A stretch of 64,000 nucleotides of DNA, taken from contig NZ_JAUNOQ010000004.1 in assembly GCF_030531065.1 (NCBI RefSeq), positions 124,001-188,000 on the forward strand, given 5' to 3'. Under the pieces are notes generated by a model that saw only the letters and a list, made by a program, of their open reading frames with translations, had not been told where the DNA came from and searched no databases. The stretch's first letter is position 1; each line of letters opens with the position of its first letter. This DNA comes from Phascolarctobacterium sp. GTDB lineage: Bacteria; Bacillota; Negativicutes; Acidaminococcales; Acidaminococcaceae. The translations under genes were made by a program, and so were the position numbers. Shown one piece after another: positions 1-64,000 of the stretch.

Positions 1-855
1 TACGGCGACAGCTTCCGCACAGCCGTTATCGACCGCTTTATCAACGCCTACATCAACGGGCAGACGCCTAACCCCTGTATCGACTGCAACCGCTATTTAA
101 AATTCGGCGAGCTTTTCGCCAAAGCGCAGGAATTAGGCTGCGACTATGTAGTAACGGGTCATTACGCCCGCGTAAAATACGATGAAGAAAGAGGCCGCTA
201 TCTGCTGCTCAAAGCCCTGGACCCGCAAAAGGAGCAAAGCTACGTGCTCTACTCCCTGACGCAGGAGCAGCTGGCTCACGTGCAGTTTCCTTTAGGCGAG
301 CTGACTAAGCCACAGGTGCGCGAAATTGCGGAAAAACACGGCTTTGTCAACGCGCATAAGCACGACAGCCAGGACATCTGCTTTATCCGCGAGGGTACTA
401 CCTACGCCGACTTTATCGAGCAACGCACCGGACGCAAATTCCCGCCGGGGAACTTTATCACCACCGACGGCAAAGTACTGGGCCGGCATAAGGGCATCAT
501 CCATTACACCGTGGGCCAGCGCAAGGGTCTGGGGCTGGCGCTGCCGGAGCCCATGTATGTGCAAAGCATCGACCCTGTCGCCAACACCGTCACGCTTTCT
601 ACTAACGCCGGGCTTTTCACCACTACAGTAACGGCGACGGACATCAATCTCATCGACTGCGACCGCATCGACAAGCCTCGCCGCGTACAGGCGCGCATCC
701 GCTACCACCAAAAGGAGCAGTGGGCCACCGTTACGCAGACGGACGACAACACGCTGCAGCTGGAATTTGACGAGCCCCAGCGAGCCATTACCAAAGGCCA
801 GGCGCTGGTTATGTACGACGGCGAGGTAGTAGTCGGCGGCGGACGCATAATTTAA
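1..855 (+). CDS. mnmA: tRNA-specific 2-thiouridylase MnmA (5' end outside window)
   Basis: Reading frame is open from base 1, so the N-terminal ATP-pyrophosphatase P-loop lies outside the window; 284 residues are visible. MnmA thiolates U34 of tRNA-Lys, Glu and Gln in the cytoplasm, using sulfur relayed from a cysteine desulfurase. The family landmarks are present: the TPNPCIDCNR segment with the first catalytic cysteine (about residue 29 of the fragment), VVTGHYAR, and the second catalytic cysteine in DSQDICFI (residue 127). A C-terminal beta-barrel region follows (YTVGQRKGLG onward), and the normal C-terminus ends in a GGG-R motif. No frameshift is seen. The next gene starts 41 bp downstream, so co-transcription is possible. 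Confidence 0.95.
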   Translation, partial: YGDSFRTAVIDRFINAYINGQTPNPCIDCNRYLKFGELFAKAQELGCDYVVTGHYARVKYDEERGRYLLLKALDPQKEQSYVLYSLTQEQLAHVQFPLGELTKPQVREIAEKHGFVNAHKHDSQDICFIREGTTYADFIEQRTGRKFPPGNFITTDGKVLGRHKGIIHYTVGQRKGLGLALPEPMYVQSIDPVANTVTLSTNAGLFTTTVTATDINLIDCDRIDKPRRVQARIRYHQKEQWATVTQTDDNTLQLEFDEPQRAITKGQALVMYDGEVVVGGGRII

Positions 856-896
856 AGCGCTCATACTAATGATAAAATATTATGGAGGAATGGTTT

Positions 897-1880
897 ATGA
901 AAAAAAATTACAGCCTGTTGCGGCTGGCTTTAACCGGCCTGCTGCTTGTGGGAACGCTGGGCTTCTCCTGTACGGAAGCGGCAGAAAAATACGCCAGCCA
1001 AACGCTAAACGTAACGCCAAGTAAAACGGAAGTAAAACAAATTTCCGGCGTAGTCTACGCCCAAGTCCCTTCACGCGGCTATCCTAACGTGGCTTTGCAG
1101 ATGGATTTGCTCCAACCGCAGACAAAGAAGAAGCTGCCTGCCATCGTCTACGTCACCGGCGGCGGCTTTATCAACGCCAATCGGGATAACGGTGTCCAGC
1201 TACGCAATTATCTTGCGGAAAAGGGCTACGTAGTAGCAAGCATTACCTACCGCGTAGCACCCACGGCTCGTTTTCCTGAGCCCTTGGAGGACGTAAAGGC
1301 TTCCATCCGCTATCTCCGCGCTAATGCGGATAAATACAATATCGACAAAGATAAGATTGGCGTCATCGGCGGCAGCGCAGGCGGCTATCTATCGTCCTTT
1401 GTCGGAACGAGCAGCGGTCTCACAACTTTTGATAAAGGCGACAATCTGCAGGAATCCAGCAAGGTAAACTGCGCCGTTAATCTATACGGCCTGTCAGACC
1501 TAACGCAGGTTGGCATGGATTACAGCGAAGAAATCCAAGAGCTCCACAAGTCTCCCGGCGCAACGGAAGCCCTCTGGGTCAACGGCAGCCCGGTATTCGG
1601 TGGTAAGGACGGCGGTATTCTTGCCGACGCTAAAGCCGCAGCGAACGCTAATCCCATTAACTATATCTACAAAAACAGCGCTCCCACGCTGCTCATGCAC
1701 GGCTCCGCCGACACAGTAGTTTCTCCTAGCCAAACCGACCTGCTCTACCAGGCTTTAAAAGCAAAAGGTATCGCCGCAGAACGCTATGTTATTCCCGGCG
1801 CGGCGCATGGCGGAATATATTGGGTGCAGGATAACGTACTAGCAGTAATCGGGAATTTCTTTGATAAGTATCTGAAATAA
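897..1880 (+). CDS. exported alpha/beta-hydrolase (esterase/lipase family)
   Basis: 327 residues. I use the ATG at 897 because GGAGG lies at 884-888, about 8 bases upstream, and because it opens directly with a signal peptide (MKKN, then a hydrophobic run LLRLALTGLLLVGTLGF). An in-frame ATG at 882 overlaps the ribosome binding site. The protein has the carboxylesterase/BD-FAE layout: an oxyanion-hole stretch YVTGGGFI replacing the usual HGGG, the nucleophile elbow GGSAGG (serine near residue 160), a TLLMHGSAD segment carrying the acid, and AAHGG with the catalytic histidine near the C-terminus. The role is probably hydrolysis of an acyl or acetyl ester outside the cytoplasm; the substrate cannot be read from sequence. 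Confidence 0.85.
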   Translation: MKKNYSLLRLALTGLLLVGTLGFSCTEAAEKYASQTLNVTPSKTEVKQISGVVYAQVPSRGYPNVALQMDLLQPQTKKKLPAIVYVTGGGFINANRDNGVQLRNYLAEKGYVVASITYRVAPTARFPEPLEDVKASIRYLRANADKYNIDKDKIGVIGGSAGGYLSSFVGTSSGLTTFDKGDNLQESSKVNCAVNLYGLSDLTQVGMDYSEEIQELHKSPGATEALWVNGSPVFGGKDGGILADAKAAANANPINYIYKNSAPTLLMHGSADTVVSPSQTDLLYQALKAKGIAAERYVIPGAAHGGIYWVQDNVLAVIGNFFDKYLK

Positions 1881-1883
1881 GAA

Positions 1884-1921
1884 AGCGGAAGCTGTGCGGC
1901 GCGCTACAGCTTCCGTTTTTT
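1884..1921 (+). terminator. Rho-independent terminator of the esterase gene
   Basis: Ten-base stem CGGAAGCTGT / ACAGCTTCCG with a 10-nt loop, followed directly by six T residues. It begins four bases after the esterase stop codon. Confidence 0.9.
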
Positions 1922-1946
1922 ATTTTTTTATAAGATAAGCGTAGAC

Positions 1947-2118
1947 ATAAAAAAACCCGCTTCCCCAGCGGGTATTTTTATTGTCGCGCGACGTTATCCG
2001 GCCCCTTGCCGGCAGTGCTTCCTTTCAGCTTTCCAAAAGTCCCCTCAATTGGCCGCTTCCACGACTCGCCTTTTTATATTTTTACGGCGATAAATGTTCA
2101 CGCGATACAGCACTGTTT
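1947..2118 (-). ncRNA. candidate structured non-coding RNA between purC and the esterase gene
   Basis: No gene fits this stretch. On the minus strand it begins just after the purC terminator and ends in its own strong terminator (stem ACCCGC/GCGGGT at 1955-1973, then seven U). Inside are nested pairings: CAGUGCU (2109-2115) with AGCACUG about 85 nt later, UCGCC/GGCGA inside that, and a hairpin CCGGC-AAGGG-GCCGG. I could not match it to SRP RNA, RNase P RNA, tmRNA or a known riboswitch. 6S RNA is a possibility only because it is sometimes located next to purine genes. No clear promoter was seen. Confidence 0.3.
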
Positions 2119-2120
2119 AG

Positions 2121-2172
2121 AAAAATAAAAAACAACGGCGATAAAGACTAAGCTTTACAACGCCGTTGTTGT
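2121..2172 (-). terminator. Rho-independent terminator downstream of purC
   Basis: Stem AACAACGGCG / CGCCGTTGTT (2131-2140 with 2161-2170). On the minus strand the stem is followed by a U-rich run (complement of 2121-2130). Confidence 0.8.
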
Positions 2173-2286
2173 TTATGGTGCAATTATACAACTTCAATGG
2201 GTACTTGTAAATATATTTCGCAGCATTTTCCAGAAAAATTTTCAACCTCCCGGCTTTTGCTTCAATATTTACACTTTAGCTTATTT

Positions 2287-3162
2287 TTAGAAGGCGAATT
2301 TTTCTCCCGTCAGCAGCTCGTAGGCCTCGACATATTTAGCGATAGTCTTGTCGATAACCTCCTGAGGCAGCTCGTAGCCGGAATCAGGATTTGCGGACAG
2401 CCAGTTGCGGACAAATTGCTTATCGTAAGAAGGCTGGTCGTGGCCAACCTCGTAGCCTGCCAACGGCCAGAAGCGGGAGCAGTCGGGCGTAATCATTTCG
2501 TCGCCCAAAACGACCTCGCCGTTTTCGTCCAGACCAAATTCAAATTTGGTATCGGCAATAATGATGCCGCGTGACAACGCATAATCGGCGCATTTTTTAT
2601 AAATAGCGATAGTGTAGTCGCGCAGCTTGAGAGCGTATTCCTTGCCGCGGCCGGGATACAGCTTCTCCAGAATTTCGATGCTTTGCTCTACGCTGATATT
2701 TTCGTCATGGTCGCCAATTTCAGCTTTGGTGCTGGGCGTAAAGATGGGTTCAGGCAGCTTTTGCGCTTCCTGCAAACCTTCGGGCAGCTTAATGCCGCAA
2801 ACCTCGCCGGTTTTTTTGTAGCTGGCCCAACCGCTGCCGGTAATATAACCGCGCACAATGCACTCCACGGGCAGCATGGTCAGCTTTTGGCATTTCATGC
2901 TGTTGCCGGTAAACTCAGGCTTATGGAAAAATTCCGGCATATCCTTAACGTCGACGGACAGCATGTGGTTGGGCACAATGTCCTTCGTAAAATCAAACCA
3001 GAACTTAGACAGCTGCGTCAAAACAGTGCCCTTCTTTGCAATTTTGTTTTTCAAAATAACGTCAAAAGCAGAAATGCGGTCGGTAGCCACCATCACGATG
3101 CTGTCGCCGATATCGTACATTTCGCGAACCTTGCCGGATTTAAACGGTTTATACTCTTGCAT
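2287..3162 (-). CDS. purC: phosphoribosylaminoimidazole-succinocarboxamide synthase (PurC)
   Basis: 291 residues. PurC joins CAIR and aspartate with ATP to give SAICAR in de novo purine synthesis. It is recognised from the N-terminal GKVREMYDIGD motif, TDRISAFD, the ECIVRGYITGSGW block and the SVEQSIEILEKLYPG region; the C-terminal half with DEMITPDCSRFW is the family signature. Length is that of the roughly 290-residue, eukaryote-like PurC branch rather than the shorter 235-residue form. AGGAGG is placed correctly upstream of the ATG. It is transcribed alone, with purB and purA further along the same strand. Confidence 0.96.
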   Translation of the reverse strand: MQEYKPFKSGKVREMYDIGDSIVMVATDRISAFDVILKNKIAKKGTVLTQLSKFWFDFTKDIVPNHMLSVDVKDMPEFFHKPEFTGNSMKCQKLTMLPVECIVRGYITGSGWASYKKTGEVCGIKLPEGLQEAQKLPEPIFTPSTKAEIGDHDENISVEQSIEILEKLYPGRGKEYALKLRDYTIAIYKKCADYALSRGIIIADTKFEFGLDENGEVVLGDEMITPDCSRFWPLAGYEVGHDQPSYDKQFVRNWLSANPDSGYELPQEVIDKTIAKYVEAYELLTGEKFAF

Positions 3163-3304
3163 GGATAAAGCCTCCTACAATTTATTTGCCAATTGGATGT
3201 TAATAATAATATCACAACCGGCTTTAAAAGTCGATTATTTAACGCAGTTTCAGAAAAAATTTTTTGGCCGCTTATTTCATTTTAATCAGCTCGTAAGCCC
3301 GCGT

Positions 3305-4120
3305 TTACAGCAAACCGCCCAGACGCAGCATCGCCGTGTCCACAAATGGTTCCCCCAAATTACGCCCCGGCACAAAGCTGCCGTGACAATCGCTGCCGCC
3401 GCTGATAAGCAGGCCATGCTTAACGCAGTGCCCCAGCAAGCGCTTCGTGCCCTCCTCCGTATGCCCGGAATGGTAGCATTCAAAGCCGTCCAAAGGCTCC
3501 GTGCGCAGCAAGTCCATCACGCGCTCCAGACCCGGACCGTGAAAGCCGCTGGCCGCGTGAGCGCAAAGCGCTACGCCGCCCGCCCCGTGAATCGCGTCGA
3601 CTACCTGACTAATCGAAGGGAAAATCGGGAAGCCCAAATCATGCTCCGGCGTAAAAATGCGCTGGAAGAAATCATTCACGCCGCTGCACAGCCCCTTATC
3701 CTGCAAATATGCTAACGCCCGCCAGCCGCCGCGCCGCCGGTCGTAAGTATAACGGGCAAATTCCGCCGTGTCCACAGGCCAGCCGTCGCGCTGCAACAAG
3801 GCGATGCTGTCCACATCCTTCTGCTCCAGCAACGCTTCGTTATAATGCAAAAGCTCCAGCAAATGCTTGTTGGCTATATCGATGCCGTAGCCTAAAATAT
3901 GAAAGGACAAATCCTCTTTAGTCGAGCAAATTTCTGCCGCCGGTAAAAATTTAACGCCCGCCGCAGCAGCCAGCCGCTGTGTCTCCGCCACATTCGCCAC
4001 GCTGTCGTGGTCCGTAACGGCAATAGCGCCCAAGCCCGCGCCCAGCGCCTGCTCCACCAATTCCTGCGGCGTCCAGGTTCCGTCCGAAGCCGTAGTATGG
4101 ATATGCAAATCAACGCGCAT
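3305..4120 (-). CDS. PHP-domain phosphoesterase (TrpH/YciV family)
   Basis: 271 residues from the ATG at 4120; a longer in-frame start at 4216 lies inside the upstream permease gene and has no supporting ribosome site, whereas GAGGAGG sits upstream of 4120. Metal-binding PHP motifs are complete: DLHIHTTASDGTW at the N-terminus, VTDHDS, CAHAASG and GSDCHGS. Characterised relatives are 3',5'-nucleoside bisphosphate phosphatases and 5'-3' exoribonucleases on short RNA. It overlaps the last 11 bp of the metal-ABC permease gene and so is probably translationally coupled to the importer operon; a metal-dependent phosphoesterase beside a metal importer is suggestive, not proof of function. Confidence 0.85.
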   Translation of the reverse strand: MRVDLHIHTTASDGTWTPQELVEQALGAGLGAIAVTDHDSVANVAETQRLAAAAGVKFLPAAEICSTKEDLSFHILGYGIDIANKHLLELLHYNEALLEQKDVDSIALLQRDGWPVDTAEFARYTYDRRRGGWRALAYLQDKGLCSGVNDFFQRIFTPEHDLGFPIFPSISQVVDAIHGAGGVALCAHAASGFHGPGLERVMDLLRTEPLDGFECYHSGHTEEGTKRLLGHCVKHGLLISGGSDCHGSFVPGRNLGEPFVDTAMLRLGGLL

Positions 4121-4982
4121 CTCCAGCCGCCTCCTCTTCGCAAATATGGCAGCCGCACTTTCCGGGCGCAGGCCTGCCGCCCGCACGGCGGCGTCCTGAA
4201 AAACTGCTGGCCACAAACAGCGCCGTACCCGTCAGCACGATAGTGCCGCCGGGAGCCAGGTTGGCGTAATACGATATAGTCAAGCCCAAGGCCACGGACA
4301 GCAAGCCGTAGACTATGCTCTGCATAATCGTTCCCGCAAAGCTGCGCGCCGTCTGCAAAGCGCAGGCCACGGGAATAACCAGCATCGCCGATACCAGAAG
4401 CAAGCCCACGATGCGCATGGACAGCGCTACCGTCAGCGCCGTCAGCAGCGCCAGCAATAAATTCAGCCGTTCTACCGGCAGCCCCGCTACCCTGGCCGAT
4501 GTTTCATCAAAGGTCAGATATTGCAGCGGCCTGTAAAAAAGCGCTACGAAAATGATCGCGCACAAGCCCAAGGCGGCTACTATCAGTAAATCCTTGCCGC
4601 TGACCGTCATCAGGCTGCCGAAAAGTATGCTGCTTAAATTGAAGCCGCCCTCCTTATTCAGGCCCGTAAAAATTACCGCCAGGCCCATGCCGCTGTAAAA
4701 AAAGATCGCCAGCACCATATCGGCCGCGTCGCTCAAGCGCACCCGCACCCGCTCGATGGCCAGCGCTCCCAGAACGGTCGCCGCCGCCGCGCTCAGCACA
4801 GGACTATAGCCCCACAGCGCTCCTCCGGCCACACCGGCAAAGGCGATATGCCCCAGGCCGTCGCCAATCAACGATTGCCGCCGCAGCACCAGAAAGCTGC
4901 CGATAAGCGGGCAGATAACCGCCATAATCAAGCCTGCCAGCCAGGCGCGCTGCATAAATTCCATCTCAAACATTTCCAGCAT
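4110..4982 (-). CDS. znuB: zinc/manganese ABC transporter permease (ABC-3 family)
   Basis: 290 residues, polytopic, with the ABC-3 family core (PLIGSFLVLRRQSLIGDGLGHIAFAG, written here in part, near the N-terminus, and the DETSARVAGLPV loop in the middle). It forms the membrane channel for the binding protein and ATPase encoded just upstream; the gap to the ATPase gene is 10 bp. The C-terminus is extended beyond the last membrane helix by a basic tail ending in KCGCHICEEE, a Cys/His cluster that is not part of the usual permease and could bind metal. The tail is encoded where the downstream PHP gene begins, so it may in part reflect overlapping reading frames. Confidence 0.92.
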   Translation of the reverse strand: MLEMFEMEFMQRAWLAGLIMAVICPLIGSFLVLRRQSLIGDGLGHIAFAGVAGGALWGYSPVLSAAAATVLGALAIERVRVRLSDAADMVLAIFFYSGMGLAVIFTGLNKEGGFNLSSILFGSLMTVSGKDLLIVAALGLCAIIFVALFYRPLQYLTFDETSARVAGLPVERLNLLLALLTALTVALSMRIVGLLLVSAMLVIPVACALQTARSFAGTIMQSIVYGLLSVALGLTISYYANLAPGGTIVLTGTALFVASSFSGRRRAGGRPAPGKCGCHICEEEAAGDAR

Positions 4983-4992
4983 AACAAAACCT

Positions 4993-5718
4993 CTATCTGT
5001 AAAAATAACCGTGCTTATGATGGTGCTGCAACGCCGCGTGCACCTCGCCTCTGAAGCAAATGCCGTGGTCGATGCACAGCGCGCTCTTTGCAGCCTCCGC
5101 CGCCAGCTCCAAATCGTGGGAAATCATGACGATGGTCACGCCCTGCTCCCGGTTGATGCGCTTAAGCATCGCGTACAGCTCCGTCTTGGAGGCCGTATCG
5201 ATGCCCGTCGCCGGTTCGTCCAGCAGCAAAATTTCCGGCTGCTTCACCATGGCCCGCGCCAGAAAAACCCGCTGCTGCTGGCCGCCGCTCAGCTCGCCTA
5301 TTTTACGCTTGCGCAAAGCCGTCAAATTAAACGCCGCCAGCGCTTCGTCCACCGCGTTGCGCTCCCGCTGCCCAAAACGGCGCAGCAGGCTACCGGACGA
5401 CAGCAGGCCCAAGGCCGCGACCTCTTCCACGCTGATAGGAAATTCCCGCTGCAGCTTCGCCGGATTTTGCGGCACATAACCAATTTTCTGCCACTCGGTA
5501 AATTTTTCAATAGGCTGGCCGAAATAATAAATCTCGCCCGCCGTCGGCTCCAAAGCGTGAGCCAGCATTTTCATCATCGTACTTTTGCCCGCGCCGTTCG
5601 CGCCGATAACGGCTACAAAATCTCCCTGGGGGACGTCCAGATCAAGATTATGGAATACCCAGCCGTCGCCGTAATCGAAGCCCAAACCGCGCACCGTAAT
5701 AATATTTTTAACCGTCAT
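4993..5718 (-). CDS. znuC: zinc/manganese ABC transporter ATP-binding protein
   Basis: 241 residues. Walker A GANGAGKST, Q-loop in YVPQNPAK, signature LSGGQQQRV, Walker B ILLLDEPA and the switch histidine in ISHDLE are all present, so it should be an active ATPase. It drives import of a divalent cation through the adjacent permease. The C-terminus ends HHHKHGYFYR, a histidine cluster typical of zinc-handling proteins. The ribosome site AGAGGAG precedes the ATG, and the upstream binding-protein gene ends 14 bp away. Confidence 0.94.
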   Translation of the reverse strand: MTVKNIITVRGLGFDYGDGWVFHNLDLDVPQGDFVAVIGANGAGKSTMMKMLAHALEPTAGEIYYFGQPIEKFTEWQKIGYVPQNPAKLQREFPISVEEVAALGLLSSGSLLRRFGQRERNAVDEALAAFNLTALRKRKIGELSGGQQQRVFLARAMVKQPEILLLDEPATGIDTASKTELYAMLKRINREQGVTIVMISHDLELAAEAAKSALCIDHGICFRGEVHAALQHHHKHGYFYR

Positions 5719-5731
5719 TCTAGCTCCTCTG

Positions 5732-6607
5732 CTATTCGTTCAAGGCCTTCGCCAAATTATCCGCATTGCGCTCCATAATTTTTAAATAATCAAGCCCGGC
5801 CTGCCGCCCCTCCTCATCGACTCCCTCCAAAGGGTCCAGCGCCGCCGTCTGCACGCCTGCCTCCTTGGCAACTAATTCGGCAATCTTAGGGTCGGTCAGC
5901 GTTTCAAAAAAGATATAGCGCACGCCCGCCTGACGCACTGTTTTTATCAGCCGCTGCAAATCCGCAGGCGTAGGCTCCGCCTCCGGCGAAATTCCCGTAA
6001 CGCTCAGCTGGCGCAGCCCGTAATCCGCCGCCAGATGACCGAAGGCCGCATGCGCCGTCACGAAAGCCTTTTTCGGCGCAGTCCGCCCCAGCTGCGTCAG
6101 CCGTGCATCCAACGCTTGTAAGCGGGCGAGATACGCTTTGCTGTTGCGTTGGTACAGCGCTGCCTGCTCAGGGTCTGCCGCGCACAAAGCCGCCGTAATG
6201 CGCTCTACCTCCACCATAGCCCGCCTAGGGCTGATCCAAACATGCGGGTCCTGCACGCCGTCGCGGTTAAACAGGCCCGCGCCCGCCTCCACCGGCATAA
6301 TGCCGCGCTCGCTTAAAGCCTCCAAGGCCTGCTGCGCCCACGGCTCTACCAGACCGTTATACACAAAAACTTTGGCGCGGCCCAAGCGCGTCAAATCTCG
6401 CGGCGAAGGCTCCCAATCGTGGGGCTCCGCGCCGTCAGGCACCATGGTTATAACCTCCACTTGGTCGCCGCCGACTGCGCGTACAAATTCCGCCATGGGA
6501 TAAAAGCTGGCCGCCACCGGCAGCTTATCGGAAGCGGGCCGCTGCGTCTGGCTGCAGCCCGCAAGCATATTTACCAATAGCAATAATAAAAAAATAAATA
6601 CTTTCAT
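5732..6607 (-). CDS. znuA: metal ABC transporter substrate-binding lipoprotein
   Basis: 291 residues from the ATG at 6607 (MKVFIF), which opens a lipoprotein signal peptide with lipobox LAGC. Longer upstream starts are in frame but would add a non-secretory extension. Cluster A-I (ZnuA/PsaA/TroA) ligands are visible: His in EPHDWEPS, His in DPHVWISP, His in VTAHAAFGHL and the acidic ligand near ETLTDPK. The histidine-rich loop that marks many zinc-specific ZnuA proteins is missing, so manganese cannot be excluded. It is first gene of the importer operon (binding protein, ATPase, permease, PHP enzyme). No Shine-Dalgarno sequence precedes the start; see the promoter entry. Confidence 0.9.
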   Translation of the reverse strand: MKVFIFLLLLLVNMLAGCSQTQRPASDKLPVAASFYPMAEFVRAVGGDQVEVITMVPDGAEPHDWEPSPRDLTRLGRAKVFVYNGLVEPWAQQALEALSERGIMPVEAGAGLFNRDGVQDPHVWISPRRAMVEVERITAALCAADPEQAALYQRNSKAYLARLQALDARLTQLGRTAPKKAFVTAHAAFGHLAADYGLRQLSVTGISPEAEPTPADLQRLIKTVRQAGVRYIFFETLTDPKIAELVAKEAGVQTAALDPLEGVDEEGRQAGLDYLKIMERNADNLAKALNE

Positions 6608-6642
6608 AATCATAGAATATTGCATTACACAGCATCTGTCAA
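6607..6642 (-). promoter_or_regulatory. sigma-A promoter of the metal importer operon, apparently leaderless
   Basis: TTGACA at 6637-6642, a 17-bp spacer and TATTCT at 6614-6619. The expected start point falls about seven bases after the -10, at or beside the A of the start codon at 6607. There is no ribosome binding site in the gap. I infer a leaderless transcript. A second in-frame ATG at 6613 would lie inside or ahead of the start point. No clear Zur palindrome was recognised. Confidence 0.65.
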
Positions 6643-6694
6643 CCACTTTCACAGTAAAAGCCGCGCACCTGCCCTGAAAGCGCGCCGGATAAAG

Positions 6695-6733
6695 AACTGC
6701 CGGAAGAACGCTTGCAGCGCCCTCCCGGCAGTT
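6695..6733 (-). terminator. inverted repeat after hsp20, possible terminator
   Basis: Stem AACTGCCGG / CCGGCAGTT around a 21-nt loop, between the end of hsp20 and the importer promoter. The U-run on the minus strand is poor (CTTTAT), so termination strength is uncertain. Confidence 0.5.
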
Positions 6734-6789
6734 AGAAAGGATGTGATGGAATATGAATTTATCTTTGCAAGTCAAAGCGAAGCGGCGCA

Positions 6790-7239
6790 TCAGCCTTCGA
6801 TGGCGATGTACTTTTTCTCTTCAACTTGTTTGGGAGCAACCTTAGGCACCGTAACTTTCAGGATGCCGTCTTCAAATTTAGCCTTGATGTCTTCTTGTTT
6901 AACGGCTTCGCCGATATAGAAGGTTCTGGAGCATTCGCCGGTATAACGCTCGCGGCGGATATAAACGCCCTCGTCGTTCTTTTCTTCTTTGTCCACGCCC
7001 TTAGACGCGCTGATGGTCAGATAACCGTTTTCCAGCTTAGCGCTGACGTCTTCTTTTTTAAAACCCGGCAGGTCGATATCCATTTCGTAAGCCGCGTCCA
7101 ACTCTTTAATATCGGTTTTCATAATGTTCTGCGCATGTTTGCCGTACAAGGGATTGCGGCGGCCGAAGAATTCTTTTTCAAACGGGAAATTCATAAAATC
7201 ATCAAATAAGCTTTCGCCAAATACGCTAGGTAACATCAT
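6790..7239 (-). CDS. hsp20: small heat-shock protein (Hsp20/alpha-crystallin)
   Basis: 149 residues. An ATP-independent holdase chaperone that forms oligomers in the cytoplasm. The N-terminal region is rich in Phe (SLFDDFMNFPFEKEFF). The alpha-crystallin domain runs from about residue 45 (YEMDIDLPGFKKEDV) to the GILKVTVPK motif, followed by a short tail. No IXI motif is obvious, apart from YIAIEG at the very end, which may serve. AGGA precedes the ATG. Expression is expected to be HrcA-controlled because of the CIRCE element immediately upstream. Confidence 0.95.
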   Translation of the reverse strand: MMLPSVFGESLFDDFMNFPFEKEFFGRRNPLYGKHAQNIMKTDIKELDAAYEMDIDLPGFKKEDVSAKLENGYLTISASKGVDKEEKNDEGVYIRRERYTGECSRTFYIGEAVKQEDIKAKFEDGILKVTVPKVAPKQVEEKKYIAIEG

Positions 7240-7358
7240 AAGTCATTCCTCCAATTTATATGCCTTGCTCCGCCGACCGGCGAAGCAATTTGTAAGTTAA
7301 ACAGTAACTCGGAAATGCCCGCTTACTCTTTTCAGCTCTCATTTCTTTTGTTGATTAT

Positions 7359-7401
7359 GTTATACCACTCTTTGTTAGCACTGTCAAGCAGCGAGTGCTA
7401 A
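7359..7401 (-). promoter_or_regulatory. CIRCE operator overlapping the hsp20 promoter
   Basis: TTAGCACTG-N9-GAGTGCTAA at 7375-7401, one base from the CIRCE consensus bound by HrcA. On the minus strand the promoter is TTGACA (7382-7387), 17 bp, TATAAC (7359-7364), so the -35 lies inside the operator spacer. HrcA binding would directly block RNA polymerase. Confidence 0.92.
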
Positions 7402-7597
7402 AATTTATGCGATTTTACAAAATCAACACAAGCGTAATAATTTTGCCACAATTATTGTGTTAACGCCATTACTCTAGCAACTTAAGCAATAGTAGAAGTG
7501 CGCAGCATACTGCGACAAAACAGCGCTCGTCCGCAACGCGCACGCCCACAATAAAACGGTGGCCCAAGATATTTACGCTCCAAACAGCAACAGCTAA
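7402..7597. other. AT-rich intergenic stretch with two palindromes
   Basis: Between the divergent hsp20 and nicotinamidase-like genes. It holds GATTTT-AC-AAAATC at 7411-7424 and AACACAA...TTGTGTT at 7425-7461 (inner AT-rich arms also pair). These could be operators. An overlapping minus-strand reading frame here shows no protein-like composition. Confidence 0.35.
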
Positions 7598-7626
7598 TTG
7601 CATAAGCCATTGCCTTGTACTATAAT
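7598..7626 (+). promoter_or_regulatory. sigma-A promoter of the nicotinamidase-like gene
   Basis: TTGCAT at 7598-7603, a 17-bp spacer and a perfect TATAAT at 7621-7626. The ATG is 33 bases downstream, preceded by AGAAAGAAGG. Confidence 0.75.
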
Positions 7627-7658
7627 AAGGAAAACAAAACAGAAAGAAGGCCTGCCCC

Positions 7659-8297
7659 ATGAAATTACCGGACAAAAAATATATCGCGTCCTTTGACATC
7701 GACGCGCAAAACACCTTTACCCCCGTTTGCCCCGACGAACTGCCCGTAGCCGAAGGCGACCAAATCGCCGGCGAGCTTAACGCGCAAGCGCAATTTGCCA
7801 GCCTGCGCTTAGCTTCGCGCGACGCGCACAGCCGCTGCGCCCTGTGGCTCAGCGATGAACAACACCCGCCGCTTTCTCCGATAGCAGGCCATCCCGACCT
7901 CGACATCCGCTGGCCCGCGCACGCCATCATCGGCACGAAAGGCTTCAACTTTATCGACGGCCTCGACCCCGCCGCCTACGACTTCCAAGTATTTAAGGGT
8001 ATCGAACCGGACAAGCACCCCTACGGCGCCTGCTACCACGATTTAAAAAATACTCTTTCCACCGGCGCTATCGAATACCTGCGCTGCCATGGCGTCACCA
8101 CCGTTATCTGCGGCGGTCTGGCCACCGATTACTGCGTTAAGAATACCGTGCTGCAGCTTAAAGCCGCAGACTTCGACGTAATTTTGAATTTAGCGGCCTG
8201 CCGCGGCATCGCTCCCGACACCGTAGCGCAAGCCATCGAAGAAATGCGAAGCGCAGGCGTGCAGATTATCAGCTGCGCCGCCGAGCTGGCAGAATAA
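7659..8297 (+). CDS. pncA: isochorismatase-fold cysteine hydrolase, probably nicotinamidase
   Basis: 212 residues. The Asp-Lys-Cys triad of the family is visible: Asp in FDIDAQNTF near residue 15, Lys in VFKGIEPDKHPYG, and the nucleophile in GGLATDYCV. Nicotinamidases hydrolyse nicotinamide to nicotinate in NAD salvage, and the DYCV motif with the nearby DKHPYG favours that assignment over plain isochorismatase. The metal-site pattern D-x-H is not clean: DAHSRCALW aligns where the family has DWHP, so substrate is less certain than fold. It is a single-gene unit with its own promoter and terminator. Confidence 0.8.
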   Translation: MKLPDKKYIASFDIDAQNTFTPVCPDELPVAEGDQIAGELNAQAQFASLRLASRDAHSRCALWLSDEQHPPLSPIAGHPDLDIRWPAHAIIGTKGFNFIDGLDPAAYDFQVFKGIEPDKHPYGACYHDLKNTLSTGAIEYLRCHGVTTVICGGLATDYCVKNTVLQLKAADFDVILNLAACRGIAPDTVAQAIEEMRSAGVQIISCAAELAE

Positions 8298-8314
8298 AAT
8301 AACGCGCATATAGA

Positions 8315-8347
8315 AAAAGCATCCGCCGAAAAAGACGGATGCTTTCT
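8315..8347 (+). terminator. Rho-independent terminator
   Basis: Stem GCATCCG / CGGATGC (8319-8325 with 8336-8342) followed by TTTCTTAATTTT, closing the nicotinamidase-like transcript. Confidence 0.85.
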
Positions 8348-8440
8348 TAATTTTATAATGTAAATTAGTACTCCCAGCGCAGGCCCGCCTTTTTCAGTTA
8401 AAGATAAAATCCGGACTGTATTTTATAAGCTACGCTGTTA

Positions 8441-9670
8441 TTATTTATCCACAACGCGCAGGCCATGGCTGCGGCCCGTCAGCGATCGAGCGCCGCGCTC
8501 CGTAATCACGTAAGTGTTCTCCGTACCTACAAGGCCCAACCCCGGCAGCGCTATCTTCGGCTCGACCGCAAACGTCATGCCCGGCTGCAGCTGCTGCGTA
8601 AAGCCCTTGGCAATAGCGGGCGCTTCGTCCATAACCAGACCGATGCTGTGCCCTAAAAATTTGCCGCCGTTCATAAAGCCGTCGCCGTAAACATTATTAA
8701 ATTTCGCCATCGTGCGCAGATACAGGCTCTCCACAGTTACGCCGGGGGCCATCATGGAAACGACCTCCTGCTCTAGCTCCAGGCAGCGCTCCTGCGCGTC
8801 CAAAATTTTCTGCGCCTGCTCGTCCTTGTTAATATCGCCGTAATAATAAACCACGGTTTTATCCGTGTGATAACCGTCGAAACCGCAGGGAATATCCAAA
8901 TATACCAAACGTCCCGGCTGCAGCTTGCGGAAGGCATTGCCGATGGACTGCACCGCAATGCAGGTGCCGTCGGTGCCGCCGGGGCCGTCGAAGGCCGTGC
9001 GCACCAAGCCGCTCTTGCCAAAGGCGGCGATGCCGATAACCTCCTCGCCCATGGGCAAATTAAAGCGCGCGATGCCGTGAGAACCCCGCATAACCATTTC
9101 GCTGTACAAGTCAATAGCCAGCTGCGCCTCGCTGACGCCGCCCCGAATCAATCCCGGAGCGACCACATCCAGCACCGTTTCATGAATAGCGCCGCTGGTC
9201 GCCATCATTTCCAGCTCGTACTTGCTTTTCACCATGCGCAAATCCTGCATCACATCGTCGAGGGAGCCAATCTCCTCAAACGCAAAATACTTGCGCAGCA
9301 AACGCTCCCAATCCACTGTCGCTTTTCTTACTTCCATATACATAATCTTCGGCGCCGTGCCATAATAGGCGGCAGCCTCGCGGAAACTGTGCATCGGACG
9401 AATATCGTCGAAATGAGATTCGTTGCAGGCGCGGTCGTAGCTGCGGCGCACCCACAAAACAGCATCCTGCGGACGAATCAGCAGCACGCCCTCCTGCATC
9501 GTCCCCGTAAAATAATACATGGCGATTTTATGATTTATCGCCGCCATCTCCCATCCGGGATGCGCTTTATCCATGGCCTGACGGAACGCCAGCAAACGAT
9601 TTTCCAGCTCGCCGGCCGGGACCGGTCTGATTTTATCAGTAAAAACAGTAGCTTTTTCTAAAATTGCCAT
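8441..9670 (-). CDS. M24 family metallopeptidase (Xaa-Pro dipeptidase/creatinase-like)
   Basis: 409 residues from the ATG at 9670, chosen because GCGAGGTTGG lies upstream; an ORF start at 9691 would add seven residues. The N-terminal half is a creatinase-type domain. The C-terminal pita-bread domain carries the dimetal ligands: Asp in YLDIPCG, Asp in YHTDKT, His in LGHSIGL, Glu in VEPKI and Glu in GTENTY. The family cleaves Xaa-Pro dipeptides or N-terminal Xaa-Pro bonds, but the N-terminal domain is not diagnostic, so the substrate stays open. The gene is followed 43 bp downstream in transcription by a stretch with no promoter. Confidence 0.88.
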   Translation of the reverse strand: MAILEKATVFTDKIRPVPAGELENRLLAFRQAMDKAHPGWEMAAINHKIAMYYFTGTMQEGVLLIRPQDAVLWVRRSYDRACNESHFDDIRPMHSFREAAAYYGTAPKIMYMEVRKATVDWERLLRKYFAFEEIGSLDDVMQDLRMVKSKYELEMMATSGAIHETVLDVVAPGLIRGGVSEAQLAIDLYSEMVMRGSHGIARFNLPMGEEVIGIAAFGKSGLVRTAFDGPGGTDGTCIAVQSIGNAFRKLQPGRLVYLDIPCGFDGYHTDKTVVYYYGDINKDEQAQKILDAQERCLELEQEVVSMMAPGVTVESLYLRTMAKFNNVYGDGFMNGGKFLGHSIGLVMDEAPAIAKGFTQQLQPGMTFAVEPKIALPGLGLVGTENTYVITERGARSLTGRSHGLRVVDK

Positions 9671-9713
9671 AATACCAACCTCGCAATACACAATAAGCAG
9701 CCGCTTTACCGGC

Positions 9714-10520
9714 TCATAAATATTTCAAAATCTCCTTAGCATGAGGCAAAATTATATCCGGCTTAATGCTTCCCTGCTCCACATCCTCCAAGGTGGCTTC
9801 GCCTGTCAGCACCATAATGGACAAAATACCGTTGTTCAGGCCAAAGGCAATATCCGTCGCCAGACGGTCGCCCACCATAGCGATTTCCTCCTTGGCATAA
9901 CCGGTTTTATCCAGCACCACGTCCACCATATATTGGTAGGGTTTGCCAAAAATCAGCTGCGGTTTTTTGCCCGTCGCCGTTTTAATCAATTCCAGCATCG
10001 CGCCAGTGTCGGGAATAAACTCGCCGCCTTCGATAGGACAGCGCACGTCGGGATGCGTAGCCACGTAAGGCACGCCCTTGTCAATCAAGCGGCAGGCAAT
10101 CGCCAGACGCTCGTAGGTCAGCGTTTGGTCAAAGCCCACGACAACATAATCCGCGCTCTCTTCCAAGGTATTGGTCAGCGTAAATCCCGCTTCCGCCACC
10201 GTTTGCAGCAGCTGCGGCGTCCCCAGGACAAAAAGCCGCGCTCCTGGCCGATGCTTGCGCAGCCAGTTCGTCAAAGCGTCGGAGGAAATCAAAATATCCT
10301 GCCGCGTTACCGGTACGCCAAGGCCGTTCATTTTATTTACATAATGCTCGTGGCTGCGGGAGGAATTGTTGGTCAGCAGGTAATAATCGCGCCCAACAGC
10401 CTTCAGCTTGTCAAAAAAGCCTTCCATACCAGGTATCAGCTGATTTCCTAGATTGATGGTGCCGTCCATATCAAACAAAAAGCATTTTATTTTTTTTATA
10501 CGTTCATAAGCGTAAGTCAT
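9714..10520 (-). CDS. HAD-superfamily IIA sugar/nucleotide phosphatase (NagD/AraL-like)
   Basis: 268 residues from the ATG at 10520, which has GGGGGA upstream; an alternative ATG at 10544 has none. HAD motifs: FDMDGT (nucleophile and acid/base), LLTNNS (motif II), GKP with the catalytic Lys, and GDRLATDI (motif III/IV). A C2a cap lies between motifs II and III. Relatives dephosphorylate sugar phosphates, nucleotides or pyridoxal phosphate with broad specificity. It precedes the M24 peptidase on the same strand (43-bp gap), so the two may be co-transcribed; there is no evident functional link. Confidence 0.88.
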   Translation of the reverse strand: MTYAYERIKKIKCFLFDMDGTINLGNQLIPGMEGFFDKLKAVGRDYYLLTNNSSRSHEHYVNKMNGLGVPVTRQDILISSDALTNWLRKHRPGARLFVLGTPQLLQTVAEAGFTLTNTLEESADYVVVGFDQTLTYERLAIACRLIDKGVPYVATHPDVRCPIEGGEFIPDTGAMLELIKTATGKKPQLIFGKPYQYMVDVVLDKTGYAKEEIAMVGDRLATDIAFGLNNGILSIMVLTGEATLEDVEQGSIKPDIILPHAKEILKYL

Positions 10521-10623
10521 CCGCGTTCCCCCATGGTTCATCATAAAATTTCAAGACACTACTATTATATAGCATCTTGCTGGCAAAAGCTATTTTTATA
10601 TGAAGATATTAAAAGGCAAAAAC

Positions 10624-10749
10624 TTGCGCAAGCTAAAAAAATATGCTATATTAAACACAAGTAGACAACCGCCACAAGGTGGTTGACCTCAGGTTTTTGG
10701 AAGAAACTCCATCCCGTTACGGTCAAGTGCAGGGATGGATTTTCTTTTT
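10624..10749 (+). promoter_or_regulatory. promoter and structured leader with terminator ahead of gph
   Basis: Promoter TTGCGC (10624-10629), 17 bp, TATATT (10647-10652). The predicted 90-nt leader holds an 8-bp hairpin CAACCGCC-ACAA-GGTGGTTG (10666-10685) and then a strong terminator stem CCATCCC / GGGATGG (10709-10738) followed by ATTTTCTTTTT. It ends 21 bases before the gph start codon. This is the layout of a riboswitch or attenuator, or of a small RNA with its own terminator; it did not match a class I know. Confidence 0.6.
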
Positions 10750-10770
10750 ATATGAAGAAAGGATAACGCT

Positions 10771-11418
10771 ATGAAATACACCACCATCATTTTCGATTTA
10801 GACGGCACGCTGCTGGATACGCTGCAGGATTTGGCCAACGCCACCAATTACACCTTGGGCAAGCACGGCCTGCCTCTGCGCACCGCGTGTGAAGTACGCC
10901 GGTTCGTCGGCAACGGCATCCGCAATCTTATCGCCCGCGCCGTGCCCGCCGGTACCTCGCAGGAAATTCAGGAAGCCGTCTTTGCCGACTTCAACCTTTA
11001 TTACAAAGAGCACTGCGCCGATAACACCCAGCCATATCCCGGCGTCCTGCAGCTTTTGGCTGAACTGCGGCGGCAGGGCTGCCAAACGGCCATCGTCTCC
11101 AACAAAGCGGACTATGCCGTGCAGGAGCTGGCCCACCAATATTTCCCCAACCTGCTGGACGCAGCCTGCGGCGAACGTCAGGGAATAGCGCGCAAGCCCG
11201 CGCCGGATATGCTGCTTGCCGTCATGCAGCAGTTGCGCGCCGAACAAGAACGCACTATTTATATCGGCGATTCGGACACCGACCTTTTGACCGCGCAAAA
11301 CGCCGCCGTTCCCTGCATCGGCGCTTGCTGGGGATTTCGCGGCCGCCGGTTTTTAATCGACCACGGCGCGCAATTATTGGCCGATAAAGCTGAAGATATT
11401 TTCCCGCTGTGCAAATAA
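10771..11418 (+). CDS. gph: HAD phosphatase, phosphoglycolate phosphatase-like (Gph)
   Basis: 215 residues. Motif I FDLDGTLLDT at residues 8-17, a C1 helical cap, motif II IVSNK, conserved Lys in ARKPAPD and motif III/IV YIGDSDTDLLTA. The length and the KPAPD block fit the Gph/PGP branch, which removes 2-phosphoglycolate formed by DNA repair or oxygenation side reactions; closely related pyrophosphatases (PpaX) look similar. GAAAGGA precedes the ATG. Expression appears to depend on read-through of the leader terminator just upstream. Confidence 0.85.
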   Translation: MKYTTIIFDLDGTLLDTLQDLANATNYTLGKHGLPLRTACEVRRFVGNGIRNLIARAVPAGTSQEIQEAVFADFNLYYKEHCADNTQPYPGVLQLLAELRRQGCQTAIVSNKADYAVQELAHQYFPNLLDAACGERQGIARKPAPDMLLAVMQQLRAEQERTIYIGDSDTDLLTAQNAAVPCIGACWGFRGRRFLIDHGAQLLADKAEDIFPLCK

Positions 11419-11432
11419 AAATTCCAAACGTC

Positions 11433-11480
11433 AAAATACTCCAAAAGTCCAAATTCCGGCTTCTGGAGTATTTTTATTTT
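11433..11480. terminator. bidirectional terminator between gph and the M48 protease gene
   Basis: Stem AAAATACTCC / GGAGTATTTT (11433-11442 with 11465-11474), with T-rich flanks in both directions. It serves convergent genes. Confidence 0.8.
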
Positions 11481-11498
11481 GCCGAAGCAAATCACTTT

Positions 11499-12590
11499 TT
11501 ACTTTTTCTTCTTATTCTTCGACGCCTTAGCCTTAGCCGCCGCATCGTTGGCGTTTGCTATCTGCGCCCAGTCTCGCAGCATATCGGCGCAGGCGCCGGC
11601 ATAAGCCCCCGCGCTGCCAAAGGCTCCCGCGTCCTGATTGTATAACCGCAGCAGTTGAATATCGTCGTAATAAATATCGGCCGTGCTGCCGTTATCGTAC
11701 ACCACAAAATAATTGGGATTTATCGTGCCGCGCTGGCGCACAGTCCACAGGTTTCCTGCCAGCATATAGGCGCGGTATTTTGCCTTCGTATTGCCAATGC
11801 TTTGCGTAATATTAAAAGTCCAATCGCCTTCGCTGACCGTCGCGTGGTCGTCGTCGGTCACAATTACGTCGGGATGGATATCGTAAGCCTTGAGCTGCTT
11901 AACCACGCGCTTCACGCGCTCCTCCGGCTCCGGGTGACTGCTGAACAAGCCGTAATTAGAACCGCCGCCCTGTTTGGACAAATCGTCCAGCTTTTGCACG
12001 GTTATCAGCATGGCGTAAGGATTAAAGCCCGCCTTAATGGTATTGTTGACGCCCTCCTTATCCGCGCCGCGTTCGTCCGTGCGGCTGTACCCGGCAAAGA
12101 GCGCCTGCTGCGCCGCCGACACTAAGCCCAAGCCCTGGCCGCGGGTAGCAGCCAACAGAATCAGCGAAGTCCACATTTGCTTTTCGATGGAGTTGACCGT
12201 ATGCTTCTTCGCTACGTGACCGACCTCGTGTCCCAGTACTCCGGCCAGCTCCGTATCGGTCGGCATATAATCCAGCAAGCCCTTGAACACATAAATGAAG
12301 CCGCCGGGACAGGCCAAAGCGTTGACCTCGTTATTATTCAGCACCTTAAAGGAATAGGTGATGTCCGTGCGTCCGCACACCGCCGCCAAACGCTGGCCAA
12401 TGCGGTCGACGCGCTCCTGCAAATATTGATCCTGTGAAAGCCCGTACTTAGCTTCCAATGCCTGCGCCGTTTCGCGCCCCATCTCTATTTCCTGCTGCTG
12501 GCTAATCAGCCCCGCTTCCGCAGGCTGCACGCTTACGAAAAAGCAGCAAGCCATCACAAAAGCCATAAACAGTTTTACTAAACGCCGCAT
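11499..12590 (-). CDS. exported M48-family zinc metalloprotease
   Basis: 363 residues with a cleavable signal peptide (MRRLVKLFMAFVMACCFFVS, then QPAEA-GL). The catalytic HEVGH lies in VLGHEVGHVAKKH and the third zinc ligand Glu in DERGADKEGV, followed by the SSHPEPEERV signature. This is the Oma1/LoiP/BepA-type periplasmic core, used in envelope quality control. After about residue 250 comes a domain without recognised motifs that may bind ligand or substrate, and a very basic tail (KASKNKKKK) that could contact phospholipid. A periplasmic protease fits a diderm Firmicute. GAGGAGG precedes the ATG. Confidence 0.9.
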   Translation of the reverse strand: MRRLVKLFMAFVMACCFFVSVQPAEAGLISQQQEIEMGRETAQALEAKYGLSQDQYLQERVDRIGQRLAAVCGRTDITYSFKVLNNNEVNALACPGGFIYVFKGLLDYMPTDTELAGVLGHEVGHVAKKHTVNSIEKQMWTSLILLAATRGQGLGLVSAAQQALFAGYSRTDERGADKEGVNNTIKAGFNPYAMLITVQKLDDLSKQGGGSNYGLFSSHPEPEERVKRVVKQLKAYDIHPDVIVTDDDHATVSEGDWTFNITQSIGNTKAKYRAYMLAGNLWTVRQRGTINPNYFVVYDNGSTADIYYDDIQLLRLYNQDAGAFGSAGAYAGACADMLRDWAQIANANDAAAKAKASKNKKKK

Positions 12591-12670
12591 AACGCAACCT
12601 CCTCATACAAAAATAAAATTAAAAATCATTTCCGAACCTCAATACTAATTTTCATATCGCCGGCGCGCGG

Positions 12671-13813
12671 CTAAATCGCGCCCTCCTGCCGCAGGTCGGC
12701 GACAGTCTGCTCGTCGTAACCCAATTCCCGCAAAACCGCCGCCGTATGCTCGCCTAAAAACGGCGCGCGTCTTGCAATTTTGCCTGCGCCCGCAGAAAAT
12801 TTTACCGGACCGCCCACATAACGCAGGCTGCCCAAATCGCAGTCCGCCGTCTGCAAAATATTTTCCTGCTGCGTCAGCCGGCTCTGCAGCGCTTCGTCCA
12901 GGCTGCACACCGGCGTCACGCAAAATTCTGCGCCGCCGATAAGCTCCAACCATTCAGCCTGCGTCTTAGCGGCAATTTTTGCAGCCACTAAATTTTTCAG
13001 CTCGTCGCCATGAGCGAAATCATACTGCCGCTTTTCCAGCTCCGGACAACCGATAAGGTCGCAGAAGCGCTGCCAAAACTTCGGCTCAATGGTTCCCACA
13101 GTCAGGTAACGTCCGTCCTTCGTTTGATAAATATTATAGTAGTGAGCCGTGCGCCCAAAGGGCTTGTCGCCCGTTTCCGCGCAGCCCCACAGGGAGCTGA
13201 TACCCGTCACCTGCATGGACAGCGCCGTCGCGTACAAATTAACGTCCAGATGCTGGCCCTTGCCCGTGCGCTCCCGCGCCAGCAAAGCCAAAGCGATACC
13301 GCTTAAAGCGCTGAGTCCACTGCCGATGGCCGACACCTGCACCTCGCTGACGCAGGCGCCGCCCACATCGTCCAGACTGTTCAGCCCCGCTAAGCCAATG
13401 ACGTTCAAATCATGGGCCGGCTTATGGCAGTTTTGTCCAAAGCCGGTAATGGAGCAGTAAACCAAGCGCGGATTAAACCGGCGCACGCTGGCGTAATCCA
13501 AGCCGTAGCGCGCCAAATAGCCGGAACGGAAGCCCTCCAGAAAAACGTCGGCCTCCGCCAACAGCCTTTGCAAAATCTGCCGCCCGCCCTCTTTTTTGAT
13601 GTTCAAGGCCACGCCACGCTTATTGCGGTTCAGCATCAAATGCCAATAGCTCATGCCCGGAGCTTTTTCCGGCCAGAAGCGGCGCGTAGCGTCGCCTGCC
13701 AAATCTTCTATTTTAATAACGTCGGCGCCGTAATCGCCCAGCAGCATCCCGCAATATTGTCCCGGCAGCCATTTGGAAAAATCCACTACCTTAATGCCTT
13801 CCAATAAATTCAT
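12671..13813 (-). CDS. class III CoA-transferase (CaiB/BaiF family)
   Basis: 380 residues from ATG 13813; a GTG at 13822 overlaps the GGAG ribosome site. The family N-terminus is typical (VVDFSKWLPGQYCGMLLGD in part, with ADVIKIED), followed by FRSGYLARYG and the LNRNKRG block. The catalytic Asp expected after the GLNSLDDVGG region is at a plausible place. Such enzymes move CoA between carboxylic acids via a glutamyl or aspartyl anhydride; substrates include carnitine, formate, bile acids, succinate and mesaconate. Nothing beside it names the acid. It is monocistronic, with its own upstream gap. Confidence 0.88.
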   Translation of the reverse strand: MNLLEGIKVVDFSKWLPGQYCGMLLGDYGADVIKIEDLAGDATRRFWPEKAPGMSYWHLMLNRNKRGVALNIKKEGGRQILQRLLAEADVFLEGFRSGYLARYGLDYASVRRFNPRLVYCSITGFGQNCHKPAHDLNVIGLAGLNSLDDVGGACVSEVQVSAIGSGLSALSGIALALLARERTGKGQHLDVNLYATALSMQVTGISSLWGCAETGDKPFGRTAHYYNIYQTKDGRYLTVGTIEPKFWQRFCDLIGCPELEKRQYDFAHGDELKNLVAAKIAAKTQAEWLELIGGAEFCVTPVCSLDEALQSRLTQQENILQTADCDLGSLRYVGGPVKFSAGAGKIARRAPFLGEHTAAVLRELGYDEQTVADLRQEGAI

Positions 13814-13920
13814 TGTTCTCACTCCGTTTACCTTACGCTAACGCAAAATTGCTAACGCTATATTATTCTACAAAAAACGCCGCTATTCCTTTTTTTAGCG
13901 TTCCTTAAATCCTACAAAAA

Positions 13921-14168
13921 TGGTATAATGTTTGTACACAGCGATTCGCAAGCCGCAGGCGTAGCGAGAGCTGATGTACAACATATACCTGCCACCCGGC
14001 GATTGGCGAGCCGCAGGCGACGACAGAGCCGCGGTAAGCATGGTGAAATGTTTGTACACAGCGATTCGCAAGCCGCAGGCGTAGCGAGAGCTGATGTACA
14101 ACATATACCTGCCACCCGGCGATTGGCGAGCCGCAGGCGACGACAGAGCCGCGGTAGGCATGGTGAAA
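13921..14168. repeat. two tandem copies of a 120-bp palindromic repeat
   Basis: Bases 13921-14040 and 14041-14160 are the same 120-bp unit with only three differences. Each unit contains two related palindromic sub-elements. The first is framed by TGTACA boxes, with inner pairs CAGC/GCTG, CGC/GCG and GCC/GGC around GCA. The second is a diverged version (GCGATTGGCGAGCCGCAGG). Sub-elements therefore alternate at about 60-bp spacing. This resembles REP/BIME intergenic elements. A TATAAT at 13924-13929 occurs in the first copy only. No protein is plausible here. Confidence 0.9.
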
Positions 14169-14215
14169 TATTTTTATACTAAACTTCACTCAGCCTGACA
14201 GAAAGAGGTATCCTT

Positions 14216-14710
14216 ATGCAGCTTCGCAAATTAACGTCCGCTGCGCTGCTGGTAGCCATCGGCGCTCTCAGCGCGCACCTTATTTATATTCCGGCCGGCG
14301 TTTCCAAATGCTTTCCCGTACAGCACGCCATCAACGTCATGGGCGCCGTGCTTTTAGGCCCGGACTACGCCGTAGCCATTGCCTTTCTCATCTCCTGCCT
14401 GCGCAATATGTTCGGCACCGGCTCCCTGCTGGCCTTTCCCGGCAGTATGGTCGGCGCGCTGCTGGCAGGCCTTGCCTATAAGCGCTGGCCCAATATCGGC
14501 GCGGCCATGGCGGGCGAAATTTTCGGCACCGGTATTTTAGGCGGCTTGCTCGCCTGGGTTATCGCAGCCGCTGTACTGAACAGCAATGCCGCAGCCTGGT
14601 TCTTTATCCCGCCCTTTTTAGTAAGCACAGTCGGCGGCAGCATTATCGCCGGACTTCTGATGAAAAGCGGCCTTTTGAGCCAGCTGACCTCCAACAAGGC
14701 AGGTAAATAG
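14216..14710 (+). CDS. thiW: ECF transporter S component ThiW (thiamine precursor uptake)
   Basis: 164 residues, five or six membrane helices. The motif KCFPVQHAINVMGAVLLGP near residues 35-53 and LRNMFGTGS are diagnostic of ThiW, the substrate-binding subunit for a thiazole-type thiamine precursor, which works with a shared ECF module not found in this window. No TPP riboswitch could be found upstream: the CUGAGA core is absent and the region is occupied by the 120-bp repeats. AGAGGT precedes the ATG. Confidence 0.9.
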   Translation: MQLRKLTSAALLVAIGALSAHLIYIPAGVSKCFPVQHAINVMGAVLLGPDYAVAIAFLISCLRNMFGTGSLLAFPGSMVGALLAGLAYKRWPNIGAAMAGEIFGTGILGGLLAWVIAAAVLNSNAAAWFFIPPFLVSTVGGSIIAGLLMKSGLLSQLTSNKAGK

Positions 14711-14711
14711 C

Positions 14712-14999
14712 ATGAGCTTCAGCCAAATCGTCACTTATCTTTTATATGGCTTCAGCGGCCTTTGCTTCGGCATATTTGCTTCGCGCCACAGCGTATTTGC
14801 CGCCCGCCGCATCAAAGAAAAATTCAGGGAAGCGGGCTTTGCCGGTCTTACCGCCTGCCTGCCCCAAATACTGCTGCTTTTTATCAGCTTTTTTCTCTTT
14901 CCTATTTTATTTACCAACAAAACTACTACCGGCGGCTTCTTTTATTATCTGTGCCTGATCTTCTTTTTTAATAAAGGCCTCCGCAACAGCAATAAGTAA
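14712..14999 (+). CDS. small hypothetical membrane protein
   Basis: 95 residues starting one base after the thiW stop codon, so almost certainly co-translated with it. Two predicted membrane helices: residues 8-25 and a very hydrophobic second run (LLLFISFFLFPILF), separated by a basic loop (AARRIKEKFREAG). The C-terminus is Phe-rich then basic. I recognise no family. Position suggests an accessory to the ThiW system or simply operon membership. Confidence 0.6.
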   Translation: MSFSQIVTYLLYGFSGLCFGIFASRHSVFAARRIKEKFREAGFAGLTACLPQILLLFISFFLFPILFTNKTTTGGFFYYLCLIFFFNKGLRNSNK

Positions 15000-15012
15000 A
15001 GCAGGTGATCGT

Positions 15013-15348
15013 ATGCATACTCATATCCATAACCACAACTTGCCCCTGCCGGGGCACGAGGACGAAAAATATATTCAACCCATGGCAGATATTTTTAAGG
15101 TACTTAGCGACCCCACCCGCATCAGGATTTTATCTCTGCTGGCCCACAAAGAAATGTGCGTCACCTGTATCGCCGAAGCGCTGGGCATGACCCATTCGGC
15201 AATTTCCCACCAGCTGCGCCTGCTGCGCGCCACCAATTTAGTAAAATTCACCAAGGACGGCAAAGAGGTTATTTATTCGCTGGACGATTCCCACGTGCTG
15301 AGCCTGTTCGACCAGGCGCTGGACCATGTGAAGCACAAGCTGGGATAA
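15013..15348 (+). CDS. ArsR/SmtB-family metal-sensing repressor
   Basis: 111 residues with a winged helix: VLSDPTRIRILSLL, recognition helix MTHSAISHQLRLL and the wing KDGKEVIYSL. Two metal sites can be read. The alpha-5 site is D-x-H-x10-H-x2-H in DSHVLSLFDQALDHVKH, the exact spacing of zinc sensors CzrA/SmtB. Near helix 3 is EMCVTC, similar to the alpha-3 cysteine site of CadC/ArsR. The N-terminus is MHTHIHNHN, another likely metal ligand patch. It is therefore probably a zinc (or cobalt/cadmium) responsive repressor; its target operon is not obvious, though it follows thiW closely. Confidence 0.9.
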   Translation: MHTHIHNHNLPLPGHEDEKYIQPMADIFKVLSDPTRIRILSLLAHKEMCVTCIAEALGMTHSAISHQLRLLRATNLVKFTKDGKEVIYSLDDSHVLSLFDQALDHVKHKLG

Positions 15349-15359
15349 AAGCTGTAATA

Positions 15360-15397
15360 CAAAAACGCCGCAGCCTAAGCTGCGGCGTACTTTTTTA
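15360..15397. terminator. bidirectional terminator between arsR-like gene and tRNA-Lys
   Basis: Stem CGCCGCAG / CTGCGGCG (15366-15373 with 15380-15387). T-rich on both sides: TTTTTT on the plus strand and TTTTTG on the minus strand. Confidence 0.9.
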
Positions 15398-15399
15398 TT

Positions 15400-15475
15400 T
15401 GGTGATCCACCCGGGACTCGAACCCGGGACACCCTGATTAAAAGTCAGGTGCTCTACCAACTGAGCTAGTGAATC
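15400..15475 (-). tRNA. tRNA-Lys (anticodon TTT)
   Basis: 76 nt cloverleaf on the minus strand. Acceptor stem GATTCAC/GTGGATC, D arm TAGCTCAGTTGGTAGAGCA, anticodon stem CTGAC/ATCAG (the loop contains TTT at 34-36 followed by A37), T arm CCGGGTTCGAGTCCCGG, discriminator A and an encoded CCA end. TTT reads AAA and AAG lysine codons; U34 is a substrate for MnmA. Confidence 0.97.
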
Positions 15476-15504
15476 GCATGAGTTGCTAAATCAGCAACGA
15501 TATA

Positions 15505-15533
15505 ATTTTACAGCGTATTGCCGCCGTTGTCAA
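15505..15533 (-). promoter_or_regulatory. sigma-A promoter of tRNA-Lys
   Basis: On the minus strand TTGACA (15528-15533), 17 bp, TAAAAT (15505-15510). It lies between the purA stop and the tRNA, so the tRNA can be transcribed independently of the pur genes. Confidence 0.75.
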
Positions 15534-15557
15534 CAAAATTTTTCTGCCGCTGCAATA

Positions 15558-16847
15558 TTACAGCAGCTCCTTGAGCACGATGGTCTGCTCGCGGTTGGGG
15601 CCGACGGAAACGATGCCCAGCTCCACGCCTGCCACCTCGCTCAAACGCTCCAGATATTTCCTGGCGTTTTCCGGCAGCTTATCGTATTCGCGAATGCCGC
15701 TGATATCTGTCATCCAGCCGTCGAACTCCTCATAAACAGGGTCAACCTTAGCCAGCACGTTCAGGCTGGCGGGAATCCGCTTCAGCATTTCGCCGCCAAT
15801 CTTATAGCCTACGCACATTTTGATTTTCGGCATTTGGTCAAGAATATCCAAACGGGTAATAGCCAGGTAATCCAGACTATTCAGACGGGCGCTGTAGCCC
15901 AGCATGAAAGCGTCCAGCCAGCCGCAGCGGCGCGGACGTCCGGTTACGGTGCCGTACTCGCGGCCGGTTTCGCGAATCTGTGTGCCGGGGCCGTCGGTAT
16001 CCAGCAGCTCCGTAATGAAGGGGCCTTCGCCAACGCGGGTTGTATAAGCCTTCACCACGCCAACCACATGATCGATAAAGCGCGGGCCGATGCCGCTGCC
16101 GGTGCAGGCGTTGCCTGCCGTCGGGTTGGAGCTGGTAACATAAGGATAAGTACCGTGGTCAATGTCCAGGAAAGTAGCCTGCGCGCCTTCAAAAAGCACC
16201 TTCTTGCCTGCGGCAAAAAGCTCATCCAAAACCACACCGGTGTCAGCCACATAGGGACGCAGCTCCTCGGCGTAAGCTAAATATTCCTTGAGCACCGTTG
16301 CGTAATCAAAGGGCTCGCCGCCATAAATTTTAGTAATAATAGCGTTCTTCGCTTCCAGATTTACCTTCAACTTTTCCGCAAAGGTTTCCGGCTCCATCAA
16401 ATCGCAGACGCGAATGCCTACGCGCGCTACCTTATCCATATAGCAGGGGCCGATGCCGCCCTTGGTCGTACCAATTTTGTGACTGCCCAGGGCTTCCTCC
16501 TGCAGCTCGTCCAAACGCTGATGGTACGGCAGTACCACATGCGCGCGGTCGGAAATAACCAAATTGCTGCAGTCGATTCCCTTTTCCTTCATGCCGGCAA
16601 TTTCAGCCAGCACTACGCCCGGGTTAATGACTACGCCATTGCCCAGCACATTAACCTTGTCGCTGAATAATACGCCGGAGGGCAAAAGACGCAGCTTATA
16701 ATGAATATCGTTAACTACGACAGTGTGTCCGGCATTGGAGCCGCCGCTGTAGCGAACGACAGCGTCAGCCTTCTGCGCCAAATAGTCAACGATCTTACCT
16801 TTACCTTCATCGCCCCATTGGGCGCCTAATACAATAACAGATGACAT
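15558..16847 (-). CDS. purA: adenylosuccinate synthetase (PurA)
   Basis: 429 residues, the usual length. PurA converts IMP and aspartate with GTP to adenylosuccinate. The N-terminal GAQWGDEGKGKIVD motif (P-loop and catalytic Asp), the GGSNAGHTVV block with catalytic His, TTKGGIGPCYMDK, the substrate loop around SSNPTAGNACTG and the C-terminal guanine-binding SVGPNREQT are all intact. It lies 34 bp after purB, so both steps flanking adenylosuccinate are made from one transcript. Confidence 0.98.
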   Translation of the reverse strand: MSSVIVLGAQWGDEGKGKIVDYLAQKADAVVRYSGGSNAGHTVVVNDIHYKLRLLPSGVLFSDKVNVLGNGVVINPGVVLAEIAGMKEKGIDCSNLVISDRAHVVLPYHQRLDELQEEALGSHKIGTTKGGIGPCYMDKVARVGIRVCDLMEPETFAEKLKVNLEAKNAIITKIYGGEPFDYATVLKEYLAYAEELRPYVADTGVVLDELFAAGKKVLFEGAQATFLDIDHGTYPYVTSSNPTAGNACTGSGIGPRFIDHVVGVVKAYTTRVGEGPFITELLDTDGPGTQIRETGREYGTVTGRPRRCGWLDAFMLGYSARLNSLDYLAITRLDILDQMPKIKMCVGYKIGGEMLKRIPASLNVLAKVDPVYEEFDGWMTDISGIREYDKLPENARKYLERLSEVAGVELGIVSVGPNREQTIVLKELL

Positions 16848-16881
16848 CAGCAGTCACTCCTTATTTTTCTTATCCATTATA

Positions 16882-18174
16882 TTATAAACCGAAGCGGGAG
16901 AAAATCAGATCCACATTACGCAGCATCGGTTTAGGATCGAAGCAATGCTCAATTTCCTCGTCGGTCAAATACTTTTTAATATCCGGGTCGGCCTCCACAT
17001 TGGTCTTGAAGTCTGCGCCCTGCAGCCAGCGGGCCATAGCGTTGCGCTGTACCCATTTGTAAGCGTCCTCGCGCAGCACGCCTTTGGTAACCAGCGCGAT
17101 CAGCAGGTTCTGGCTGAAAATCAAACCGCCGGTCTTATTCAGATTAGCGATCATAGCGTCGGGATATACCAGCAGCTTGTCGATAATATTGCTGAACTTT
17201 CTCAGCATATGATCCAGAGCGATGGTAGCGTCCGGCAGAATAACGCGCTCTACGGAAGAGTGAGAAATATCGCGCTCGTGCCACAGCGCTACGTCCTCCA
17301 AAGCCGCTACGGCGTAACCGCGCAGCAGGCGGGCCATACCGCTGACCTTCTCGCAGGTGATAGGATTGCGCTTGTGCGGCATTGCGGAAGAACCCTTTTG
17401 GCCGGGAGCAAAATATTCCTCGGCTTCGCGGATATCTGTGCGCTGCAAATTGCGGATTTCGGTGGCCATCTTGTCCAGAGAAGAACCGATAACGGCCAGA
17501 GTCGTCATAAAATGAGCGTGACGGTCGCGCTGAATAACCTGCGTAGCCAGGCGTACCGGCTTCAGGTTCAGCTTTTCGCAAACATATTCTTCAACGAAAG
17601 GATCGATATTGGAGTAAGTGCCCACGGCGCCGGACAGCTTGCCTACCGCCATCAGCTCGCGCGCTTGCTTCAAGCGCTCCATATCGCGCTCGATTTCCGC
17701 AGACCACAGCAAAAATTTCATACCGAAGGTCATGGGCTCGGCGTGAATGCCATGGGTGCGGCCAATCATCACAGTGTGCTTAAATTCGGCGGCGCGGCGG
17801 CGCAAAATCGCATGGAAGTTTTCCAGATGACGCATAATCAGATCGGCGGACTGCACGGTCATATAGCACAAGGCCGTGTCCTTAACGTCGCTGGAGGTCA
17901 ATCCCTTATGGATATATTTGGATGCGTCGCCCACATATTCAGCCACATTAGTCAGAAAAGCGATAACGTCATGATTGGTTATTGCTTCAATCTCCTTAAT
18001 GCGGTCCAGGCGGAAATCAGCCTTAGTCTGAATATCCTTCAGCGCATCGTCAGGCACAATCCCCAGCTTGTTCATTGCCTCGCAAGCCAGTATTTCTACC
18101 TTCAGCATAGTACGGAATTCATTTTCGAGGGTCCAGATATTACCCATTTCAGGATGAGTATAGCGATCAATCAT
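16882..18174 (-). CDS. purB: adenylosuccinate lyase (PurB)
   Basis: 430 residues from ATG 18174, preceded by GGGAGG; an in-frame start at 18198 lies ahead of that ribosome site. PurB acts twice in purine synthesis, on SAICAR and on adenylosuccinate. Fumarase/aspartase-superfamily motifs: TSSDVKDTALC, catalytic His in GRTHGIHAEP, and the flexible signature loop GSSAMPHKRNP with the catalytic Ser. It is the short PurB type of Firmicutes. It leads a purB-purA operon, with a terminator-like hairpin in its leader. Confidence 0.97.
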   Translation of the reverse strand: MIDRYTHPEMGNIWTLENEFRTMLKVEILACEAMNKLGIVPDDALKDIQTKADFRLDRIKEIEAITNHDVIAFLTNVAEYVGDASKYIHKGLTSSDVKDTALCYMTVQSADLIMRHLENFHAILRRRAAEFKHTVMIGRTHGIHAEPMTFGMKFLLWSAEIERDMERLKQARELMAVGKLSGAVGTYSNIDPFVEEYVCEKLNLKPVRLATQVIQRDRHAHFMTTLAVIGSSLDKMATEIRNLQRTDIREAEEYFAPGQKGSSAMPHKRNPITCEKVSGMARLLRGYAVAALEDVALWHERDISHSSVERVILPDATIALDHMLRKFSNIIDKLLVYPDAMIANLNKTGGLIFSQNLLIALVTKGVLREDAYKWVQRNAMARWLQGADFKTNVEADPDIKKYLTDEEIEHCFDPKPMLRNVDLIFSRFGL

Positions 18175-18208
18175 TTTCTGTATGCCTCCCAAGCACATTT
18201 TTATTCAT

Positions 18209-18300
18209 GAAAAAACATCTGAAAGCTGCTCTTTACTTTCAGACCCTTCACTGCAATTTTATTACATAATAATCATATCATTTTCTGCTAATGAGCGCAA
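18209..18300 (-). promoter_or_regulatory. purB-purA promoter with a leader attenuator hairpin
   Basis: Promoter on the minus strand: TTGCGC (18295-18300), 17 bp, TATGAT (18272-18277). About 22 nt into the transcript is a hairpin TCTGAAAG / CTTTCAGA (18218-18243) followed by TGTTTTTT, the form of an intrinsic terminator, 35 nt ahead of the purB start codon. The leader is too short for a purine riboswitch, and I saw no PurR box. Attenuation by another factor is inferred. Confidence 0.6.
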
Positions 18301-18359
18301 GCTTCCCGCACATTTTTTGCCGCTATCTGTAAAATTATACGGCGTTTTCGGCGTTTGCA

Positions 18360-18387
18360 TACAAAAAGGACTGCCGCGGCAGTCCTT
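18360..18387 (-). terminator. Rho-independent terminator of dnaB
   Basis: Perfect inverted repeat AAGGACTGCC-GC-GGCAGTCCTT followed on the minus strand by a T run (complement of 18361-18367), seven bases beyond the dnaB stop. Confidence 0.88.
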
Positions 18388-18393
18388 CGCCAG

Positions 18394-19746
18394 TCAGCCC
18401 TCGCGTTTGGAAAAGCCGACAAATTTTGTAAATTGCTTATGAAAGAACAGGTTGACCGTATCCACCGGACCGTTGCGGTGCTTGGCGATAATCAGTTCCG
18501 TATGCTTGTTTTCCGTTTCCGGATTGTAATAATCCTCGCGGTATAAAAAGGCTACAATGTCCGCATCCTGCTCCAGGGAGCCGGACTCGCGCAAATCGCT
18601 GAGCATGGGGCGCTTCACCTGCCGCGCCTCCACGCTGCGGCTCAGCTGGGACAAGGCGATAACGGGCACGTCCAGCTCGCGGGCCAGCGCTTTGAGCGAG
18701 CGGGAAATTTCCGAAACCTCCTGCTGGCGGTCGCCGCTGCTGTTGCGTTTGCCGCTGCCCTGCATCAGCTGTAAATAGTCGACCACAACCAAATCCAGAC
18801 CGTGCTCCGCCTTCAGGCGGCGGGCGCGGCTGCGCATATCCATAACCGTAATGCCCGGCGTATCGTCGATATAAATTTTCGCCTTACTCATCACATCGCA
18901 GGCTTCCCATAAGGCATCCCAATCCTTATCCGCCATTTCGCCCACGCGCAGGCGCTGGCTGTCGATGTTGGCTTCGGCGCAGAGCATACGGTTTACCAGC
19001 TGCTCCTTGCTCATTTCCAGACTGAAAAAGGCTACGCTTTTAGGGTCGCCGCCTATTTTCTTGTGCGCGCGCAGCGCTACGTTCTGCACAATATTCAGCG
19101 CCAGCGCCGTTTTGCCCATGGAGGGCCGCGCCGCCAGAATAATAAAATCCGACGGGTGCAGACCGCTGGTCAGCTTGTCCAAATCGTTAAAGCCGCTGGG
19201 CAGTCCGGTTAAGCCGCCCCTGTTCTGCAGCAGCTTTTCGATGCTCTGCACCGCGTTCATCAGCACGTCGCCAATCGGCGTAAAGTCAGAACGCTTCTTT
19301 TTATTGGCAATTTCCAGGATGCGGCTTTCCGCCGTATCCAAAAGCGTGCCGACCTCGTCGTTGGCCTCGTAGCCCATGGCCGCAATTTCGGTAGAAATGC
19401 GCACCAGCTGGCGCAGCACGGATTTTTCCGCTACGATATCCGCATGAAATTTGACGTTAGCCGCCGTCAGCACCACGTTAGCCAGGGAAGTGATGTAGGC
19501 GATACCGCCGATATCTTCCAATTTATTGTCGCGGCGCAGGATATCCGTTACCGTAACCATATCCACGGCTTCGTTTTTATTGTACAGCTCCAGCATCGCG
19601 TTAAAAATAACTCTGTGGGCTTCGCGATAAAAATCGTCGGCGCTGAGGATTTCCGTAGCCTTGGCTATAGCTTCCTTATCGATGAGCATAGCGCCCAGGA
19701 CGGACTGCTCGGCTTCTATATTTTGTGGGGGAACTCTTTCTTCCAT
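18394..19746 (-). CDS. dnaB: replicative DNA helicase DnaB
   Basis: 450 residues. The hexameric helicase at the replication fork. N-terminal DnaB domain (PPQNIEAEQSVLGAMLID in part), linker near residue 170, then the RecA-like domain with Walker A ARPSMGKTAL, the ESLEM-type FFSLEMSKEQL, Walker B LVVVDYLQLM and the DLRESGSLEQDAD arginine-finger region. The 5' genes rplI, gdpP and yybS match the usual Firmicute order, but an unrelated AT-rich block of three genes separates rplI from dnaB here. Confidence 0.97.
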   Translation of the reverse strand: MEERVPPQNIEAEQSVLGAMLIDKEAIAKATEILSADDFYREAHRVIFNAMLELYNKNEAVDMVTVTDILRRDNKLEDIGGIAYITSLANVVLTAANVKFHADIVAEKSVLRQLVRISTEIAAMGYEANDEVGTLLDTAESRILEIANKKKRSDFTPIGDVLMNAVQSIEKLLQNRGGLTGLPSGFNDLDKLTSGLHPSDFIILAARPSMGKTALALNIVQNVALRAHKKIGGDPKSVAFFSLEMSKEQLVNRMLCAEANIDSQRLRVGEMADKDWDALWEACDVMSKAKIYIDDTPGITVMDMRSRARRLKAEHGLDLVVVDYLQLMQGSGKRNSSGDRQQEVSEISRSLKALARELDVPVIALSQLSRSVEARQVKRPMLSDLRESGSLEQDADIVAFLYREDYYNPETENKHTELIIAKHRNGPVDTVNLFFHKQFTKFVGFSKREG

Positions 19747-19776
19747 GATATCTTACTCCAAATTAAAATTGACTTT

Positions 19777-19878
19777 CGCGCGATTATCGCGCGTATTTTT
19801 TTGAAAATTTTGCTCAACCAAGCGTTTTCACAGCCTAAGCAAAAAATTTTCGCACGTATTTCGCGCGATTGCCGCGCG
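19777..19878. repeat. pair of near-identical CGCG palindromes upstream of dnaB
   Basis: CGCGCGATTATCGCGCG at 19777-19793 and CGCGCGATTGCCGCGCG at 19862-19878, each followed by TATTTTT on the plus strand. They are 85 bp apart within the 325-bp gap between dnaB and the next gene. Possible hairpins, operators or methylation-dense sites; no function is shown. Confidence 0.6.
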
Positions 19879-20072
19879 TATTTTTCAAAAATAATTTCAA
19901 ACCAATCACCAGACACGCAATTTCTATTGCGCAACGCCTAACCTCGATCGTTATCAATTATATCACAAACAATCCTTGCTCTTCTACTATATTCTAAATT
20001 CATTGCCTCCTCTTTCGTTTCCAAACAAAAAAGATGAACCGCCTTGAACAGCTGCAGTTCATCTTTTCTATG

Positions 20073-21455
20073 TTATTTAGTTCTCACCGTTCTTAATCCA
20101 AAATAACGGGCAAAACCTGTGCAAGTCCAATGCTTTGGATTTTTATTTATATCCTCCAATCCCCACGCAGCGCAGTATTTTGTTTGCGGATAATTGCGCG
20201 GCAAAACAATATCTAAATTGCCCTTGCTTTTTTCTTGCAAAGCATATTCTACTTTCTCATTGTTTCGTAATTCATAAGCTCGAATATCTTTTCTTGCCGC
20301 ATTAAAATCTTTTCCTATCATAATCAATAAGCAAACGGTAAATATACTTATAACTTTTCTTGCGTCAAGGTTCTCCGTTTCTATTTTTGTATAGAAATAT
20401 CCTATCAAAATCAGACAAAATAATAAACTTCCCAACTTAGCCCGATCGGCGTAATACGGAGCGGCTGCCATAGAATACATTGATACCAAAAAGCCTATTA
20501 AATATAAAGCTGCTATTGAAATATCTATTTGCTTCTTTATTAAAACGTATAGTATCAACATCAAAGCGACTGGCAGCAATAAATATTCCGGCTCAAAAAA
20601 CAGCTTAGTTATATTAACAAAATTTCTTGCATAATTTATACTATGAAAAGTCGCCAGCCGCACATAATTACCAGGCGCTAAAATTAACAACGCCGCGCCT
20701 ATGCAAGCGCCGCACAACCCAAAGACGCTCCATAAATATACTGTCTTATTTTTCAAATAGTAAAGCAAATTACTCAATGCAATAAAACAAACTGCCGTAA
20801 CGCCAAGATTTTCGTTAGTCCAAGCTGCCGCAATCCCCAGTAAACCAAATACGAAAGCTAATAATTTATTTTTTATCAGTGCATCGGCACTACGAAATTG
20901 AAAACGATAGGGCAAAAGATATGCAAATGTTAATAACGGTCCCCAAAGATAATTACATGCGCCAACCAACCATAAAAACACTTGACCAAAAGCTGGCATA
21001 AACGTAAAGAACGCAAAATTTATTATCGCTAAAAAGGCCGGATAAATTTTAAATCTGCCTATCGCATGCAAATAAACTACACAAACAAGAATTAAGTACG
21101 CGATAGTATTAGCAAAATTAAAAACGCTCTTATCAAACATTAAAAAATACTGCGCCAAAAAATGTACTACGCTTCTGCCGCCCCATGAAAAATAATGTTT
21201 ATATTGCGATATAACAATATCCTGTACAGAAGCAATGCGTTTTCCCGTCACCCAGCTAAAAGAATAACCATAGTCGTCAACGATCATCGTAGTATGCGCA
21301 TTTAAATAATAAATCAGTAAGCCCATAATCAGCATCAACAACGCCGCTAAATACGCCGCTGTTCTTTGATGATCGTATACTGAAGTGAAAAAAATTTTTA
21401 TCTTCTCGTTAAGTTTGGCCTTTATACCATAATATTTTCGCTCATAAAGCTCCAT
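20073..21455 (-). CDS. polytopic membrane protein, DUF6056/Gtr-type glycosyltransferase candidate
   Basis: 460 residues with about ten membrane helices. After the first helix (residues 33-51) comes an extracytoplasmic loop with TMIVDDYGYSF, an acidic pair placed like the catalytic Asp of GT-C glycosyltransferases, and a conserved WTNENLGV further on. The C-terminus is a soluble domain without helices. This is the pattern of DUF6056 and of serotype-converting Gtr proteins that transfer a sugar from an undecaprenyl carrier to a surface glycan. It abuts the gtrB-like gene (zero gap), which supports that reading. The region is much more AT-rich than its neighbours. Confidence 0.65.
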   Translation of the reverse strand: MELYERKYYGIKAKLNEKIKIFFTSVYDHQRTAAYLAALLMLIMGLLIYYLNAHTTMIVDDYGYSFSWVTGKRIASVQDIVISQYKHYFSWGGRSVVHFLAQYFLMFDKSVFNFANTIAYLILVCVVYLHAIGRFKIYPAFLAIINFAFFTFMPAFGQVFLWLVGACNYLWGPLLTFAYLLPYRFQFRSADALIKNKLLAFVFGLLGIAAAWTNENLGVTAVCFIALSNLLYYLKNKTVYLWSVFGLCGACIGAALLILAPGNYVRLATFHSINYARNFVNITKLFFEPEYLLLPVALMLILYVLIKKQIDISIAALYLIGFLVSMYSMAAAPYYADRAKLGSLLFCLILIGYFYTKIETENLDARKVISIFTVCLLIMIGKDFNAARKDIRAYELRNNEKVEYALQEKSKGNLDIVLPRNYPQTKYCAAWGLEDINKNPKHWTCTGFARYFGLRTVRTK

Positions 21456-22391
21456 CTACATGCCCTCCACATTACTTTCACCAATTATAAAGATAGGCCT
21501 TTTTTTAGTTTCCAAATAAGTTTTTGCTAAGTATTGTCCTAAAATGCCAATGCATAAAAGTTGTACCCCTCCCAAAAACAAAGAAATACTTATGGTCGAC
21601 GCCCAACCTTGTATCGGGTCGTCAAATAATAATTTTCGCATTACAATAAAAGCTGTGCTGCCAAACGCAAATAAACAGCAAACTAATCCAATCAACGTTG
21701 CGAATACCAAAGGCGCCGTTGAAAAGGCTACAATACCTTCAATCGCATAAATCAATAATTTTATGAAAGACCATTTTGTTTCTCCTGCAATGCGTTCAAC
21801 ATTTTCAAATTCTATCCATTTTGTTTTAAAGCCAACCCAGCCAAAAAGGCCTTTGGAAAAGCGATTATATTCCTGCATACTCAATAAAGCTTCAATAAAT
21901 TTTCTATTCATCAAACGATAATCCCGTGCGCCGTCAACTAAATCTGTTTTGGAAAACCTATTCATTATTCTGTAAAAAAGTCTGGCAAAAAAAGAACGAA
22001 TTGGCGGTTCGCCCTTACGCGTCACACGCCTGGTAGCGACTGAATCATAACCTTCCTGCGTAACCGCTTTATACATTTCCGGAAGCAGCGAAGGCGGATC
22101 CTGCAAGTCCGCATCCATGAGCGCTGCATACTCGCCTTTCGCCGCACGCAGTCCAGCATAAATTGCCGCTTCTTTACCAAAATTACGTGAGAAAGAAATA
22201 TATTTTACTCTGTTATCCTGCCTTGCCAAATTTTTCAGAATCTCAAGCGTATTATCTTTAGAACCGTCGTCAATAAAAATAAGTTCCAACATTTCTTCTC
22301 GCAGCTCAGCGGCAACTCTATCAATTTCATTATAGAAAAAAGGCAACGCTTCTTCTTCATTAAAGCAAGGAATTATAATAGATATAGTCAT
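21456..22391 (-). CDS. gtrB: GtrB-type undecaprenyl-phosphate glycosyltransferase
   Basis: 311 residues from ATG 22391, which has AGAGGTG upstream. A GT2 catalytic domain opens the protein (SIIIPCFNEE; FIDDGSKDNT; LMDADLQDPPSLLPEM with the DXD site; RDYRLMNR), followed by two C-terminal membrane helices and the GILGQYLAKTYLETKKRP tail characteristic of GtrB/DPM-like enzymes. It would charge undecaprenyl phosphate with a sugar on the cytoplasmic face. The next gene in transcription encodes a GT-C-like membrane protein that could use the lipid-linked sugar. A GtrA flippase is not present nearby. Confidence 0.9.
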   Translation of the reverse strand: MTISIIIPCFNEEEALPFFYNEIDRVAAELREEMLELIFIDDGSKDNTLEILKNLARQDNRVKYISFSRNFGKEAAIYAGLRAAKGEYAALMDADLQDPPSLLPEMYKAVTQEGYDSVATRRVTRKGEPPIRSFFARLFYRIMNRFSKTDLVDGARDYRLMNRKFIEALLSMQEYNRFSKGLFGWVGFKTKWIEFENVERIAGETKWSFIKLLIYAIEGIVAFSTAPLVFATLIGLVCCLFAFGSTAFIVMRKLLFDDPIQGWASTISISLFLGGVQLLCIGILGQYLAKTYLETKKRPIFIIGESNVEGM

Positions 22392-22571
22392 GAGTGCACC
22401 TCTGAGCAAAATATAATAAACCGGCAATCATAATTACGCAATTAAACAACCTCACATTTATCTCATTTATTTTAACACGTTTTGTGTTCTATTTCAATCT
22501 TCTATACAATTTGCGTCATTACGTACTCTTCTTGATTAGTTGTGATAAGATTAAGGAAAAAGGACTGTATC

Positions 22572-22877
22572 ATGACTTTTGCAGAAATTTTACAAGAATT
22601 ACGTGAAGATAAAAATATAAGCAGAAAAGCCTTAGCAGCAAAGCTCAACATATCTGTAAGCACCTTAGGAATGTATGAGCAAGGCAGGCGTGAACCTAAT
22701 ATAGATATGTTAATAAAAATTGCCGATTATTTCGAGGTCTCCATAGATTTTCTTGTCGGCAGAAAGTTCAAAGATAACGATATGCGATTATTAGAAGAAG
22801 CCTTTAATCTAAAGAAAAAAATTATGCGCCTTTCCCCAGATATCCAAGATATAGTAGAATATATTTTAAGCAAATAA
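22572..22877 (+). CDS. XRE-family helix-turn-helix regulator
   Basis: 101 residues from ATG 22572 (AAAAAGGAC upstream). An HTH_3 domain occupies residues 1-66: TFAEILQELREDKNISRKA, LAAKLNISVSTLGMYEQGRR and the SIDFLVGR end. The C-terminal 35 residues form a short helix that may dimerise. It is divergent from gtrB and AT-rich, so it may regulate the adjacent glycan genes. It resembles phage or mobile-element repressors in size but nothing else phage-like is near. Confidence 0.88.
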   Translation: MTFAEILQELREDKNISRKALAAKLNISVSTLGMYEQGRREPNIDMLIKIADYFEVSIDFLVGRKFKDNDMRLLEEAFNLKKKIMRLSPDIQDIVEYILSK

Positions 22878-22923
22878 AAACCAGGAAGCTTGCTCGTCAA
22901 AGAGAAGCTTCCTGGTTTTTTCA
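22876..22923. terminator. bidirectional terminator between XRE gene and rplI
   Basis: Thirteen-base stem AACCAGGAAGCTT / AAGCTTCCTGGTT with T-runs on both strands, serving two convergent genes. Confidence 0.93.
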
Positions 22924-22941
22924 TCCGTATTTTATTTTTAA

Positions 22942-23388
22942 TTATTCAGCTTCAACCAGCACCTTAAAGGCTGCGGTTACGTCCGTGTGCAGCTTAGCTA
23001 CGGCGGTGTATTCGCCCAGGCCCTTAACGGCGCTCTTCAATTCGATTTTGCGGCGGTCGATATTCATGCCGGTTTGCTTAATCAGCGCTTCGGCCACGTC
23101 CTTGCTGGTTACGGAGCCGAACATTTTGCCGTTTTCGCCCACGCGCACCTTCATCACGACGACAACCTTTTCCACCTGCGCTCCCAAAACTACGGCCTCG
23201 TCCTTAGCCTGCGCGGCACGGTGAGCGGCGGTCGCCTTATCGGCCTTTGCCTGATTCAGATTAGCTGCGGTAGCTTCCTTCGCCAGCTTGCGCGGCAGCA
23301 AAAAATTGCGGCCATAGCCTTCGGCGGCTTCTACGATATCGCCCTTTTTACCTAAGTTTTTAACATCTTGCAGCAGAATTACTTTCAT
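22942..23388 (-). CDS. rplI: 50S ribosomal protein L9
   Basis: 148 residues, normal length. N-terminal rRNA-binding domain [17 protein letters not shown] with [13 protein letters not shown], a long connecting helix rich in Lys and Ala, and a C-terminal domain ([12 protein letters not shown]). The start codon lies within the last 29 bp of gdpP, so translation is coupled to that gene. Confidence 0.97.
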
Positions 23389-25438
23389 TATTATCTCGCT
23401 CCTCTAATTGTTTTTTTGCCAACGCAATAATTTGCGGTTCTATGTCCTTAGCGCGCTTATCGGCCAGCTGCACGCCGGCAACCGTCTGATGGCCGCCGCC
23501 GCCCAGCTCTTCCATAATCAACTGCACATTAACGCTGCCGTCGCTGCGGGCGCTAACGCCCAAAGAACCGTCTTTATATTCAACAATCGCCACGCTTACG
23601 GCTATCCCGTCGATAGTAACGAGGGTATCCGCCGTTTGTGCGGCAATTACAGAAGAACCTGTATCGTGCGGCGCGTTGCGGTAAACGGAAATAGCCAGCC
23701 CATCCACAGGCTTTTTCGCTTCCGCAACCAAACGCGCCCGTTTTTGTACAATTTCCATATTATCCTTAAACAGCAGCCGTACCAACGTAGGATTAGCGCC
23801 GCAGCGGCGCAAAAGCGCAGCCGCTTCAAAAGTGCGCTCGCCCGTCTGCACAGCGAAATTTTTTGTGTCCAGTACAATGCCGGCATACAGAGCCGTAGCC
23901 TCCGACGGCAGAATGTCTAGGCTGTCGTCAAAATAGCAAATCAGCTCCGTCACCAGCTCGCTGGTGGAAGAACTGGACGGCTCCAGGTACAGCAGCGCCG
24001 TATCGCCGATAATATCCTCCGCGCGCCGGTGATGGTCGATAATAATCCGCGCCTTGATAGCTTCCAATAGCTTTTGGCTGGCGGACAGAACGGCGCGATG
24101 GTGGTCAACGATGATAAGCAGACTCTTGGGTGTAGCCAAGCGCAGCGCTTCTTCGCCGTCAACCGCTATGTTGAGGTATTCCGTTTGATTATTCGATAAA
24201 ACGATATCTTCTTTTGCCAGCACCTCCACAATACGGTCATAATATTCGCTGTGCTCGCTATGTACGATATAAGTTTCTTTTTGCAGCGATAAGGCCAGCT
24301 TAGCCATGCCTATGGTAGCGCCGATAGCGTCAAAATCCTCGTTATAATGGCCCATAACAAAAATTCTATCGGCCTGCAGCATTTGCTCGCGAATGGTCTG
24401 CGCCACGATGCGGGCGCGCACGCGGGTACTTTTGGCCGCCACCGTACTGGTGCCGCCGAAGAATTGCGTATTTTTATCCTTCATCACCACGGCCTGGTCG
24501 CCGCCGCGGCCCAAAGCCATATACAAGCTTTTGTTGGCGTTCTGCACCAGCTCTTCCAGCGTTACGCCGTCGCAGGCCACGCCGATACTGAAGGTGGGCG
24601 CAAATTTATTGCCGCTGCGCACCTCGCGCACGCGATCGAGAATTGTAAACTTATCCTCCATCATATCCAAAACTGCCGACTGGGTAAAGCCCAGCAGGCT
24701 GATTTCTTTATTCATGCGGCAGATAAAGCCATGCTGCTGCGCTGCCCATTTGCTCAGCAGCTCGTTAATTTCGCCGTTCAAATTGGCGATATTGGTTTCG
24801 CTCAGCCCCCGCGTTACCTCTTCGTAATTATCGAAGCGGGCGTAAGCCAGGCACAGCTTATCGTTGCGGTACTTTTGCCGCAGCAGCTCGAAGTCGGTAA
24901 TATCCGTCAGATAAATCATCAAGCCGCTGCTGGTGCTCAAATCTTCCTTTTTCAGCGAACGCTCCTGCGTCTGCACGCTGGCGTACTTCATGCGATAATA
25001 GCGGCCCTCCATTTGAATAACCTGCTCTCCGTCGCGCACGCACAGCATTTCAAAGGCGTTTTCTTTTAAAGGCAGAATTTCCTCCGGCTTTTTGCCCTCC
25101 AGATTTCTTTTGCCCACCCATTGCTGGAACAGCTCGTTCTTCCATTGCAGTTTGCCGTCCTTGGAAAAAACCGCCATACCAATATCCAGCTTGCGCACGG
25201 CAAAATGATTGGTGCGCTCGATATTGCGGATAATATTATCCAGATAGCTGCTGAAAAAAATTTCTTTATTAATAATATTGCGGCGGCCAAAATAATAGGT
25301 CACGCCCACAATGAGCAGCGCCGGCACGATGAGCTTGGGCTGCAGGTAGCAGACCACCAGAGCCAGAAGCACAATCAGCAGCAGATAAATATTCGTATCC
25401 ACTTTGGAATTCATATTGCGGTTAAATCTGTTAAACAT
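23360..25438 (-). CDS. gdpP: cyclic-di-AMP phosphodiesterase GdpP (YybT family)
   Basis: 692 residues. Domain order: two N-terminal membrane helices (about residues 18-55), a PAS domain (70-160), a degenerate GGDEF domain (about 180-315, with GRGGDQAV in place of GGDEF), then DHH ([20 protein letters not shown]) and DHHA1 ([12 protein letters not shown]). Family members hydrolyse c-di-AMP to pApA and set cell-wall and osmotic balance; the degenerate GGDEF can bind or hydrolyse ATP. The catalytic Asp/His set is intact. It is preceded by yybS and overlaps rplI. Confidence 0.95.
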
Positions 25439-25456
25439 ACAGCGCCGCCTCCCATC

Positions 25457-26410
25457 CTAATATTTTTTACGAATTTTGCGGAAGTCAAACACCATATCAA
25501 AGGCGCCCACATACACTATAATCTGGGAAAACAACGGAATAACAAACAGCAGCGCCGTAGCCAGATTAGCCCACCAGCGCGGCTTGCCCTTGCTTTCGAC
25601 AAACCAGTACAGCAGCACGACGCCCTGCAGCACCAGCACAAAGCTGCACACGGTCTGCACATTGACGGATAAGGTGTACAGCCAGCTGCTCTGGTCCGTT
25701 TGGTAAAAATAGGTTACGGCCAGCAGCGAAATACCGTAAGGCCACAGCACCCAGCCCGGCGCCTGCAACTTGACAAAGGGCGGAAAATCGGTAAAGCTTT
25801 CGCCCAGCTTGGTCAAAATCTTTTTCGCGGCGATATAATTGACAAAGGCCATAATCGGCGCGCACAGCAGGAAAGCGCCCGGCATAATAACGCGCATCAT
25901 GCGCAGCATTTCCGCATAGCCGTCCACAATCTTTTTGATTTCCTCCTCGCCCATGCCGTGCTCGCGGTAGTAAGCCGCCAGCTGGCCCAGACTTTCATGG
26001 AAGGAGGTAAAAATCATCTCGATGGGGTCGATGCCCAAAACCAAAAAGCTCAAAACGATGTTGATAATCAGCGCCAAAACCGCGCCGATGCTGCCGTACA
26101 GCATCATCTGCATCGGCGGCAGATGGCGGCGCATACATTCGCCCAGAATCAAACCCAGCAGGCCAAAAATCGCCGCCAGGAAAAAGGCGTTAATGGGGCT
26201 GATGACCATAGCGATAATAATCGTCGCTACCAGAAGCGTCATTACGCTCCATTTAAAACCGTGGCGGCAGCCGCAGATAACAATGGGCAAGGGCCACAAA
26301 AAATTAACGAACGCGCCCAGCACAGGCACATACATACTTATTAAAGCCATAACGATAGCGACGGCCGCTAAAATGCCGGCCTCCACCATGGCAGAGGTTT
26401 TCCGAATCAC
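25457..26410 (-). CDS. yybS: YybS-like membrane protein (DUF2232)
   Basis: 317 residues with about eight membrane helices. The N-terminal half resembles ECF S-component-like DUF2232 proteins found directly upstream of gdpP in Firmicutes. A charged loop near residues 145-170 (YYREHGMGEEEIKK) separates two helix groups. The exact role is unknown for the family; the conserved link to gdpP suggests a part in nucleotide signalling or cofactor uptake. 18 bp separate it from gdpP. Confidence 0.85.
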   Translation of the reverse strand: MIRKTSAMVEAGILAAVAIVMALISMYVPVLGAFVNFLWPLPIVICGCRHGFKWSVMTLLVATIIIAMVISPINAFFLAAIFGLLGLILGECMRRHLPPMQMMLYGSIGAVLALIINIVLSFLVLGIDPIEMIFTSFHESLGQLAAYYREHGMGEEEIKKIVDGYAEMLRMMRVIMPGAFLLCAPIMAFVNYIAAKKILTKLGESFTDFPPFVKLQAPGWVLWPYGISLLAVTYFYQTDQSSWLYTLSVNVQTVCSFVLVLQGVVLLYWFVESKGKPRWWANLATALLFVIPLFSQIIVYVGAFDMVFDFRKIRKKY

Positions 26411-26540
26411 AAAGGCTCCCCCTTTACAGGTATATTACTTCAATATATTATTGTACTACACCAGGGCGGCAAAAGTAAAGATGCCGCGCGGCTTCACGCT
26501 ATCGTTTCCAGTCGCCGGACGCGACAGGAAAAATATTCGC

Positions 26541-26572
26541 AGAAAAAAGCTCCGGCCGCGTCGCCGGAGCTT
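26541..26572 (-). terminator. Rho-independent terminator of the DUF697-like gene
   Basis: Stem AAGCTCCGGC / GCCGGAGCTT (26547-26556 with 26563-26572); the minus strand continues with TTTTTT. Confidence 0.88.
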
Positions 26573-26584
26573 GTAACCTTTCCA

Positions 26585-27166
26585 TCACTTCAAGCTGTCC
26601 TTAACCTTGCGCATCACGTCGCTCAGCTTATATTCCGCCGCGTCCGCTTTACGCCTTACATTATCGAAAAGCTCCTGCGAGTCCAGCGAAAAGCGTTTGC
26701 TTTCGTCGCCCAAGGGCTTATCCTTGCAATCCATGTCGCGGAACTCCTGCAAGCGCCGCAAGCCCTCGTCCTTAGCCTCGTCGAAAATTTCTTTAAAGGC
26801 GGCGACGTCCTCCGGCCTGCCGGCCTGCAGCCAGGCGTTGGCTACCTTGCCCACGGCGTAGGTTACGGAAATTCCCACGGGAATCTGCACCGGCGCAAAG
26901 GGAATCAGCGTCACCAGCGTCTGTCCCACAAAGGTGGCGCCCAAAGAGCCCAAAAGCCCCAGCACGGCGCTTTCGCTTAATTTTATTCCCCGCAGCTCTG
27001 CCAGGCGGGTAATCATATACACCTCGTTGGCCATCAGCGCCATCGTTCCCATTACGGGCGCTACCACAATCACACCGGCGCGGGCCGCGGCCCAGCGGCA
27101 AATTTTTTCCGCTTCCCATGCGATATCCTCGTTATCCTTAAAGCCGTCGGTAATTCTTTCTTCCAT
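26585..27166 (-). CDS. DUF697-like membrane-associated protein
   Basis: 193 residues. The centre has two hydrophobic segments (AAARAGVIVVAPVMGTMALM and LIPFAPVQIPVGISVTYAVG) resembling DUF697, a domain that accompanies Era-like GTPases and also occurs alone. The C-terminal 75 residues are charged and helical (DEAKDEGLRRLQEF, KADAAEYKLSDVMRKVKDS). No catalytic motif is seen. It has its own terminator and stands between two unrelated genes, so no pathway is suggested. Confidence 0.6.
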   Translation of the reverse strand: MEERITDGFKDNEDIAWEAEKICRWAAARAGVIVVAPVMGTMALMANEVYMITRLAELRGIKLSESAVLGLLGSLGATFVGQTLVTLIPFAPVQIPVGISVTYAVGKVANAWLQAGRPEDVAAFKEIFDEAKDEGLRRLQEFRDMDCKDKPLGDESKRFSLDSQELFDNVRRKADAAEYKLSDVMRKVKDSLK

Positions 27167-27347
27167 TATTTTCTCACCTCGTTTGTCTTTTACAATTAAG
27201 AAAAACTTTTCACATTCTAATTATACCATACTCTCGACTTTTTGACCTTCATCACAAATATTTTACACAAGCGGCTCCTTATATGTTAAAATATAAAATG
27301 CAGGCTGTAATACGCCCGTCAAATATTTCAGCGAGGATGCGCTTCAG

Positions 27348-28346
27348 ATGACATTGCCGCCTAACGAAAATCCGACAAGAAAAAATAAAATCAACGCGCC
27401 CATAGGACGCTTTGCGCCGACTCCCAGCGGCTTTCTGCATTTGGGCAACGTCTTTTGCAGCCTGCTGGCCTGGCTTTATGCCAAAAGCGGCGGCGGCAAA
27501 ATTATTTTGCGTATTGAAGATTTAGACGCGCGGCGCTGCCCGCGCGCCAACGCCGACATGCTGGCCCGCGATTTGGAATGGCTGCAGCTTTTCTGGGACG
27601 AGGGCGCTTACGGCGGCGCTGACAGCGAAGATTATTTTCAAAGCCGACGTTCCGCGATTTACGAAAAATATTTCAACAAGCTGACGCAAGCAAAGCTAAT
27701 CTATCCCTGCTTTTGCAGCCGCGCCGAGCTCCACGCCGCCGAAGCGCCCCATCTCAGCGACGGCCGCGTATTATATTCCGGCGTCTGCCGCCAGCTTACG
27801 GAAACTGAACGCGCGAGCAAAATGCAGCAAAGGCGTCCTGCTTACCGCATCGAAGTCCGGGACGAAGCGATTAGCTTTACCGACGGGCATTACGGCGGGC
27901 AGAGCTATAATCTGGCTCACGAGAGCGGCGATTTTATCGTCCGCCGCAGCGACGGTATTTTTGCTTATCAGCTGGCCGTAACCGTGGACGACGCTTTAAT
28001 GGGCGTGACTCAGGTAGTGCGCGGCTGCGATTTATTAAGCTCCACGTCCATGCAGCTTTACCTTTACCGCCTGCTGGGCTTGACGCCGCCGGCCTTTTGC
28101 CACATTCCGCTTTTGACGGACCCGGACGGACGCAGGCTGGCCAAACGGGACGGCGATTTGGAAATAGGCGTGCTGCGGCGGCAGTACGGCGACCCGCGGC
28201 CCATCGTCGGCCTTTTAGCGTACCTGGCCGGACAGCTGCCTGCACCTGAGCCCATCAGCGCGCAGGAGCTGCTGCCTTTATTCGACCCGGCAAAAATCCC
28301 TACGCATAATATCGTCGTACCGAGGGAATTACTGCCCGGCTCATAA
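27348..28346 (+). CDS. gluQ: glutamyl-Q tRNA(Asp) synthetase (GluQRS)
   Basis: 332 residues, the length of a GluRS truncated before the anticodon-binding domain. HIGH-type motif SGFLHLGN, the substrate block RIEDLDARRCPR, a zinc-like cysteine set (CFCSRAEL and SGVC), and KMSKS-type RLAKRDGD. The enzyme glutamylates queuosine at position 34 of tRNA-Asp. The anticodon-binding domain is missing, as expected. An ATG at 27337 is out of frame; GCGAGG precedes the chosen ATG. Confidence 0.93.
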   Translation: MTLPPNENPTRKNKINAPIGRFAPTPSGFLHLGNVFCSLLAWLYAKSGGGKIILRIEDLDARRCPRANADMLARDLEWLQLFWDEGAYGGADSEDYFQSRRSAIYEKYFNKLTQAKLIYPCFCSRAELHAAEAPHLSDGRVLYSGVCRQLTETERASKMQQRRPAYRIEVRDEAISFTDGHYGGQSYNLAHESGDFIVRRSDGIFAYQLAVTVDDALMGVTQVVRGCDLLSSTSMQLYLYRLLGLTPPAFCHIPLLTDPDGRRLAKRDGDLEIGVLRRQYGDPRPIVGLLAYLAGQLPAPEPISAQELLPLFDPAKIPTHNIVVPRELLPGS

Positions 28347-28423
28347 AATACGTTATCCATAAAACGGCAGCTGCCCGCAGCCGCTGCCGCAGACGACATA
28401 AAATTTAGGAGGAAGATAGCTCT

Positions 28424-28642
28424 ATGAAAAAATTACTTATGAAGTACAAGGTCAATATGCTTTTTGTGGTAATCCTCAGCCTGGCAGCCGGTATGGCGGG
28501 CAGCTACTTTTTAAATAACCGCTGGCTGGGCCTCATCATTGCCCTTCCCTTATGCGCGCTGTACATTTATCAGGTGTACCAGGTGCAGGCGGACTATCGG
28601 GAGCAGCACGCGCGCAAGAAGCACACCAATAAATACAGATAA
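28424..28642 (+). CDS. small two-helix membrane protein
   Basis: 72 residues with a strong ribosome site (TAGGAGGAAG). Two membrane helices (residues 12-30 and 34-51) followed by a charged tail (QADYREQHARKKHTNKYR). No family is recognised. A hairpin CGGCAGC / GCTGCCG lies at 28365-28389 between it and gluQ, so the two may be separated at the RNA level. Confidence 0.6.
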   Translation: MKKLLMKYKVNMLFVVILSLAAGMAGSYFLNNRWLGLIIALPLCALYIYQVYQVQADYREQHARKKHTNKYR

Positions 28643-28684
28643 AAAAGCGGCAGGTATGAAGCGATTCATACCTGCTTTTGTCTT
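28641..28684. terminator. bidirectional terminator
   Basis: Stem GCAGGTATGAA-GCGA-TTCATACCTGC (28650-28675), with TTTTG on one side and an A run on the other, between convergent genes. Confidence 0.92.
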
Positions 28685-29109
28685 TACCATTTTTCCGGAA
28701 CTTCGTTTAATTTATCCATGACGAACATGATGTAAGTAACATTGCAAATGATATTGCCCGCGTCGTCCGTAATCTTGGCGGCAATATTGATGGTCGACTG
28801 CCCCTTATGCAGAATTTCGCTGCTCACAGTCAAGGCTCCCAGCCCGCGCATATTGCTGATATAATCGATATTCATATTCAGCGTCGTACAAATTTTACCG
28901 ACGGAAGCGCAGGTAATCCCCGTAACGCAGTCGGCCAACGCCGCCATTGCGCCGCCGTGTACGCCCAGCCAATGATTGGTATGGATATCAAAATCAATGG
29001 GCATTTCCAAGGTTGCGCCGCCGCAATGCACTTCCTTAATCTGAATTTTGAGCACGTTCATAAAAGCGTTGCTGCTCCACATTTTGCGAATAATTTTCTC
29101 CGGTTCCAT
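28684..29109 (-). CDS. PaaI/hotdog-fold thioesterase
   Basis: 141 residues. Single hotdog domain: the helix after NHWLGVHGGAMAALADCVTG carries the family HGG-x12-D active-site pattern, and the strand SSEILHKGQSTINIAAKI follows. PaaI-type enzymes hydrolyse acyl-CoA thioesters. The same orientation and a 34-bp gap after the AEC carrier put it at the 3' end of the malonate region, where removing stray acyl-CoA or acyl-ACP species is a possible job but not shown. Confidence 0.85.
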   Translation of the reverse strand: MEPEKIIRKMWSSNAFMNVLKIQIKEVHCGGATLEMPIDFDIHTNHWLGVHGGAMAALADCVTGITCASVGKICTTLNMNIDYISNMRGLGALTVSSEILHKGQSTINIAAKITDDAGNIICNVTYIMFVMDKLNEVPEKW

Positions 29110-29143
29110 AAGCTACCGCCTTTCTTGAATTTATTCTGCCGTT

Positions 29144-30097
29144 TTAAAACCAGACATTAACGACCGTCATGTAAATAGGTATTACCAATAAACCAAAGAG
29201 AATCGTGATAAAGCTCAAGGCCGCCGCGTACTTACTGTCCGCGCCGTACTGTTTGGCTACTATAGCCATCTGCGTCATCGCCGGCATCGCAGCCTGCATA
29301 GTAAACACTTTCACGGAAATCGGCGCGACATTAATCAGCGGCACTAAAGCCAGCACGCACAGCGGGCAAACCAGAAAGCGCCCGCAAAGCCCGCCTACGA
29401 TATCGCGTTCAAAATTAAATTCACGCAAGCCAATCTTGCTAATCTCAATGCCGATAAAAATCAAGGACATCGGCGTCGTCAAATTACCGACATACTGAAA
29501 GCCGCGCGCTAAAAAATTAGGCAAGCGGATATCTAAAACAATCATTAAGATTGCAGCCGCAAACCCCATCAGCGGCGGCGACCACAGCTTTTTCAGCACA
29601 GTTTTGGAAAACAAGCCTTCGCGCACGCCCGTAGCGTCCGCCACAATATTGCGCACGCCCAAAGTCCAAAAGAAGGTTAAATTGACCATATAATACAGCA
29701 TCACCGAAGGTATGCTTTCATCGCCAAATAAAGCTAAATTTACCGGCAGCCCGATAAACATCGTATTGGCAATAAAAAAATTAGTAATGAAAACGCCCTT
29801 GCGCCCGCGGCGCACTTTCAATAATTTGGCAGCGAAAACGCCGACGCACATAGCCAAAAGCATGGAGCCTACCGGGAGCAGCATATCCGGCGCCAGCTGC
29901 ACAAGCTTTTCCAACGTAAAATTTTTCGTTAAGCTGGTTATCATATATAAAGGAAGGGAAACGCTGGTTACGAGTCTGGCTATCAGCGAGCTGCTGCTTT
30001 CGTTGAACCAGCCTTTTTTAGCCAGCGCGTAACCGATGCCTACGACGAAAACGATAGTAAAAATACCGTCCAGCGCTTGAAAAATAAAAGTAAGCAT
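29144..30097 (-). CDS. AEC-family carrier (auxin efflux/malonate permease family)
   Basis: 317 residues from ATG 30097; the upstream in-frame start at 30148 adds a basic, non-membrane extension. Ten membrane helices in two halves, typical of AEC/MdcF carriers: GYALAKKGWFNE at the start, NTMFIGLPVNLALFG in the middle of the first half, and the repeat-like TTPMSLIFIGIEIS. AEC proteins include MdcF, the malonate permease of biotin-independent malonate decarboxylase operons. Since it follows madG directly, it may be a second malonate or acetate carrier beside MadLM. Confidence 0.8.
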   Translation of the reverse strand: MLTFIFQALDGIFTIVFVVGIGYALAKKGWFNESSSSLIARLVTSVSLPLYMITSLTKNFTLEKLVQLAPDMLLPVGSMLLAMCVGVFAAKLLKVRRGRKGVFITNFFIANTMFIGLPVNLALFGDESIPSVMLYYMVNLTFFWTLGVRNIVADATGVREGLFSKTVLKKLWSPPLMGFAAAILMIVLDIRLPNFLARGFQYVGNLTTPMSLIFIGIEISKIGLREFNFERDIVGGLCGRFLVCPLCVLALVPLINVAPISVKVFTMQAAMPAMTQMAIVAKQYGADSKYAAALSFITILFGLLVIPIYMTVVNVWF

Positions 30098-30241
30098 TTC
30101 CAAATCTCTCGCTTTCTTCTTAACGCATAATAAGGCTCGGTCGAGCAACCGAACCTTACCATGCTTAATGGAGGAGTTTTTAGCATTTCGTGCTAAGCAT
30201 TTGTGTTTTTATGTCAAGGAACACCCCGATATACCATGTCC

Positions 30242-31192
30242 CTAAAATATATCGGTTGGGAATTCCTTATTTGCAAGTAAATAAAAAGTTATGGTTACAG
30301 AAAGCAGATCTGCGCTGCCTCCCGGACTGATGCGGCGTGAAACGAAATATTTTTCCGCTTCAGCCAAAGCCCTACGCCCCGCTTCGGTAAAGACGTCGCC
30401 CTTGGCTAAAATATCGGCCGCGATAGCCTGCACTTCGCGCGACGTATGCACGTCGGTGCGCCAAATTACGTTGCTGTCTTCCACCGTCGTCATGAGCGCC
30501 AATAAAGTATGCACTAAAGCGTCGTTCAAAGACGCTCCGCGAGCGAAAGCTTCTTGTAAAGCCGGCAGCCCGTGATACACAACGCTGGGAAAACCTTTTT
30601 CTACCTCGCCGCGAATACCGGTAATCCCGTAATCGCGATATAATTTTTCGCCCGCCGTCCTTGCTTCATCTTGCAGGCAGCGTAACTCATTATCGACCAA
30701 ACCGGCGGTCATTTCCTTGATAAGAGGCAGCAAAGCGCTGCAATCCAGGCCGCGGTTCATTGCGTACCCAGCCGCTCCGCTGATTATGCCTCCGGCGAAA
30801 AGAATACCTCTTTGAGTGTTGACGCCCTTTGTAACGCGCAACAATTCCTGCTCCGCAGTTACGCCGTAAGCGCGTATTTTCGCAAATAATTCCTGTTCTG
30901 TACCTTGATGCGCCATACCGATATCCTGCAAATCCTGAAAGGCTTTGCTCAAAACGGCGGAGCTCATCATAAATGTCATAAGGCTCATATCCTGATGCGA
31001 GCCGTTTGATAAGCGCGTTACCAATCCAGGCTTAGGATGGGCGCTTACTTCTAATAAAATCGCCTGCGTAAGATACTGGCTTGTCTTTTGCAAACCGATA
31101 TCAAAGGAAGAAAGCTGGCAAGCATAAAAGCTGTCGATAATTTTTATTTCGTTTTTGTCTACTCGTTGAAGTAAAAATTGTTGCTCTTGCAT
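30242..31192 (-). CDS. madG: triphosphoribosyl-dephospho-CoA synthase (MadG/CitG/MdcB family)
   Basis: 316 residues. The family signature is clear: SAHPKPGLVTRLSNGSHQDM in the first third, then GVNTQRGILFAGG and GITGIRGEVEKGFP. The enzyme makes 2'-(5''-triphosphoribosyl)-3'-dephospho-CoA from ATP and dephospho-CoA, the precursor of the prosthetic group of MadE. MadK, encoded upstream, then attaches it to the ACP. The N-terminal 40 residues are longer than in CitG. It is the last gene of the mad cluster here, whereas in Malonomonas rubra madG is near the front. Confidence 0.93.
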   Translation of the reverse strand: MQEQQFLLQRVDKNEIKIIDSFYACQLSSFDIGLQKTSQYLTQAILLEVSAHPKPGLVTRLSNGSHQDMSLMTFMMSSAVLSKAFQDLQDIGMAHQGTEQELFAKIRAYGVTAEQELLRVTKGVNTQRGILFAGGIISGAAGYAMNRGLDCSALLPLIKEMTAGLVDNELRCLQDEARTAGEKLYRDYGITGIRGEVEKGFPSVVYHGLPALQEAFARGASLNDALVHTLLALMTTVEDSNVIWRTDVHTSREVQAIAADILAKGDVFTEAGRRALAEAEKYFVSRRISPGGSADLLSVTITFYLLANKEFPTDIF

Positions 31193-31246
31193 AATGCCAA
31201 CCAGCTTTCTTCAATAATATATACGCTTTATTTTTCAGCCGACTTA

Positions 31247-32002
31247 TTAACCAAAAATAGCCTTCGTCAGTAAATAGAATACGGACGGGAAAGTCAGGCA
31301 GCCGGAACCGGTGTAGAAGGTTGCGGTCATTGCGCAATACGGAACCAATTTAGGATCTACAGCCGCCATACCTGCAGCCGTACCGGAAGTAGTACCCATG
31401 ATACCGCCGAACACCATTGCGGATTGCGGGTTATTCAGGCCGATCATCTTAGCGACGAACGGAGTCATAATCATAACCAATACGGATTTTACAACGCCTG
31501 CAGCGATGGAAATTGCAATAACTTCGGAAGAAGCGCCCAGAGCCGCGCCGGTAACGGGGCCAACTACGAAGGTCGCTACGCCAGCGCCGATGGTGCACAA
31601 GTCAATGGGAGAACGATAACCGAACATATAAGCGATAGCCACGCCGGCAATCCAAGAAGTAACCAAGCCGAACACCAGGGAAAGCACGCCGACCACGCCG
31701 ACTTTTTTAATTTCGCGCAAGTCCGCGCCGAACGCGGTGGAAACGATGGCGAAATCGCGGAACATCGCGCCGCCCATCATGCCGATACCGGCGAACATGG
31801 GGATGGTTGCGATACCTTTAGCGCCGCCGCCAATATAAGCCAGAACCAGGCCGAGGAAAATCGCTACGGCGCTGCCGTGAATGCGTCCTTTGGTCAGTCC
31901 TGCCATTTTATAAGCGAATAAGTTTACGATACCAATCAGAACGAAAGCAAAAATCAGGCCGTTCTTAACCAATACTTTGGATAACATTGCCATTAAATCC
32001 AT
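31247..32002 (-). CDS. madM: malonate transporter subunit MadM
   Basis: 251 residues, about eight membrane helices, with the MadM opening (LVKNGLIFAFVLIGIVNLF in part) and Gly/Ala-rich helices (GGAMFRDFAIVSTAFGAD, GTTSGTAAGMAA). With MadL it forms the Na+-dependent malonate importer described for Malonomonas. 15 bp separate it from madL and the Shine-Dalgarno AGGGGG lies in that gap. Length and composition are normal. Confidence 0.92.
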   Translation of the reverse strand: MDLMAMLSKVLVKNGLIFAFVLIGIVNLFAYKMAGLTKGRIHGSAVAIFLGLVLAYIGGGAKGIATIPMFAGIGMMGGAMFRDFAIVSTAFGADLREIKKVGVVGVLSLVFGLVTSWIAGVAIAYMFGYRSPIDLCTIGAGVATFVVGPVTGAALGASSEVIAISIAAGVVKSVLVMIMTPFVAKMIGLNNPQSAMVFGGIMGTTSGTAAGMAAVDPKLVPYCAMTATFYTGSGCLTFPSVFYLLTKAIFG

Positions 32003-32017
32003 AATTTACACCCCCTT

Positions 32018-32380
32018 TTATTGTTTTTGTCCGCCCATTTTACTTAAAAGCGGAATGCAGATGAAGCCCAGAACGATGCCCAGTACGCCGCCCAGGACAG
32101 CTACTGCGCCGCCGGAAAGAGCTGCGGCTACGTTTTGGATAGAGCTCATCGCTACAACAATAGGGATGTACATTGCGGACCAGAAAGCGATACCCTCCTG
32201 ACTCTTTTTATCCAACCAACCGGCGTCAATGCCTTTGTTGGACAAAATAATCAAGAATAACATTGCGAAACCAACGCCGCCGACGTTAGCTTTAACGCCT
32301 AAAAGCGCACCCAGAATATCGCCCAGATATACGCCAGTCAAATAACAGAACGCAAGTAAAGCAACACCATAAATAACCAT
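32018..32380 (-). CDS. madL: malonate transporter subunit MadL
   Basis: 120 residues, four membrane helices, opening VIYGVALLAFCYLTGVYLGD, with VGGVGFAMLFLIILSN in the middle. The MadL/MadM pair is a two-component carrier. The ATG is preceded by AAGGTGG. The gene follows the second madF copy after a gap containing a very stable hairpin. Confidence 0.92.
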   Translation of the reverse strand: MVIYGVALLAFCYLTGVYLGDILGALLGVKANVGGVGFAMLFLIILSNKGIDAGWLDKKSQEGIAFWSAMYIPIVVAMSSIQNVAAALSGGAVAVLGGVLGIVLGFICIPLLSKMGGQKQ

Positions 32381-32412
32381 AATTACACCACCTTAGTACA
32401 ATTTTTTATTAT

Positions 32413-32436
32413 CGCCGCCCTACGAACAGGGCGGCG
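32413..32436 (-). other. stable hairpin between madF and madL
   Basis: CGCCGCCCT / AGGGCGGCG, nine G+C-rich pairs around a six-base loop. The minus strand has no U-run after it, so it is more likely an RNA-stability or processing element than a terminator. It could set the ratio between soluble decarboxylase parts and the transporter. Confidence 0.55.
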
Positions 32437-32478
32437 AAACAACTAAAGGCTGAAAATATTCAGTTAGGGAAGCCTGAA

Positions 32479-32688
32479 TTATTCAACGATAGCTACAACC
32501 TGACCTGCGCTTACGCGGTCGCCGGGTTGTACTTTGTATTCTTTAACAACGCCTGCTACCGGAGAAGGCACCAGTTGTTTCATTTTCATGGCTTCCATAA
32601 CGATCAACACGTCGCGAACAGCAACCTGGTCGCCTACTTGTTTTTCAAAACGTACGATTTTACCGGGAACGCGAGATTTAATTTCCAT
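32479..32688 (-). CDS. madF: biotinyl carrier protein MadF, second copy
   Basis: 69 residues, a bare biotinyl/lipoyl domain. The biotin site EAMKMKQ lies at residues 32-38. The carrier shuttles the carboxyl group taken from malonyl-ACP by MadC/MadD to the membrane decarboxylase MadB. The protein is identical, residue for residue, to the product of the copy at 32939-33148. Ribosome site AAAGGAGAAATG-type precedes the ATG in both. It is the one nearer madL. Confidence 0.95.
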   Translation of the reverse strand: MEIKSRVPGKIVRFEKQVGDQVAVRDVLIVMEAMKMKQLVPSPVAGVVKEYKVQPGDRVSAGQVVAIVE

Positions 32689-32938
32689 GATTCATTTCTC
32701 CTTTTAATTTCAAATTTTATTTTTATTTGCGATTTTAGAAATGCCAGCCTGCACAAGACCGGCTAGAAAGCGCCAGATGCAAGGAAGGGCGACGACGGCG
32801 CATAATCAATACTCCTCATCCTTCGGATGTTAGCACGACCAACGCGTTTTCACTGCGCTACGCTTGTGATAACGCGGGTCTTTGCGTCATGAGCTTTGAT
32901 AAAGTAGATAACGCTTTATCGCCGGTTCCTATAGAAAA
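32689..32938. other. spacer between the two madF copies
   Basis: 250 bp without a gene. It holds small hairpins (CATCC-TTC-GGATG near 32818-32830 and GATAAAG...CTTTATC near 32898-32920) but no terminator and no clear promoter, so both copies are probably on one RNA. The last 20 bp match the sequence upstream of the other copy, marking the edge of the duplicated segment. Confidence 0.5.
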
Positions 32939-33148
32939 TTATTCAACGATGGCTACAACTTGGCCCGCGCTAACACGATCGCCGGGTTGTACTTTGTATT
33001 CCTTAACAACGCCTGCTACCGGAGAAGGCACCAGTTGTTTCATTTTCATGGCTTCCATAACGATCAACACGTCGCGAACAGCAACCTGGTCGCCTACTTG
33101 TTTTTCAAAACGTACGATTTTACCGGGAACGCGAGATTTAATTTCCAT
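32939..33148 (-). CDS. madF: biotinyl carrier protein MadF, first copy
   Basis: 69 residues with the same EAMKMKQ biotinylation motif. About 150 bp of coding sequence plus the ribosome site are the same as in the copy at 32479-32688; the remaining part, encoding the C-terminus, has eight base differences, all synonymous. That implies either recent duplication with strong selection or partial gene conversion. The adjacent birA presumably supplies the ligase. Two copies could raise carrier dosage relative to other subunits. Confidence 0.95.
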   Translation of the reverse strand: MEIKSRVPGKIVRFEKQVGDQVAVRDVLIVMEAMKMKQLVPSPVAGVVKEYKVQPGDRVSAGQVVAIVE

Positions 33149-33169
33149 GATTCATTTCTCCTTTTGATT

Positions 33170-33847
33170 TCAATTTAAATATTTCATTATATCTGCGCGA
33201 TATAATAAATTAACATCATCCAGGCTTTTACCAAGCAACGTCCTGGTATCGGCAAATATTTCGGGAAGCTTTACGCCGTAGCCGTTAGGCAAATCCAGCT
33301 CGAAATCCAATTTGATTTGGCCAAAATTTTCCTGAGCCGTGCGGTAAAAGTCCAACAACTTTTCATAAGCGGCAGGTTTAATCAGCAAATCGATATCGGA
33401 CTCGTCGTCCGTATAGGGCAGGTCGGTCGCCAGCTCCAACGCCGCCGAACCGAGCGCGCCAATCTGCAAATCGTATTCCGCCGCCAAGCTGTAAAGCTTG
33501 AGCAAGGTTTCCATGCAAAGGTTAGGCGCGTCGAAAGCAAACGCCCTGCGCTGCATAACTTCATAAGGCGTCATCGTCATTACGATATCCTGCATCGTAG
33601 TGAAAGCGCCGATGCGCAAGCGATTCCCCTGCAAGCGTTGGTGGTGGACGAAGCCGACGGCAAGCATTTCCGGTCTTTCGTCGCTGCGGCGGACAAATCC
33701 GGGAACGTCGGCGTCGCCGAGCAACACATCCCGCGCCATTTGCCAGGCGTCGCCGCTATAAGCAGCGGCGATATCCCGCCATATTTTTTCTTTGCCTGAC
33801 GAAGATACAAAAACCAAGTCGTGTCTTTTTAACTGCGTTTTGTCCAT
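33170..33847 (-). CDS. madK: phosphoribosyl-dephospho-CoA transferase (MadK/MdcG)
   Basis: 225 residues. The C-terminal half carries the nucleotidyltransferase-like pattern ALGSAALELATDLPY followed by DDESDIDLLI, where the Asp pair binds metal. The enzyme attaches the triphosphoribosyl-dephospho-CoA made by MadG to a serine of the ACP MadE. The start lies inside the last 19 bp of madH. HDLVFV near the N-terminus is typical of MdcG proteins. Confidence 0.9.
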   Translation of the reverse strand: MDKTQLKRHDLVFVSSSGKEKIWRDIAAAYSGDAWQMARDVLLGDADVPGFVRRSDERPEMLAVGFVHHQRLQGNRLRIGAFTTMQDIVMTMTPYEVMQRRAFAFDAPNLCMETLLKLYSLAAEYDLQIGALGSAALELATDLPYTDDESDIDLLIKPAAYEKLLDFYRTAQENFGQIKLDFELDLPNGYGVKLPEIFADTRTLLGKSLDDVNLLYRADIMKYLN

Positions 33848-34932
33848 GTCGGGTCTGCCTTCGCTTTCTGTTGATAATCGAGCTGCGCCCGTACCATATC
33901 GTCAAAGAACTGCGTTTTCTGCGGCCCTTCGATAATAATTCCCGGCTGCTCTCCCGCGCTGACGTAATCTGGTTTCAATTCCAAAACCGTATGCTCCGCT
34001 CCCGTTACGACGTCGGGGCTTACCTTAACGATACGCCCTTTAATTCGCAAAATGGAACGGACGACTCTGCCTAAAGTTACCGTCGAAGTAAGCGTTGTCG
34101 CTTTGACAATCACTTCATATTCCGGATAGGTGCGCTCGCGGCGATAGGTAATAATCTTACCCTCGCTGTTGCACACATGACCGCTGGCGGATACGGGGAA
34201 GCTGTCGCCCATCGGCAAGCCGCCCACTACCAGCTCGAACATTTCCTGTCCCGCGCCGCCCGGAAGCTTAACCAATTCGATATCTTCGCGCACCGGCACG
34301 CCGTCCATGCACAGCCAGCCAAATTCCTGACAGCCGTATAAATCGTGGACGCGCGCGTTCAGTACGGATTTCGCCGTCGGCAAAAGCTCCAAATCCAGCG
34401 GTGTGCCTGCGGTCAGCAAAACGATATCTCGCGGCAATTCGTCAGCCACGCCCATATGCCTGGCGTCCTCCAAAGCCGCTCTGATAAACGAGGATTCGCC
34501 GACCACGGCCTGCGGTTGAAATTCATACAAAGCCGCCAAAAAAGCGTCCCTGCTGGAGCGTACCAAAAAGCGCCATTCCAAACCGTACTTTTTCATAGCG
34601 TCGCCAGAAAACACGTTGACCAAAGGCGGATAAGTTACCAAAACCTTATCGCCCGCTTTAAGCCCCGCGCGTTGCAAAACATTAAACGACGCCTGGATTT
34701 TACGCGGCATTTCGGCGAAAGTAACTCCGACAATATTTTGGAAAGCGGACGAGCCTGTGGTAAAAGTCAGATAAGCCAGATTAAGGGGAGTATGAACCTC
34801 TTCAATGGTATGAGCGGCAGTCGGTCCAGCTATTCCTTTATCGGCCAGCGTTTTACGCGGCATTTCGGCAAATGTTGGCGCGGATCCAAAGTCCTTAACC
34901 ATATTGGCAATTTCTGCCAGCATTCCTTTCAT
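33829..34932 (-). CDS. madH: ACP-SH:acetate ligase MadH (adenylate-forming)
   Basis: 367 residues. In Malonomonas the MadH ligase acetylates the dephospho-CoA thiol of the ACP with ATP and acetate, starting the cycle. The sequence resembles the phenylacetate-CoA ligase branch of adenylating enzymes (LLTAGTPLDLELL; DLYGCQEFGW; SEGKIITYRRER). A curious feature is the motif TFAEMPRK, present twice (about residues 20-27 and 71-78) with matching DNA, as though a small segment was copied within the gene. It overlaps madK and lies 25 bp after madD. Confidence 0.85.
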   Translation of the reverse strand: MKGMLAEIANMVKDFGSAPTFAEMPRKTLADKGIAGPTAAHTIEEVHTPLNLAYLTFTTGSSAFQNIVGVTFAEMPRKIQASFNVLQRAGLKAGDKVLVTYPPLVNVFSGDAMKKYGLEWRFLVRSSRDAFLAALYEFQPQAVVGESSFIRAALEDARHMGVADELPRDIVLLTAGTPLDLELLPTAKSVLNARVHDLYGCQEFGWLCMDGVPVREDIELVKLPGGAGQEMFELVVGGLPMGDSFPVSASGHVCNSEGKIITYRRERTYPEYEVIVKATTLTSTVTLGRVVRSILRIKGRIVKVSPDVVTGAEHTVLELKPDYVSAGEQPGIIIEGPQKTQFFDDMVRAQLDYQQKAKADPTWTKRS

Positions 34933-34957
34933 ACTACCCCTTCTTTCTTCCTTAAAA

Positions 34958-35848
34958 TTAAGCGTTGATGTATTTGTCTGCTACAGCGGCGAACTCTTCG
35001 TTCATTTTAGCCATAGCTTTCAAACGGGTTACGCGACCGCCGCGAGCGTCGCCGTCCAAGCCGCGGCCCCAGGGACCGAGCTTCTCAATTTCGCCGGCGG
35101 CTTTCAGCTCTTGCACTTCTTTAATGTGCTTAGCGATAGCGCCGCGCATATCTTCTACTTTATTAACAATCTCTTTTACGCCGCCCAGATTGTAGAAGAA
35201 GTTTACGCCGGGAGCGAATACCGGGTTGACCTTGGACAATTCTTCCAGACGCTCGATATCCATTTTGGTAATACGGGAAATGGAAGTGATGGGCATTACG
35301 TGAATCATAGTGCCAAAGTCAGTGGACAGAGCCAGGATTTCGTCGGCTTGCAAACCGTGGCACAGGAACGCGCCGGAAATTGCGCGGCCGATTACCATCG
35401 CGATAATGGGATGGCCGGTCTTGCGCGCTTCGGCCAAAGCCAGCTGGTATGAACCGGTAGCTTTGTTCATGCCGGCGATTTCTTCCATTTTGCCGGGGCC
35501 GTTGCCCGGGGTGTCGACAATCAAAACAATCGGGCGTTTCTCAGCCAAAGGTTTTTCTTTGTCGGCTTCAATAGTGCGATATACGGCAGTAGCCATTTTG
35601 TAAGCTTCTTCCAAACCGATAACGCCGCCGAATACTACCGGGAAGCGGTCGTTGAAAGCGTAAGCGTCGTTAGCGATAACGGTTACGGTTTCGCCTTCCA
35701 GTTGAGCGGTGCCGACAACGGCGCCAGGGCCGTATTCCGGATCCAGCTCGGCGGAACCTACTTTATTTTCTGCGAAGGAGCCAGCGTCAACAATCATTTC
35801 AATTGCGTCGCGACCGCGGCCAATCATAGTGTTTTCCATTTCATCCAT
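34958..35848 (-). CDS. madD: malonate decarboxylase carboxyltransferase gamma-type subunit MadD
   Basis: 296 residues of carboxyltransferase/crotonase fold. GRGRDAIEMIVDAGSF near the start, VLIVDTPGNGPGKMEE in the middle and MVIGRAISGAFLCHGLQADE further on match the MdcE/MadD family. With MadC it moves CO2 from malonyl-ACP to the biotin of MadF, leaving acetyl-ACP. AAGGAGG precedes the ATG; 18 bp follow madC. Confidence 0.92.
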   Translation of the reverse strand: MDEMENTMIGRGRDAIEMIVDAGSFAENKVGSAELDPEYGPGAVVGTAQLEGETVTVIANDAYAFNDRFPVVFGGVIGLEEAYKMATAVYRTIEADKEKPLAEKRPIVLIVDTPGNGPGKMEEIAGMNKATGSYQLALAEARKTGHPIIAMVIGRAISGAFLCHGLQADEILALSTDFGTMIHVMPITSISRITKMDIERLEELSKVNPVFAPGVNFFYNLGGVKEIVNKVEDMRGAIAKHIKEVQELKAAGEIEKLGPWGRGLDGDARGGRVTRLKAMAKMNEEFAAVADKYINA

Positions 35849-35866
35849 GTTCTTTACCTCCTTCTT

Positions 35867-36826
35867 TTATGCGCGAACTCTGCGTTTTACAACTTTGAGG
35901 AATTCTTCGGTAGTCATTTCCGGCAAAGCTGCGGGGTCTTCGTTGCCAAAATACTTCCACAAATCCATGGAATCTTTAGGCTGCATATCGCCGACCAGTT
36001 TTACCAGGCCTTGTTGTTCCTGTACCAGCGGCAAAGAACCGATGCGGCGCATCTTTTCGATTTCATCCATGGACAGGTCGGCTACTTCGGCCAAAGTCTT
36101 ATGGAAATCGCCGATAACGTCTTCTACCAGATAGTTGCAGTCCTGGATGATGTATTTATGTTTAGCGCCGGTAGTACGGTATACCAATGCTTTGTTGGAA
36201 GCGTCGAATTCGTCCTTGCCCATTTCCTGCTCGATTACTTCCGGGCCGGTCAAGCCGATACGGCCTTCTTCGTTCATAACGATAACGTCGGTAGCTGCGG
36301 CAACGAAGCCCATACCGCCGAAGCAGCCTACTTTAGAGCCAACTACGGCAACAATCGGGAGAATGCGACGGCAATCCTGGATAGCGTCCATAACTTCGGC
36401 GTGAGCCAGGAGGCCGGCGTTTGCTTCGTGCAAACGCACGCCGCCGGTTTCAAAGGAAATCGCTACCAACGGACGGCGAGCTTCATACTCGTCAGGGTGA
36501 GCAGCTTTAATATCTTTAGCGGTTTTCAAAGCCAGACGCAAGGTGTTGACCATTTTAGCGCCGTTGACTTCGCCGATAGCGCCGCCGATAAATTTGCCTT
36601 CCATGGATACGACGAACAGGGGATGCTTGCCAACCAGACCTACGCCGGTTACGGTGCCGTCGTCAAATTCAACTGCGGTTCCCAATACGGGCAGATGGGG
36701 GCTTTCAAAACGATCCAGAGGATTCAGTAATTCGGTAAAGGTGCCTTTATCGCACATGCCCACTGCACGTTCACGGGCATTAGCATCAAAGAAGCTGCTC
36801 TTCTCCAGCTCATTCCAACTTTTCAT
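35867..36826 (-). CDS. madC: malonate decarboxylase carboxyltransferase beta-type subunit MadC
   Basis: 319 residues. Carboxyltransferase fold: ELEKSSFFDANARERAVGM near the N-terminus, ISFETGGVRLHEANAG for the acyl-binding region, VVGSKVGCFGGMGFVAA for the oxyanion loop and RIGLTGPEVIEQEMG. Pairs with MadD. The start codon sits directly at the stop of madE, so the genes are coupled. Length and order match MdcD/MadC. Confidence 0.93.
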   Translation of the reverse strand: MKSWNELEKSSFFDANARERAVGMCDKGTFTELLNPLDRFESPHLPVLGTAVEFDDGTVTGVGLVGKHPLFVVSMEGKFIGGAIGEVNGAKMVNTLRLALKTAKDIKAAHPDEYEARRPLVAISFETGGVRLHEANAGLLAHAEVMDAIQDCRRILPIVAVVGSKVGCFGGMGFVAAATDVIVMNEEGRIGLTGPEVIEQEMGKDEFDASNKALVYRTTGAKHKYIIQDCNYLVEDVIGDFHKTLAEVADLSMDEIEKMRRIGSLPLVQEQQGLVKLVGDMQPKDSMDLWKYFGNEDPAALPEMTTEEFLKVVKRRVRA

Positions 36827-36827
36827 C

Positions 36828-37154
36828 TTATTCTGCCTCCTTTGCGGTTGCTTCTGCCAGCGCCTGGCGCAATCTCATATAAACTACGATGGGCGTAGCG
36901 TTGTCGTCGTTGATTTCGATAGTGATGTTGCCAACGCCGGTGTCGTTAACGAATTTGCCCAGCATTTTTTCCCAAACGGCGTCGAAGCCGACTACCGGAG
37001 TGCAGACTTTGGCTTTAACATTGCCGCCCAAATCTTCTTTAATGAACATAACTTCCAGGTCGCCGCTGCCGGTTACGCCCAAATGGAACCATTCGGGGTT
37101 AATGGTTTGAGTATTTTCAGATTTAAATTCAAATTCCAGATTTTGTAATGCCAT
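36828..37154 (-). CDS. madE: malonate decarboxylase acyl carrier protein MadE
   Basis: 108 residues. Ser30 in VTGSGDLEV is the attachment site of the 2'-(5''-phosphoribosyl)-3'-dephospho-CoA group. The carrier is unlike the four-helix ACPs of fatty-acid synthesis. It presents acetyl- and malonyl-thioesters to MadA and MadC/D. GAGGAGG precedes the ATG, 16 bp after madA. Confidence 0.94.
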   Translation of the reverse strand: MALQNLEFEFKSENTQTINPEWFHLGVTGSGDLEVMFIKEDLGGNVKAKVCTPVVGFDAVWEKMLGKFVNDTGVGNITIEINDDNATPIVVYMRLRQALAEATAKEAE

Positions 37155-37169
37155 TGTACTGTCCTCCTC

Positions 37170-38843
37170 TTACCAGTTTCTAAATTTAGCAGGCGGGTTA
37201 TAGAGGCCACCGGACCATTCAACCAGATCATGTACGTTCTTAGCAGCCAGCATGGAGCGGTTAGCTCTGCTCATATCGATACCCAAATCTTGCGGAGTCT
37301 TGATGATGCCCAACTCGCGCAGGCGTTTGGTCTCTTTCGGGTCGGCCTTCATGCCGACTTCGGTGAAGCCTGCGATACCGCGGATAGCGGCGGTGCGTTC
37401 TTCCATATTGCGGCACTTCGGCAGGTAAGCGATACCTTCTTCGGTAATGATATGGGTCAGGTCGTCGCCGTAAATCATTACGGGTTCGATGGACAGGTTG
37501 GCGTTCTTAGCCAGCTTGAAAGCGTCCAGCTCTTCTACGAAGCCGGGAGCCAGTTTTTCGCGGAAGGTTTCGGCCAGTTGTACAACCAGGCGTTTGCCGC
37601 GGCGTACAGGACCCCACAACTCTTTGTTGAGCGCGTATTCTTCGCCGCATTTCAGCCATGCGCCGGAGGAATGACGACGGCCTTTCGGGTCGCAGCCCAT
37701 GTTAGGCGCGCCGCCGAAACCTGCTACGCGGTTAGCGGTAGCGGTGGAGGAGTTGCCGTACGGGTCGATTTGCAGCGTGCCGCCGATGAACATATCGATA
37801 GCGTAATGACCTGCGGTTTGCGAGAACGCGCGGTTAGAACGCATGGAGCCGTCGGGGCCTACGAAGAAGATGTCGCTGCGGGCGGCAACGTAATCTTCCA
37901 TGCCCAATTCGCCGCCGAAGCAGTGAACGGATTCTACCCAACCGGTTTCGATTGCCGGAATCAAAGACGGATGCGGATTCAGGATAAAGTTCTTGCAGAT
38001 TTTACCCTTCAAGCCCAGCTCTTCGCCGTAGGTCGGCAGCAGCAGCTCGATAGCCGCGGTGTCGAAGCCGATGCCGTGGTTCATGGATTCAACCTGATAT
38101 TCGCCGTAGATGCCTTTAATAGCCATCATGCCTTTTAATACCTGCGCGTCGGTAATCAAAGCCGGGTCGCGGGTGAACAGCGGCTCGATGTAGAAAGGTT
38201 TCGGGGATTGGATTACATAGTCGACCCAATCGGCGGGAATATCTACACGAGGCAGCTTATCGACGATTTGATTTACCTGGGCAATAACAATGCCCTGACG
38301 GAATTTAGTAGCTTCGACAATCGCCGGAGTATCTTCGGTGCTGAAGCCGGTGAACAAATTGCCTTCCTTATCCGCCATGGTTGCGGCTACCAGCGCTACG
38401 CGCGGAGTCAAATCAAGGAAATAACGGCCGTACAATTCCAAATAAGTATGGATAGCGCCCAGCTCCAGTTTGCCCTCCTGCAGGAATTGCGCGATGCGTC
38501 CAGCCTGCGGCCCGGAGAAAGACATATCCAATTTCTTGGCGATACCTTTTTCAAATACATCCAGATGTTCGGGAAGAGTCAGCACGGATTGAACCATGTG
38601 CAGATCATGAATCTTAGCGGGGTCAACCTGGCACAAAGCCTTAGCCAAAAAGTCGGCTTGCTTCTGGTTGTTGCCTTCGATGTTTACCTTGTCGTAAGGT
38701 TTGATTACTGCTTCCAGTAACGCTACTACATCTTTCGCATCAACGATTTTTCCCTCTTTGACAAGATGAGCTGCGTTTTTAGCGCGCTCCATCGCGTCCT
38801 TTTTGAGAGTGTCCCACTCACGAGTAACTTTTTTGAACTCCAT
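37170..38843 (-). CDS. madA: acetyl-ACP:malonate ACP transferase, alpha subunit MadA
   Basis: 557 residues, normal for the family. It exchanges acetate on the ACP thioester for malonate, releasing acetate as product. CoA-transferase-like features include DKVNIEGNNQKQADFLAKAL in part near residue 55, and MNHGIGFDTAAIELLLPTYG, with ATANRVAGFGGAPNMGCDP later. It is the first gene after the terminator that follows hutP, and AAAGGAGAG precedes the ATG. Its expression should depend on read-through of that terminator. Confidence 0.95.
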   Translation of the reverse strand: MEFKKVTREWDTLKKDAMERAKNAAHLVKEGKIVDAKDVVALLEAVIKPYDKVNIEGNNQKQADFLAKALCQVDPAKIHDLHMVQSVLTLPEHLDVFEKGIAKKLDMSFSGPQAGRIAQFLQEGKLELGAIHTYLELYGRYFLDLTPRVALVAATMADKEGNLFTGFSTEDTPAIVEATKFRQGIVIAQVNQIVDKLPRVDIPADWVDYVIQSPKPFYIEPLFTRDPALITDAQVLKGMMAIKGIYGEYQVESMNHGIGFDTAAIELLLPTYGEELGLKGKICKNFILNPHPSLIPAIETGWVESVHCFGGELGMEDYVAARSDIFFVGPDGSMRSNRAFSQTAGHYAIDMFIGGTLQIDPYGNSSTATANRVAGFGGAPNMGCDPKGRRHSSGAWLKCGEEYALNKELWGPVRRGKRLVVQLAETFREKLAPGFVEELDAFKLAKNANLSIEPVMIYGDDLTHIITEEGIAYLPKCRNMEERTAAIRGIAGFTEVGMKADPKETKRLRELGIIKTPQDLGIDMSRANRSMLAAKNVHDLVEWSGGLYNPPAKFRNW

Positions 38844-38885
38844 TACGGTCTCTCCTTTCTGAATTGAAAGCCATATATTGCGCCA

Positions 38886-38941
38886 AACAAAAAGAGAGAG
38901 CCTTTATAGCAGAAGTACGCCCCTGCTCTAGCTCTCTCTCA
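38886..38941 (-). terminator. intrinsic terminator between hutP and madA, candidate HutP target
   Basis: Outer stem GAGAGAGC / GCTCTCTC (38894-38901 with 38931-38939), inner AGCAG/CTGCT, then TTTTTGTTT on the minus strand. It lies in the 129-bp gap between hutP and madA. Just upstream the RNA is rich in NAG triplets (UAGUGGAGAUGAGAGAG), the element HutP recognises, but not with the exact seven-base period of the Bacillus hut site. Antitermination is an inference. Confidence 0.85.
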
Positions 38942-38972
38942 TCTCCACTATTTTATTGTAGAAGTTCGTTGG

Positions 38973-39422
38973 CTATATATGCATAACTCCCAGCCCTGCA
39001 CGCTCGTGATTAGTCATATAGTGCAGCGCCGATTTGCCAAACAAGGCAACTGCAATCCAATGCTCGTCCCTAGCCACGGCAATTTTCATAGCCAGGCTAG
39101 CGCTCGTACTCACGCTAACCAAAATGCCTCTTTTAGCTTCTTCGGTAGCGTGGATTATCGCGTGGATATCATTGGTGCTTTTTTGTATGATGCCTGAATT
39201 GAGGCAGGCACCGATTACAGCCCGATTTATTTTTTCATTGAAATCGTCAAAGGTAGTTTTGCCGCCGACTTCTGTGACCACAGCCTTGAAGCCGCTTTTA
39301 GCTACCAGTTTTTTCATCATCCCCTCGTCGTAAAGGGTTTGGGTAATAGCCAAAAGCATCGCGGCCGTACCAGCGCTTCTAATGCTGGTTTCCAAAAAGT
39401 CCTGCTTGCTTGGTTCCGCCAT
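38973..39422 (-). CDS. hutP: HutP-family RNA-binding antiterminator
   Basis: 149 residues from ATG 39422 (GGAGTGA upstream; a TTG at 39428 is in frame). HutP of Bacillus is a hexamer that needs L-histidine and Mg2+ to bind NAG repeats and prevent termination in the histidine-degradation operon. The ligand residues are kept: HAIIHATEEA matches the HxxxHATxEA metal/histidine site, and the C-terminus NHERAGLGVMHI matches the last His. No hut genes exist in the window. Its placement between birA and the terminator ahead of madA points to the malonate operon as its target. Whether the effector is still histidine is unknown. Confidence 0.88.
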   Translation of the reverse strand: MAEPSKQDFLETSIRSAGTAAMLLAITQTLYDEGMMKKLVAKSGFKAVVTEVGGKTTFDDFNEKINRAVIGACLNSGIIQKSTNDIHAIIHATEEAKRGILVSVSTSASLAMKIAVARDEHWIAVALFGKSALHYMTNHERAGLGVMHI

Positions 39423-39443
39423 TCTCAATCACTCCTTCTCTAT

Positions 39444-40187
39444 TTAACGGATACTGATTTCCCCAAAGTCAAAGCTTTGGCATTCTCCTCCTTCGCTGCG
39501 TACAACGATTGCTCCTTCCGCGTCGATATCCGTTACCGTTCCCGAAAAAATAACCTCGTCGTTATCTTTGACCAAAACTTTTTGGTTCAAAGTACAATTC
39601 AGTTTTTTCCAGAGCGGTAAGATTACGTCGGCGCCGCAAACAAGCCACTCCCGATAAAGCCCGTTAAACTCTTGCAAAATATTATCCAAAACGTCTTCGC
39701 AGGTATAATTTTTGTTCAAGCTAACATTTAAAGAAGCGGCAGCGTCTCTTAATTCCGGAGGAAAATCTTCTATCTTTAAAGCCACGTTAACGCCTACGCC
39801 CACCACGGCGTAATCTATTTCGCCGTCTTCGCTCAGCTGCAGCTCCGAAAGGATGCCGCAAACTTTTTTCTTGCGAAGTAATAAATCGTTGGGCCATTTT
39901 ATCATTATATCGTCCGTGGCATAAAGTCTGCGTAAAGCCTGGCAAACCGCTACGCCCATCAGCAACGTAACCTGCGCAGCGTATTGAGGATCGATTTGCG
40001 GACGCAGGATAACGCTGAACCATAAGCCGCCTTCCGGCGAAGTCCAGACGCGGCGCATCCTGCCGCGTCCATTCTCCTGGCGTTTCGCAACTATGACGGT
40101 ACCTTCCGCAGCTCCTTCTCGGGCAAAACTTACGGCGGTAACATTTGTAGATTTCAATACGTCAAATTGTCGAAGCTGTATCTTCAT
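39444..40187 (-). CDS. birA: biotin protein ligase (no DNA-binding domain)
   Basis: 247 residues, catalytic plus C-terminal domains only. The biotinyl-AMP motif GRGRMRRVW is present (Gly-Arg-Gly-Arg-x-x-Arg-x-Trp), followed by KWPNDLLLRKKKVCGIL and GVGVNV. The N-terminal helix-turn-helix of repressor-type BirA is missing, so it should be a ligase without autoregulation. Its location inside the operon for a biotin-dependent decarboxylase with two MadF carriers argues that it serves those carriers. Confidence 0.93.
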   Translation of the reverse strand: MKIQLRQFDVLKSTNVTAVSFAREGAAEGTVIVAKRQENGRGRMRRVWTSPEGGLWFSVILRPQIDPQYAAQVTLLMGVAVCQALRRLYATDDIMIKWPNDLLLRKKKVCGILSELQLSEDGEIDYAVVGVGVNVALKIEDFPPELRDAAASLNVSLNKNYTCEDVLDNILQEFNGLYREWLVCGADVILPLWKKLNCTLNQKVLVKDNDEVIFSGTVTDIDAEGAIVVRSEGGECQSFDFGEISIR

Positions 40188-40222
40188 AATTAAGCCTCAA
40201 ATTTATAAATTGGCTGACGAGT

Positions 40223-41434
40223 TTATTTTACCAAACCAATCGTAGCGATGAATACGCCGCAAGCGATAGCGGATACGATAACGCCGCCGATATTAGCGCC
40301 CATAGCTACGGGCATTACTACGGCAAACGGGTCCTCGTCTTCAGCCGCATGCTGAGCAATCTTAGCGGTGGTCGGCACGCAGGATACGCCGGCGATACCA
40401 ACTACGGGGTTGAAGTCGCCCTTCTTGAACCAGTAAACCACATAACCGCCCAAAACGCCTACGACGCCGGATACGGTCAGAGCCATAACGCCCAGAATAA
40501 TCAGCGGCGCTACTTTCGGGTTCAACAAGGTGGAAGCTTCGCACAAGGTGCCGAGCAGCAGGCCCAACATCAAAGTACCGATGTACAGCAAAGTGTTTTC
40601 AATCAAATCCTGATAGGGAACAATCTCCGCTTCTTTAATAGCCATGCCCAGGAAGAAGGACATAATCAGCGGAGCGGCCATCGGCAGCAACAGGCAGAGC
40701 AGCGCGCAGCATACCAGGATGAAAATAAATTTCTTATGTTTGGGAACTTCGGGAGCGTAGTACATAATATCTTTACCGCGCAAAGCTTTGGGAACCAGCA
40801 GCTTGAGCAGCCAAGGATAACCGGCATAGGTCAAGGACAGGTACAGATAAGCGATTACGGAAATCGGTACGAACAGATGCGGAGCCAGCATCAGGCTGGT
40901 GAACAAAACCATCGGGCCGTCCGCGCCGCCGATAGAAGCAACCGCAGCCGCCTCCGGAGGAGTCAATCCCAAGTGTACGCCCAATACTAAAGTAACGAAA
41001 GTGCCGGCTTCGGCAAAAATCGCGATAATGATGGAAGTCCAGGGATTAGCCAGGATAAAACCGATTTCGCACATAGCGCCAACGCCCATGAAAACTACGC
41101 AGGCTACAAGGCTGTTGCTGAAAGTCAGGTTGTAAATCGGCTGCAGGAAATTTATCTGCATAATATCGACTAAAGCCGCAGGATCAGAAATCAACGGGTC
41201 GAGGAACAGCGTGCCGATTTTGCCGCCGTCCAGGAAAAGGACGCCGCAGTTAATACAAATCATGCCAACGCCCATGGGAACCATGATAAGCGGTTCCAAA
41301 ACTCTTTTAAAGCCTAAGTAAGCTAAAACAAAGCCAAAGATAATAAGACCGATTCTGGCAAGAGCGATCGTGGTGTCCTGCACCATTAAAGACGCAATGC
41401 CAGGGAATAATTGTGCAACGATGCCAGCGTCCAT
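40223..41434 (-). CDS. madB: carboxybiotin decarboxylase, Na+-pumping membrane subunit MadB
   Basis: 403 residues, about nine to eleven helices, OadB/GcdB/MmdB family. The key GGADGPMVLF motif with the Asp needed for Na+ transport and decarboxylation is present, as are the GVGAMCEIGF and VVGIAGVSCVPTTAKIAQH segments. It takes CO2 from carboxybiotin and exports Na+. GGAGG lies within the end of the preceding 42-aa gene. Because all OadB-like proteins are similar, the malonate assignment rests on gene context; a methylmalonyl-CoA or glutaconyl-CoA decarboxylase could in principle share it. Confidence 0.92.
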   Translation of the reverse strand: MDAGIVAQLFPGIASLMVQDTTIALARIGLIIFGFVLAYLGFKRVLEPLIMVPMGVGMICINCGVLFLDGGKIGTLFLDPLISDPAALVDIMQINFLQPIYNLTFSNSLVACVVFMGVGAMCEIGFILANPWTSIIIAIFAEAGTFVTLVLGVHLGLTPPEAAAVASIGGADGPMVLFTSLMLAPHLFVPISVIAYLYLSLTYAGYPWLLKLLVPKALRGKDIMYYAPEVPKHKKFIFILVCCALLCLLLPMAAPLIMSFFLGMAIKEAEIVPYQDLIENTLLYIGTLMLGLLLGTLCEASTLLNPKVAPLIILGVMALTVSGVVGVLGGYVVYWFKKGDFNPVVGIAGVSCVPTTAKIAQHAAEDEDPFAVVMPVAMGANIGGVIVSAIACGVFIATIGLVK

Positions 41435-41436
41435 GA

Positions 41437-41565
41437 TTATTCCATACCTCCTTCATCATTACTGCCGCCCATAATTTTATTGAGCAGTACAACAGCGCCA
41501 ATCATAACAAGAGCGATTGCTGCGGTAAATGCGTAAGAAAACAACGCATAAAGTTCAACGCTCAT
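41437..41565 (-). CDS. 42-residue membrane peptide upstream of madB
   Basis: Short gene with a strong ribosome site (AAAGGAGATC) and an ATG at 41565. One helix spans residues 11-29 (AFTAAIALVMIGAVVLLNK); the tail GGSNDEGGME is acidic. The stop codon lies two bases from the madB start, and the madB ribosome site is inside its last codons. Position and topology match the small OadG/GcdD-type subunit that anchors sodium-pumping decarboxylases, but it lacks the long proline linker and zinc-binding tail of OadG. It may be a MadB partner or stabiliser. Confidence 0.75.
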   Translation of the reverse strand: MSVELYALFSYAFTAAIALVMIGAVVLLNKIMGGSNDEGGME

Positions 41566-41649
41566 AATTAGATCTCCTTTCATCATTTTGAATTAAATTT
41601 TAATTTTTTAAGTTGATATCGTTATTCGCAAAGGTTTCCGGACACCAGA

Positions 41650-41690
41650 GCAAATAAAAATATCCCTTTCCGCCAGCGACAGAAAGGGAT
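41650..41690 (-). terminator. terminator T2, expression platform of the cobalamin riboswitch
   Basis: Stem ATCCCTTTC / GAAAGGGAT (41662-41670 with 41682-41690) followed on the minus strand by ATTTTTATTT. It sits between the riboswitch aptamer and the 42-aa/madB genes. Confidence 0.88.
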
Positions 41691-41743
41691 ACAAGAATAG
41701 CATAGTTATCTCGTATACACTCCGTCTCTCGCAGAAATATATA

Positions 41744-41871
41744 ACAAACTAAGGCTGCGATCTGACTTAACCCCTCATTAAAAACAATAGAAGTATCACA
41801 GTGGCGTGACCGTAGCAGATTCACACTGCTTTCCCTAATTTACCCCTTGCGGGCACCTTAGCCAGTTTTGT
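41744..41871 (-). promoter_or_regulatory. cobalamin (B12) riboswitch in the madB leader
   Basis: Read on the minus strand. The core UUAGGGAA is followed by the arm AGCAGUGUGAAUCUGCU and then ACGGUCACGCCACUGUG, with the B12-box GCCACUG at 41799-41805. The 3' conserved AAGUCAGAUCGCAGCC comes next. The closing stem CUAAGG (41855-41860 region) pairs with CCUUAG, flanked by ACAAA/UUUGU. These are the class-defining elements of the AdoCbl/cobalamin aptamer. A terminator lies downstream, so the likely outcome is that B12 stops transcription into the 42-aa gene and madB. Confidence 0.9.
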
Positions 41872-41924
41872 AATTTTACCTCCCGAAAAAATTTTGGGAA
41901 GCGTTCTAAACACGTTGCAAAGCT

Positions 41925-41975
41925 AGAAAAACAAAAAGAGACCGATTGAATAAAAACTCTTATTCTCTCGATCTC
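41925..41975 (-). terminator. terminator T1 at the start of the madB leader
   Basis: Outer stem GAGAUCGA / UCGGUCUC (41968-41975 with 41938-41945), inner stem GAAUAA / UUAUUC, then TTTTTGTTTTT. Lies about 55 nt after the promoter and before the riboswitch. Several GAG triplets precede it, so it is a second candidate target for HutP. Confidence 0.85.
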
Positions 41976-42035
41976 CGTTATGCAATTTTAAGCTTTACTT
42001 GGGGAACTCTATACTCAAATTCTCTCGTTGCTTGT

Positions 42036-42064
42036 ATTGTATAACACGTTCGTCCATTTGTCAA
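42036..42064 (-). promoter_or_regulatory. consensus sigma-A promoter of the malonate operon
   Basis: On the minus strand TTGACA (42059-42064), exactly 17 bp, TACAAT (42036-42041). The start point is near 42029, giving a leader of about 465 nt holding T1, the riboswitch and T2. Confidence 0.88.
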
Positions 42065-42200
42065 TCTTTTTTTACAAAATCGCGCCGCGAATTGAAAAAG
42101 AATTGTAGAAACCGTTTCTCATTAAGAAAATCTCTTTTACTCGTTATTTTTTCGCATTCGACCGCGACTTAGTGTATAATACAAGCAGGAGGATATCGCT

Positions 42201-43055
42201 ATGCATCTTACTAATATCGCCTTAGTTTTAGAAGGCGGCGGTATGCGCGGTATGTTTTCAGCGGGAGTTTTCGAAGCCTTTCTGCTTAAAGATTTGACCT
42301 TTCCCTACATCACCGCCGTATCCGCCGGAGCCTGCAATATTTTGTCATATATGTCAAGACAGCCTTTGCGCACGCGCAAAATTATCGAAAATTACGTTAC
42401 CGACAAGCGCTATTTCAGCCTGCGCAACTGGCTCAAGGAGGGCAGCATTTTCGGCTTTGATTTTATTTTTGAAGACCTGCCCAAAAAGCTGCTGCCCTTC
42501 GACTTTGCCACCTACTATCAATATCCCGGCGTTTTACAAGTCGGCACGACCGACCTGCGTACCGGCAAAGCGGCCTGGTTCGGCAAGGAAGCCATCGGCC
42601 GCAGCTTTACGCCGGTGCGCGCTTCTTCGTCCATGCCCTTTCTGGCTCCCGTGGTACACATGGGCGGTCGCGATTTGCTGGACGGCGCTTTGGTAGCGCC
42701 CATCCCTTACGAAAAAGCGCTGAAGGCAGGCTATGACAAATTAGTCGTCGTCCTCACGCGCAACGCGGGTTACCGCAAGAAAAAATCCGTACCTAAGCTA
42801 CTGCTCAAAACAGTGTACCACGAATACCCCAAGCTATGGGATATTATGCAGCGGCGTCCCGCTTTGTACAACGAACAATTAGAAGCCGTCGAAGAAATGG
42901 AACGGCAAGGCAAAGCCGTGATCATCCGTCCGCAGGTTCCGTTGGAAATCGACAAGTTGGATATCAAACCCGATAAGCTGCTGGCGCTGCATGACCACGG
43001 CATCGGCTGCGGCCTAGCGGCCTGCGAAAAAATTCTGCGGCTGGCGGAAGAATAA
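42201..43055 (+). CDS. patatin-like phospholipase/acyl hydrolase
   Basis: 284 residues. Patatin catalytic features: the oxyanion loop EGGGMRGMFSAGV, the nucleophile Ser in TAVSAGACN (first Gly of GxSxG replaced by Ala, as in the YjjU branch) and the dyad Asp in LLDGALVAP. The family hydrolyses phospholipids or acyl-esters. The protein has no signal peptide and should be cytoplasmic. The promoter TTCGCA, 18 bp, TATAAT (42175-42180) is divergent from the malonate promoter. CAGGAGGA precedes the ATG. Confidence 0.9.
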   Translation: MHLTNIALVLEGGGMRGMFSAGVFEAFLLKDLTFPYITAVSAGACNILSYMSRQPLRTRKIIENYVTDKRYFSLRNWLKEGSIFGFDFIFEDLPKKLLPFDFATYYQYPGVLQVGTTDLRTGKAAWFGKEAIGRSFTPVRASSSMPFLAPVVHMGGRDLLDGALVAPIPYEKALKAGYDKLVVVLTRNAGYRKKKSVPKLLLKTVYHEYPKLWDIMQRRPALYNEQLEAVEEMERQGKAVIIRPQVPLEIDKLDIKPDKLLALHDHGIGCGLAACEKILRLAEE

Positions 43056-43073
43056 AATTAAGGAATAGATTTT

Positions 43074-43952
43074 TTACTCTGCCACCTCTAAGCCATTGTC
43101 CTGGGCTAAAGCATAAATTTCTTCTTTGCTCATCTGCGAATATTTTATGATTTTTGTTACTTTCTCCTTATCCTTGAGCATATCAATAGCAATATTACGG
43201 CGTTCTTCCATACGTCCTTCGGTGCGGCCAATGGTCAAGCCTTCCTCGCGGCCTTCTTTGCGTCCTTCCGCACGGCCAGCCATTCTTTCGTCCTTCAATC
43301 TTGTAGACAATACCATAAATTCTCGCCTCACTTTCTTATCCTGCCGCAGCCTTATTACCTCCGCTTCCACTTCCTGCGTAAAAACATCCGTAGGAACCAG
43401 ATCGTTGACATAACGTAAAAAATTTTTAACCAGCGGACTTACTTCGCCTCGTGTTCCCTGTGCATTGAGCAGCAGCACGGTGACGTCATTTTTCAGCTCC
43501 AGCGCTAAATTTTCCAGGCACCGGCTTTTAAAGGTATAGACATAGCGGCCTTCGCCAAATAAATCGAAAGCGCAGATAAACACTAAAACCAGCGGATTCA
43601 GCTCGTCGAAATCCTGACCTTTCTGCAGCATATCCATATCCATGATAGACTGATAATAGCGCGTGCGCTTGGGCAAAAGCGGTCCGCCTGTAGCTTCTCC
43701 TAAAGTATTTTTGACCTGCATTTCCAAATTATAGCGCGTATGTTTATCATCCGCAACTATAACGTCCAGGCGCACGCCTCTGCTGTCGTAGTAGGGCTCA
43801 ACGGTTTTTTCTGTTTCCGTGTAGATAATGTCGGCAATGTCCTGCTGCATAATGGCGCTGACAAGCTTTTGGCAGAGATATTTGTTCTCCATTACCTTTT
43901 TGAACATAAAATCGTTGCTGATGGGAAGATTCTCAAATTTGTACTGTGTCAT
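43074..43952 (-). CDS. Rpn-family (PD-(D/E)XK) recombination-promoting nuclease
   Basis: 292 residues. The nuclease fold is read from RLDVIVADD followed by YNLEMQVK, the D...ExK core, with KRTRYYQSIMD behind it. The C-terminal quarter is a charged repeat-like linker (AEGRKEGREEGLTIGRTEGR) that is typical for these proteins. Rpn nucleases, often called PD-(D/E)XK transposases, promote recombination-like events. This is notable because the gene borders an array of repeated cassettes. Convergent with the phospholipase gene. Confidence 0.88.
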   Translation of the reverse strand: MTQYKFENLPISNDFMFKKVMENKYLCQKLVSAIMQQDIADIIYTETEKTVEPYYDSRGVRLDVIVADDKHTRYNLEMQVKNTLGEATGGPLLPKRTRYYQSIMDMDMLQKGQDFDELNPLVLVFICAFDLFGEGRYVYTFKSRCLENLALELKNDVTVLLLNAQGTRGEVSPLVKNFLRYVNDLVPTDVFTQEVEAEVIRLRQDKKVRREFMVLSTRLKDERMAGRAEGRKEGREEGLTIGRTEGRMEERRNIAIDMLKDKEKVTKIIKYSQMSKEEIYALAQDNGLEVAE

Positions 43953-44049
43953 CTTGTTCCTCCTTAATTATACCATATTGAAATAGAATCTGTGCGGAGA
44001 ATTTATGCCGCTGCTGTCCTTTGGTGAAAGCAATCATCTCCTTTTTTGC

Positions 44050-44108
44050 AAAATAAAAAAGCAGTACCGCCGGTTACAGTAAAATCTGTAACCGGATTGG
44101 TACTGCTA
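44050..44108 (-). terminator. strong hairpin terminator upstream of the Rpn gene
   Basis: Nested stems GCAGTACC/GGTACTGC and CCGGTTACAG/CTGTAACCGG, followed on the minus strand by TTTTTTATTTTG. It would stop transcription entering from the cassette array side; no minus-strand gene is visible upstream of it. Confidence 0.85.
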
Positions 44109-44519
44109 AGTTTCGCTTGTGTTCAATAATTTTCGCGAAATAATCGCGGCGGGCTTGCGGAAAGCCGCCGTTTACTGCATTTTTACTTGTCAAGAATTTT
44201 ATACGTTAAGTATAGCATGCTTTTTGAGTATTAGCAAGAAAGTATTGTTGTTATGCGAACGTTCTTTTCCTATCGCGTTACGCGATAGGAAGCGTTTACG
44301 GCTTTGTTTTTTGGACGGTAAGCGTTTTCCTCGTACAGCAGAGCTTTTTTATAGGAAGGTTGTATACCTTCTTGGCAAAAGATTTACAATTTTTCTTTAA
44401 GGTAATATACTATAAATAAGATAAGCCTATAGCGATGGCTGTAATAGTTTTAGTTCTCTGCCGTAAATTTATCTATATTATCACATTGCCGTAAAATGGA
44501 AGGAGGCTCGCGAGGTTAA
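44109..44519. repeat. non-coding region with inverted copy of the cassette element and leader copy 1
   Basis: A palindrome TTCCTATCGCG-TTA-CGCGATAGGAA at 44270-44291 lies inside an inverted copy of the element that precedes the other cassettes (reads CGATAGGAAAAGAACGTTCGC on the minus strand, about 44255-44294). From 44437 to 44519 the sequence matches the leader of cassettes 2-4 (CCGTAAATTTATCT, CATTGCCGTAAAA, GGAAGGAGGCTCGCG). A 93-codon plus-strand frame at 44119 is not protein-like. Confidence 0.75.
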
Positions 44520-46235
44520 ATGAATATGTATATGTATAGTTCGTCGTTTAATAACGCGGGCTGCCTGACAAGCGGCTTCGGGTTGGAAATCAATTTAGAT
44601 AGCAGCGCCAAAATTTCTGGCAGCGGCGTAACGGGCAGCGTGGGCACGAGCAATATTGACAGCGAGTACAGCAGCGTAATGGAGCAAAGCGGTGTTTACG
44701 CAGGTGAAGAAGGCTTTGATATTTATGTGGGCAGCAATACGGATTTGAAAGGCGGCGTAATTGCCAGCGAAGCGGAGGCGGAGAAAAATAAAATTTCTAC
44801 CGGCACGCTGACGTGGGAGGATATTCACAATAAGGCCGAGTACCAAGCCAGCGGTATAGGCGCAAATGTGAATATCAATAACGGAGCTGATTATAACGAA
44901 AAAGGCGTAACGCCGAATATCGGTATGCCTGTTGCGGACGAAGCGGAAAGTACGACGAAAGCTGCTATTGCCGAGGGCACGATTGAAATTCGCGACAAGG
45001 AGAACCAGAAGCAGGACGTAAGCCAACTGAATAGGGATACGCAAAACAGCCTGAATAAGCTAGGCGAAATTTTTGATAAAACAAAAATTGAAGAACGCCA
45101 AGAATTAGCAGGTTTATTTGGCGAGCTTGCGTATAAAGCTGTGGGTGACCTGGCGATTAAAAACGGCTGGGCGGAAGGCAGCTCGGAAAAGAACGCTTTG
45201 CACGCGCTTATAGGCGGCATTATGGGCGAACTGGGCGGAAGCGGCTTCTTGGCAGGCGCAAGCGGAGCAATGGTCAACGAAATGATTCAGGAAAAGCTGA
45301 GCGAGATGTTTAAGGACGATCCGGCAATGCACCAGTGGGCCAGCGCGCTGATAGGCGGCGTAGTGTCCGAAATAGTTGCCAATAACGCGCAGGCAGGGGC
45401 AAGTACGGCGGCCAGCGGGACGAAGAATAACTATTTAACGCATAAACAATTCCTCGATTACCAAAAAGAATTGGCTGATTGCAATGGCGATCCGGATAAA
45501 GAAAGGGAAGTAAGAGAAAAATATGAAGCTATAGACGCTTTGCAAGACTATATTGGGCTGGAGATGCATAATGAATCTACACAAGGAGCAACAAGTGTTG
45601 GAGTTGATTTGAATGGTGATGAAGTTGTTTTAACGCCAGGTATGAATCTTGTTAAAGGCGATGAAACTATAAGAAATATTATAGATAGCACAAATTTAAA
45701 TAATCAAGTTCTTGAGATGCCTAACGGAAGTATATACTATATAGATGAAAAAGGCGTTTTATACCAAGCTTTTGAGGGAAAGGCATTAGAGAATGCTATT
45801 GTAGAAGGAAGTAAATTAGCAATAAAAGCTGATATTATTCCTGATCCTAAAAAAATGACTACGGATTATGTTTATTCCTATGTTGGTGGTGGTATTTCTA
45901 AAACATTATCAGTTAATTTTGGTTATATTCTTGATAAGCATGGAAACGTATATATATTCGAACAAGAGCAGAGTGGAGCAGGCATAGCTCCACCAACGTA
46001 TATTGGATATGGTAAAGGAACAATAGAAACTAATTGGAAAAATACTACAGGTAATAGCATAATAGATGCTATTAGTGGTAATAGTAGCAGCATAAGTGTA
46101 AGTAGTATTGTTAGTAGTAGTGTTTCTGTCAGTGATGATAGTATGGTTCTAGTAGTAGAAATTGGAGTAGAAACCTCTGCTGGCATTACACTATCCAGAA
46201 GACATGCTCGTAAGGTAGGTAATATTTATGACTAG
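44520..46235 (+). CDS. cassette 1: orphan CdiA-type C-terminal toxin module
   Basis: 571 residues without signal peptide or TPS domain. Residues 1-16 are the tag MNMYMYSSSFNNAGCL. Residues 17-200 are a haemagglutinin-derived segment (SGFGLEINLDSSAKISGSG onward) nearly identical to parts of cassettes 2 and 3. Residues 205-305 form a pretoxin-like domain ending SEIVANNAQAGAS, where VENN is the known motif. The last 270 residues are unique and AT-rich, with a glycine-rich stretch (YSYVGGGISKTLSVNFGYI) and a Ser/Val-rich end. GGAGG lies 17 bp upstream of the ATG, farther than usual. Either it is an expressed intracellular module or a silent reservoir for recombination with a full-length gene elsewhere. 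Confidence 0.8.
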   Translation: MNMYMYSSSFNNAGCLTSGFGLEINLDSSAKISGSGVTGSVGTSNIDSEYSSVMEQSGVYAGEEGFDIYVGSNTDLKGGVIASEAEAEKNKISTGTLTWEDIHNKAEYQASGIGANVNINNGADYNEKGVTPNIGMPVADEAESTTKAAIAEGTIEIRDKENQKQDVSQLNRDTQNSLNKLGEIFDKTKIEERQELAGLFGELAYKAVGDLAIKNGWAEGSSEKNALHALIGGIMGELGGSGFLAGASGAMVNEMIQEKLSEMFKDDPAMHQWASALIGGVVSEIVANNAQAGASTAASGTKNNYLTHKQFLDYQKELADCNGDPDKEREVREKYEAIDALQDYIGLEMHNESTQGATSVGVDLNGDEVVLTPGMNLVKGDETIRNIIDSTNLNNQVLEMPNGSIYYIDEKGVLYQAFEGKALENAIVEGSKLAIKADIIPDPKKMTTDYVYSYVGGGISKTLSVNFGYILDKHGNVYIFEQEQSGAGIAPPTYIGYGKGTIETNWKNTTGNSIIDAISGNSSSISVSSIVSSSVSVSDDSMVLVVEIGVETSAGITLSRRHARKVGNIYD

Positions 46236-46638
46236 AGGGCATGGCTTTTTTGGAATATTAATTTTAGTTATAGTAATTTTCTTTAGAGTGAATATTTATA
46301 GTTCTACTCCAAGTATATATGCTCAAGAACAAATTTTTCGTTCTGAAGAAAAGAATCTAAAAATTGTTGAACTTGTAGAAAAAAGGAGGGAGTTTGTTCG
46401 TAACCAGACTTATTTAGTGTACTATGAGTTTCAAAATGGAAATAACATAACGGAGCATCAAAAAAAGATAGAGGAAATTATATCAACCAAATTTATGCTA
46501 GCAGGGTGGATGAAAAAAAATGAAAGAATTACAACCGAAAATAGAAAAATAATAAACTTTATCAAGCAAAATAAGGAATATTACTGTGAAGTAGAAGTGT
46601 ATAAGACAGGAGTTGCTCTACGATTTAGATATAAATGA
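46228..46638 (+). CDS. candidate immunity protein of cassette 1 (membrane-anchored)
   Basis: 136 residues. The start overlaps the toxin stop by eight bases, so the two are translationally coupled. One N-terminal helix (residues 7-20, FFGILILVIVIFF) is followed by an extracytoplasmic domain rich in Lys and Glu with a helix then strands (IISTKFMLAGW, then YYCEVEVYKTGVALRFRYK). The layout matches the small proteins of cassettes 2 and 3. The overlap, size and AT-richness are typical of immunity genes. No named family is recognised. Confidence 0.7.
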   Translation: MTRGHGFFGILILVIVIFFRVNIYSSTPSIYAQEQIFRSEEKNLKIVELVEKRREFVRNQTYLVYYEFQNGNNITEHQKKIEEIISTKFMLAGWMKKNERITTENRKIINFIKQNKEYYCEVEVYKTGVALRFRYK

Positions 46639-46704
46639 TTAAATTGTGATTAATAAACACAAGTGTTGCCATGCTGCTTACTAGTCTTAATAGGAGTTAA
46701 AGTT

Positions 46705-47082
46705 ATGTTGGACTTTTTTAAAGATTACACTTGGGTTATTATTACTTGTTTGATCAATATATATAAATTCATAAAGAGTAAGAGAAGAATCGCTTTTAAT
46801 GAATTGATGATTATTATATTGAGTGTTTTTATGGGAGGATGGCTGCTTGATTATTTCTCTGCAAATTTATTAAAAAAGATTTTGGGAACAGCAAGTAATC
46901 ATATATTGGGAGCATTAATAATGTTACAATATTTCTTTGTAATAAGAAATGCATATACAAAAATAAAAAATATAGAGAATATTGATGAACGTAAAAAGAA
47001 GCTAAAACGATTTTGTTTTGAATCGATATATTTAGTATTTGTGTTTGCTTTAGCAATATGGTATGTAGGATTTTACAAATAA
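46705..47082 (+). CDS. small polytopic membrane protein of cassette 1
   Basis: 125 residues from ATG 46705, with AGGAG eight bases upstream. Three or four membrane helices (residues 7-20, 33-52, 64-82, 105-122) and basic loops (KFIKSKRRIAFNE, KIKNIENIDERKKKLKR). It is AT-rich like the gene before it. It may be a second immunity factor or a displaced one left from an earlier cassette. Similar position and topology occur in cassette 3. Confidence 0.6.
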   Translation: MLDFFKDYTWVIITCLINIYKFIKSKRRIAFNELMIIILSVFMGGWLLDYFSANLLKKILGTASNHILGALIMLQYFFVIRNAYTKIKNIENIDERKKKLKRFCFESIYLVFVFALAIWYVGFYK

Positions 47083-47171
47083 TGATGCTGGTTGATGTTA
47101 TTCATAAATATAATTTGTTGTGTAGATGTGTTTAGAAAATCAGCACTAGGTAAATGAATAGCATTATCTTC

Positions 47172-47277
47172 TTCCCCTCGTAAAACACGATAGAAAAAAT
47201 GTTCGTTATAATTCTCTATCGTAAATTTATCTGCATTATTGTATTGCCGTAAAATGGAAGGAGGCTCACGGTATTAA
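47172..47277 (+). repeat. cassette element and leader, copy 2
   Basis: A diverged copy of the palindromic element (CCCCTCGTAAAACACGATAGAAAAAATGTTCG) is followed by the shared leader with CGTAAATTTATCTGCATTA and GGAAGGAGGCTCACGG, ending at the ATG of cassette 2. Confidence 0.8.
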
Positions 47278-50200
47278 ATGAATATAAGAATGTATAGTTC
47301 GCGGTTTAATAACGCGGGCAGCCTGACGCTGAACGCGCAAGGCACGGTGGAAAACATCGGCACTATTCAGGCCGACGGCACGGTGGCCTTGCGCGGCGAG
47401 AATTTGCTGAACAAGGGAGCCGTGGCGGGTGAGAATATTACGGCTGAAGCCAGCGAAACCATCAGCAACAGCGGCAGTATGCGGGCGAAAATCGACGCCA
47501 TACTGCGCGGCGAGAATATTGTGAACGAGGCTGTGACAGAAACCAGCCGCTATAAGGAGTTAGAACAAACAAAAATTATCGGCACGGGCAGCATCAGCGC
47601 AGGCCGGGATGTGACTTTGGCGGCGGAAGAAAATATTACCAACCGCGGCGGCATTCTGGCTGCGGAAAATGACCTGACCTTGAGCGCGGGGAAAACCATA
47701 GACCTGACGGCGATGGCCGACGAAAAGCATGTGGCCGTGGCCTACGGCAGCAGCAGCGCGGAAATCCACCGCGTGGAAAACCAGCAAAGCCTACTGGCAG
47801 GCGAAAATATCAGCATAAACGCCGGTGAAAATGTGAACGTCAGCGGCGGCGTATTAAGTGCGGCCCAAAACGCGGAAATCAGCGCGGGCGGCGACGTGAA
47901 TATGACGGCGGTGAAGGACGTTTACAGCGAAGATTCCAGCGTGGGACGTCGCGGCGGCAGCTATTACGACCGCTTGCAGATTGTGGACGAAAGCGTGAAA
48001 GGCACGAATTTGGCCGCCGGGGAAAATATTACTGTGACCGGCGGACGGGATATTAACATTACGGGCAGCGCCGTGACCAGCGAAAGTGGCAGGGCGGAGC
48101 TGTCTGCGGGCAACGAAGTCAATATTCAAAATGAAACGGAATACCACGAGCGGCTTCGCGAGCATCACGAGAAAGTGAGCGGTATTTTGAGCAGCAAGAC
48201 CACGGACGTTTACGATTACAACAATCTTAACGCGGTAGTGGGCAGCAATGTTTCGGCCAATGAAATTGCCGTTACCAGCGGCGCGGACACAAGCGTCAAG
48301 GGCAGCAATGTCGTAGCGGACGGCGACGTAAAGATTACAACCGGCGGCGATTTGCACATTGAAAGCGCGGCCCAGACCAGTGAAAGCGAATACGAAAAGC
48401 AGGTGAAAAAGAGCGGCCTTTTGAGCGGCAGCGGTTTTGGCTTTACCATCGGCAAGGAAAAACAGCGGGACGAATACGCTAACCAAAACAGCGAGCAGGT
48501 GGGCAGCACAATCGGCAGCGTGGAGGGCAGCGTAAATTTGCACGCCCAGGGCGACGCCAATATTAAGGGCAGCGAGATTATCGCGGGGAAGGATATTACA
48601 ATCTCCGGCGAAAATGTCAACATTGAAAACACGGACAATATTTACAACGCGCAGGAGCGGCACGAGTTCGAGCGTAGCGGCTTGAGCGTATCTGTGGGCG
48701 GCACGGCAATAGAGAAGGTCAACGAGGCCGTAAGCCATGCGGAGCGGGCTGCGCAGGTAGAGGACGAGCGGCTGGCCGCTTTGCACGCTTATGAAGCTTA
48801 CGATACGGTTAAGGAGAACGCCGGAAAAATAAAGGATGCAATCGACGGCAAGGGCGGCGTAACGCTGAACGTAAGCATTGGCACGACCAAGAGCAGGAGC
48901 GAAAGCAGCAGTACGACGGTTGTGGCGCAGGGCAGCAATGTCCAAGCGGGCGGCGACGTTACTATTACTTCGACGGAAAAGGATATCAATATCCAAGGCA
49001 GCAGTGTGTTCGGCGAAAACGTAAGCTTGAACGCGCAAGAAAACCTTAATATAACTGCGTCTGAAAACGCCAACGTAACAAAACAAGATTCCAAATCCAG
49101 CAGCGCCAGCGTAGGCGTAGGCTTTGATTTGTCGACGGGCAATGTGAGCAGCGTTACTGTGGGCGGCAGCAAAGCCAAGGGCGAAGTGGACGCCAACAGC
49201 ACAACTTATAATGAAAGCTCTGTAACAGCCAATAAGGATTTAAGCTTTACCAGCGGCGCGGATACCAATATTCAAGGCGGCAAGCTGAGCGGTGAAAAAG
49301 TGACCGGCAGCGTGGGCGGTGATTTGAATATTGAAAGCAAGCAGGACAGCAATAGCTATACGGAGAAAAATACCAGCGGCGGCTTCGGGTTGGAAATCAA
49401 TCTGGATAGCAGCGCCAAAATTTCCGGCAGCGGCGTAACGGGCAGCGTGGGCACGAGCAATATCGACAACAAGTACGCCAGCGTAACGGAGCAAAGCGGC
49501 ATTTACGCAGGCAAAGAAGGCTTCGATATTTATGTAGGCAGCAATACGGATTTGAAAGGAGGCGTAATTGCCAGCGAAGCGGGAGCGGAGAAAAATAAAA
49601 TTTCTACCGGCACGCTGACGTGGGAGGATATTCACAATAAGGCCGAGTACGAAGCCAACGGTATAGGCGCAAATGTGAATATCGATAACGGAGCTGGTTA
49701 TAACGAAAAAGGCGTAACGCCGAATATCGGCATGCCCGCTGCGGACGAAGCAGAAAGCACGACGAAAGCCGCCATTGCCGAGGGCACGATTGAAATTCGC
49801 GATAAGGAGAACCAGAAGCAGGACGTAAGCCAACTGAATAGGGATACGCAAAACAGCCTGAATAAGCTGGGTGAAATTTTTGATAAAACAAAAATTGAAG
49901 AACGCCAGGAATTAGCAGGTTTATTTGACGAGCTTGCATATAATCAGATACATGATCTGAAAGGCACGGATGAGCAAAAGGCTATGTATCACGCAGTAGT
50001 CGGCGGAATCATGGGACATTTTGTTGGCGGTGACATATTGGCTAATGCTAGCAGTGCGGCCATTAATAAGTTGATTTCGGATGAAATAAAAAAAGTTGCT
50101 AAAAATGATCCTGCAATATCGCAATGGTTAAGTGCAGCACTAGGTGCAGTTGTTTCTGAAATTACTGCTAATAACATTCAAGCAGGTTCTAGTATTGCGG

Positions 50201-50700
50201 TTAGCGGAATGAAGCATAATGAATTTGCTAAAAAAGATGTTGAATCATGGTATGTGATAGGAAAAATGGTTTCTAATTTGGATTTTAGTGATATTAAAGA
50301 TGGAGAGCCAATTTTTAGTTATATGCTTGGTGGTGGTATGGCTGCAGGACTAGGTGCTAAAGTCGGATTAGTGGTAACACCTGATAAAGTTTATATGTCT
50401 TTGGGTGAACAAGTTGGCTTATCTACGTTTGCTAGTGATGGTTCAGCAAATAAGGTATATATTTTAAAACCTGGTTATGATTTGAAATATTTTGTTCAAA
50501 ATAAATTATCTATTCCCAAAGATGCTTATGTTTCGAATTTAGAAGAATATAATCAGGCGATAAAAGGTGCTTCAATGGGCGTTTCTGCAGCTATAGGTTT
50601 AAATGTTTCTGCTTCTATTACTCCGCAAGGATATACAATAATATCATCTGGAGTTAGCAGTAATGTAGGAGTAAGCGGAGATTATTCTATAACATGGTGA
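47278..50700 (+). CDS. cassette 2: haemagglutinin-repeat CdiA-type protein lacking the secretion domain
   Basis: 1140 residues. After the tag MNIRMYSSRFNNAGSLTLNA come haemagglutinin repeats with beta-helix character (AGENITAEASETISNSG, SAGRDVTLAAEENITNRGG) to about residue 690. Next are the FGLEINLDSSAKISGSG segment shared with cassettes 1 and 3 (about 705-880), a pretoxin-like domain ending SEITANNIQAGSS, and a variable C-terminus from about residue 985, with FSYMLGGGMAAGLGAKVG resembling that of cassette 1. There is no signal peptide, TPS domain or start of a full FhaB. GC falls sharply at the toxin part. Confidence 0.82.
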   Translation: MNIRMYSSRFNNAGSLTLNAQGTVENIGTIQADGTVALRGENLLNKGAVAGENITAEASETISNSGSMRAKIDAILRGENIVNEAVTETSRYKELEQTKIIGTGSISAGRDVTLAAEENITNRGGILAAENDLTLSAGKTIDLTAMADEKHVAVAYGSSSAEIHRVENQQSLLAGENISINAGENVNVSGGVLSAAQNAEISAGGDVNMTAVKDVYSEDSSVGRRGGSYYDRLQIVDESVKGTNLAAGENITVTGGRDINITGSAVTSESGRAELSAGNEVNIQNETEYHERLREHHEKVSGILSSKTTDVYDYNNLNAVVGSNVSANEIAVTSGADTSVKGSNVVADGDVKITTGGDLHIESAAQTSESEYEKQVKKSGLLSGSGFGFTIGKEKQRDEYANQNSEQVGSTIGSVEGSVNLHAQGDANIKGSEIIAGKDITISGENVNIENTDNIYNAQERHEFERSGLSVSVGGTAIEKVNEAVSHAERAAQVEDERLAALHAYEAYDTVKENAGKIKDAIDGKGGVTLNVSIGTTKSRSESSSTTVVAQGSNVQAGGDVTITSTEKDINIQGSSVFGENVSLNAQENLNITASENANVTKQDSKSSSASVGVGFDLSTGNVSSVTVGGSKAKGEVDANSTTYNESSVTANKDLSFTSGADTNIQGGKLSGEKVTGSVGGDLNIESKQDSNSYTEKNTSGGFGLEINLDSSAKISGSGVTGSVGTSNIDNKYASVTEQSGIYAGKEGFDIYVGSNTDLKGGVIASEAGAEKNKISTGTLTWEDIHNKAEYEANGIGANVNIDNGAGYNEKGVTPNIGMPAADEAESTTKAAIAEGTIEIRDKENQKQDVSQLNRDTQNSLNKLGEIFDKTKIEERQELAGLFDELAYNQIHDLKGTDEQKAMYHAVVGGIMGHFVGGDILANASSAAINKLISDEIKKVAKNDPAISQWLSAALGAVVSEITANNIQAGSSIAVSGMKHNEFAKKDVESWYVIGKMVSNLDFSDIKDGEPIFSYMLGGGMAAGLGAKVGLVVTPDKVYMSLGEQVGLSTFASDGSANKVYILKPGYDLKYFVQNKLSIPKDAYVSNLEEYNQAIKGASMGVSAAIGLNVSASITPQGYTIISSGVSSNVGVSGDYSITW

Positions 50701-50703
50701 TAA

Positions 50704-51120
50704 ATGATGAAGAATAGAAAAATAATTTGCACTATCGTAGGATTTATTGCAGTGTTATGTTTATTTGTTTTAACTCCTGATCGTAGAGATATAACTGCAA
50801 AAGATTTTAAATTATCTAAAACGGACATACTGGTTAATAGTTTGTTCGATATCCAGTTGCCGTCAGAAAAATATATCAATAATTTTATTATTTATTTTGC
50901 AATGGGAAACGCTAATCGTGTAGGTGTTATAGATATATGGTTTAATAGTAATTTGAATTTCCAACAGATGATAACTTTGTTGTTTAAAGAGTTAAAAAGT
51001 GAAAACAACTTCAAGTTGATAGGGAAATCAAGCCATATATATACTGACGGCATTGTAAAATATACAATAACGTATGTAGAAAAAGATAATCTGTATAATG
51101 TACATATTACTGTTTTGTAA
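50704..51120 (+). CDS. candidate immunity protein 2a
   Basis: 138 residues beginning three bases after the toxin stop codon. N-terminal helix (residues 8-23, CTIVGFIAVLCLFVL) and an external domain ending with helix LLFKELKSENNFKLIG and strands VKYTITYVEKDNLYNVHITVL in part. The pattern helix, N-x-W/F, strands recurs in the other partner proteins. AT-rich. Confidence 0.7.
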   Translation: MMKNRKIICTIVGFIAVLCLFVLTPDRRDITAKDFKLSKTDILVNSLFDIQLPSEKYINNFIIYFAMGNANRVGVIDIWFNSNLNFQQMITLLFKELKSENNFKLIGKSSHIYTDGIVKYTITYVEKDNLYNVHITVL

Positions 51121-51137
51121 ATATAGCAGGTGGATAT

Positions 51138-51593
51138 ATGAAGTGTACCGATGGTTTAAAAAAAATAATATTATATTTTTTGCTAGCTCTATTATTGTTG
51201 GCTGTAACGGCGAGTATAGATGGAATACTAAAAGGAGAAAATGAGGGGCGATATAGAGAAAATTGGTTATACTATGAATTGATTAGTATAAAACTGCCCA
51301 ATAATATAGTCGTAAAAGAATTATCATCTGAAAGATATTTATTAGGCGATTGTGTATTATATTGTGATTTTTTAGTAGATGAAGAAAAGTATGCAGAGCA
51401 GTATATAAAAGACAGAATAACGGAGCAAAATTGGTCTTTGGTATCTAGCGATGGCAATAAAAGTAGTTATGTAAAAAAGACTATAGTTCTAACTGTTTTT
51501 AGAGAGGATAGTTTATATAAATTTATTTTTACTGACTGTCGAAATGATAAAATCGCCTACTTATATAATTTGCCAAAAGCAGATGTGTTATAA
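51138..51593 (+). CDS. candidate immunity protein 2b
   Basis: 151 residues, 17 bp after 2a. One N-terminal helix (residues 10-26, IILYFLLALLLLAVTAS) then an external domain. The end reads IKDRITEQNWSLVSSDGNKS, KKTIVLTVF, LYKFIF, related in layout to 2a and to the cassette 1 and 3 partners. It may be a duplicate or a leftover immunity gene from an earlier toxin. Confidence 0.65.
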   Translation: MKCTDGLKKIILYFLLALLLLAVTASIDGILKGENEGRYRENWLYYELISIKLPNNIVVKELSSERYLLGDCVLYCDFLVDEEKYAEQYIKDRITEQNWSLVSSDGNKSSYVKKTIVLTVFREDSLYKFIFTDCRNDKIAYLYNLPKADVL

Positions 51594-51618
51594 TTGTTCC
51601 TATAGTTGCTGTTTTCCA

Positions 51619-51726
51619 TTCCCCTCGCGAAACGCGATAGGAAAAGAATGTTCGCTTTATTTTGTTGCTGCAAATTTATCTGTATTATCACATTGCCGTA
51701 AAAGGGAAGGAGGCTCGCGGGGTTAA
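51619..51726 (+). repeat. cassette element and leader, copy 3
   Basis: CCCCTCGCGAAACGCGATAGG at 51621-51641 followed by AAAAGAATGTTCGCTTTA and the shared leader (GCAAATTTATCTGTATTA, CATTGCCGTAAAAGGG, AAGGAGGCTCGCGGGG) up to the ATG. Confidence 0.85.
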
Positions 51727-53373
51727 ATGAATATGAATATGTATAGTTCGCCGTTTAATGACGCGGGCAGCCTGACCAGCGGCTTCGGTTTGGAAATCAA
51801 TCTGGACAGCAGCGCCAAAATTTCCGGCAGCGGCGTAACGGGCAGCGTGGGCACGAGCAATATTGACAGCCAGTACAGCAGCGTAACGGAGCAAAGCGGC
51901 ATTTACGCAGGCGAGGAAGGCTTTGATATTTATGTAGGCAGCAATACGGATTTGAAAGGCGGCGTAATTGCCAGCGAAGCGGAAGCAGAAAAGAATAAAA
52001 TTTCTACCGGCACGCTGACGTGGGAGGATATTCATAATAAGGCCGAGTACGAAGCCAACGGTATAGGCGCAAATGTGAATATCGATAACGGAGCTGGTTA
52101 TAACGAAAAAGGCGTAACGCCGAATATCGGCATGCCCGCTGCGGACGAAGCAGAAAGCACGACGAAAGCCGCCATTGCCGAGGGCACGATTGAAATTCGC
52201 GATAAGGAGAATCAGAAGCAGGATATTTCCGGCTTAAATCGCGATACGCAGAACAGCCTGAATAAGCTGGGAGAAATTTTTGACCTTGACGATGTTAAGG
52301 AAAAACAAGAATTTGCCGGATTGTTCCAGGAAACTGCCCATAGGGCTATCGGCGATTTGACCGGCAAAATCAGCAGCGAAGAAAAAGCCGTGCTGAACGT
52401 CTTTATCGACGGGCTGATAGCACAGTGGACTAACGGCGATTTTTTGGCGGGAGCAAGCGGCACGGCGCTGCTGGAATCTATGCAGGGAGCTTTAAATGAA
52501 ATAGAAGACCCGGCTATGAAGCAGATAGCGGCAGGCTTGCTGGGCGCTGTTGCAGGCGAAATTGTGGGCGGCAACGCGCAGGCAGGAGCTTCGGGCGCTA
52601 TTAGCACGGAGAAGTATAATCATTTGGAGCATGAGCAATATGAAAAAATGCTAAAAGACCTTGCAGATGCTAATAATATCAGTGAAACTAAAAATATTTT
52701 TATTGAGAATAGCGAGCTTTCGCAAAAACAAGAAAAGGAGTGGTTTGAAGCTCATAAGGATGATAAACCTGTGCGTATAGATGAAAATGAACAAGCAATA
52801 TATGTTCCTGTTAATGTAGGGAAAGATATTTCTGGCAACGATGTTTATTTCTATCCAGGTCCTGGCGAGCGCAAATTTACGGTAGATAATAAGCTTGTAG
52901 GAACTGAATTGATGCAGGATAAAATAAACTCTTATGATTACCGTTCCTTGAAAGATGGTGAAATCTATAGCGTATCTCAAAGCTTATCTATTGGGTTTAG
53001 CAGCGTAGCTATAAGTTTGTCCATAACTAATACGGGTGAAAAATATCAGGATATAAAAATTCTTGGCGGTGTAGATAAAAACATTCTTGAAGTATTGAAT
53101 AAATTGTCTAGCATATCCTTTGGAACAAACTATAGCGAAGGAACATCCAAAATATATGATAACCGTGATAATATTATAAGTAACCCTGAAAAAATGAGGG
53201 ATACTTTAACAGGAACGTCGTTAGTTATGGGAGGAAGTATTATAGGGGCTAATAAAAATGTGAGTTTAGCTGCTAATGGTAACCAGGTAGCGAGTGATTC
53301 AGAGGTAAATGTTGGTACAAGTGTTGTAGGCGGAAGCATGGGCATTAGTATATGCAGTTATTTAGGTAAATAG
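51727..53373 (+). CDS. cassette 3: orphan CdiA-type C-terminal toxin module
   Basis: 548 residues. The tag MNMNMYSSPFNDAGSLT joins directly to SGFGLEINLDSSAKISG, the same joint as in cassette 1. Residues 17-190 are close to identical to cassette 2. The pretoxin-like domain (about 196-292) ends GEIVGGNAQAGAS, so the VENN-like site is further altered. The C-terminal 250 residues are unique (VPVNVGKDISGNDVYFYPG; SQSLSIGFSSVAISLSI; TSLVMGGSIIGANKNVSL), again beta-rich and Gly/Ser-rich. No signal peptide is present. Confidence 0.8.
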   Translation: MNMNMYSSPFNDAGSLTSGFGLEINLDSSAKISGSGVTGSVGTSNIDSQYSSVTEQSGIYAGEEGFDIYVGSNTDLKGGVIASEAEAEKNKISTGTLTWEDIHNKAEYEANGIGANVNIDNGAGYNEKGVTPNIGMPAADEAESTTKAAIAEGTIEIRDKENQKQDISGLNRDTQNSLNKLGEIFDLDDVKEKQEFAGLFQETAHRAIGDLTGKISSEEKAVLNVFIDGLIAQWTNGDFLAGASGTALLESMQGALNEIEDPAMKQIAAGLLGAVAGEIVGGNAQAGASGAISTEKYNHLEHEQYEKMLKDLADANNISETKNIFIENSELSQKQEKEWFEAHKDDKPVRIDENEQAIYVPVNVGKDISGNDVYFYPGPGERKFTVDNKLVGTELMQDKINSYDYRSLKDGEIYSVSQSLSIGFSSVAISLSITNTGEKYQDIKILGGVDKNILEVLNKLSSISFGTNYSEGTSKIYDNRDNIISNPEKMRDTLTGTSLVMGGSIIGANKNVSLAANGNQVASDSEVNVGTSVVGGSMGISICSYLGK

Positions 53374-53389
53374 AAAGGGGTTGCAAACT

Positions 53390-53836
53390 ATGTGGTTAAA
53401 ACTTGGCACCAGAGGCGACCCTAGAGTTATTTATTTTATGATAGCTTTTGCTGTATTTTTGGGGTTGCGTGGCGCTTATTATAAATTATATGATTTAAAT
53501 AATGGGCCTGAAAAACAAAAGTTAATAGTTCGAGAAGTAGATATGGTGATGCCTATAACTGATGAGATTAGATTGCAACGTACAAAGGTTACAGAACATA
53601 TAGGAGGTAGTAGGGATTTTGAAGAAACTTTATTTACAGCTTTAGATAAAGAAGAAGTATATTATTTGTTTAAAAAGAATGCCGAAAACAATAATTGGCA
53701 AGCTGTGGATAATGGGCAATATTTTGTCAAAGACAATATGAAGATGAGCTTTAAGTACGTTGATGTTTCAGAGTATAATAACGCTAAACACTTAATAGGG
53801 AAAACTATTTTTAGAATTAGAGTGGAGATAAAATAG
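53390..53836 (+). CDS. candidate immunity protein of cassette 3
   Basis: 148 residues from ATG 53390, preceded by AAAGGGG; it starts 16 bp after the toxin stop. One N-terminal helix (about residues 15-30, VIYFMIAFAVFLGLRG) is followed by an external domain with the shared end pattern (YYLFKKNAENNNWQAVDNG; KMSFKYV; FRIRVEIK). Confidence 0.7.
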   Translation: MWLKLGTRGDPRVIYFMIAFAVFLGLRGAYYKLYDLNNGPEKQKLIVREVDMVMPITDEIRLQRTKVTEHIGGSRDFEETLFTALDKEEVYYLFKKNAENNNWQAVDNGQYFVKDNMKMSFKYVDVSEYNNAKHLIGKTIFRIRVEIK

Positions 53837-54072
53837 TGAGTGAGCAAGTTTTAATTGCAGGCAGTATTGGCGTTTTAGTGTTGGTAACTATCTTCACCAA
53901 AATAAATATTTTGCCAAAAAAGTATTTTTCCATTTGGTATAATGCTACATTTTTTGCGTATGTCTACTTCTGCTTTAAATATGACTATTCTCATTTGTTA
54001 AGTAAAGGCATGATGGTGTATGGCGGTATAGCATTATTTTGCGGTTTTGTAGATTGGCTACGTAAAAAGTAA
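53836..54072 (+). CDS. small membrane protein of cassette 3
   Basis: 78 residues from a GTG that overlaps the preceding stop codon (TAGTG). Three hydrophobic segments (residues 6-22, 32-45, 59-72), ends DWLRKK. It resembles the polytopic protein of cassette 1 in position and topology, though not clearly in sequence. Confidence 0.55.
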   Translation: MSEQVLIAGSIGVLVLVTIFTKINILPKKYFSIWYNATFFAYVYFCFKYDYSHLLSKGMMVYGGIALFCGFVDWLRKK

Positions 54073-54089
54073 ATACACTGTACGCGCCA

Positions 54090-54197
54090 TTCCCCTCGCG
54101 AAACGCGATAGGAAAAGAATGTTCGCTTTAATTCTTCGCTGTAAATTTATCTGCATTATTACATTGCCGTAAAAGGGAAGGAGGCTCGCGGTATTAA
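54090..54197 (+). repeat. cassette element and leader, copy 4
   Basis: CCCTCGCGAAACGCGATAGG (54092-54112) and AAAAGAATGTTCGCTTTAA, identical to copy 3 across more than 35 bp, then the shared leader (CTGTAAATTTATCTGCATTA, AAGGAGGCTCGCGG) up to the ATG at 54198. Confidence 0.85.
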
Positions 54198-54375
54198 ATG
54201 AATATAAGAATGTATAGTTTGTCGTTTAATAACGCTGGCAGCCTGACGCTGAACGCGCAAGGCACGCTGCTGAACCGTTCTTCGGATATTGAAAGCCAGC
54301 AGCAGATTACGCAGCTGACGGGCAGGCAGTATTTAGAAAATTACGGCAGCGACATGGAGCAGTACCACAACAACG
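54198..54375 (+). pseudogene. cassette 4: truncated haemagglutinin-cassette remnant
   Basis: Starts with the same tag (MNIRMYSLSFNNAGSLTLNA) then QGTLLNRSSDIESQQQITQL and reaches HNNER before running into the ansA ribosome site and start. The frame continues out of register with ansA, giving an Arg-rich, meaningless extension, so the protein is broken near 54375. Only the 5' end of a cassette survives; the shared segment, toxin and immunity gene are missing. Confidence 0.8.
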
Positions 54376-54387
54376 AGAGGTGCGTTT

Positions 54388-55329
54388 ATGAAAAATATTC
54401 TTATGCTGGGAACCGGCGGCACCATCGCCTGCGTTCCCTCTGCCGACGGCCTGGTGCCGCAGCTCGACGGCGATGCTTTGCTGCAGCTGGTTCCGCAGCT
54501 CGACGGACTCTGCCGCATCGACTGCCGGCAAATTATGAATCTCGACAGCAGCAATTTAGAACCCCGCCACTGGCAGCAAATGGCCGAAGCTGTCGCTCAA
54601 AATTACGACGCTTACGACGGCGTCGTCATTACGCACGGTACCGACACCATGGCCTACAGCGCCGCCGCCCTCAGCCAAATGCTGCAAAATTGCCGCAAGC
54701 CTGTTATCTTTACCGGCGCGCAGCTGCCCATACAGGCCGCCGGCAGCGACGCGCCCGCCAATGTGCTGCACGCCTTTACGGCCGCCTGCAGCGACGCGCA
54801 GGGCGTTTGTCTGGCTTTCGGACGGCAGCTTATTCACGGCAGCTGCGCCAGGAAGCTTTATACCCAAAGCTTTGACGGCTTCGGCAGTATTAACCGCCAG
54901 CCTTTAGCGATTTTTGCCAGCGGCGTTCTGCTTTGGCAAACGGAAGAGCATCACGGCGGCGGTTGGGGCAGCGGCGCTTTCAGCGTCAACACGAAATTGG
55001 AAACTAAAGTAGCCGTCGTTAAAATTCTTCCCGGCACAACGCCGGACATTCTGGATTTTTATTTGCAGCAAGGCTACAAGGGCTTGATTATCGAAGGCTT
55101 CGGCGCGGGCGGCGTGCCCAACGGCGCCAATAACTGGCTGCCGCAGCTGCAAAAAGCGCTGCAGGCAGGCGTAAAAATAATTTGCGCCACGCAATGCCTT
55201 TACGACGGTGTACATTTAGACGCCTACCCCATCGGTGTGCTGGCCCAGCGGTTAGGCGCGCAAAGCGCCGGCGCCGCGACAATCGAAGCGGCGGCAGTGA
55301 AGCTGATGTGGGAATTAGGACAAGAGTAA
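54388..55329 (+). CDS. ansA: L-asparaginase
   Basis: 313 residues. Catalytic Thr in the N-terminal GTGGTIAC motif and second motif VVITHGTDTMAYSA, with catalytic Lys in GAQLPIQAAGSD. No signal peptide, so a cytoplasmic type I-like enzyme converting asparagine to aspartate and ammonia. GAGAGGTG lies upstream, in the remnant of cassette 4. The upstream end of the gene is thus the point where the cassette array was interrupted; the native promoter may have been replaced. Confidence 0.93.
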   Translation: MKNILMLGTGGTIACVPSADGLVPQLDGDALLQLVPQLDGLCRIDCRQIMNLDSSNLEPRHWQQMAEAVAQNYDAYDGVVITHGTDTMAYSAAALSQMLQNCRKPVIFTGAQLPIQAAGSDAPANVLHAFTAACSDAQGVCLAFGRQLIHGSCARKLYTQSFDGFGSINRQPLAIFASGVLLWQTEEHHGGGWGSGAFSVNTKLETKVAVVKILPGTTPDILDFYLQQGYKGLIIEGFGAGGVPNGANNWLPQLQKALQAGVKIICATQCLYDGVHLDAYPIGVLAQRLGAQSAGAATIEAAAVKLMWELGQE

Positions 55330-55369
55330 GAAAATTTCCTGCACTAGCTTCCAGCGTTTTCCACCTCAC

Positions 55370-55432
55370 TTATCCACTTATCCTCAAAAGTTATGCACAC
55401 TGTGGATAACTTCTGCTGCAAAATGTGGATAA
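55370..55432. promoter_or_regulatory. cluster of five DnaA-box sequences
   Basis: TTATCCACT (55370), TTATCCTCA (55378), TTATGCACA (55391), then two perfect boxes on the other strand, TGTGGATAA at 55401 and 55424. Three match the TTATNCACA consensus and two have one mismatch. All lie within 63 bp between convergent ansA and the solute-binding gene. A weaker GTGGGATAA follows at 55445. It could titrate DnaA or be part of a regulatory or origin-like site. Confidence 0.75.
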
Positions 55433-55488
55433 CTTTGTAAAAGCGTGGGATAAGTTCTCATAACAAGCAGAAAATTAAAAACGAAAGG

Positions 55489-55536
55489 GCCTGCCGCCCC
55501 GGTCACTACAACCAAGAGCGGCAGGCTCTGTTTTTT
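55489..55536. terminator. bidirectional terminator between ansA and the solute-binding gene
   Basis: Stem GCCTGCCGC / GCGGCAGGC (55489-55497 with 55518-55526), then TCTGTTTTTT on the plus strand; TTTCGTTTTT follows on the minus strand. Confidence 0.85.
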
Positions 55537-55551
55537 GTACACGCTATCTCT

Positions 55552-56574
55552 TTAAGACGCGGAAGCCTGCAGCCATTTGCGGATAATCTCGCTTTTATAT
55601 CCGGCGGTCCAGCTCAAATCGTCCACCGGCACATGCACGTTGCCGATAAGCTCGCGGCGGCCGTCGTTATAAGGATAATTCTTTACGTGCCACATATAGT
55701 GATAGCCGTGCCTGGGCAGCAGCTGTTCGCCCGCGTCGCTCATCAGATAATCGAGAAAACCGCGCGCCTGCTCCGTATGCGGCGCGCTCTGCATAATGGC
55801 CGCGCCAGTCAGTATCATGCGGTTAGCGTCCTTCACTACGGTAGCAAACAAATGCCGGTGCCGCGATTCCATCAGCAAAGCGTAATCCAGGGGCACAACA
55901 GCCACGGTTTTTTTACCAATGTAAACCAAATCCACAGCCTCGCCGAAGCCCGCCGTATACTGCGGCTTTTGCGCGTTCAGTTTCGCGGCGAACCGCAAGG
56001 CCTCGTCCCGGCCCCGCATCTGCCAGACGGAAGTCAGCATGCCGTAGCTGACGCCGCCCAAGGAAAAATTTGCCATGGCCAGCTCGTCCTTCAGCTCCGG
56101 CGCGAGCAGCTCGTCCCAGGTTTCCGGCGCGTACAGGCCGTAAGCGTGCAGATTATTTTTATTGCTCAACAGCGCGATGTAGCTCAGGTACAGGCTGGTC
56201 CACTGCCCCGTCCTGTTGCGCAGCTCCGCCGGAACCTTATAGGATTCTTTTGCCAGATACGGCTGCAAAATATTTTGTTCGTCCGCCAGAAAATATTCTT
56301 CGGAAGTGCCGCCCAGCCACACGTCGAATTTATGCCGACGCAAATAATCGAAGCGCTCCTGCTGCGTGCCTCCCGGCAAATAGCTGATATGCACCTTCGT
56401 CCCCGTCGCCTGGCTGTAATCCTCGGCTATGATTTCGGTAAGCTCCTTGCCCATGCTGCTGCACAAAGCCAGCTCCTTCTGCGGCTCCGGCGCAGGCTTA
56501 TCGCTGCCGCAGCCCAGCGCCAGCAACGCAAGCAGCAGGCAGATAAATAGCGCTATCAAGCGTCTGTTGTTCAA
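55552..56574 (-). CDS. iron-type ABC solute-binding lipoprotein
   Basis: 340 residues with signal peptide and lipobox (LLALLALGCGSD). It belongs to the FbpA/family-1 type II binding proteins: LALCSSMGKELTEIIAEDY near the N-terminus, FDVWLGGTSEEYF, and YIGKKTVAVVPLDYALL. Single gene with its own promoter. It is related in type to the substrate-binding protein encoded at 59629-60666 and may supply a second specificity to the permease/ATPase encoded between them, but the ligand (ferric iron, phosphonate or polyamine) is not determined by sequence. Confidence 0.85.
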   Translation of the reverse strand: MNNRRLIALFICLLLALLALGCGSDKPAPEPQKELALCSSMGKELTEIIAEDYSQATGTKVHISYLPGGTQQERFDYLRRHKFDVWLGGTSEEYFLADEQNILQPYLAKESYKVPAELRNRTGQWTSLYLSYIALLSNKNNLHAYGLYAPETWDELLAPELKDELAMANFSLGGVSYGMLTSVWQMRGRDEALRFAAKLNAQKPQYTAGFGEAVDLVYIGKKTVAVVPLDYALLMESRHRHLFATVVKDANRMILTGAAIMQSAPHTEQARGFLDYLMSDAGEQLLPRHGYHYMWHVKNYPYNDGRRELIGNVHVPVDDLSWTAGYKSEIIRKWLQASAS

Positions 56575-56608
56575 GATTAAAATCCGCCTTTCGTTTATCG
56601 TTATCTTG

Positions 56609-56668
56609 CTATCCTCAAGATAGTTAAGCCTTTATGTAATTATACCACGCCTGCTAAAGATTACACAA
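56609..56668 (-). promoter_or_regulatory. promoter and palindrome ahead of the 55.5-kb solute-binding gene
   Basis: TTGTGT (56663-56668), 18 bp, TATAAT (56639-56644) on the minus strand; the -35 lies in the T-run of the upstream operon's terminator. A palindrome CTATC-CTCAA-GATAG at 56609-56623 lies about 10 bp into the transcript and may be an operator. Confidence 0.7.
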
Positions 56669-56701
56669 AAAAAGAAGAGCCCCTTTGCGGAAGCTCTTCC
56701 T
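56665..56701 (-). terminator. Rho-independent terminator of the ABC transporter operon
   Basis: Stem GAAGAGC / GCTCTTC (56674-56680 with 56693-56699), followed by TTTTTTTG on the minus strand. Confidence 0.88.
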
Positions 56702-56717
56702 GAAATTTTACGAAGCT

Positions 56718-57761
56718 TTATTTTTCAAAAACCATTACGCGGTCAAAGTCCAGATATACCTTAGCGCCGTCGGGAATGGAATCCAAATCTGCGCCCTTAA
56801 CGATAACGCGGATAATATGGTCGCCAACCTGAACGCGATAATCTACGGAATCGCCCAAGTAGAAACGGTGCGTCAGCTGACCCTCCAGCTGGCCGCCGTT
56901 CAGGGACATAGTGATATTTTCCGGACGCACGGCGATAGTCGCGTCGCCCGTTACCTTGCTGGTGTTGGCGAAGGATACGTTGGTCCCTTTTAAGAATACG
57001 CGGTCGCCCTTGGCTTCGCCGTCCATAAAATTAACCAGGCCGATGAAGTCCGCAACCATTTTATTAGCGGGCTGCGTATAAATTTCGTGCGGCGCGCCGA
57101 TTTGCTGCACCACGCCCATGCTCATTACGACTACGCGGTCGCTCATCGCCATGGCTTCGCCCTGGTCGTGGGTTACGTAGACGACGGTGATGCCGGTTTT
57201 CTTTTGGATTTCCAAAATTTCAAAACGCATGGACTCGCGCAGCTTGGCGTCCAGGTTGGACAAGGGCTCGTCCAAAAGCAGCAGGCCGGGCTGGGCAACC
57301 AAAGCGCGCGCCAGAGCTACGCGCTGCTGCTGGCCGCCTGATAATTGGTTGGGATAACGCTTGCTGTATTCGCCCAGATGCACCAGCTCCAGCATTTCCT
57401 GCACTCTGCGTTCGCGTTCTTCCTTAGGCACTTTTTGAATTTTCAACGGATAGCCCACGTTGTCGGCCACGGTCATATGCGGCCACACGGCGTAGGATTG
57501 GAACACCATACCGATGTCGCGCTTTTCGGGCGGCGTGAACGAACCCTTCAGCGAAGAGCTTACGCACTGGTCGCCGATGTAAATTTCACCCTCGGTCGCG
57601 CGTTCAAAGCCGGCGATCATGCGCAGCGTCGTAGTTTTGCCGCAGCCGGACGGTCCCAGAATAGAAACGAATTCGCCGTTTTTGACAACCAAATTAAAAT
57701 CGTTGACGGCGGTTACGGCGCCGAAACGCTTAAATACATGCTCAATTCTTACCTCAGACAT
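56718..57761 (-). CDS. fbpC: ABC transporter ATPase (FbpC/PotA type)
   Basis: 347 residues. Walker A GPSGCGKTT, Q-loop VFQSYAVWPH, signature LSGGQQQRV, Walker B LLLLDEPLSNLDAKLRE and H-loop YVTHDQGEA. A C-terminal TOBE domain (about residues 245-345) regulates the transporter. The F-S-Y-A-V-W variant after the Q-loop is common in iron-uptake FbpC proteins. 18 bp after the permease gene in transcription. Confidence 0.93.
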   Translation of the reverse strand: MSEVRIEHVFKRFGAVTAVNDFNLVVKNGEFVSILGPSGCGKTTTLRMIAGFERATEGEIYIGDQCVSSSLKGSFTPPEKRDIGMVFQSYAVWPHMTVADNVGYPLKIQKVPKEERERRVQEMLELVHLGEYSKRYPNQLSGGQQQRVALARALVAQPGLLLLDEPLSNLDAKLRESMRFEILEIQKKTGITVVYVTHDQGEAMAMSDRVVVMSMGVVQQIGAPHEIYTQPANKMVADFIGLVNFMDGEAKGDRVFLKGTNVSFANTSKVTGDATIAVRPENITMSLNGGQLEGQLTHRFYLGDSVDYRVQVGDHIIRVIVKGADLDSIPDGAKVYLDFDRVMVFEK

Positions 57762-57779
57762 TTATTTATTCACTCCTTG

Positions 57780-59453
57780 TTAAATACCTACGTTGCCCTT
57801 GGAAACTTTATTCAGAATCAGGTTGCCAATCAGGACGATCATCAAAATGATTACGGACAGCACGGAAGCGTTCTGCGTGTCGGCGTAGGTCTGCAATTCA
57901 TACAGCAGAACGCCGATGGTTTTGGTGTCGCTGCCATACAGCAGCAGGGACATGGTCAGCTCGTAGAACGACGGCATGAAAATCAGGAACCAGCCGGCGA
58001 TTACGGACGGCGCAATCAGCGGGATGATGATATCCTTGCAGCAGCGCAGCCAGTTAGCGCCGGAATTCAGCGCCGCTTCTTCCAGAGAAACATGTACCTG
58101 GCTCAACGCCGCGGCGATGGTGCGCACGGACATGGTCATATATTTTACCAGGTAGCTGACGATGATAATCCACATGGTGGAATAAAGGTTAAGGCCAAAA
58201 TTACCGCTGAAAGTGATAATCAAAGCTAAAGCGATAACGATGGAAGGAGTAGAGCCGCCGATAACTACCAGCAGGTCGGGGATGCTGCGGCCCTTAATCT
58301 GAGTTTTAACGGCCAGGTAGGCCACGAACAAAGCGACCAGCGTGCCGATGGTGGCGGCGATAACGCCGTAAATTACGGAATTCCAGACGCTTTCCATATA
58401 TTGCGCGCTGGTGATTACCGGAATCCAGGGCTCGATGCCCAGATTGCTCCAGGTGATGGGCTTGGACATGGATTTAAGGAAGGAGGTCAGCACGATGGAG
58501 CCCAGGGGAATAATTACGGCAATCGCGCCGTACAGGCCGACCGCGCAGAACGCGGGCCATTTCCATTTGCCCAGCTCGACGATATTCGGGCGGGTGGACT
58601 TGCCGGAAATCGTGGTGTAATCCTTGCGGCCCATCATCCAGGTCATACCCATGAGCAGGAAGTTGGCGATAAACATCAGTGACGCGGCCAGAGCCGTGGA
58701 ATCGCGCACGCCCGCGTCGTCGCCCATGTAAATATAGGTTACGATACGCGTCGTCATAACTTCAATATTGCCCGGCATACCGACGATGGAGGGGATACCG
58801 AAGCAGGAGCCTGCGGCGATGAATACCAAAAGGCCGCCCGCCAAAATGGACGGAGCCATCAACGGTAGCGTCACGTCGAAAACGGTGCGCAGGGGCGAAG
58901 CGCCGGATACGCGGGCCGCTTCTTCCAGCGTGGGGTCCATTTTTTCCATCGCGCGGGAAATCGTAATGAAGGCGAAGGGCGAGTAGAACAAAGTCAGCAC
59001 CCACGCCAGTCCCCAAAACGTATAAATATCGAATGGCGCGGTTTCCAAACCGAAAATAAATTTGAAAATATTATTCAAATAGCCGACGCTGGGATTCAAA
59101 AGCTGCACCCAGGCGATAGCGCCGACATACGGCGGAATCATGTAGCTGGAAACCAGCAGCGTGCGGTAAGCTTTTTTGCCGGGCATATCGGTACGGCCGA
59201 CCAGCCAGGCCAGCGGGAACGTGATGATAACGCTGGCGACCATAACCATCAGGGACAGCTCCACCGTATTGGTGAGCGCCCGCCAGTTTACGTCCGCGCT
59301 GTAAACGTTGCGGTAGTTTTCTAAATTGATAGCGCCGTCCTTCATAACGCTGTCGAAAAGTAAAATCCCCATGGGGAAAATTACGAAGTACAGCAGCAGG
59401 ATAACGGACAGGGATATGACGATTGTTTTGCTGTTAATACGTGATGATAGCAT
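57780..59453 (-). CDS. fbpB: ABC transporter permease, fused two-domain (FbpB type)
   Basis: 557 residues from ATG 59453; an earlier TTG at 59480 is in frame and sits at the ribosome site GGAAGGAG, so the exact start is uncertain. Two MetI-like permease domains in tandem, each with the EAA loop (LEEAARVSGASPLRTVFDVTLPL in part near residue 205; LEEAALNSGANWLRCC in the second half). Twelve helices. Fusion of two permease units is characteristic for FbpB iron(III)-type transporters. Confidence 0.92.
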   Translation of the reverse strand: MLSSRINSKTIVISLSVILLLYFVIFPMGILLFDSVMKDGAINLENYRNVYSADVNWRALTNTVELSLMVMVASVIITFPLAWLVGRTDMPGKKAYRTLLVSSYMIPPYVGAIAWVQLLNPSVGYLNNIFKFIFGLETAPFDIYTFWGLAWVLTLFYSPFAFITISRAMEKMDPTLEEAARVSGASPLRTVFDVTLPLMAPSILAGGLLVFIAAGSCFGIPSIVGMPGNIEVMTTRIVTYIYMGDDAGVRDSTALAASLMFIANFLLMGMTWMMGRKDYTTISGKSTRPNIVELGKWKWPAFCAVGLYGAIAVIIPLGSIVLTSFLKSMSKPITWSNLGIEPWIPVITSAQYMESVWNSVIYGVIAATIGTLVALFVAYLAVKTQIKGRSIPDLLVVIGGSTPSIVIALALIITFSGNFGLNLYSTMWIIIVSYLVKYMTMSVRTIAAALSQVHVSLEEAALNSGANWLRCCKDIIIPLIAPSVIAGWFLIFMPSFYELTMSLLLYGSDTKTIGVLLYELQTYADTQNASVLSVIILMIVLIGNLILNKVSKGNVGI

Positions 59454-59535
59454 GGAAAGTAATGTTTCTCCTTCCCTCAAAATTTAAAGCAGCTAAAATT
59501 TTCTCCGTTTTCTCCATTCGGATAAAGGCAGGAAA

Positions 59536-59561
59536 AACAGGGAGCGCCGCGCGTCCCTGTT
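59536..59561 (-). terminator. hairpin attenuator between substrate-binding and permease genes
   Basis: Stem AACAGGGA / TCCCTGTT, then TTTTCC on the minus strand. It lies in the 148-bp gap between fbpA and fbpB and is expected to make the binding protein more abundant than the membrane parts. Confidence 0.75.
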
Positions 59562-59628
59562 TTCCTATAAAATTACCTTGTTATACTTTACAGGAGCTTA
59601 TTGGATCGAGCCAAGCCCGCCCAAGCTT

Positions 59629-60666
59629 TTATTTATCCATAACTCTCTTACGGAATTCTTCTTTAATCTGGGCGTTGTTGTCGGCCAGTTTTCTCCAGTC
59701 GACCTTAATCTTGCCGTCGGTCAAAGTCTTGGTAGCCGGAGCGCCGAGGGGCTCTTTAACGTCGCCGCGAACGGAATGCATCCAGCCTTTAACTACGGCT
59801 TCCTGACCTTCTTTGGACAGCCACCAGTCAACCAAAGCCTTAGCGCCTTCGGGATTCTTGGTGGTGTTGAAAATAGCGATCGGGGAAGGAACCTGGATAA
59901 CACCGTCGGTCGGGTAGGAAACCTTCAAGGGTTCTTTCTTGGTGTTAGCCAGCTTCAGAATATTTTCTTCCAGAATCATAGCTGCGGCATATTCGCCGGT
60001 CAGCAATTTATTTTGGATAGCGGAGTTGCCTTCTTCAACGCGGATGCCGTTAGCTTTCAGCTTATCGAAATATTCCCAGCCGTATTTGTCGGCCAAAGCG
60101 CCTACCGCTACATAAGCGGTGCCGCTCAGCATCGGGTTAGGCATAGCGATTTTGCCTTTCCATTTCGGGTCGGTCAAATCCTGCCAGGTCTTCGGCGCGT
60201 CTTCGGCTTTCAGCTTGTCGCCGTTGTAAGCGATAATCATATTGCAGACGCGTACTGCGTACCAGGCGCCGTCGTCCGCTTTATCGTTAATCAAATTAGC
60301 TTCTTCTTTGGATTTATAAGGAAGCAGCAATTTTTGGTCGTTCAGTTTCAGATAATAAGAAGGATCGGCAACCATCAATACGTCGGCCGCAATCTTCTTA
60401 GCTTTAATTTCGCCGGTAATCTTGGTAACTACTTTTTCAGTGCCGCCCTGGAACCAGTTAACCTTCATATCGGGGAAAGCTTTGGACACGTTAGGCTTGC
60501 ACATATTGTCGATAATGTCGGGATAAATAGAGGTATAAACCATCAATTCGCCCTTCACGCCGCCGCTCTTGGCGTCGCCTTTTTTATCTCCGCCGCCGCA
60601 GCCGGCCAAAGCTACGGACAAAGCCAGAATTGCAGCTGCGCCAAGCGCCCATTTAGATTTTTTCAT
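59629..60666 (-). CDS. fbpA: ABC transporter substrate-binding lipoprotein (FbpA type)
   Basis: 345 residues, signal peptide with lipobox (ALSVALAGCGGGDKK). Bacterial extracellular binding protein family 1: LMVYTSIYPDIIDNM near the N-terminus, VLMVADPSYYLKLNDQ, WKGKIAMPNPMLSGTAYVA in the hinge. First gene of the operon with fbpB and fbpC. Two-tyrosine iron-binding motifs of classical FbpA are not obvious, so the cargo may be a chelate or another anion. Confidence 0.9.
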   Translation of the reverse strand: MKKSKWALGAAAILALSVALAGCGGGDKKGDAKSGGVKGELMVYTSIYPDIIDNMCKPNVSKAFPDMKVNWFQGGTEKVVTKITGEIKAKKIAADVLMVADPSYYLKLNDQKLLLPYKSKEEANLINDKADDGAWYAVRVCNMIIAYNGDKLKAEDAPKTWQDLTDPKWKGKIAMPNPMLSGTAYVAVGALADKYGWEYFDKLKANGIRVEEGNSAIQNKLLTGEYAAAMILEENILKLANTKKEPLKVSYPTDGVIQVPSPIAIFNTTKNPEGAKALVDWWLSKEGQEAVVKGWMHSVRGDVKEPLGAPATKTLTDGKIKVDWRKLADNNAQIKEEFRKRVMDK

Positions 60667-60961
60667 TTACATACACTCCTTTTTTCTTATCAACTTCGAT
60701 ATCCAATTCACTGGTGTAAATAGCCTTCTACACCTTTATTTAACAATTCGCTAAAGGAGTTTGTTTACCTGCTTACACTTTACATAAATTTAGTCAAAAT
60801 TTAACTTTTTGTGTCACATTAACGCTTATTGGATAGACATTCCACCGTCAAATTACATTTGACGTTTTTCGTCCTACATGGACTTCATGCGTCCCGCGTT
60901 TTGTTAATTTTTTAAGCGCGGCCCGCGCCCGCTTTTCGCAAACGGCGGACGCGCTAAACTT
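60667..60961. other. intergenic region with palindromes ahead of fbpA
   Basis: 295 bp, AT-rich, no gene. Holds a hairpin GGTGTA...TACACC near 60713-60735 and a perfect palindrome GTCAAAT-TAC-ATTTGAC at 60847-60863, likely an operator. TTGACT near 60790-60800 on the minus strand could be a -35, but no good -10 follows, so the promoter is not assigned. Confidence 0.45.
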
Positions 60962-62044
60962 TTACAAAGTGCAGATGAAATTCAATTCCCAGGCGGGGAC
61001 GTAAGGGTGCTTGCGCAAATAAATTTTATATTCCGGGACGAGCTGCCACAAGAGCAGAGGCAGGCGGAAAATATCCGCGTCGTAATGATACGCCGCCAAA
61101 AACATTTTAGGTTTAAATTGCGCAATCGTTGCGCGTCCGCCGGCGATGGCCTGCGCTTCCGCCCCCTCGACGTCCATTTTGATATAGGAAACGGGGCGTC
61201 CCGCCGCCACTTCGTCAATGGTCGTCACCGCTACGGATTTTTTGGCCGCGCCCACAAAGGTAGACTGCCTGCCGCCGCTGTCGCTGAAGCTTAACGCGCC
61301 CGCGCAGTCCCAAATACCGCTTTCATAAACTTCTACCGGCAGCCCGCGCGACACCAGAGCCTCCGCCGTCTGCCGCAGCTTAAGGCAGTTGCGCCTGTCG
61401 GGCTCCACCGCCAGCGCCAGCCGCCAGCGCCAATCCGTCAAACGCCCCAGCTCCTCCAGGGTGTCGCCGTTATACGCGCCCAAATCGAGATAAATTTCAT
61501 CCGCTCCCGGCTTCAGCAGCGTGCGCAAATCCTCCTCGCGCTCGGTGGCGCAGCCGAATAAATATTGCAGCTTGCCGCTCACTTTATAATTGAGGACGTC
61601 GGCGAAAACTTTACGCGACCAATCGTCCGCCAGCTTATCGTACACGCGGCGCAGCTCGCTTTCATATTTAGCCAGCCAGGCGAAGCTTACGGTTTCGCGT
61701 TCGTCGAACAAGGGCAGGTGCGGCGCGACTGCCTGCCCCTCGGCGTCCAGCCGCGCGAAACGCGCCAGCACCTCCGGCCTTTCGCTGGCGAAAGCGACGA
61801 CGATTAGCAAATCGTTTCCCAGGCGCGCTTTTAAAGCGTCGTAACGCTCCACGGTAAAGCCGCGGAACTGCTGCCCGCGTACAAATTCGTCGCTGGCAAA
61901 AACGCCCGCAACTTTAACGCCGCTCGCTTCGCACCAATCCAAAATTTTATCCGCGCCGTTGCCCATGCCGTAAAGGACGACGGGCTTCGTCGTATTTTTT
62001 AAAACCTGCCACACGCTTTCTTTTTCCGTAATAAAATCCAGCAT
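60962..62044 (-). CDS. FkbM-family methyltransferase
   Basis: 360 residues. An N-terminal Rossmann-like segment (VVLYGMGNGADKILDWCEAS) precedes the methyltransferase domain, which begins at YLDLGAYNGDTLEELG (motif I, SAM-binding) and has AVEPDRRN, TTIDEV and YIKMDVEGAEAQAI, the FkbM signature. Such proteins methylate hydroxyl groups on sugars or surface glycans. The N-terminal dinucleotide-like domain suggests sugar nucleotide binding. Isolated between operons; no glycan cluster is next to it. Confidence 0.85.
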   Translation of the reverse strand: MLDFITEKESVWQVLKNTTKPVVLYGMGNGADKILDWCEASGVKVAGVFASDEFVRGQQFRGFTVERYDALKARLGNDLLIVVAFASERPEVLARFARLDAEGQAVAPHLPLFDERETVSFAWLAKYESELRRVYDKLADDWSRKVFADVLNYKVSGKLQYLFGCATEREEDLRTLLKPGADEIYLDLGAYNGDTLEELGRLTDWRWRLALAVEPDRRNCLKLRQTAEALVSRGLPVEVYESGIWDCAGALSFSDSGGRQSTFVGAAKKSVAVTTIDEVAAGRPVSYIKMDVEGAEAQAIAGGRATIAQFKPKMFLAAYHYDADIFRLPLLLWQLVPEYKIYLRKHPYVPAWELNFICTL

Positions 62045-62163
62045 AATTATCCTCCGCCGTAACGATTATTTCTTTTATTATACACTATTGGCTAGTGACT
62101 GACGCGTCAAAATATGTTAAAATTATCTTAATTCAACTTTCAAACTTATCGGAGGTGATTCCT

Positions 62164-62532
62164 ATGCCACTTTTGGAATCCGGCGAAAATTATTTGGAAA
62201 TGATTTTAATGCTTACGCAAAAAAACGGCAACGTCCGTTCTATTGATATTGCCGACGCCATGGGCTTTACCAAAGCCAGCGTCAGCCGCGCCATGAGTAT
62301 TTTAAAGCGCGACGATTACATTATCATGGAGCCCGACGGCGCTATCCGCTTGACGAAGGCAGGACAGAAAAAAGCGGCCGCCGTTTACGACCGCCATGTA
62401 ACGCTCACCCGCTTCATCAACGAAAAGCTGGGCGTCGACGAAGAAATCGCCGAAAAAGACGCCTGCCGCATCGAGCACATCATCAGCCCGGAAACCTTTG
62501 CGGGCATCAAAGCCATGCTGGCCGAAAAATAA
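62164..62532 (+). CDS. DtxR/MntR-family metal-dependent regulator
   Basis: 122 residues from ATG 62164, preceded by GGAGGTGATT; a longer start at 62095 lies ahead of that site. Winged helix: ESGENYLEMILMLTQKNGNV, recognition helix FTKASVSRAMSILKR, then the metal-binding dimer domain HVTLTRFINEKLGVDEEIAEKDACRIEHIIS with Cys/His/Glu ligands. No SH3-like C-terminal domain, so MntR-type length. A palindrome TGACGCGTCA (62100-62109) sits in its promoter region and may be the autoregulatory site. The next gene is a cobaltochelatase with a likely metal-regulated promoter. Confidence 0.9.
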   Translation: MPLLESGENYLEMILMLTQKNGNVRSIDIADAMGFTKASVSRAMSILKRDDYIIMEPDGAIRLTKAGQKKAAAVYDRHVTLTRFINEKLGVDEEIAEKDACRIEHIISPETFAGIKAMLAEK

Positions 62533-62545
62533 GCGACCAGCCCTT

Positions 62546-62580
62546 AACAGACTGCTTTACGGCAGCCTGTTATTTTTTGT
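62546..62580 (+). terminator. Rho-independent terminator of the DtxR-like gene
   Basis: Stem AACAG(A)CTGC / GGCAG(C)CTGTT with loop TTTAC, then ATTTTTTG. Confidence 0.8.
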
Positions 62581-62613
62581 CTAAATATATAATAGCACCA
62601 ATTCTCATTACTA

Positions 62614-62641
62614 TTGACATGCCATTTATTAGTGGTATAAT
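62614..62641 (+). promoter_or_regulatory. promoter of the exported cobaltochelatase gene
   Basis: TTGACA (62614-62619), 16 bp, TATAAT (62636-62641), followed by an 87-nt leader and AAAGGAG before the ATG at 62729. CAATTCTCATTACTATTG just upstream has partial dyad symmetry and may bind a metal regulator. Confidence 0.8.
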
Positions 62642-62728
62642 TTTAAGAAGCGGGGTTGATAAATATTGTTTGATATATGCGTATCCCCGCTCCAACATAT
62701 TTTGTTCTTACAAAGGAGTGTTTTGGTT

Positions 62729-63721
62729 ATGAAATCTTTAAAGAAATTTGCGATTACCTCCATGGCCTGCGCTGCGCTGCTGGGCTTCGCCGTTACTTCC
62801 CACGCCGCTTACCAGCTGAGCGATGAAGTAAAGGACGCTACTCCCGCTCTGCTTCAAGCCTCTCAAATTGGCGTAAAGACCAATGTAAATAAAGATTTAG
62901 CCAACCTGCCGGATAAAGACGCTATTTTAGTTCTCAGCTTCGGCACCACCTTCAAAGACAGCCGCGCTAAAACCATCGAAGCGACCGTCGACGCAATTAA
63001 AGCCGCCCATCCCGGCGTAAAGGTAGTTACCGCCTTTACTTCTCATATTATTATCGACCGCATCAAAGCCAACGAAGGCCTGGATATCCCCACGCCGGAA
63101 AAAGCTTTGGAGCAATTAAAAGCAGAGGGCTACACCCGTATCGCCATGACCTCTCTGGACATTATCCCCGGTATGGAATATACTTATAAAGACGCAGTTT
63201 ATAACCTGCACAAAAACGATTTCAAAAAAATGACCTTCGGCACGCCGCTGATGTACTGGCAGGGTCAGGAGGGTCAGGACGACGATATTACCGCCACCAT
63301 GCAGGCGCTGTCCACCCAATTCCCCAAGCTGGGCAAGAAGGACGCCGTTTTGATTATGGCTCACGGCACTCCCCATCCGGCTAACGCTTATTACGCAGTA
63401 ATGCAGGACCGTTTGAACGAGCTGGGCTTGAGCAACGCTTTAATCTTCTCCGTAGAAGGCTGGCCGCATCTGGATACCGTAATGCCGCAATTAAAAGCCA
63501 AAGGCGTGAAGAACGTAACGCTGATGCCCCTGATGATGGTTGCCGGCGACCACGCCAACAACGATATGGCGGGCGACGAACCCGATTCCTTTAAATCCAT
63601 TCTGGAAAAAGAAGGCTTCAAGGTCAGCGCTTACATCCACGGCCTCGGCGAAAACGCGGAAGTGCAAAAACTTTTCGTAGAAAAAGCAAATCAAGCTTGG
63701 GACGCATTGCAAGCCGAATAA
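62729..63721 (+). CDS. cbiK: exported CbiK-type sirohydrochlorin cobaltochelatase
   Basis: 330 residues from ATG 62729 with AAAGGAG upstream; starts at 62666 would bury the signal peptide. A cleavable signal sequence (MKSLKKFAITSMACAALLGF, ending TSHAA-YQ) precedes the CbiK fold. Catalytic residues are present: His in IMAHGTPHPAN and His/Glu in VAGDHANNDMAGDEPDS. CbiK inserts cobalt into sirohydrochlorin in anaerobic B12 synthesis; a signal-bearing version (CbiKP) is known from Desulfovibrio, where it is periplasmic. Here it could serve another envelope metal or haem function. Confidence 0.9.
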   Translation: MKSLKKFAITSMACAALLGFAVTSHAAYQLSDEVKDATPALLQASQIGVKTNVNKDLANLPDKDAILVLSFGTTFKDSRAKTIEATVDAIKAAHPGVKVVTAFTSHIIIDRIKANEGLDIPTPEKALEQLKAEGYTRIAMTSLDIIPGMEYTYKDAVYNLHKNDFKKMTFGTPLMYWQGQEGQDDDITATMQALSTQFPKLGKKDAVLIMAHGTPHPANAYYAVMQDRLNELGLSNALIFSVEGWPHLDTVMPQLKAKGVKNVTLMPLMMVAGDHANNDMAGDEPDSFKSILEKEGFKVSAYIHGLGENAEVQKLFVEKANQAWDALQAE

Positions 63722-63744
63722 TTTTCCGTCCGCATAAACTTGCG

Positions 63745-63777
63745 CTCCCCGTCCGCTTTCGGGCGGGGAGATTTTTA
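63745..63777 (+). terminator. Rho-independent terminator between the two cbiK genes
   Basis: Stem CTCCCCGTCC / GGGCGGGGAG with loop GCTTTC, then ATTTTTAT. Confidence 0.88.
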
Positions 63778-63810
63778 TATAATGAAATTATTTTTTAACG
63801 AGGTGCAAGC

Positions 63811-64000
63811 ATGACCAAAAAAGCCCTGGTAGTTATCAGCTTCGGCTCCACCTTTGACGAAACGCGCCTGAAGGATATCGGCGGTATCGAGCAGGCGCTG
63901 GCCAACGCCTTCCCGGCCTACGACCAGTACCGGGCGTTCACGTCCAACATCATCCGCAAGCGTTTAGCCGAGCGCGGCGTTTTAGTCGACGATACGGAAA
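63811..64000 (+). CDS. cbiK: CbiK-type cobaltochelatase, cytoplasmic (3' end outside window)
   Basis: 63 residues visible. The start MTKKALVVISFGSTFDETR aligns with residues 50-75 of the upstream chelatase (AILVLSFGTTFKDSR), followed by FTSNIIRKRLAERG matching FTSHIIIDRIKA. There is no signal peptide, so this copy is cytoplasmic and is the better candidate for B12 synthesis. CGAGGTG precedes the ATG. Confidence 0.88.
   Translation, partial: MTKKALVVISFGSTFDETRLKDIGGIEQALANAFPAYDQYRAFTSNIIRKRLAERGVLVDDTE

Follow-up and report, generated by a model that had tools for sequence, protein, structure and literature searches.

The malonate decarboxylase (mad) operon in the window, i.e. the whole stretch of 64,000 nucleotides analysed here, is preceded by a genuine cobalamin riboswitch as judged from its sequence, and the element is predicted to bind cobalamin. 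The explanation considered probable is that this riboswitch terminates mad transcription at high B12, that malonate serves as a substitute at low B12, and that an upstream terminator (T1) together with a HutP-family protein forms a second attenuator. The riboswitch belongs to a known class, its target is of a kind new to us, and the leader probably carries a protein-controlled attenuator too. A search of open-access literature yielded no paper on a riboswitch associated with malonate decarboxylase.

The aptamer and the operon behind it

In a cmscan analysis of the whole window, two matches exceeded the gathering score; one is a tRNA, the other RF00174 (Cobalamin). The latter covers the full length of the model (1-189) on the minus strand with 47.5 bits (E 8.9e-9), the gathering score being 31.5 bits. 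This confirmed the B12 aptamer which a sequence-only reading had placed at 41744-41871; that interval covers the aptamer but leaves out the loop L13 and the switch. A local covariance model, for which the three compact mad aptamers were combined with compact relatives, gave 157 bits at 41699-41881, a score that is high by construction because the window sequence itself is part of the model.

The aptamer is of the compact form without the long P6 extension. The conserved core is present (GCCACUG, the AGUCAG B12 box and helices P2, P4 and P6), and its residues match those of other compact cobalamin aptamers. Pairing in the aptamer helices amounts to 95.8% across three species (window, L013 and L016), and three double changes occur, located in P2 and P4. 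Kissing complementarity between L5 and L13 extends over four of five positions (CACGC with GCGAG). By eye, both loops have changed jointly in comparison with the compact relatives on contig C21 of the same genome and in G036, which display CCAGC and GCUUG. The L13 of the window also occurs in further cobalamin riboswitches of the genome. This genome comprises 2.37 Mb in 27 contigs; five RF00174 matches in it exceed the gathering score, and one weaker match scores as AdoCbl (RF01482).

The features of the leader and of the operon are listed in Table 1. The sequence-only reading had assigned the riboswitch to the leader of a 42-aa peptide and madB as control of a single subunit. The leader was correctly identified, but the entire mad operon follows. 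It encodes a complete set for a Na+-translocating malonate decarboxylase: madB, the alpha subunit, the acyl carrier protein (ACP), the beta and gamma subunits, the biotin carrier, madLM, mdcG and citG. The nearest named relatives of the window belong to Phascolarctobacterium, with MadB up to 94% identical. The mad operon of Malonomonas rubra has the same gene set and is not known to carry a riboswitch. A missing biotin carrier was considered and rejected, since two identical madF copies are present. The DNA of these tandem copies is near-identical, the ribosome-binding region included.

Table 1. Features of the mad leader and operon, in window coordinates
Feature	Position	Strand	Evidence
Strong sigma-70 type promoter TTGACA-17-TACAAT, best match upstream of leader	42036-42064	-	11/12 consensus; relatives with equivalent promoters in the same place
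GAG-rich 5' leader ending in terminator T1	41926-42030	-	8 GAG in 73 nt vs 1.8 expected
Cobalamin riboswitch aptamer, compact form	41736-41875	-	RF00174, 47.5 bits; compensatory changes in P2 and P4, three species
P13-L13 hairpin, loop UGCGAGAGAC (41733-41724) complementary to L5	41714-41743	-	Sequence
Antiterminator, overlapping L13/P13 and 5' arm of T2 (predicted)	41678-41726	-	Pre-terminator fold, z -3.4
Intrinsic terminator T2 of riboswitch	41650-41692	-	15-bp hairpin 41692-41660, then TTTTATTT
42-aa membrane peptide, also conserved in front of madB in related operons	41437-41565	-	No Pfam match
madB, Na+-translocating carboxybiotin decarboxylase subunit	40223-41434	-	TIGR03136 equivalog, 636 bits
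birA-type biotin protein ligase	39444-40187	-	TIGR00121
HutP-family RNA-binding antiterminator	38973-39428	-	PF09021, 113.6 bits; B. subtilis HutP 1vea/1wmq, E 1.3e-4
madA/mdcA, malonate decarboxylase alpha subunit	37170-38843	-	TIGR01110, 971 bits
Malonate decarboxylase acyl carrier protein	36828-37154	-	TIGR03130
Beta carboxyltransferase subunit	35867-36826	-	TIGR03133
Gamma carboxyltransferase subunit	34958-35848	-	TIGR03134
Probable madH (ACP ligase)	33829-34932	-	Weak AMP-binding PF00501, E 7e-5, below gathering score; position conserved
mdcG, holo-ACP synthase	33170-33847	-	TIGR03135
madF, two 69-aa biotin carrier copies (32939-33148 and 32479-32688)	32479-33148	-	Identical proteins
madL, malonate:Na+ symporter	32018-32380	-	PF03817 (pair with madM)
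madM, malonate:Na+ symporter	31247-32002	-	PF03818 (pair with madL)
citG-type triphosphoribosyl-dephospho-CoA synthase	30242-31192	-	PF01874

Two predicted attenuators in one leader

The presence of a terminator downstream of the aptamer, also proposed in the sequence-only reading, was confirmed as the hairpin T2. When the RNA up to the terminator was folded, a long antiterminator was obtained for the window, L013 and L016, in which the 5' arm of the terminator is bound by L13 together with the 3' strand of P13 (GACGGAG with UUCUGUC, and AUACGAGA with UCUUGUAU). These pre-terminator folds exceed dinucleotide shuffles in stability, with z values of -3.4, -2.9 and -2.7, respectively. Masking of L13 during folding gave P13 and the terminator in all three species, and it flipped the predicted structure in L016. 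Antiterminator and terminator are mutually exclusive in the predicted folds and form the expression platform. Both helices display one-sided changes only, in a comparison of just three close sequences.

From the folds, the masking of L13 and the joint change of L5 and L13, the mad riboswitch is therefore predicted to be a transcriptional OFF switch, the folds of the three species being in agreement. In the ligand-free state, L13 and the 3' strand of P13 would pair with the 5' arm of T2, and the polymerase would read into the mad operon. Upon ligand binding, L5 would hold L13, the antiterminator would be lost and T2 would form. For the aptamer of another genus at the same site (L034, see below), folding revealed no clear switch platform; by sequence, its L13 (GAGAGACGG) could pair with the 3' arm of its T2 (CUGUUUCUC), a pairing which is not preferred in folding. 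A short element around TGTCCGGAAA lies at about 41640-41620 (minus strand) between T2 and the 42-aa peptide; it is kept at equivalent places in most mad leaders of the Acidaminococcaceae (L012-L036), riboswitch present or not.

Upstream of the aptamer, the hairpin of T1 (GGAGAUCGA...UCGGUCUC, about 41976-41937) is followed by a T run. It was absent from a simple terminator scan because its loop region comprises 20 bases. The GAG-rich leader, T1 and the operon-encoded HutP-family protein would constitute a second, independent attenuator, the signal of which is perhaps malonate. In the HutP-family protein of the window, the His residues are conserved at both aligned motifs, HAxxHAT and the C-terminal one. 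Leaders built of promoter, GAG repeats and terminator are found in HutP-bearing mad operons of Negativicutes and, in a weaker form, of Eggerthellaceae. GAG is enriched between promoter and T1 in most HutP-bearing operons, the enrichment not being significant in L034 and L025. By eye, no GAG leader of this kind is seen in six inspected loci lacking a HutP match (L087, L088, L089, L092, L022 and L024).

The accompaniment of the HutP-family gene by GAG/terminator leaders in the mad operons of several lineages indicates that the two regulators, HutP-type antitermination and riboswitch, probably act in series on the mad operon. With both attenuators, the operon would thus need the HutP signal and low B12. 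A bolder version is proposed tentatively: a two-input RNA gate in which a Na+-pumping catabolism requires both the lack of B12 and HutP-type antitermination in response to malonate or a related signal, the B12 input having been added twice independently.

Two known systems are comparable. The Bacillus subtilis hut operon shares the HutP-family protein and has a NAG-rich leader with a terminator, to which the GAG-rich leader and T1 may correspond; the mad operon differs in serving malonate, having tandem terminators and carrying a riboswitch in addition. The tandem SAM and cobalamin riboswitches described for metE (PMC9600662) likewise place two serial attenuators in one leader as a two-input gate. 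There, both inputs are riboswitches, whereas the first attenuator of mad is probably under the control of a HutP-family protein. No relevant paper on HutP with malonate was found in the open-access literature searched.

A HutP-family gene lies in or beside mad operons of Negativicutes, Eggerthellaceae and Afifella (window, L012-L021, L025-L031, L034-L036, L084, L085, L090 and L091), most of the leaders being GAG-rich and ended by a terminator. Several mad loci show an apparent second HutP-like gene ending just upstream of the leader. The sequence data suggest HutP-type control of malonate use in several lineages, and the present leader is a pointer to it.

Occurrence and origin of the mad aptamers

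Seven genomes of the genus were searched, and all three in which madB was detected (window, L013 and L016) carry the riboswitch in front of it. With cmscan of L012-L038 and L084-L092, a cobalamin riboswitch near madB was detected in L013, L016 and L034 only; none was found in the mad locus of P. faecium. Two species of a sister genus display an eroded aptamer before madB (L017:9444-9631 and L018:699-886), identified with the local model at E-values of 2e-6 and 5e-6 and not detected with Rfam at E up to 0.1. These remnants keep L5 and L13, while the P2/P4 core is damaged and loss or alteration affects P2, the J3 strand and L4; they may be riboswitches in decay or have acquired another specificity. 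The absence of the switch from other mad operons, P. faecium included, and its erosion in L017 and L018 indicate that it is not essential to mad control.

In L034 (genome G044, another genus), a canonical class-I aptamer with 108.6 bits occupies the same place before madB. The assembly is 75% complete, with promoter, T1, aptamer, T2, peptide and madB all on one contig. In the MadB tree, the window, L013 and L016 form one clade (96/94), which is joined by L017 and L018 (96/96), and L034 lies outside. Sequence comparison revealed that the compact mad aptamers are closest to one another, followed by compact elements such as G057:C14. The L034 aptamer is closest to mutAB-type elements (G033:C211, G044:C7 and the mutAB riboswitch of the window's own genome); the latter resembles L034 and not the window element. 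As the two types of mad aptamers resemble different riboswitch families of these genomes, a B12 aptamer was probably recruited into the mad leader twice. A single ancestral gain with later replacement is a possible alternative. Capture from a neighbouring system, as suggested in the sequence-only reading, finds no support, since no B12 gene is among the annotated neighbours; capture in evolution from riboswitches located elsewhere in these genomes, twice, appears likely. If true, two different aptamers taken up by one and the same leader would be a natural replicate for selection on a B12 input.

Proposed role of B12 and alternative explanations

Phascolarctobacterium lives on succinate via the mutase route, and the mutase step requires B12 (PMC7568257). 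The main energy route of the present organism would correspondingly lead from succinate to propionate via the B12-dependent methylmalonyl-CoA mutase. One locus contains the genes for succinate CoA-transferase, methylmalonyl-CoA mutase, MeaB and epimerase together with mmdA, biotin carrier and mmdB (the last three at C21:62421-66042); none of the cobalamin riboswitches of the genome is located there. Malonate decarboxylation requires biotin and a phosphoribosyl-dephospho-CoA carrier, and not B12. When B12 is short, this biotin-dependent, Na+-pumping pathway would be released as a substitute. B12 auxotrophy of the genome was considered and rejected, as CbiD and CbiC are encoded; B12 is therefore probably made, and a shortage would need low cobalt or a similar condition.

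B12-independent isozymes are regulated by cobalamin riboswitches (PMC2211319). As the malonate route has no need of B12, release of mad at low B12 would resemble this type of control, raised to the level of a pathway. For metE and nrd genes the aptamer also lies on a B12-replacing function that is off with B12; there, one enzyme is exchanged per reaction, whereas with mad the exchange would concern the whole energy pathway and its substrate. We infer that B12 level choosing between energy pathways, the third option of the sequence-only reading, is the best remaining reading of the mad switch. To our knowledge, mad would, if true, be the first case in which a cobalamin riboswitch makes the choice between entire energy metabolisms. 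Cobalamin riboswitches, with targets in B12 supply and among single isozymes, would then also control a complete alternative energy pathway of succinate consumers that are common in the gut, and the supply of B12 (or cobalt) is predicted to decide malonate use by these bacteria.

A real OFF switch might also serve another purpose, with mad, uptake, synthesis and a second mutase all belonging to one general response to low B12 (low cobalt); decarboxylation would then, e.g., free succinate/fumarate enzymes from inhibition by malonate, or yield acetate or a Na+ gradient. Further cobalamin riboswitches of the genome lie in front of mutAB, which encodes a second, likewise B12-dependent methylmalonyl-CoA mutase, of genes for cobalamin assembly, and of a TonB receptor gene with an ABC transporter operon. 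The mutA riboswitch of Veillonella parvula is among those functional in a B. subtilis reporter (PMC9600662). It belongs to the same bacterial class and also acts on acid metabolism, but unlike mad its target is the B12-dependent mutase itself. With this switch class on mutAB here and on mutA in Veillonella, the low-B12 regulon of the lineage includes a B12-dependent enzyme. Replacement by B12-independent substitutes is therefore not the sole logic of its cobalamin riboswitches, and the purpose of the mad switch is something we infer. Still, malonate decarboxylation is a self-contained, B12-free energy pathway that would run when the mutase cannot, and the general low-B12 response is considered unlikely.

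It is improbable that the aptamer is a relic of riboswitch duplication with its ligand response lost or its ligand changed. The modest score in the window and the eroded core in L017 and L018 would fit such an origin, but three species have retained P2 and P4 (with compensatory changes), L5, L13 and the helices of the switch, the core residues agree with other compact aptamers, and a second, strong aptamer was placed at the same site in L034. An ON switch, with B12 promoting mad transcription, would be in line with the riboswitch on the B12-using mutAB operon; it is very improbable, since the overlap of L13 with the antiterminator predicts termination upon ligand binding in three species and functional relatives repress in B. 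subtilis, where all 38 cobalamin riboswitches counted functional in a reporter repressed expression (PMC9600662). That MadB is shared with methylmalonyl-CoA decarboxylase, as proposed in the sequence-only reading, is hardly credible despite the homology of MadB and MmdB (PF03977), because the latter enzyme has its own B subunit (mmdB, C21:62421-63551) and biotin carrier beside mmdA, mad has its own carriers, three further OAD_beta genes lie in C26, and the switch precedes the entire mad operon.

Further observations were made in the genome (G000). The strong riboswitch at C21:18830-19003 (L003, L077; 100.7 bits) precedes a 166-aa ORF with no Pfam match and mutAB. The three OAD_beta genes (C26:155957-160985, L083) stand in a row beside transporter-like genes, and an alpha subunit was not found in their vicinity. 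Finally, a nitrogenase-component-1-like gene and a further ORF (C20:60753-62252, L081) are located downstream of the riboswitch-preceded TonB receptor/ABC transporter genes.
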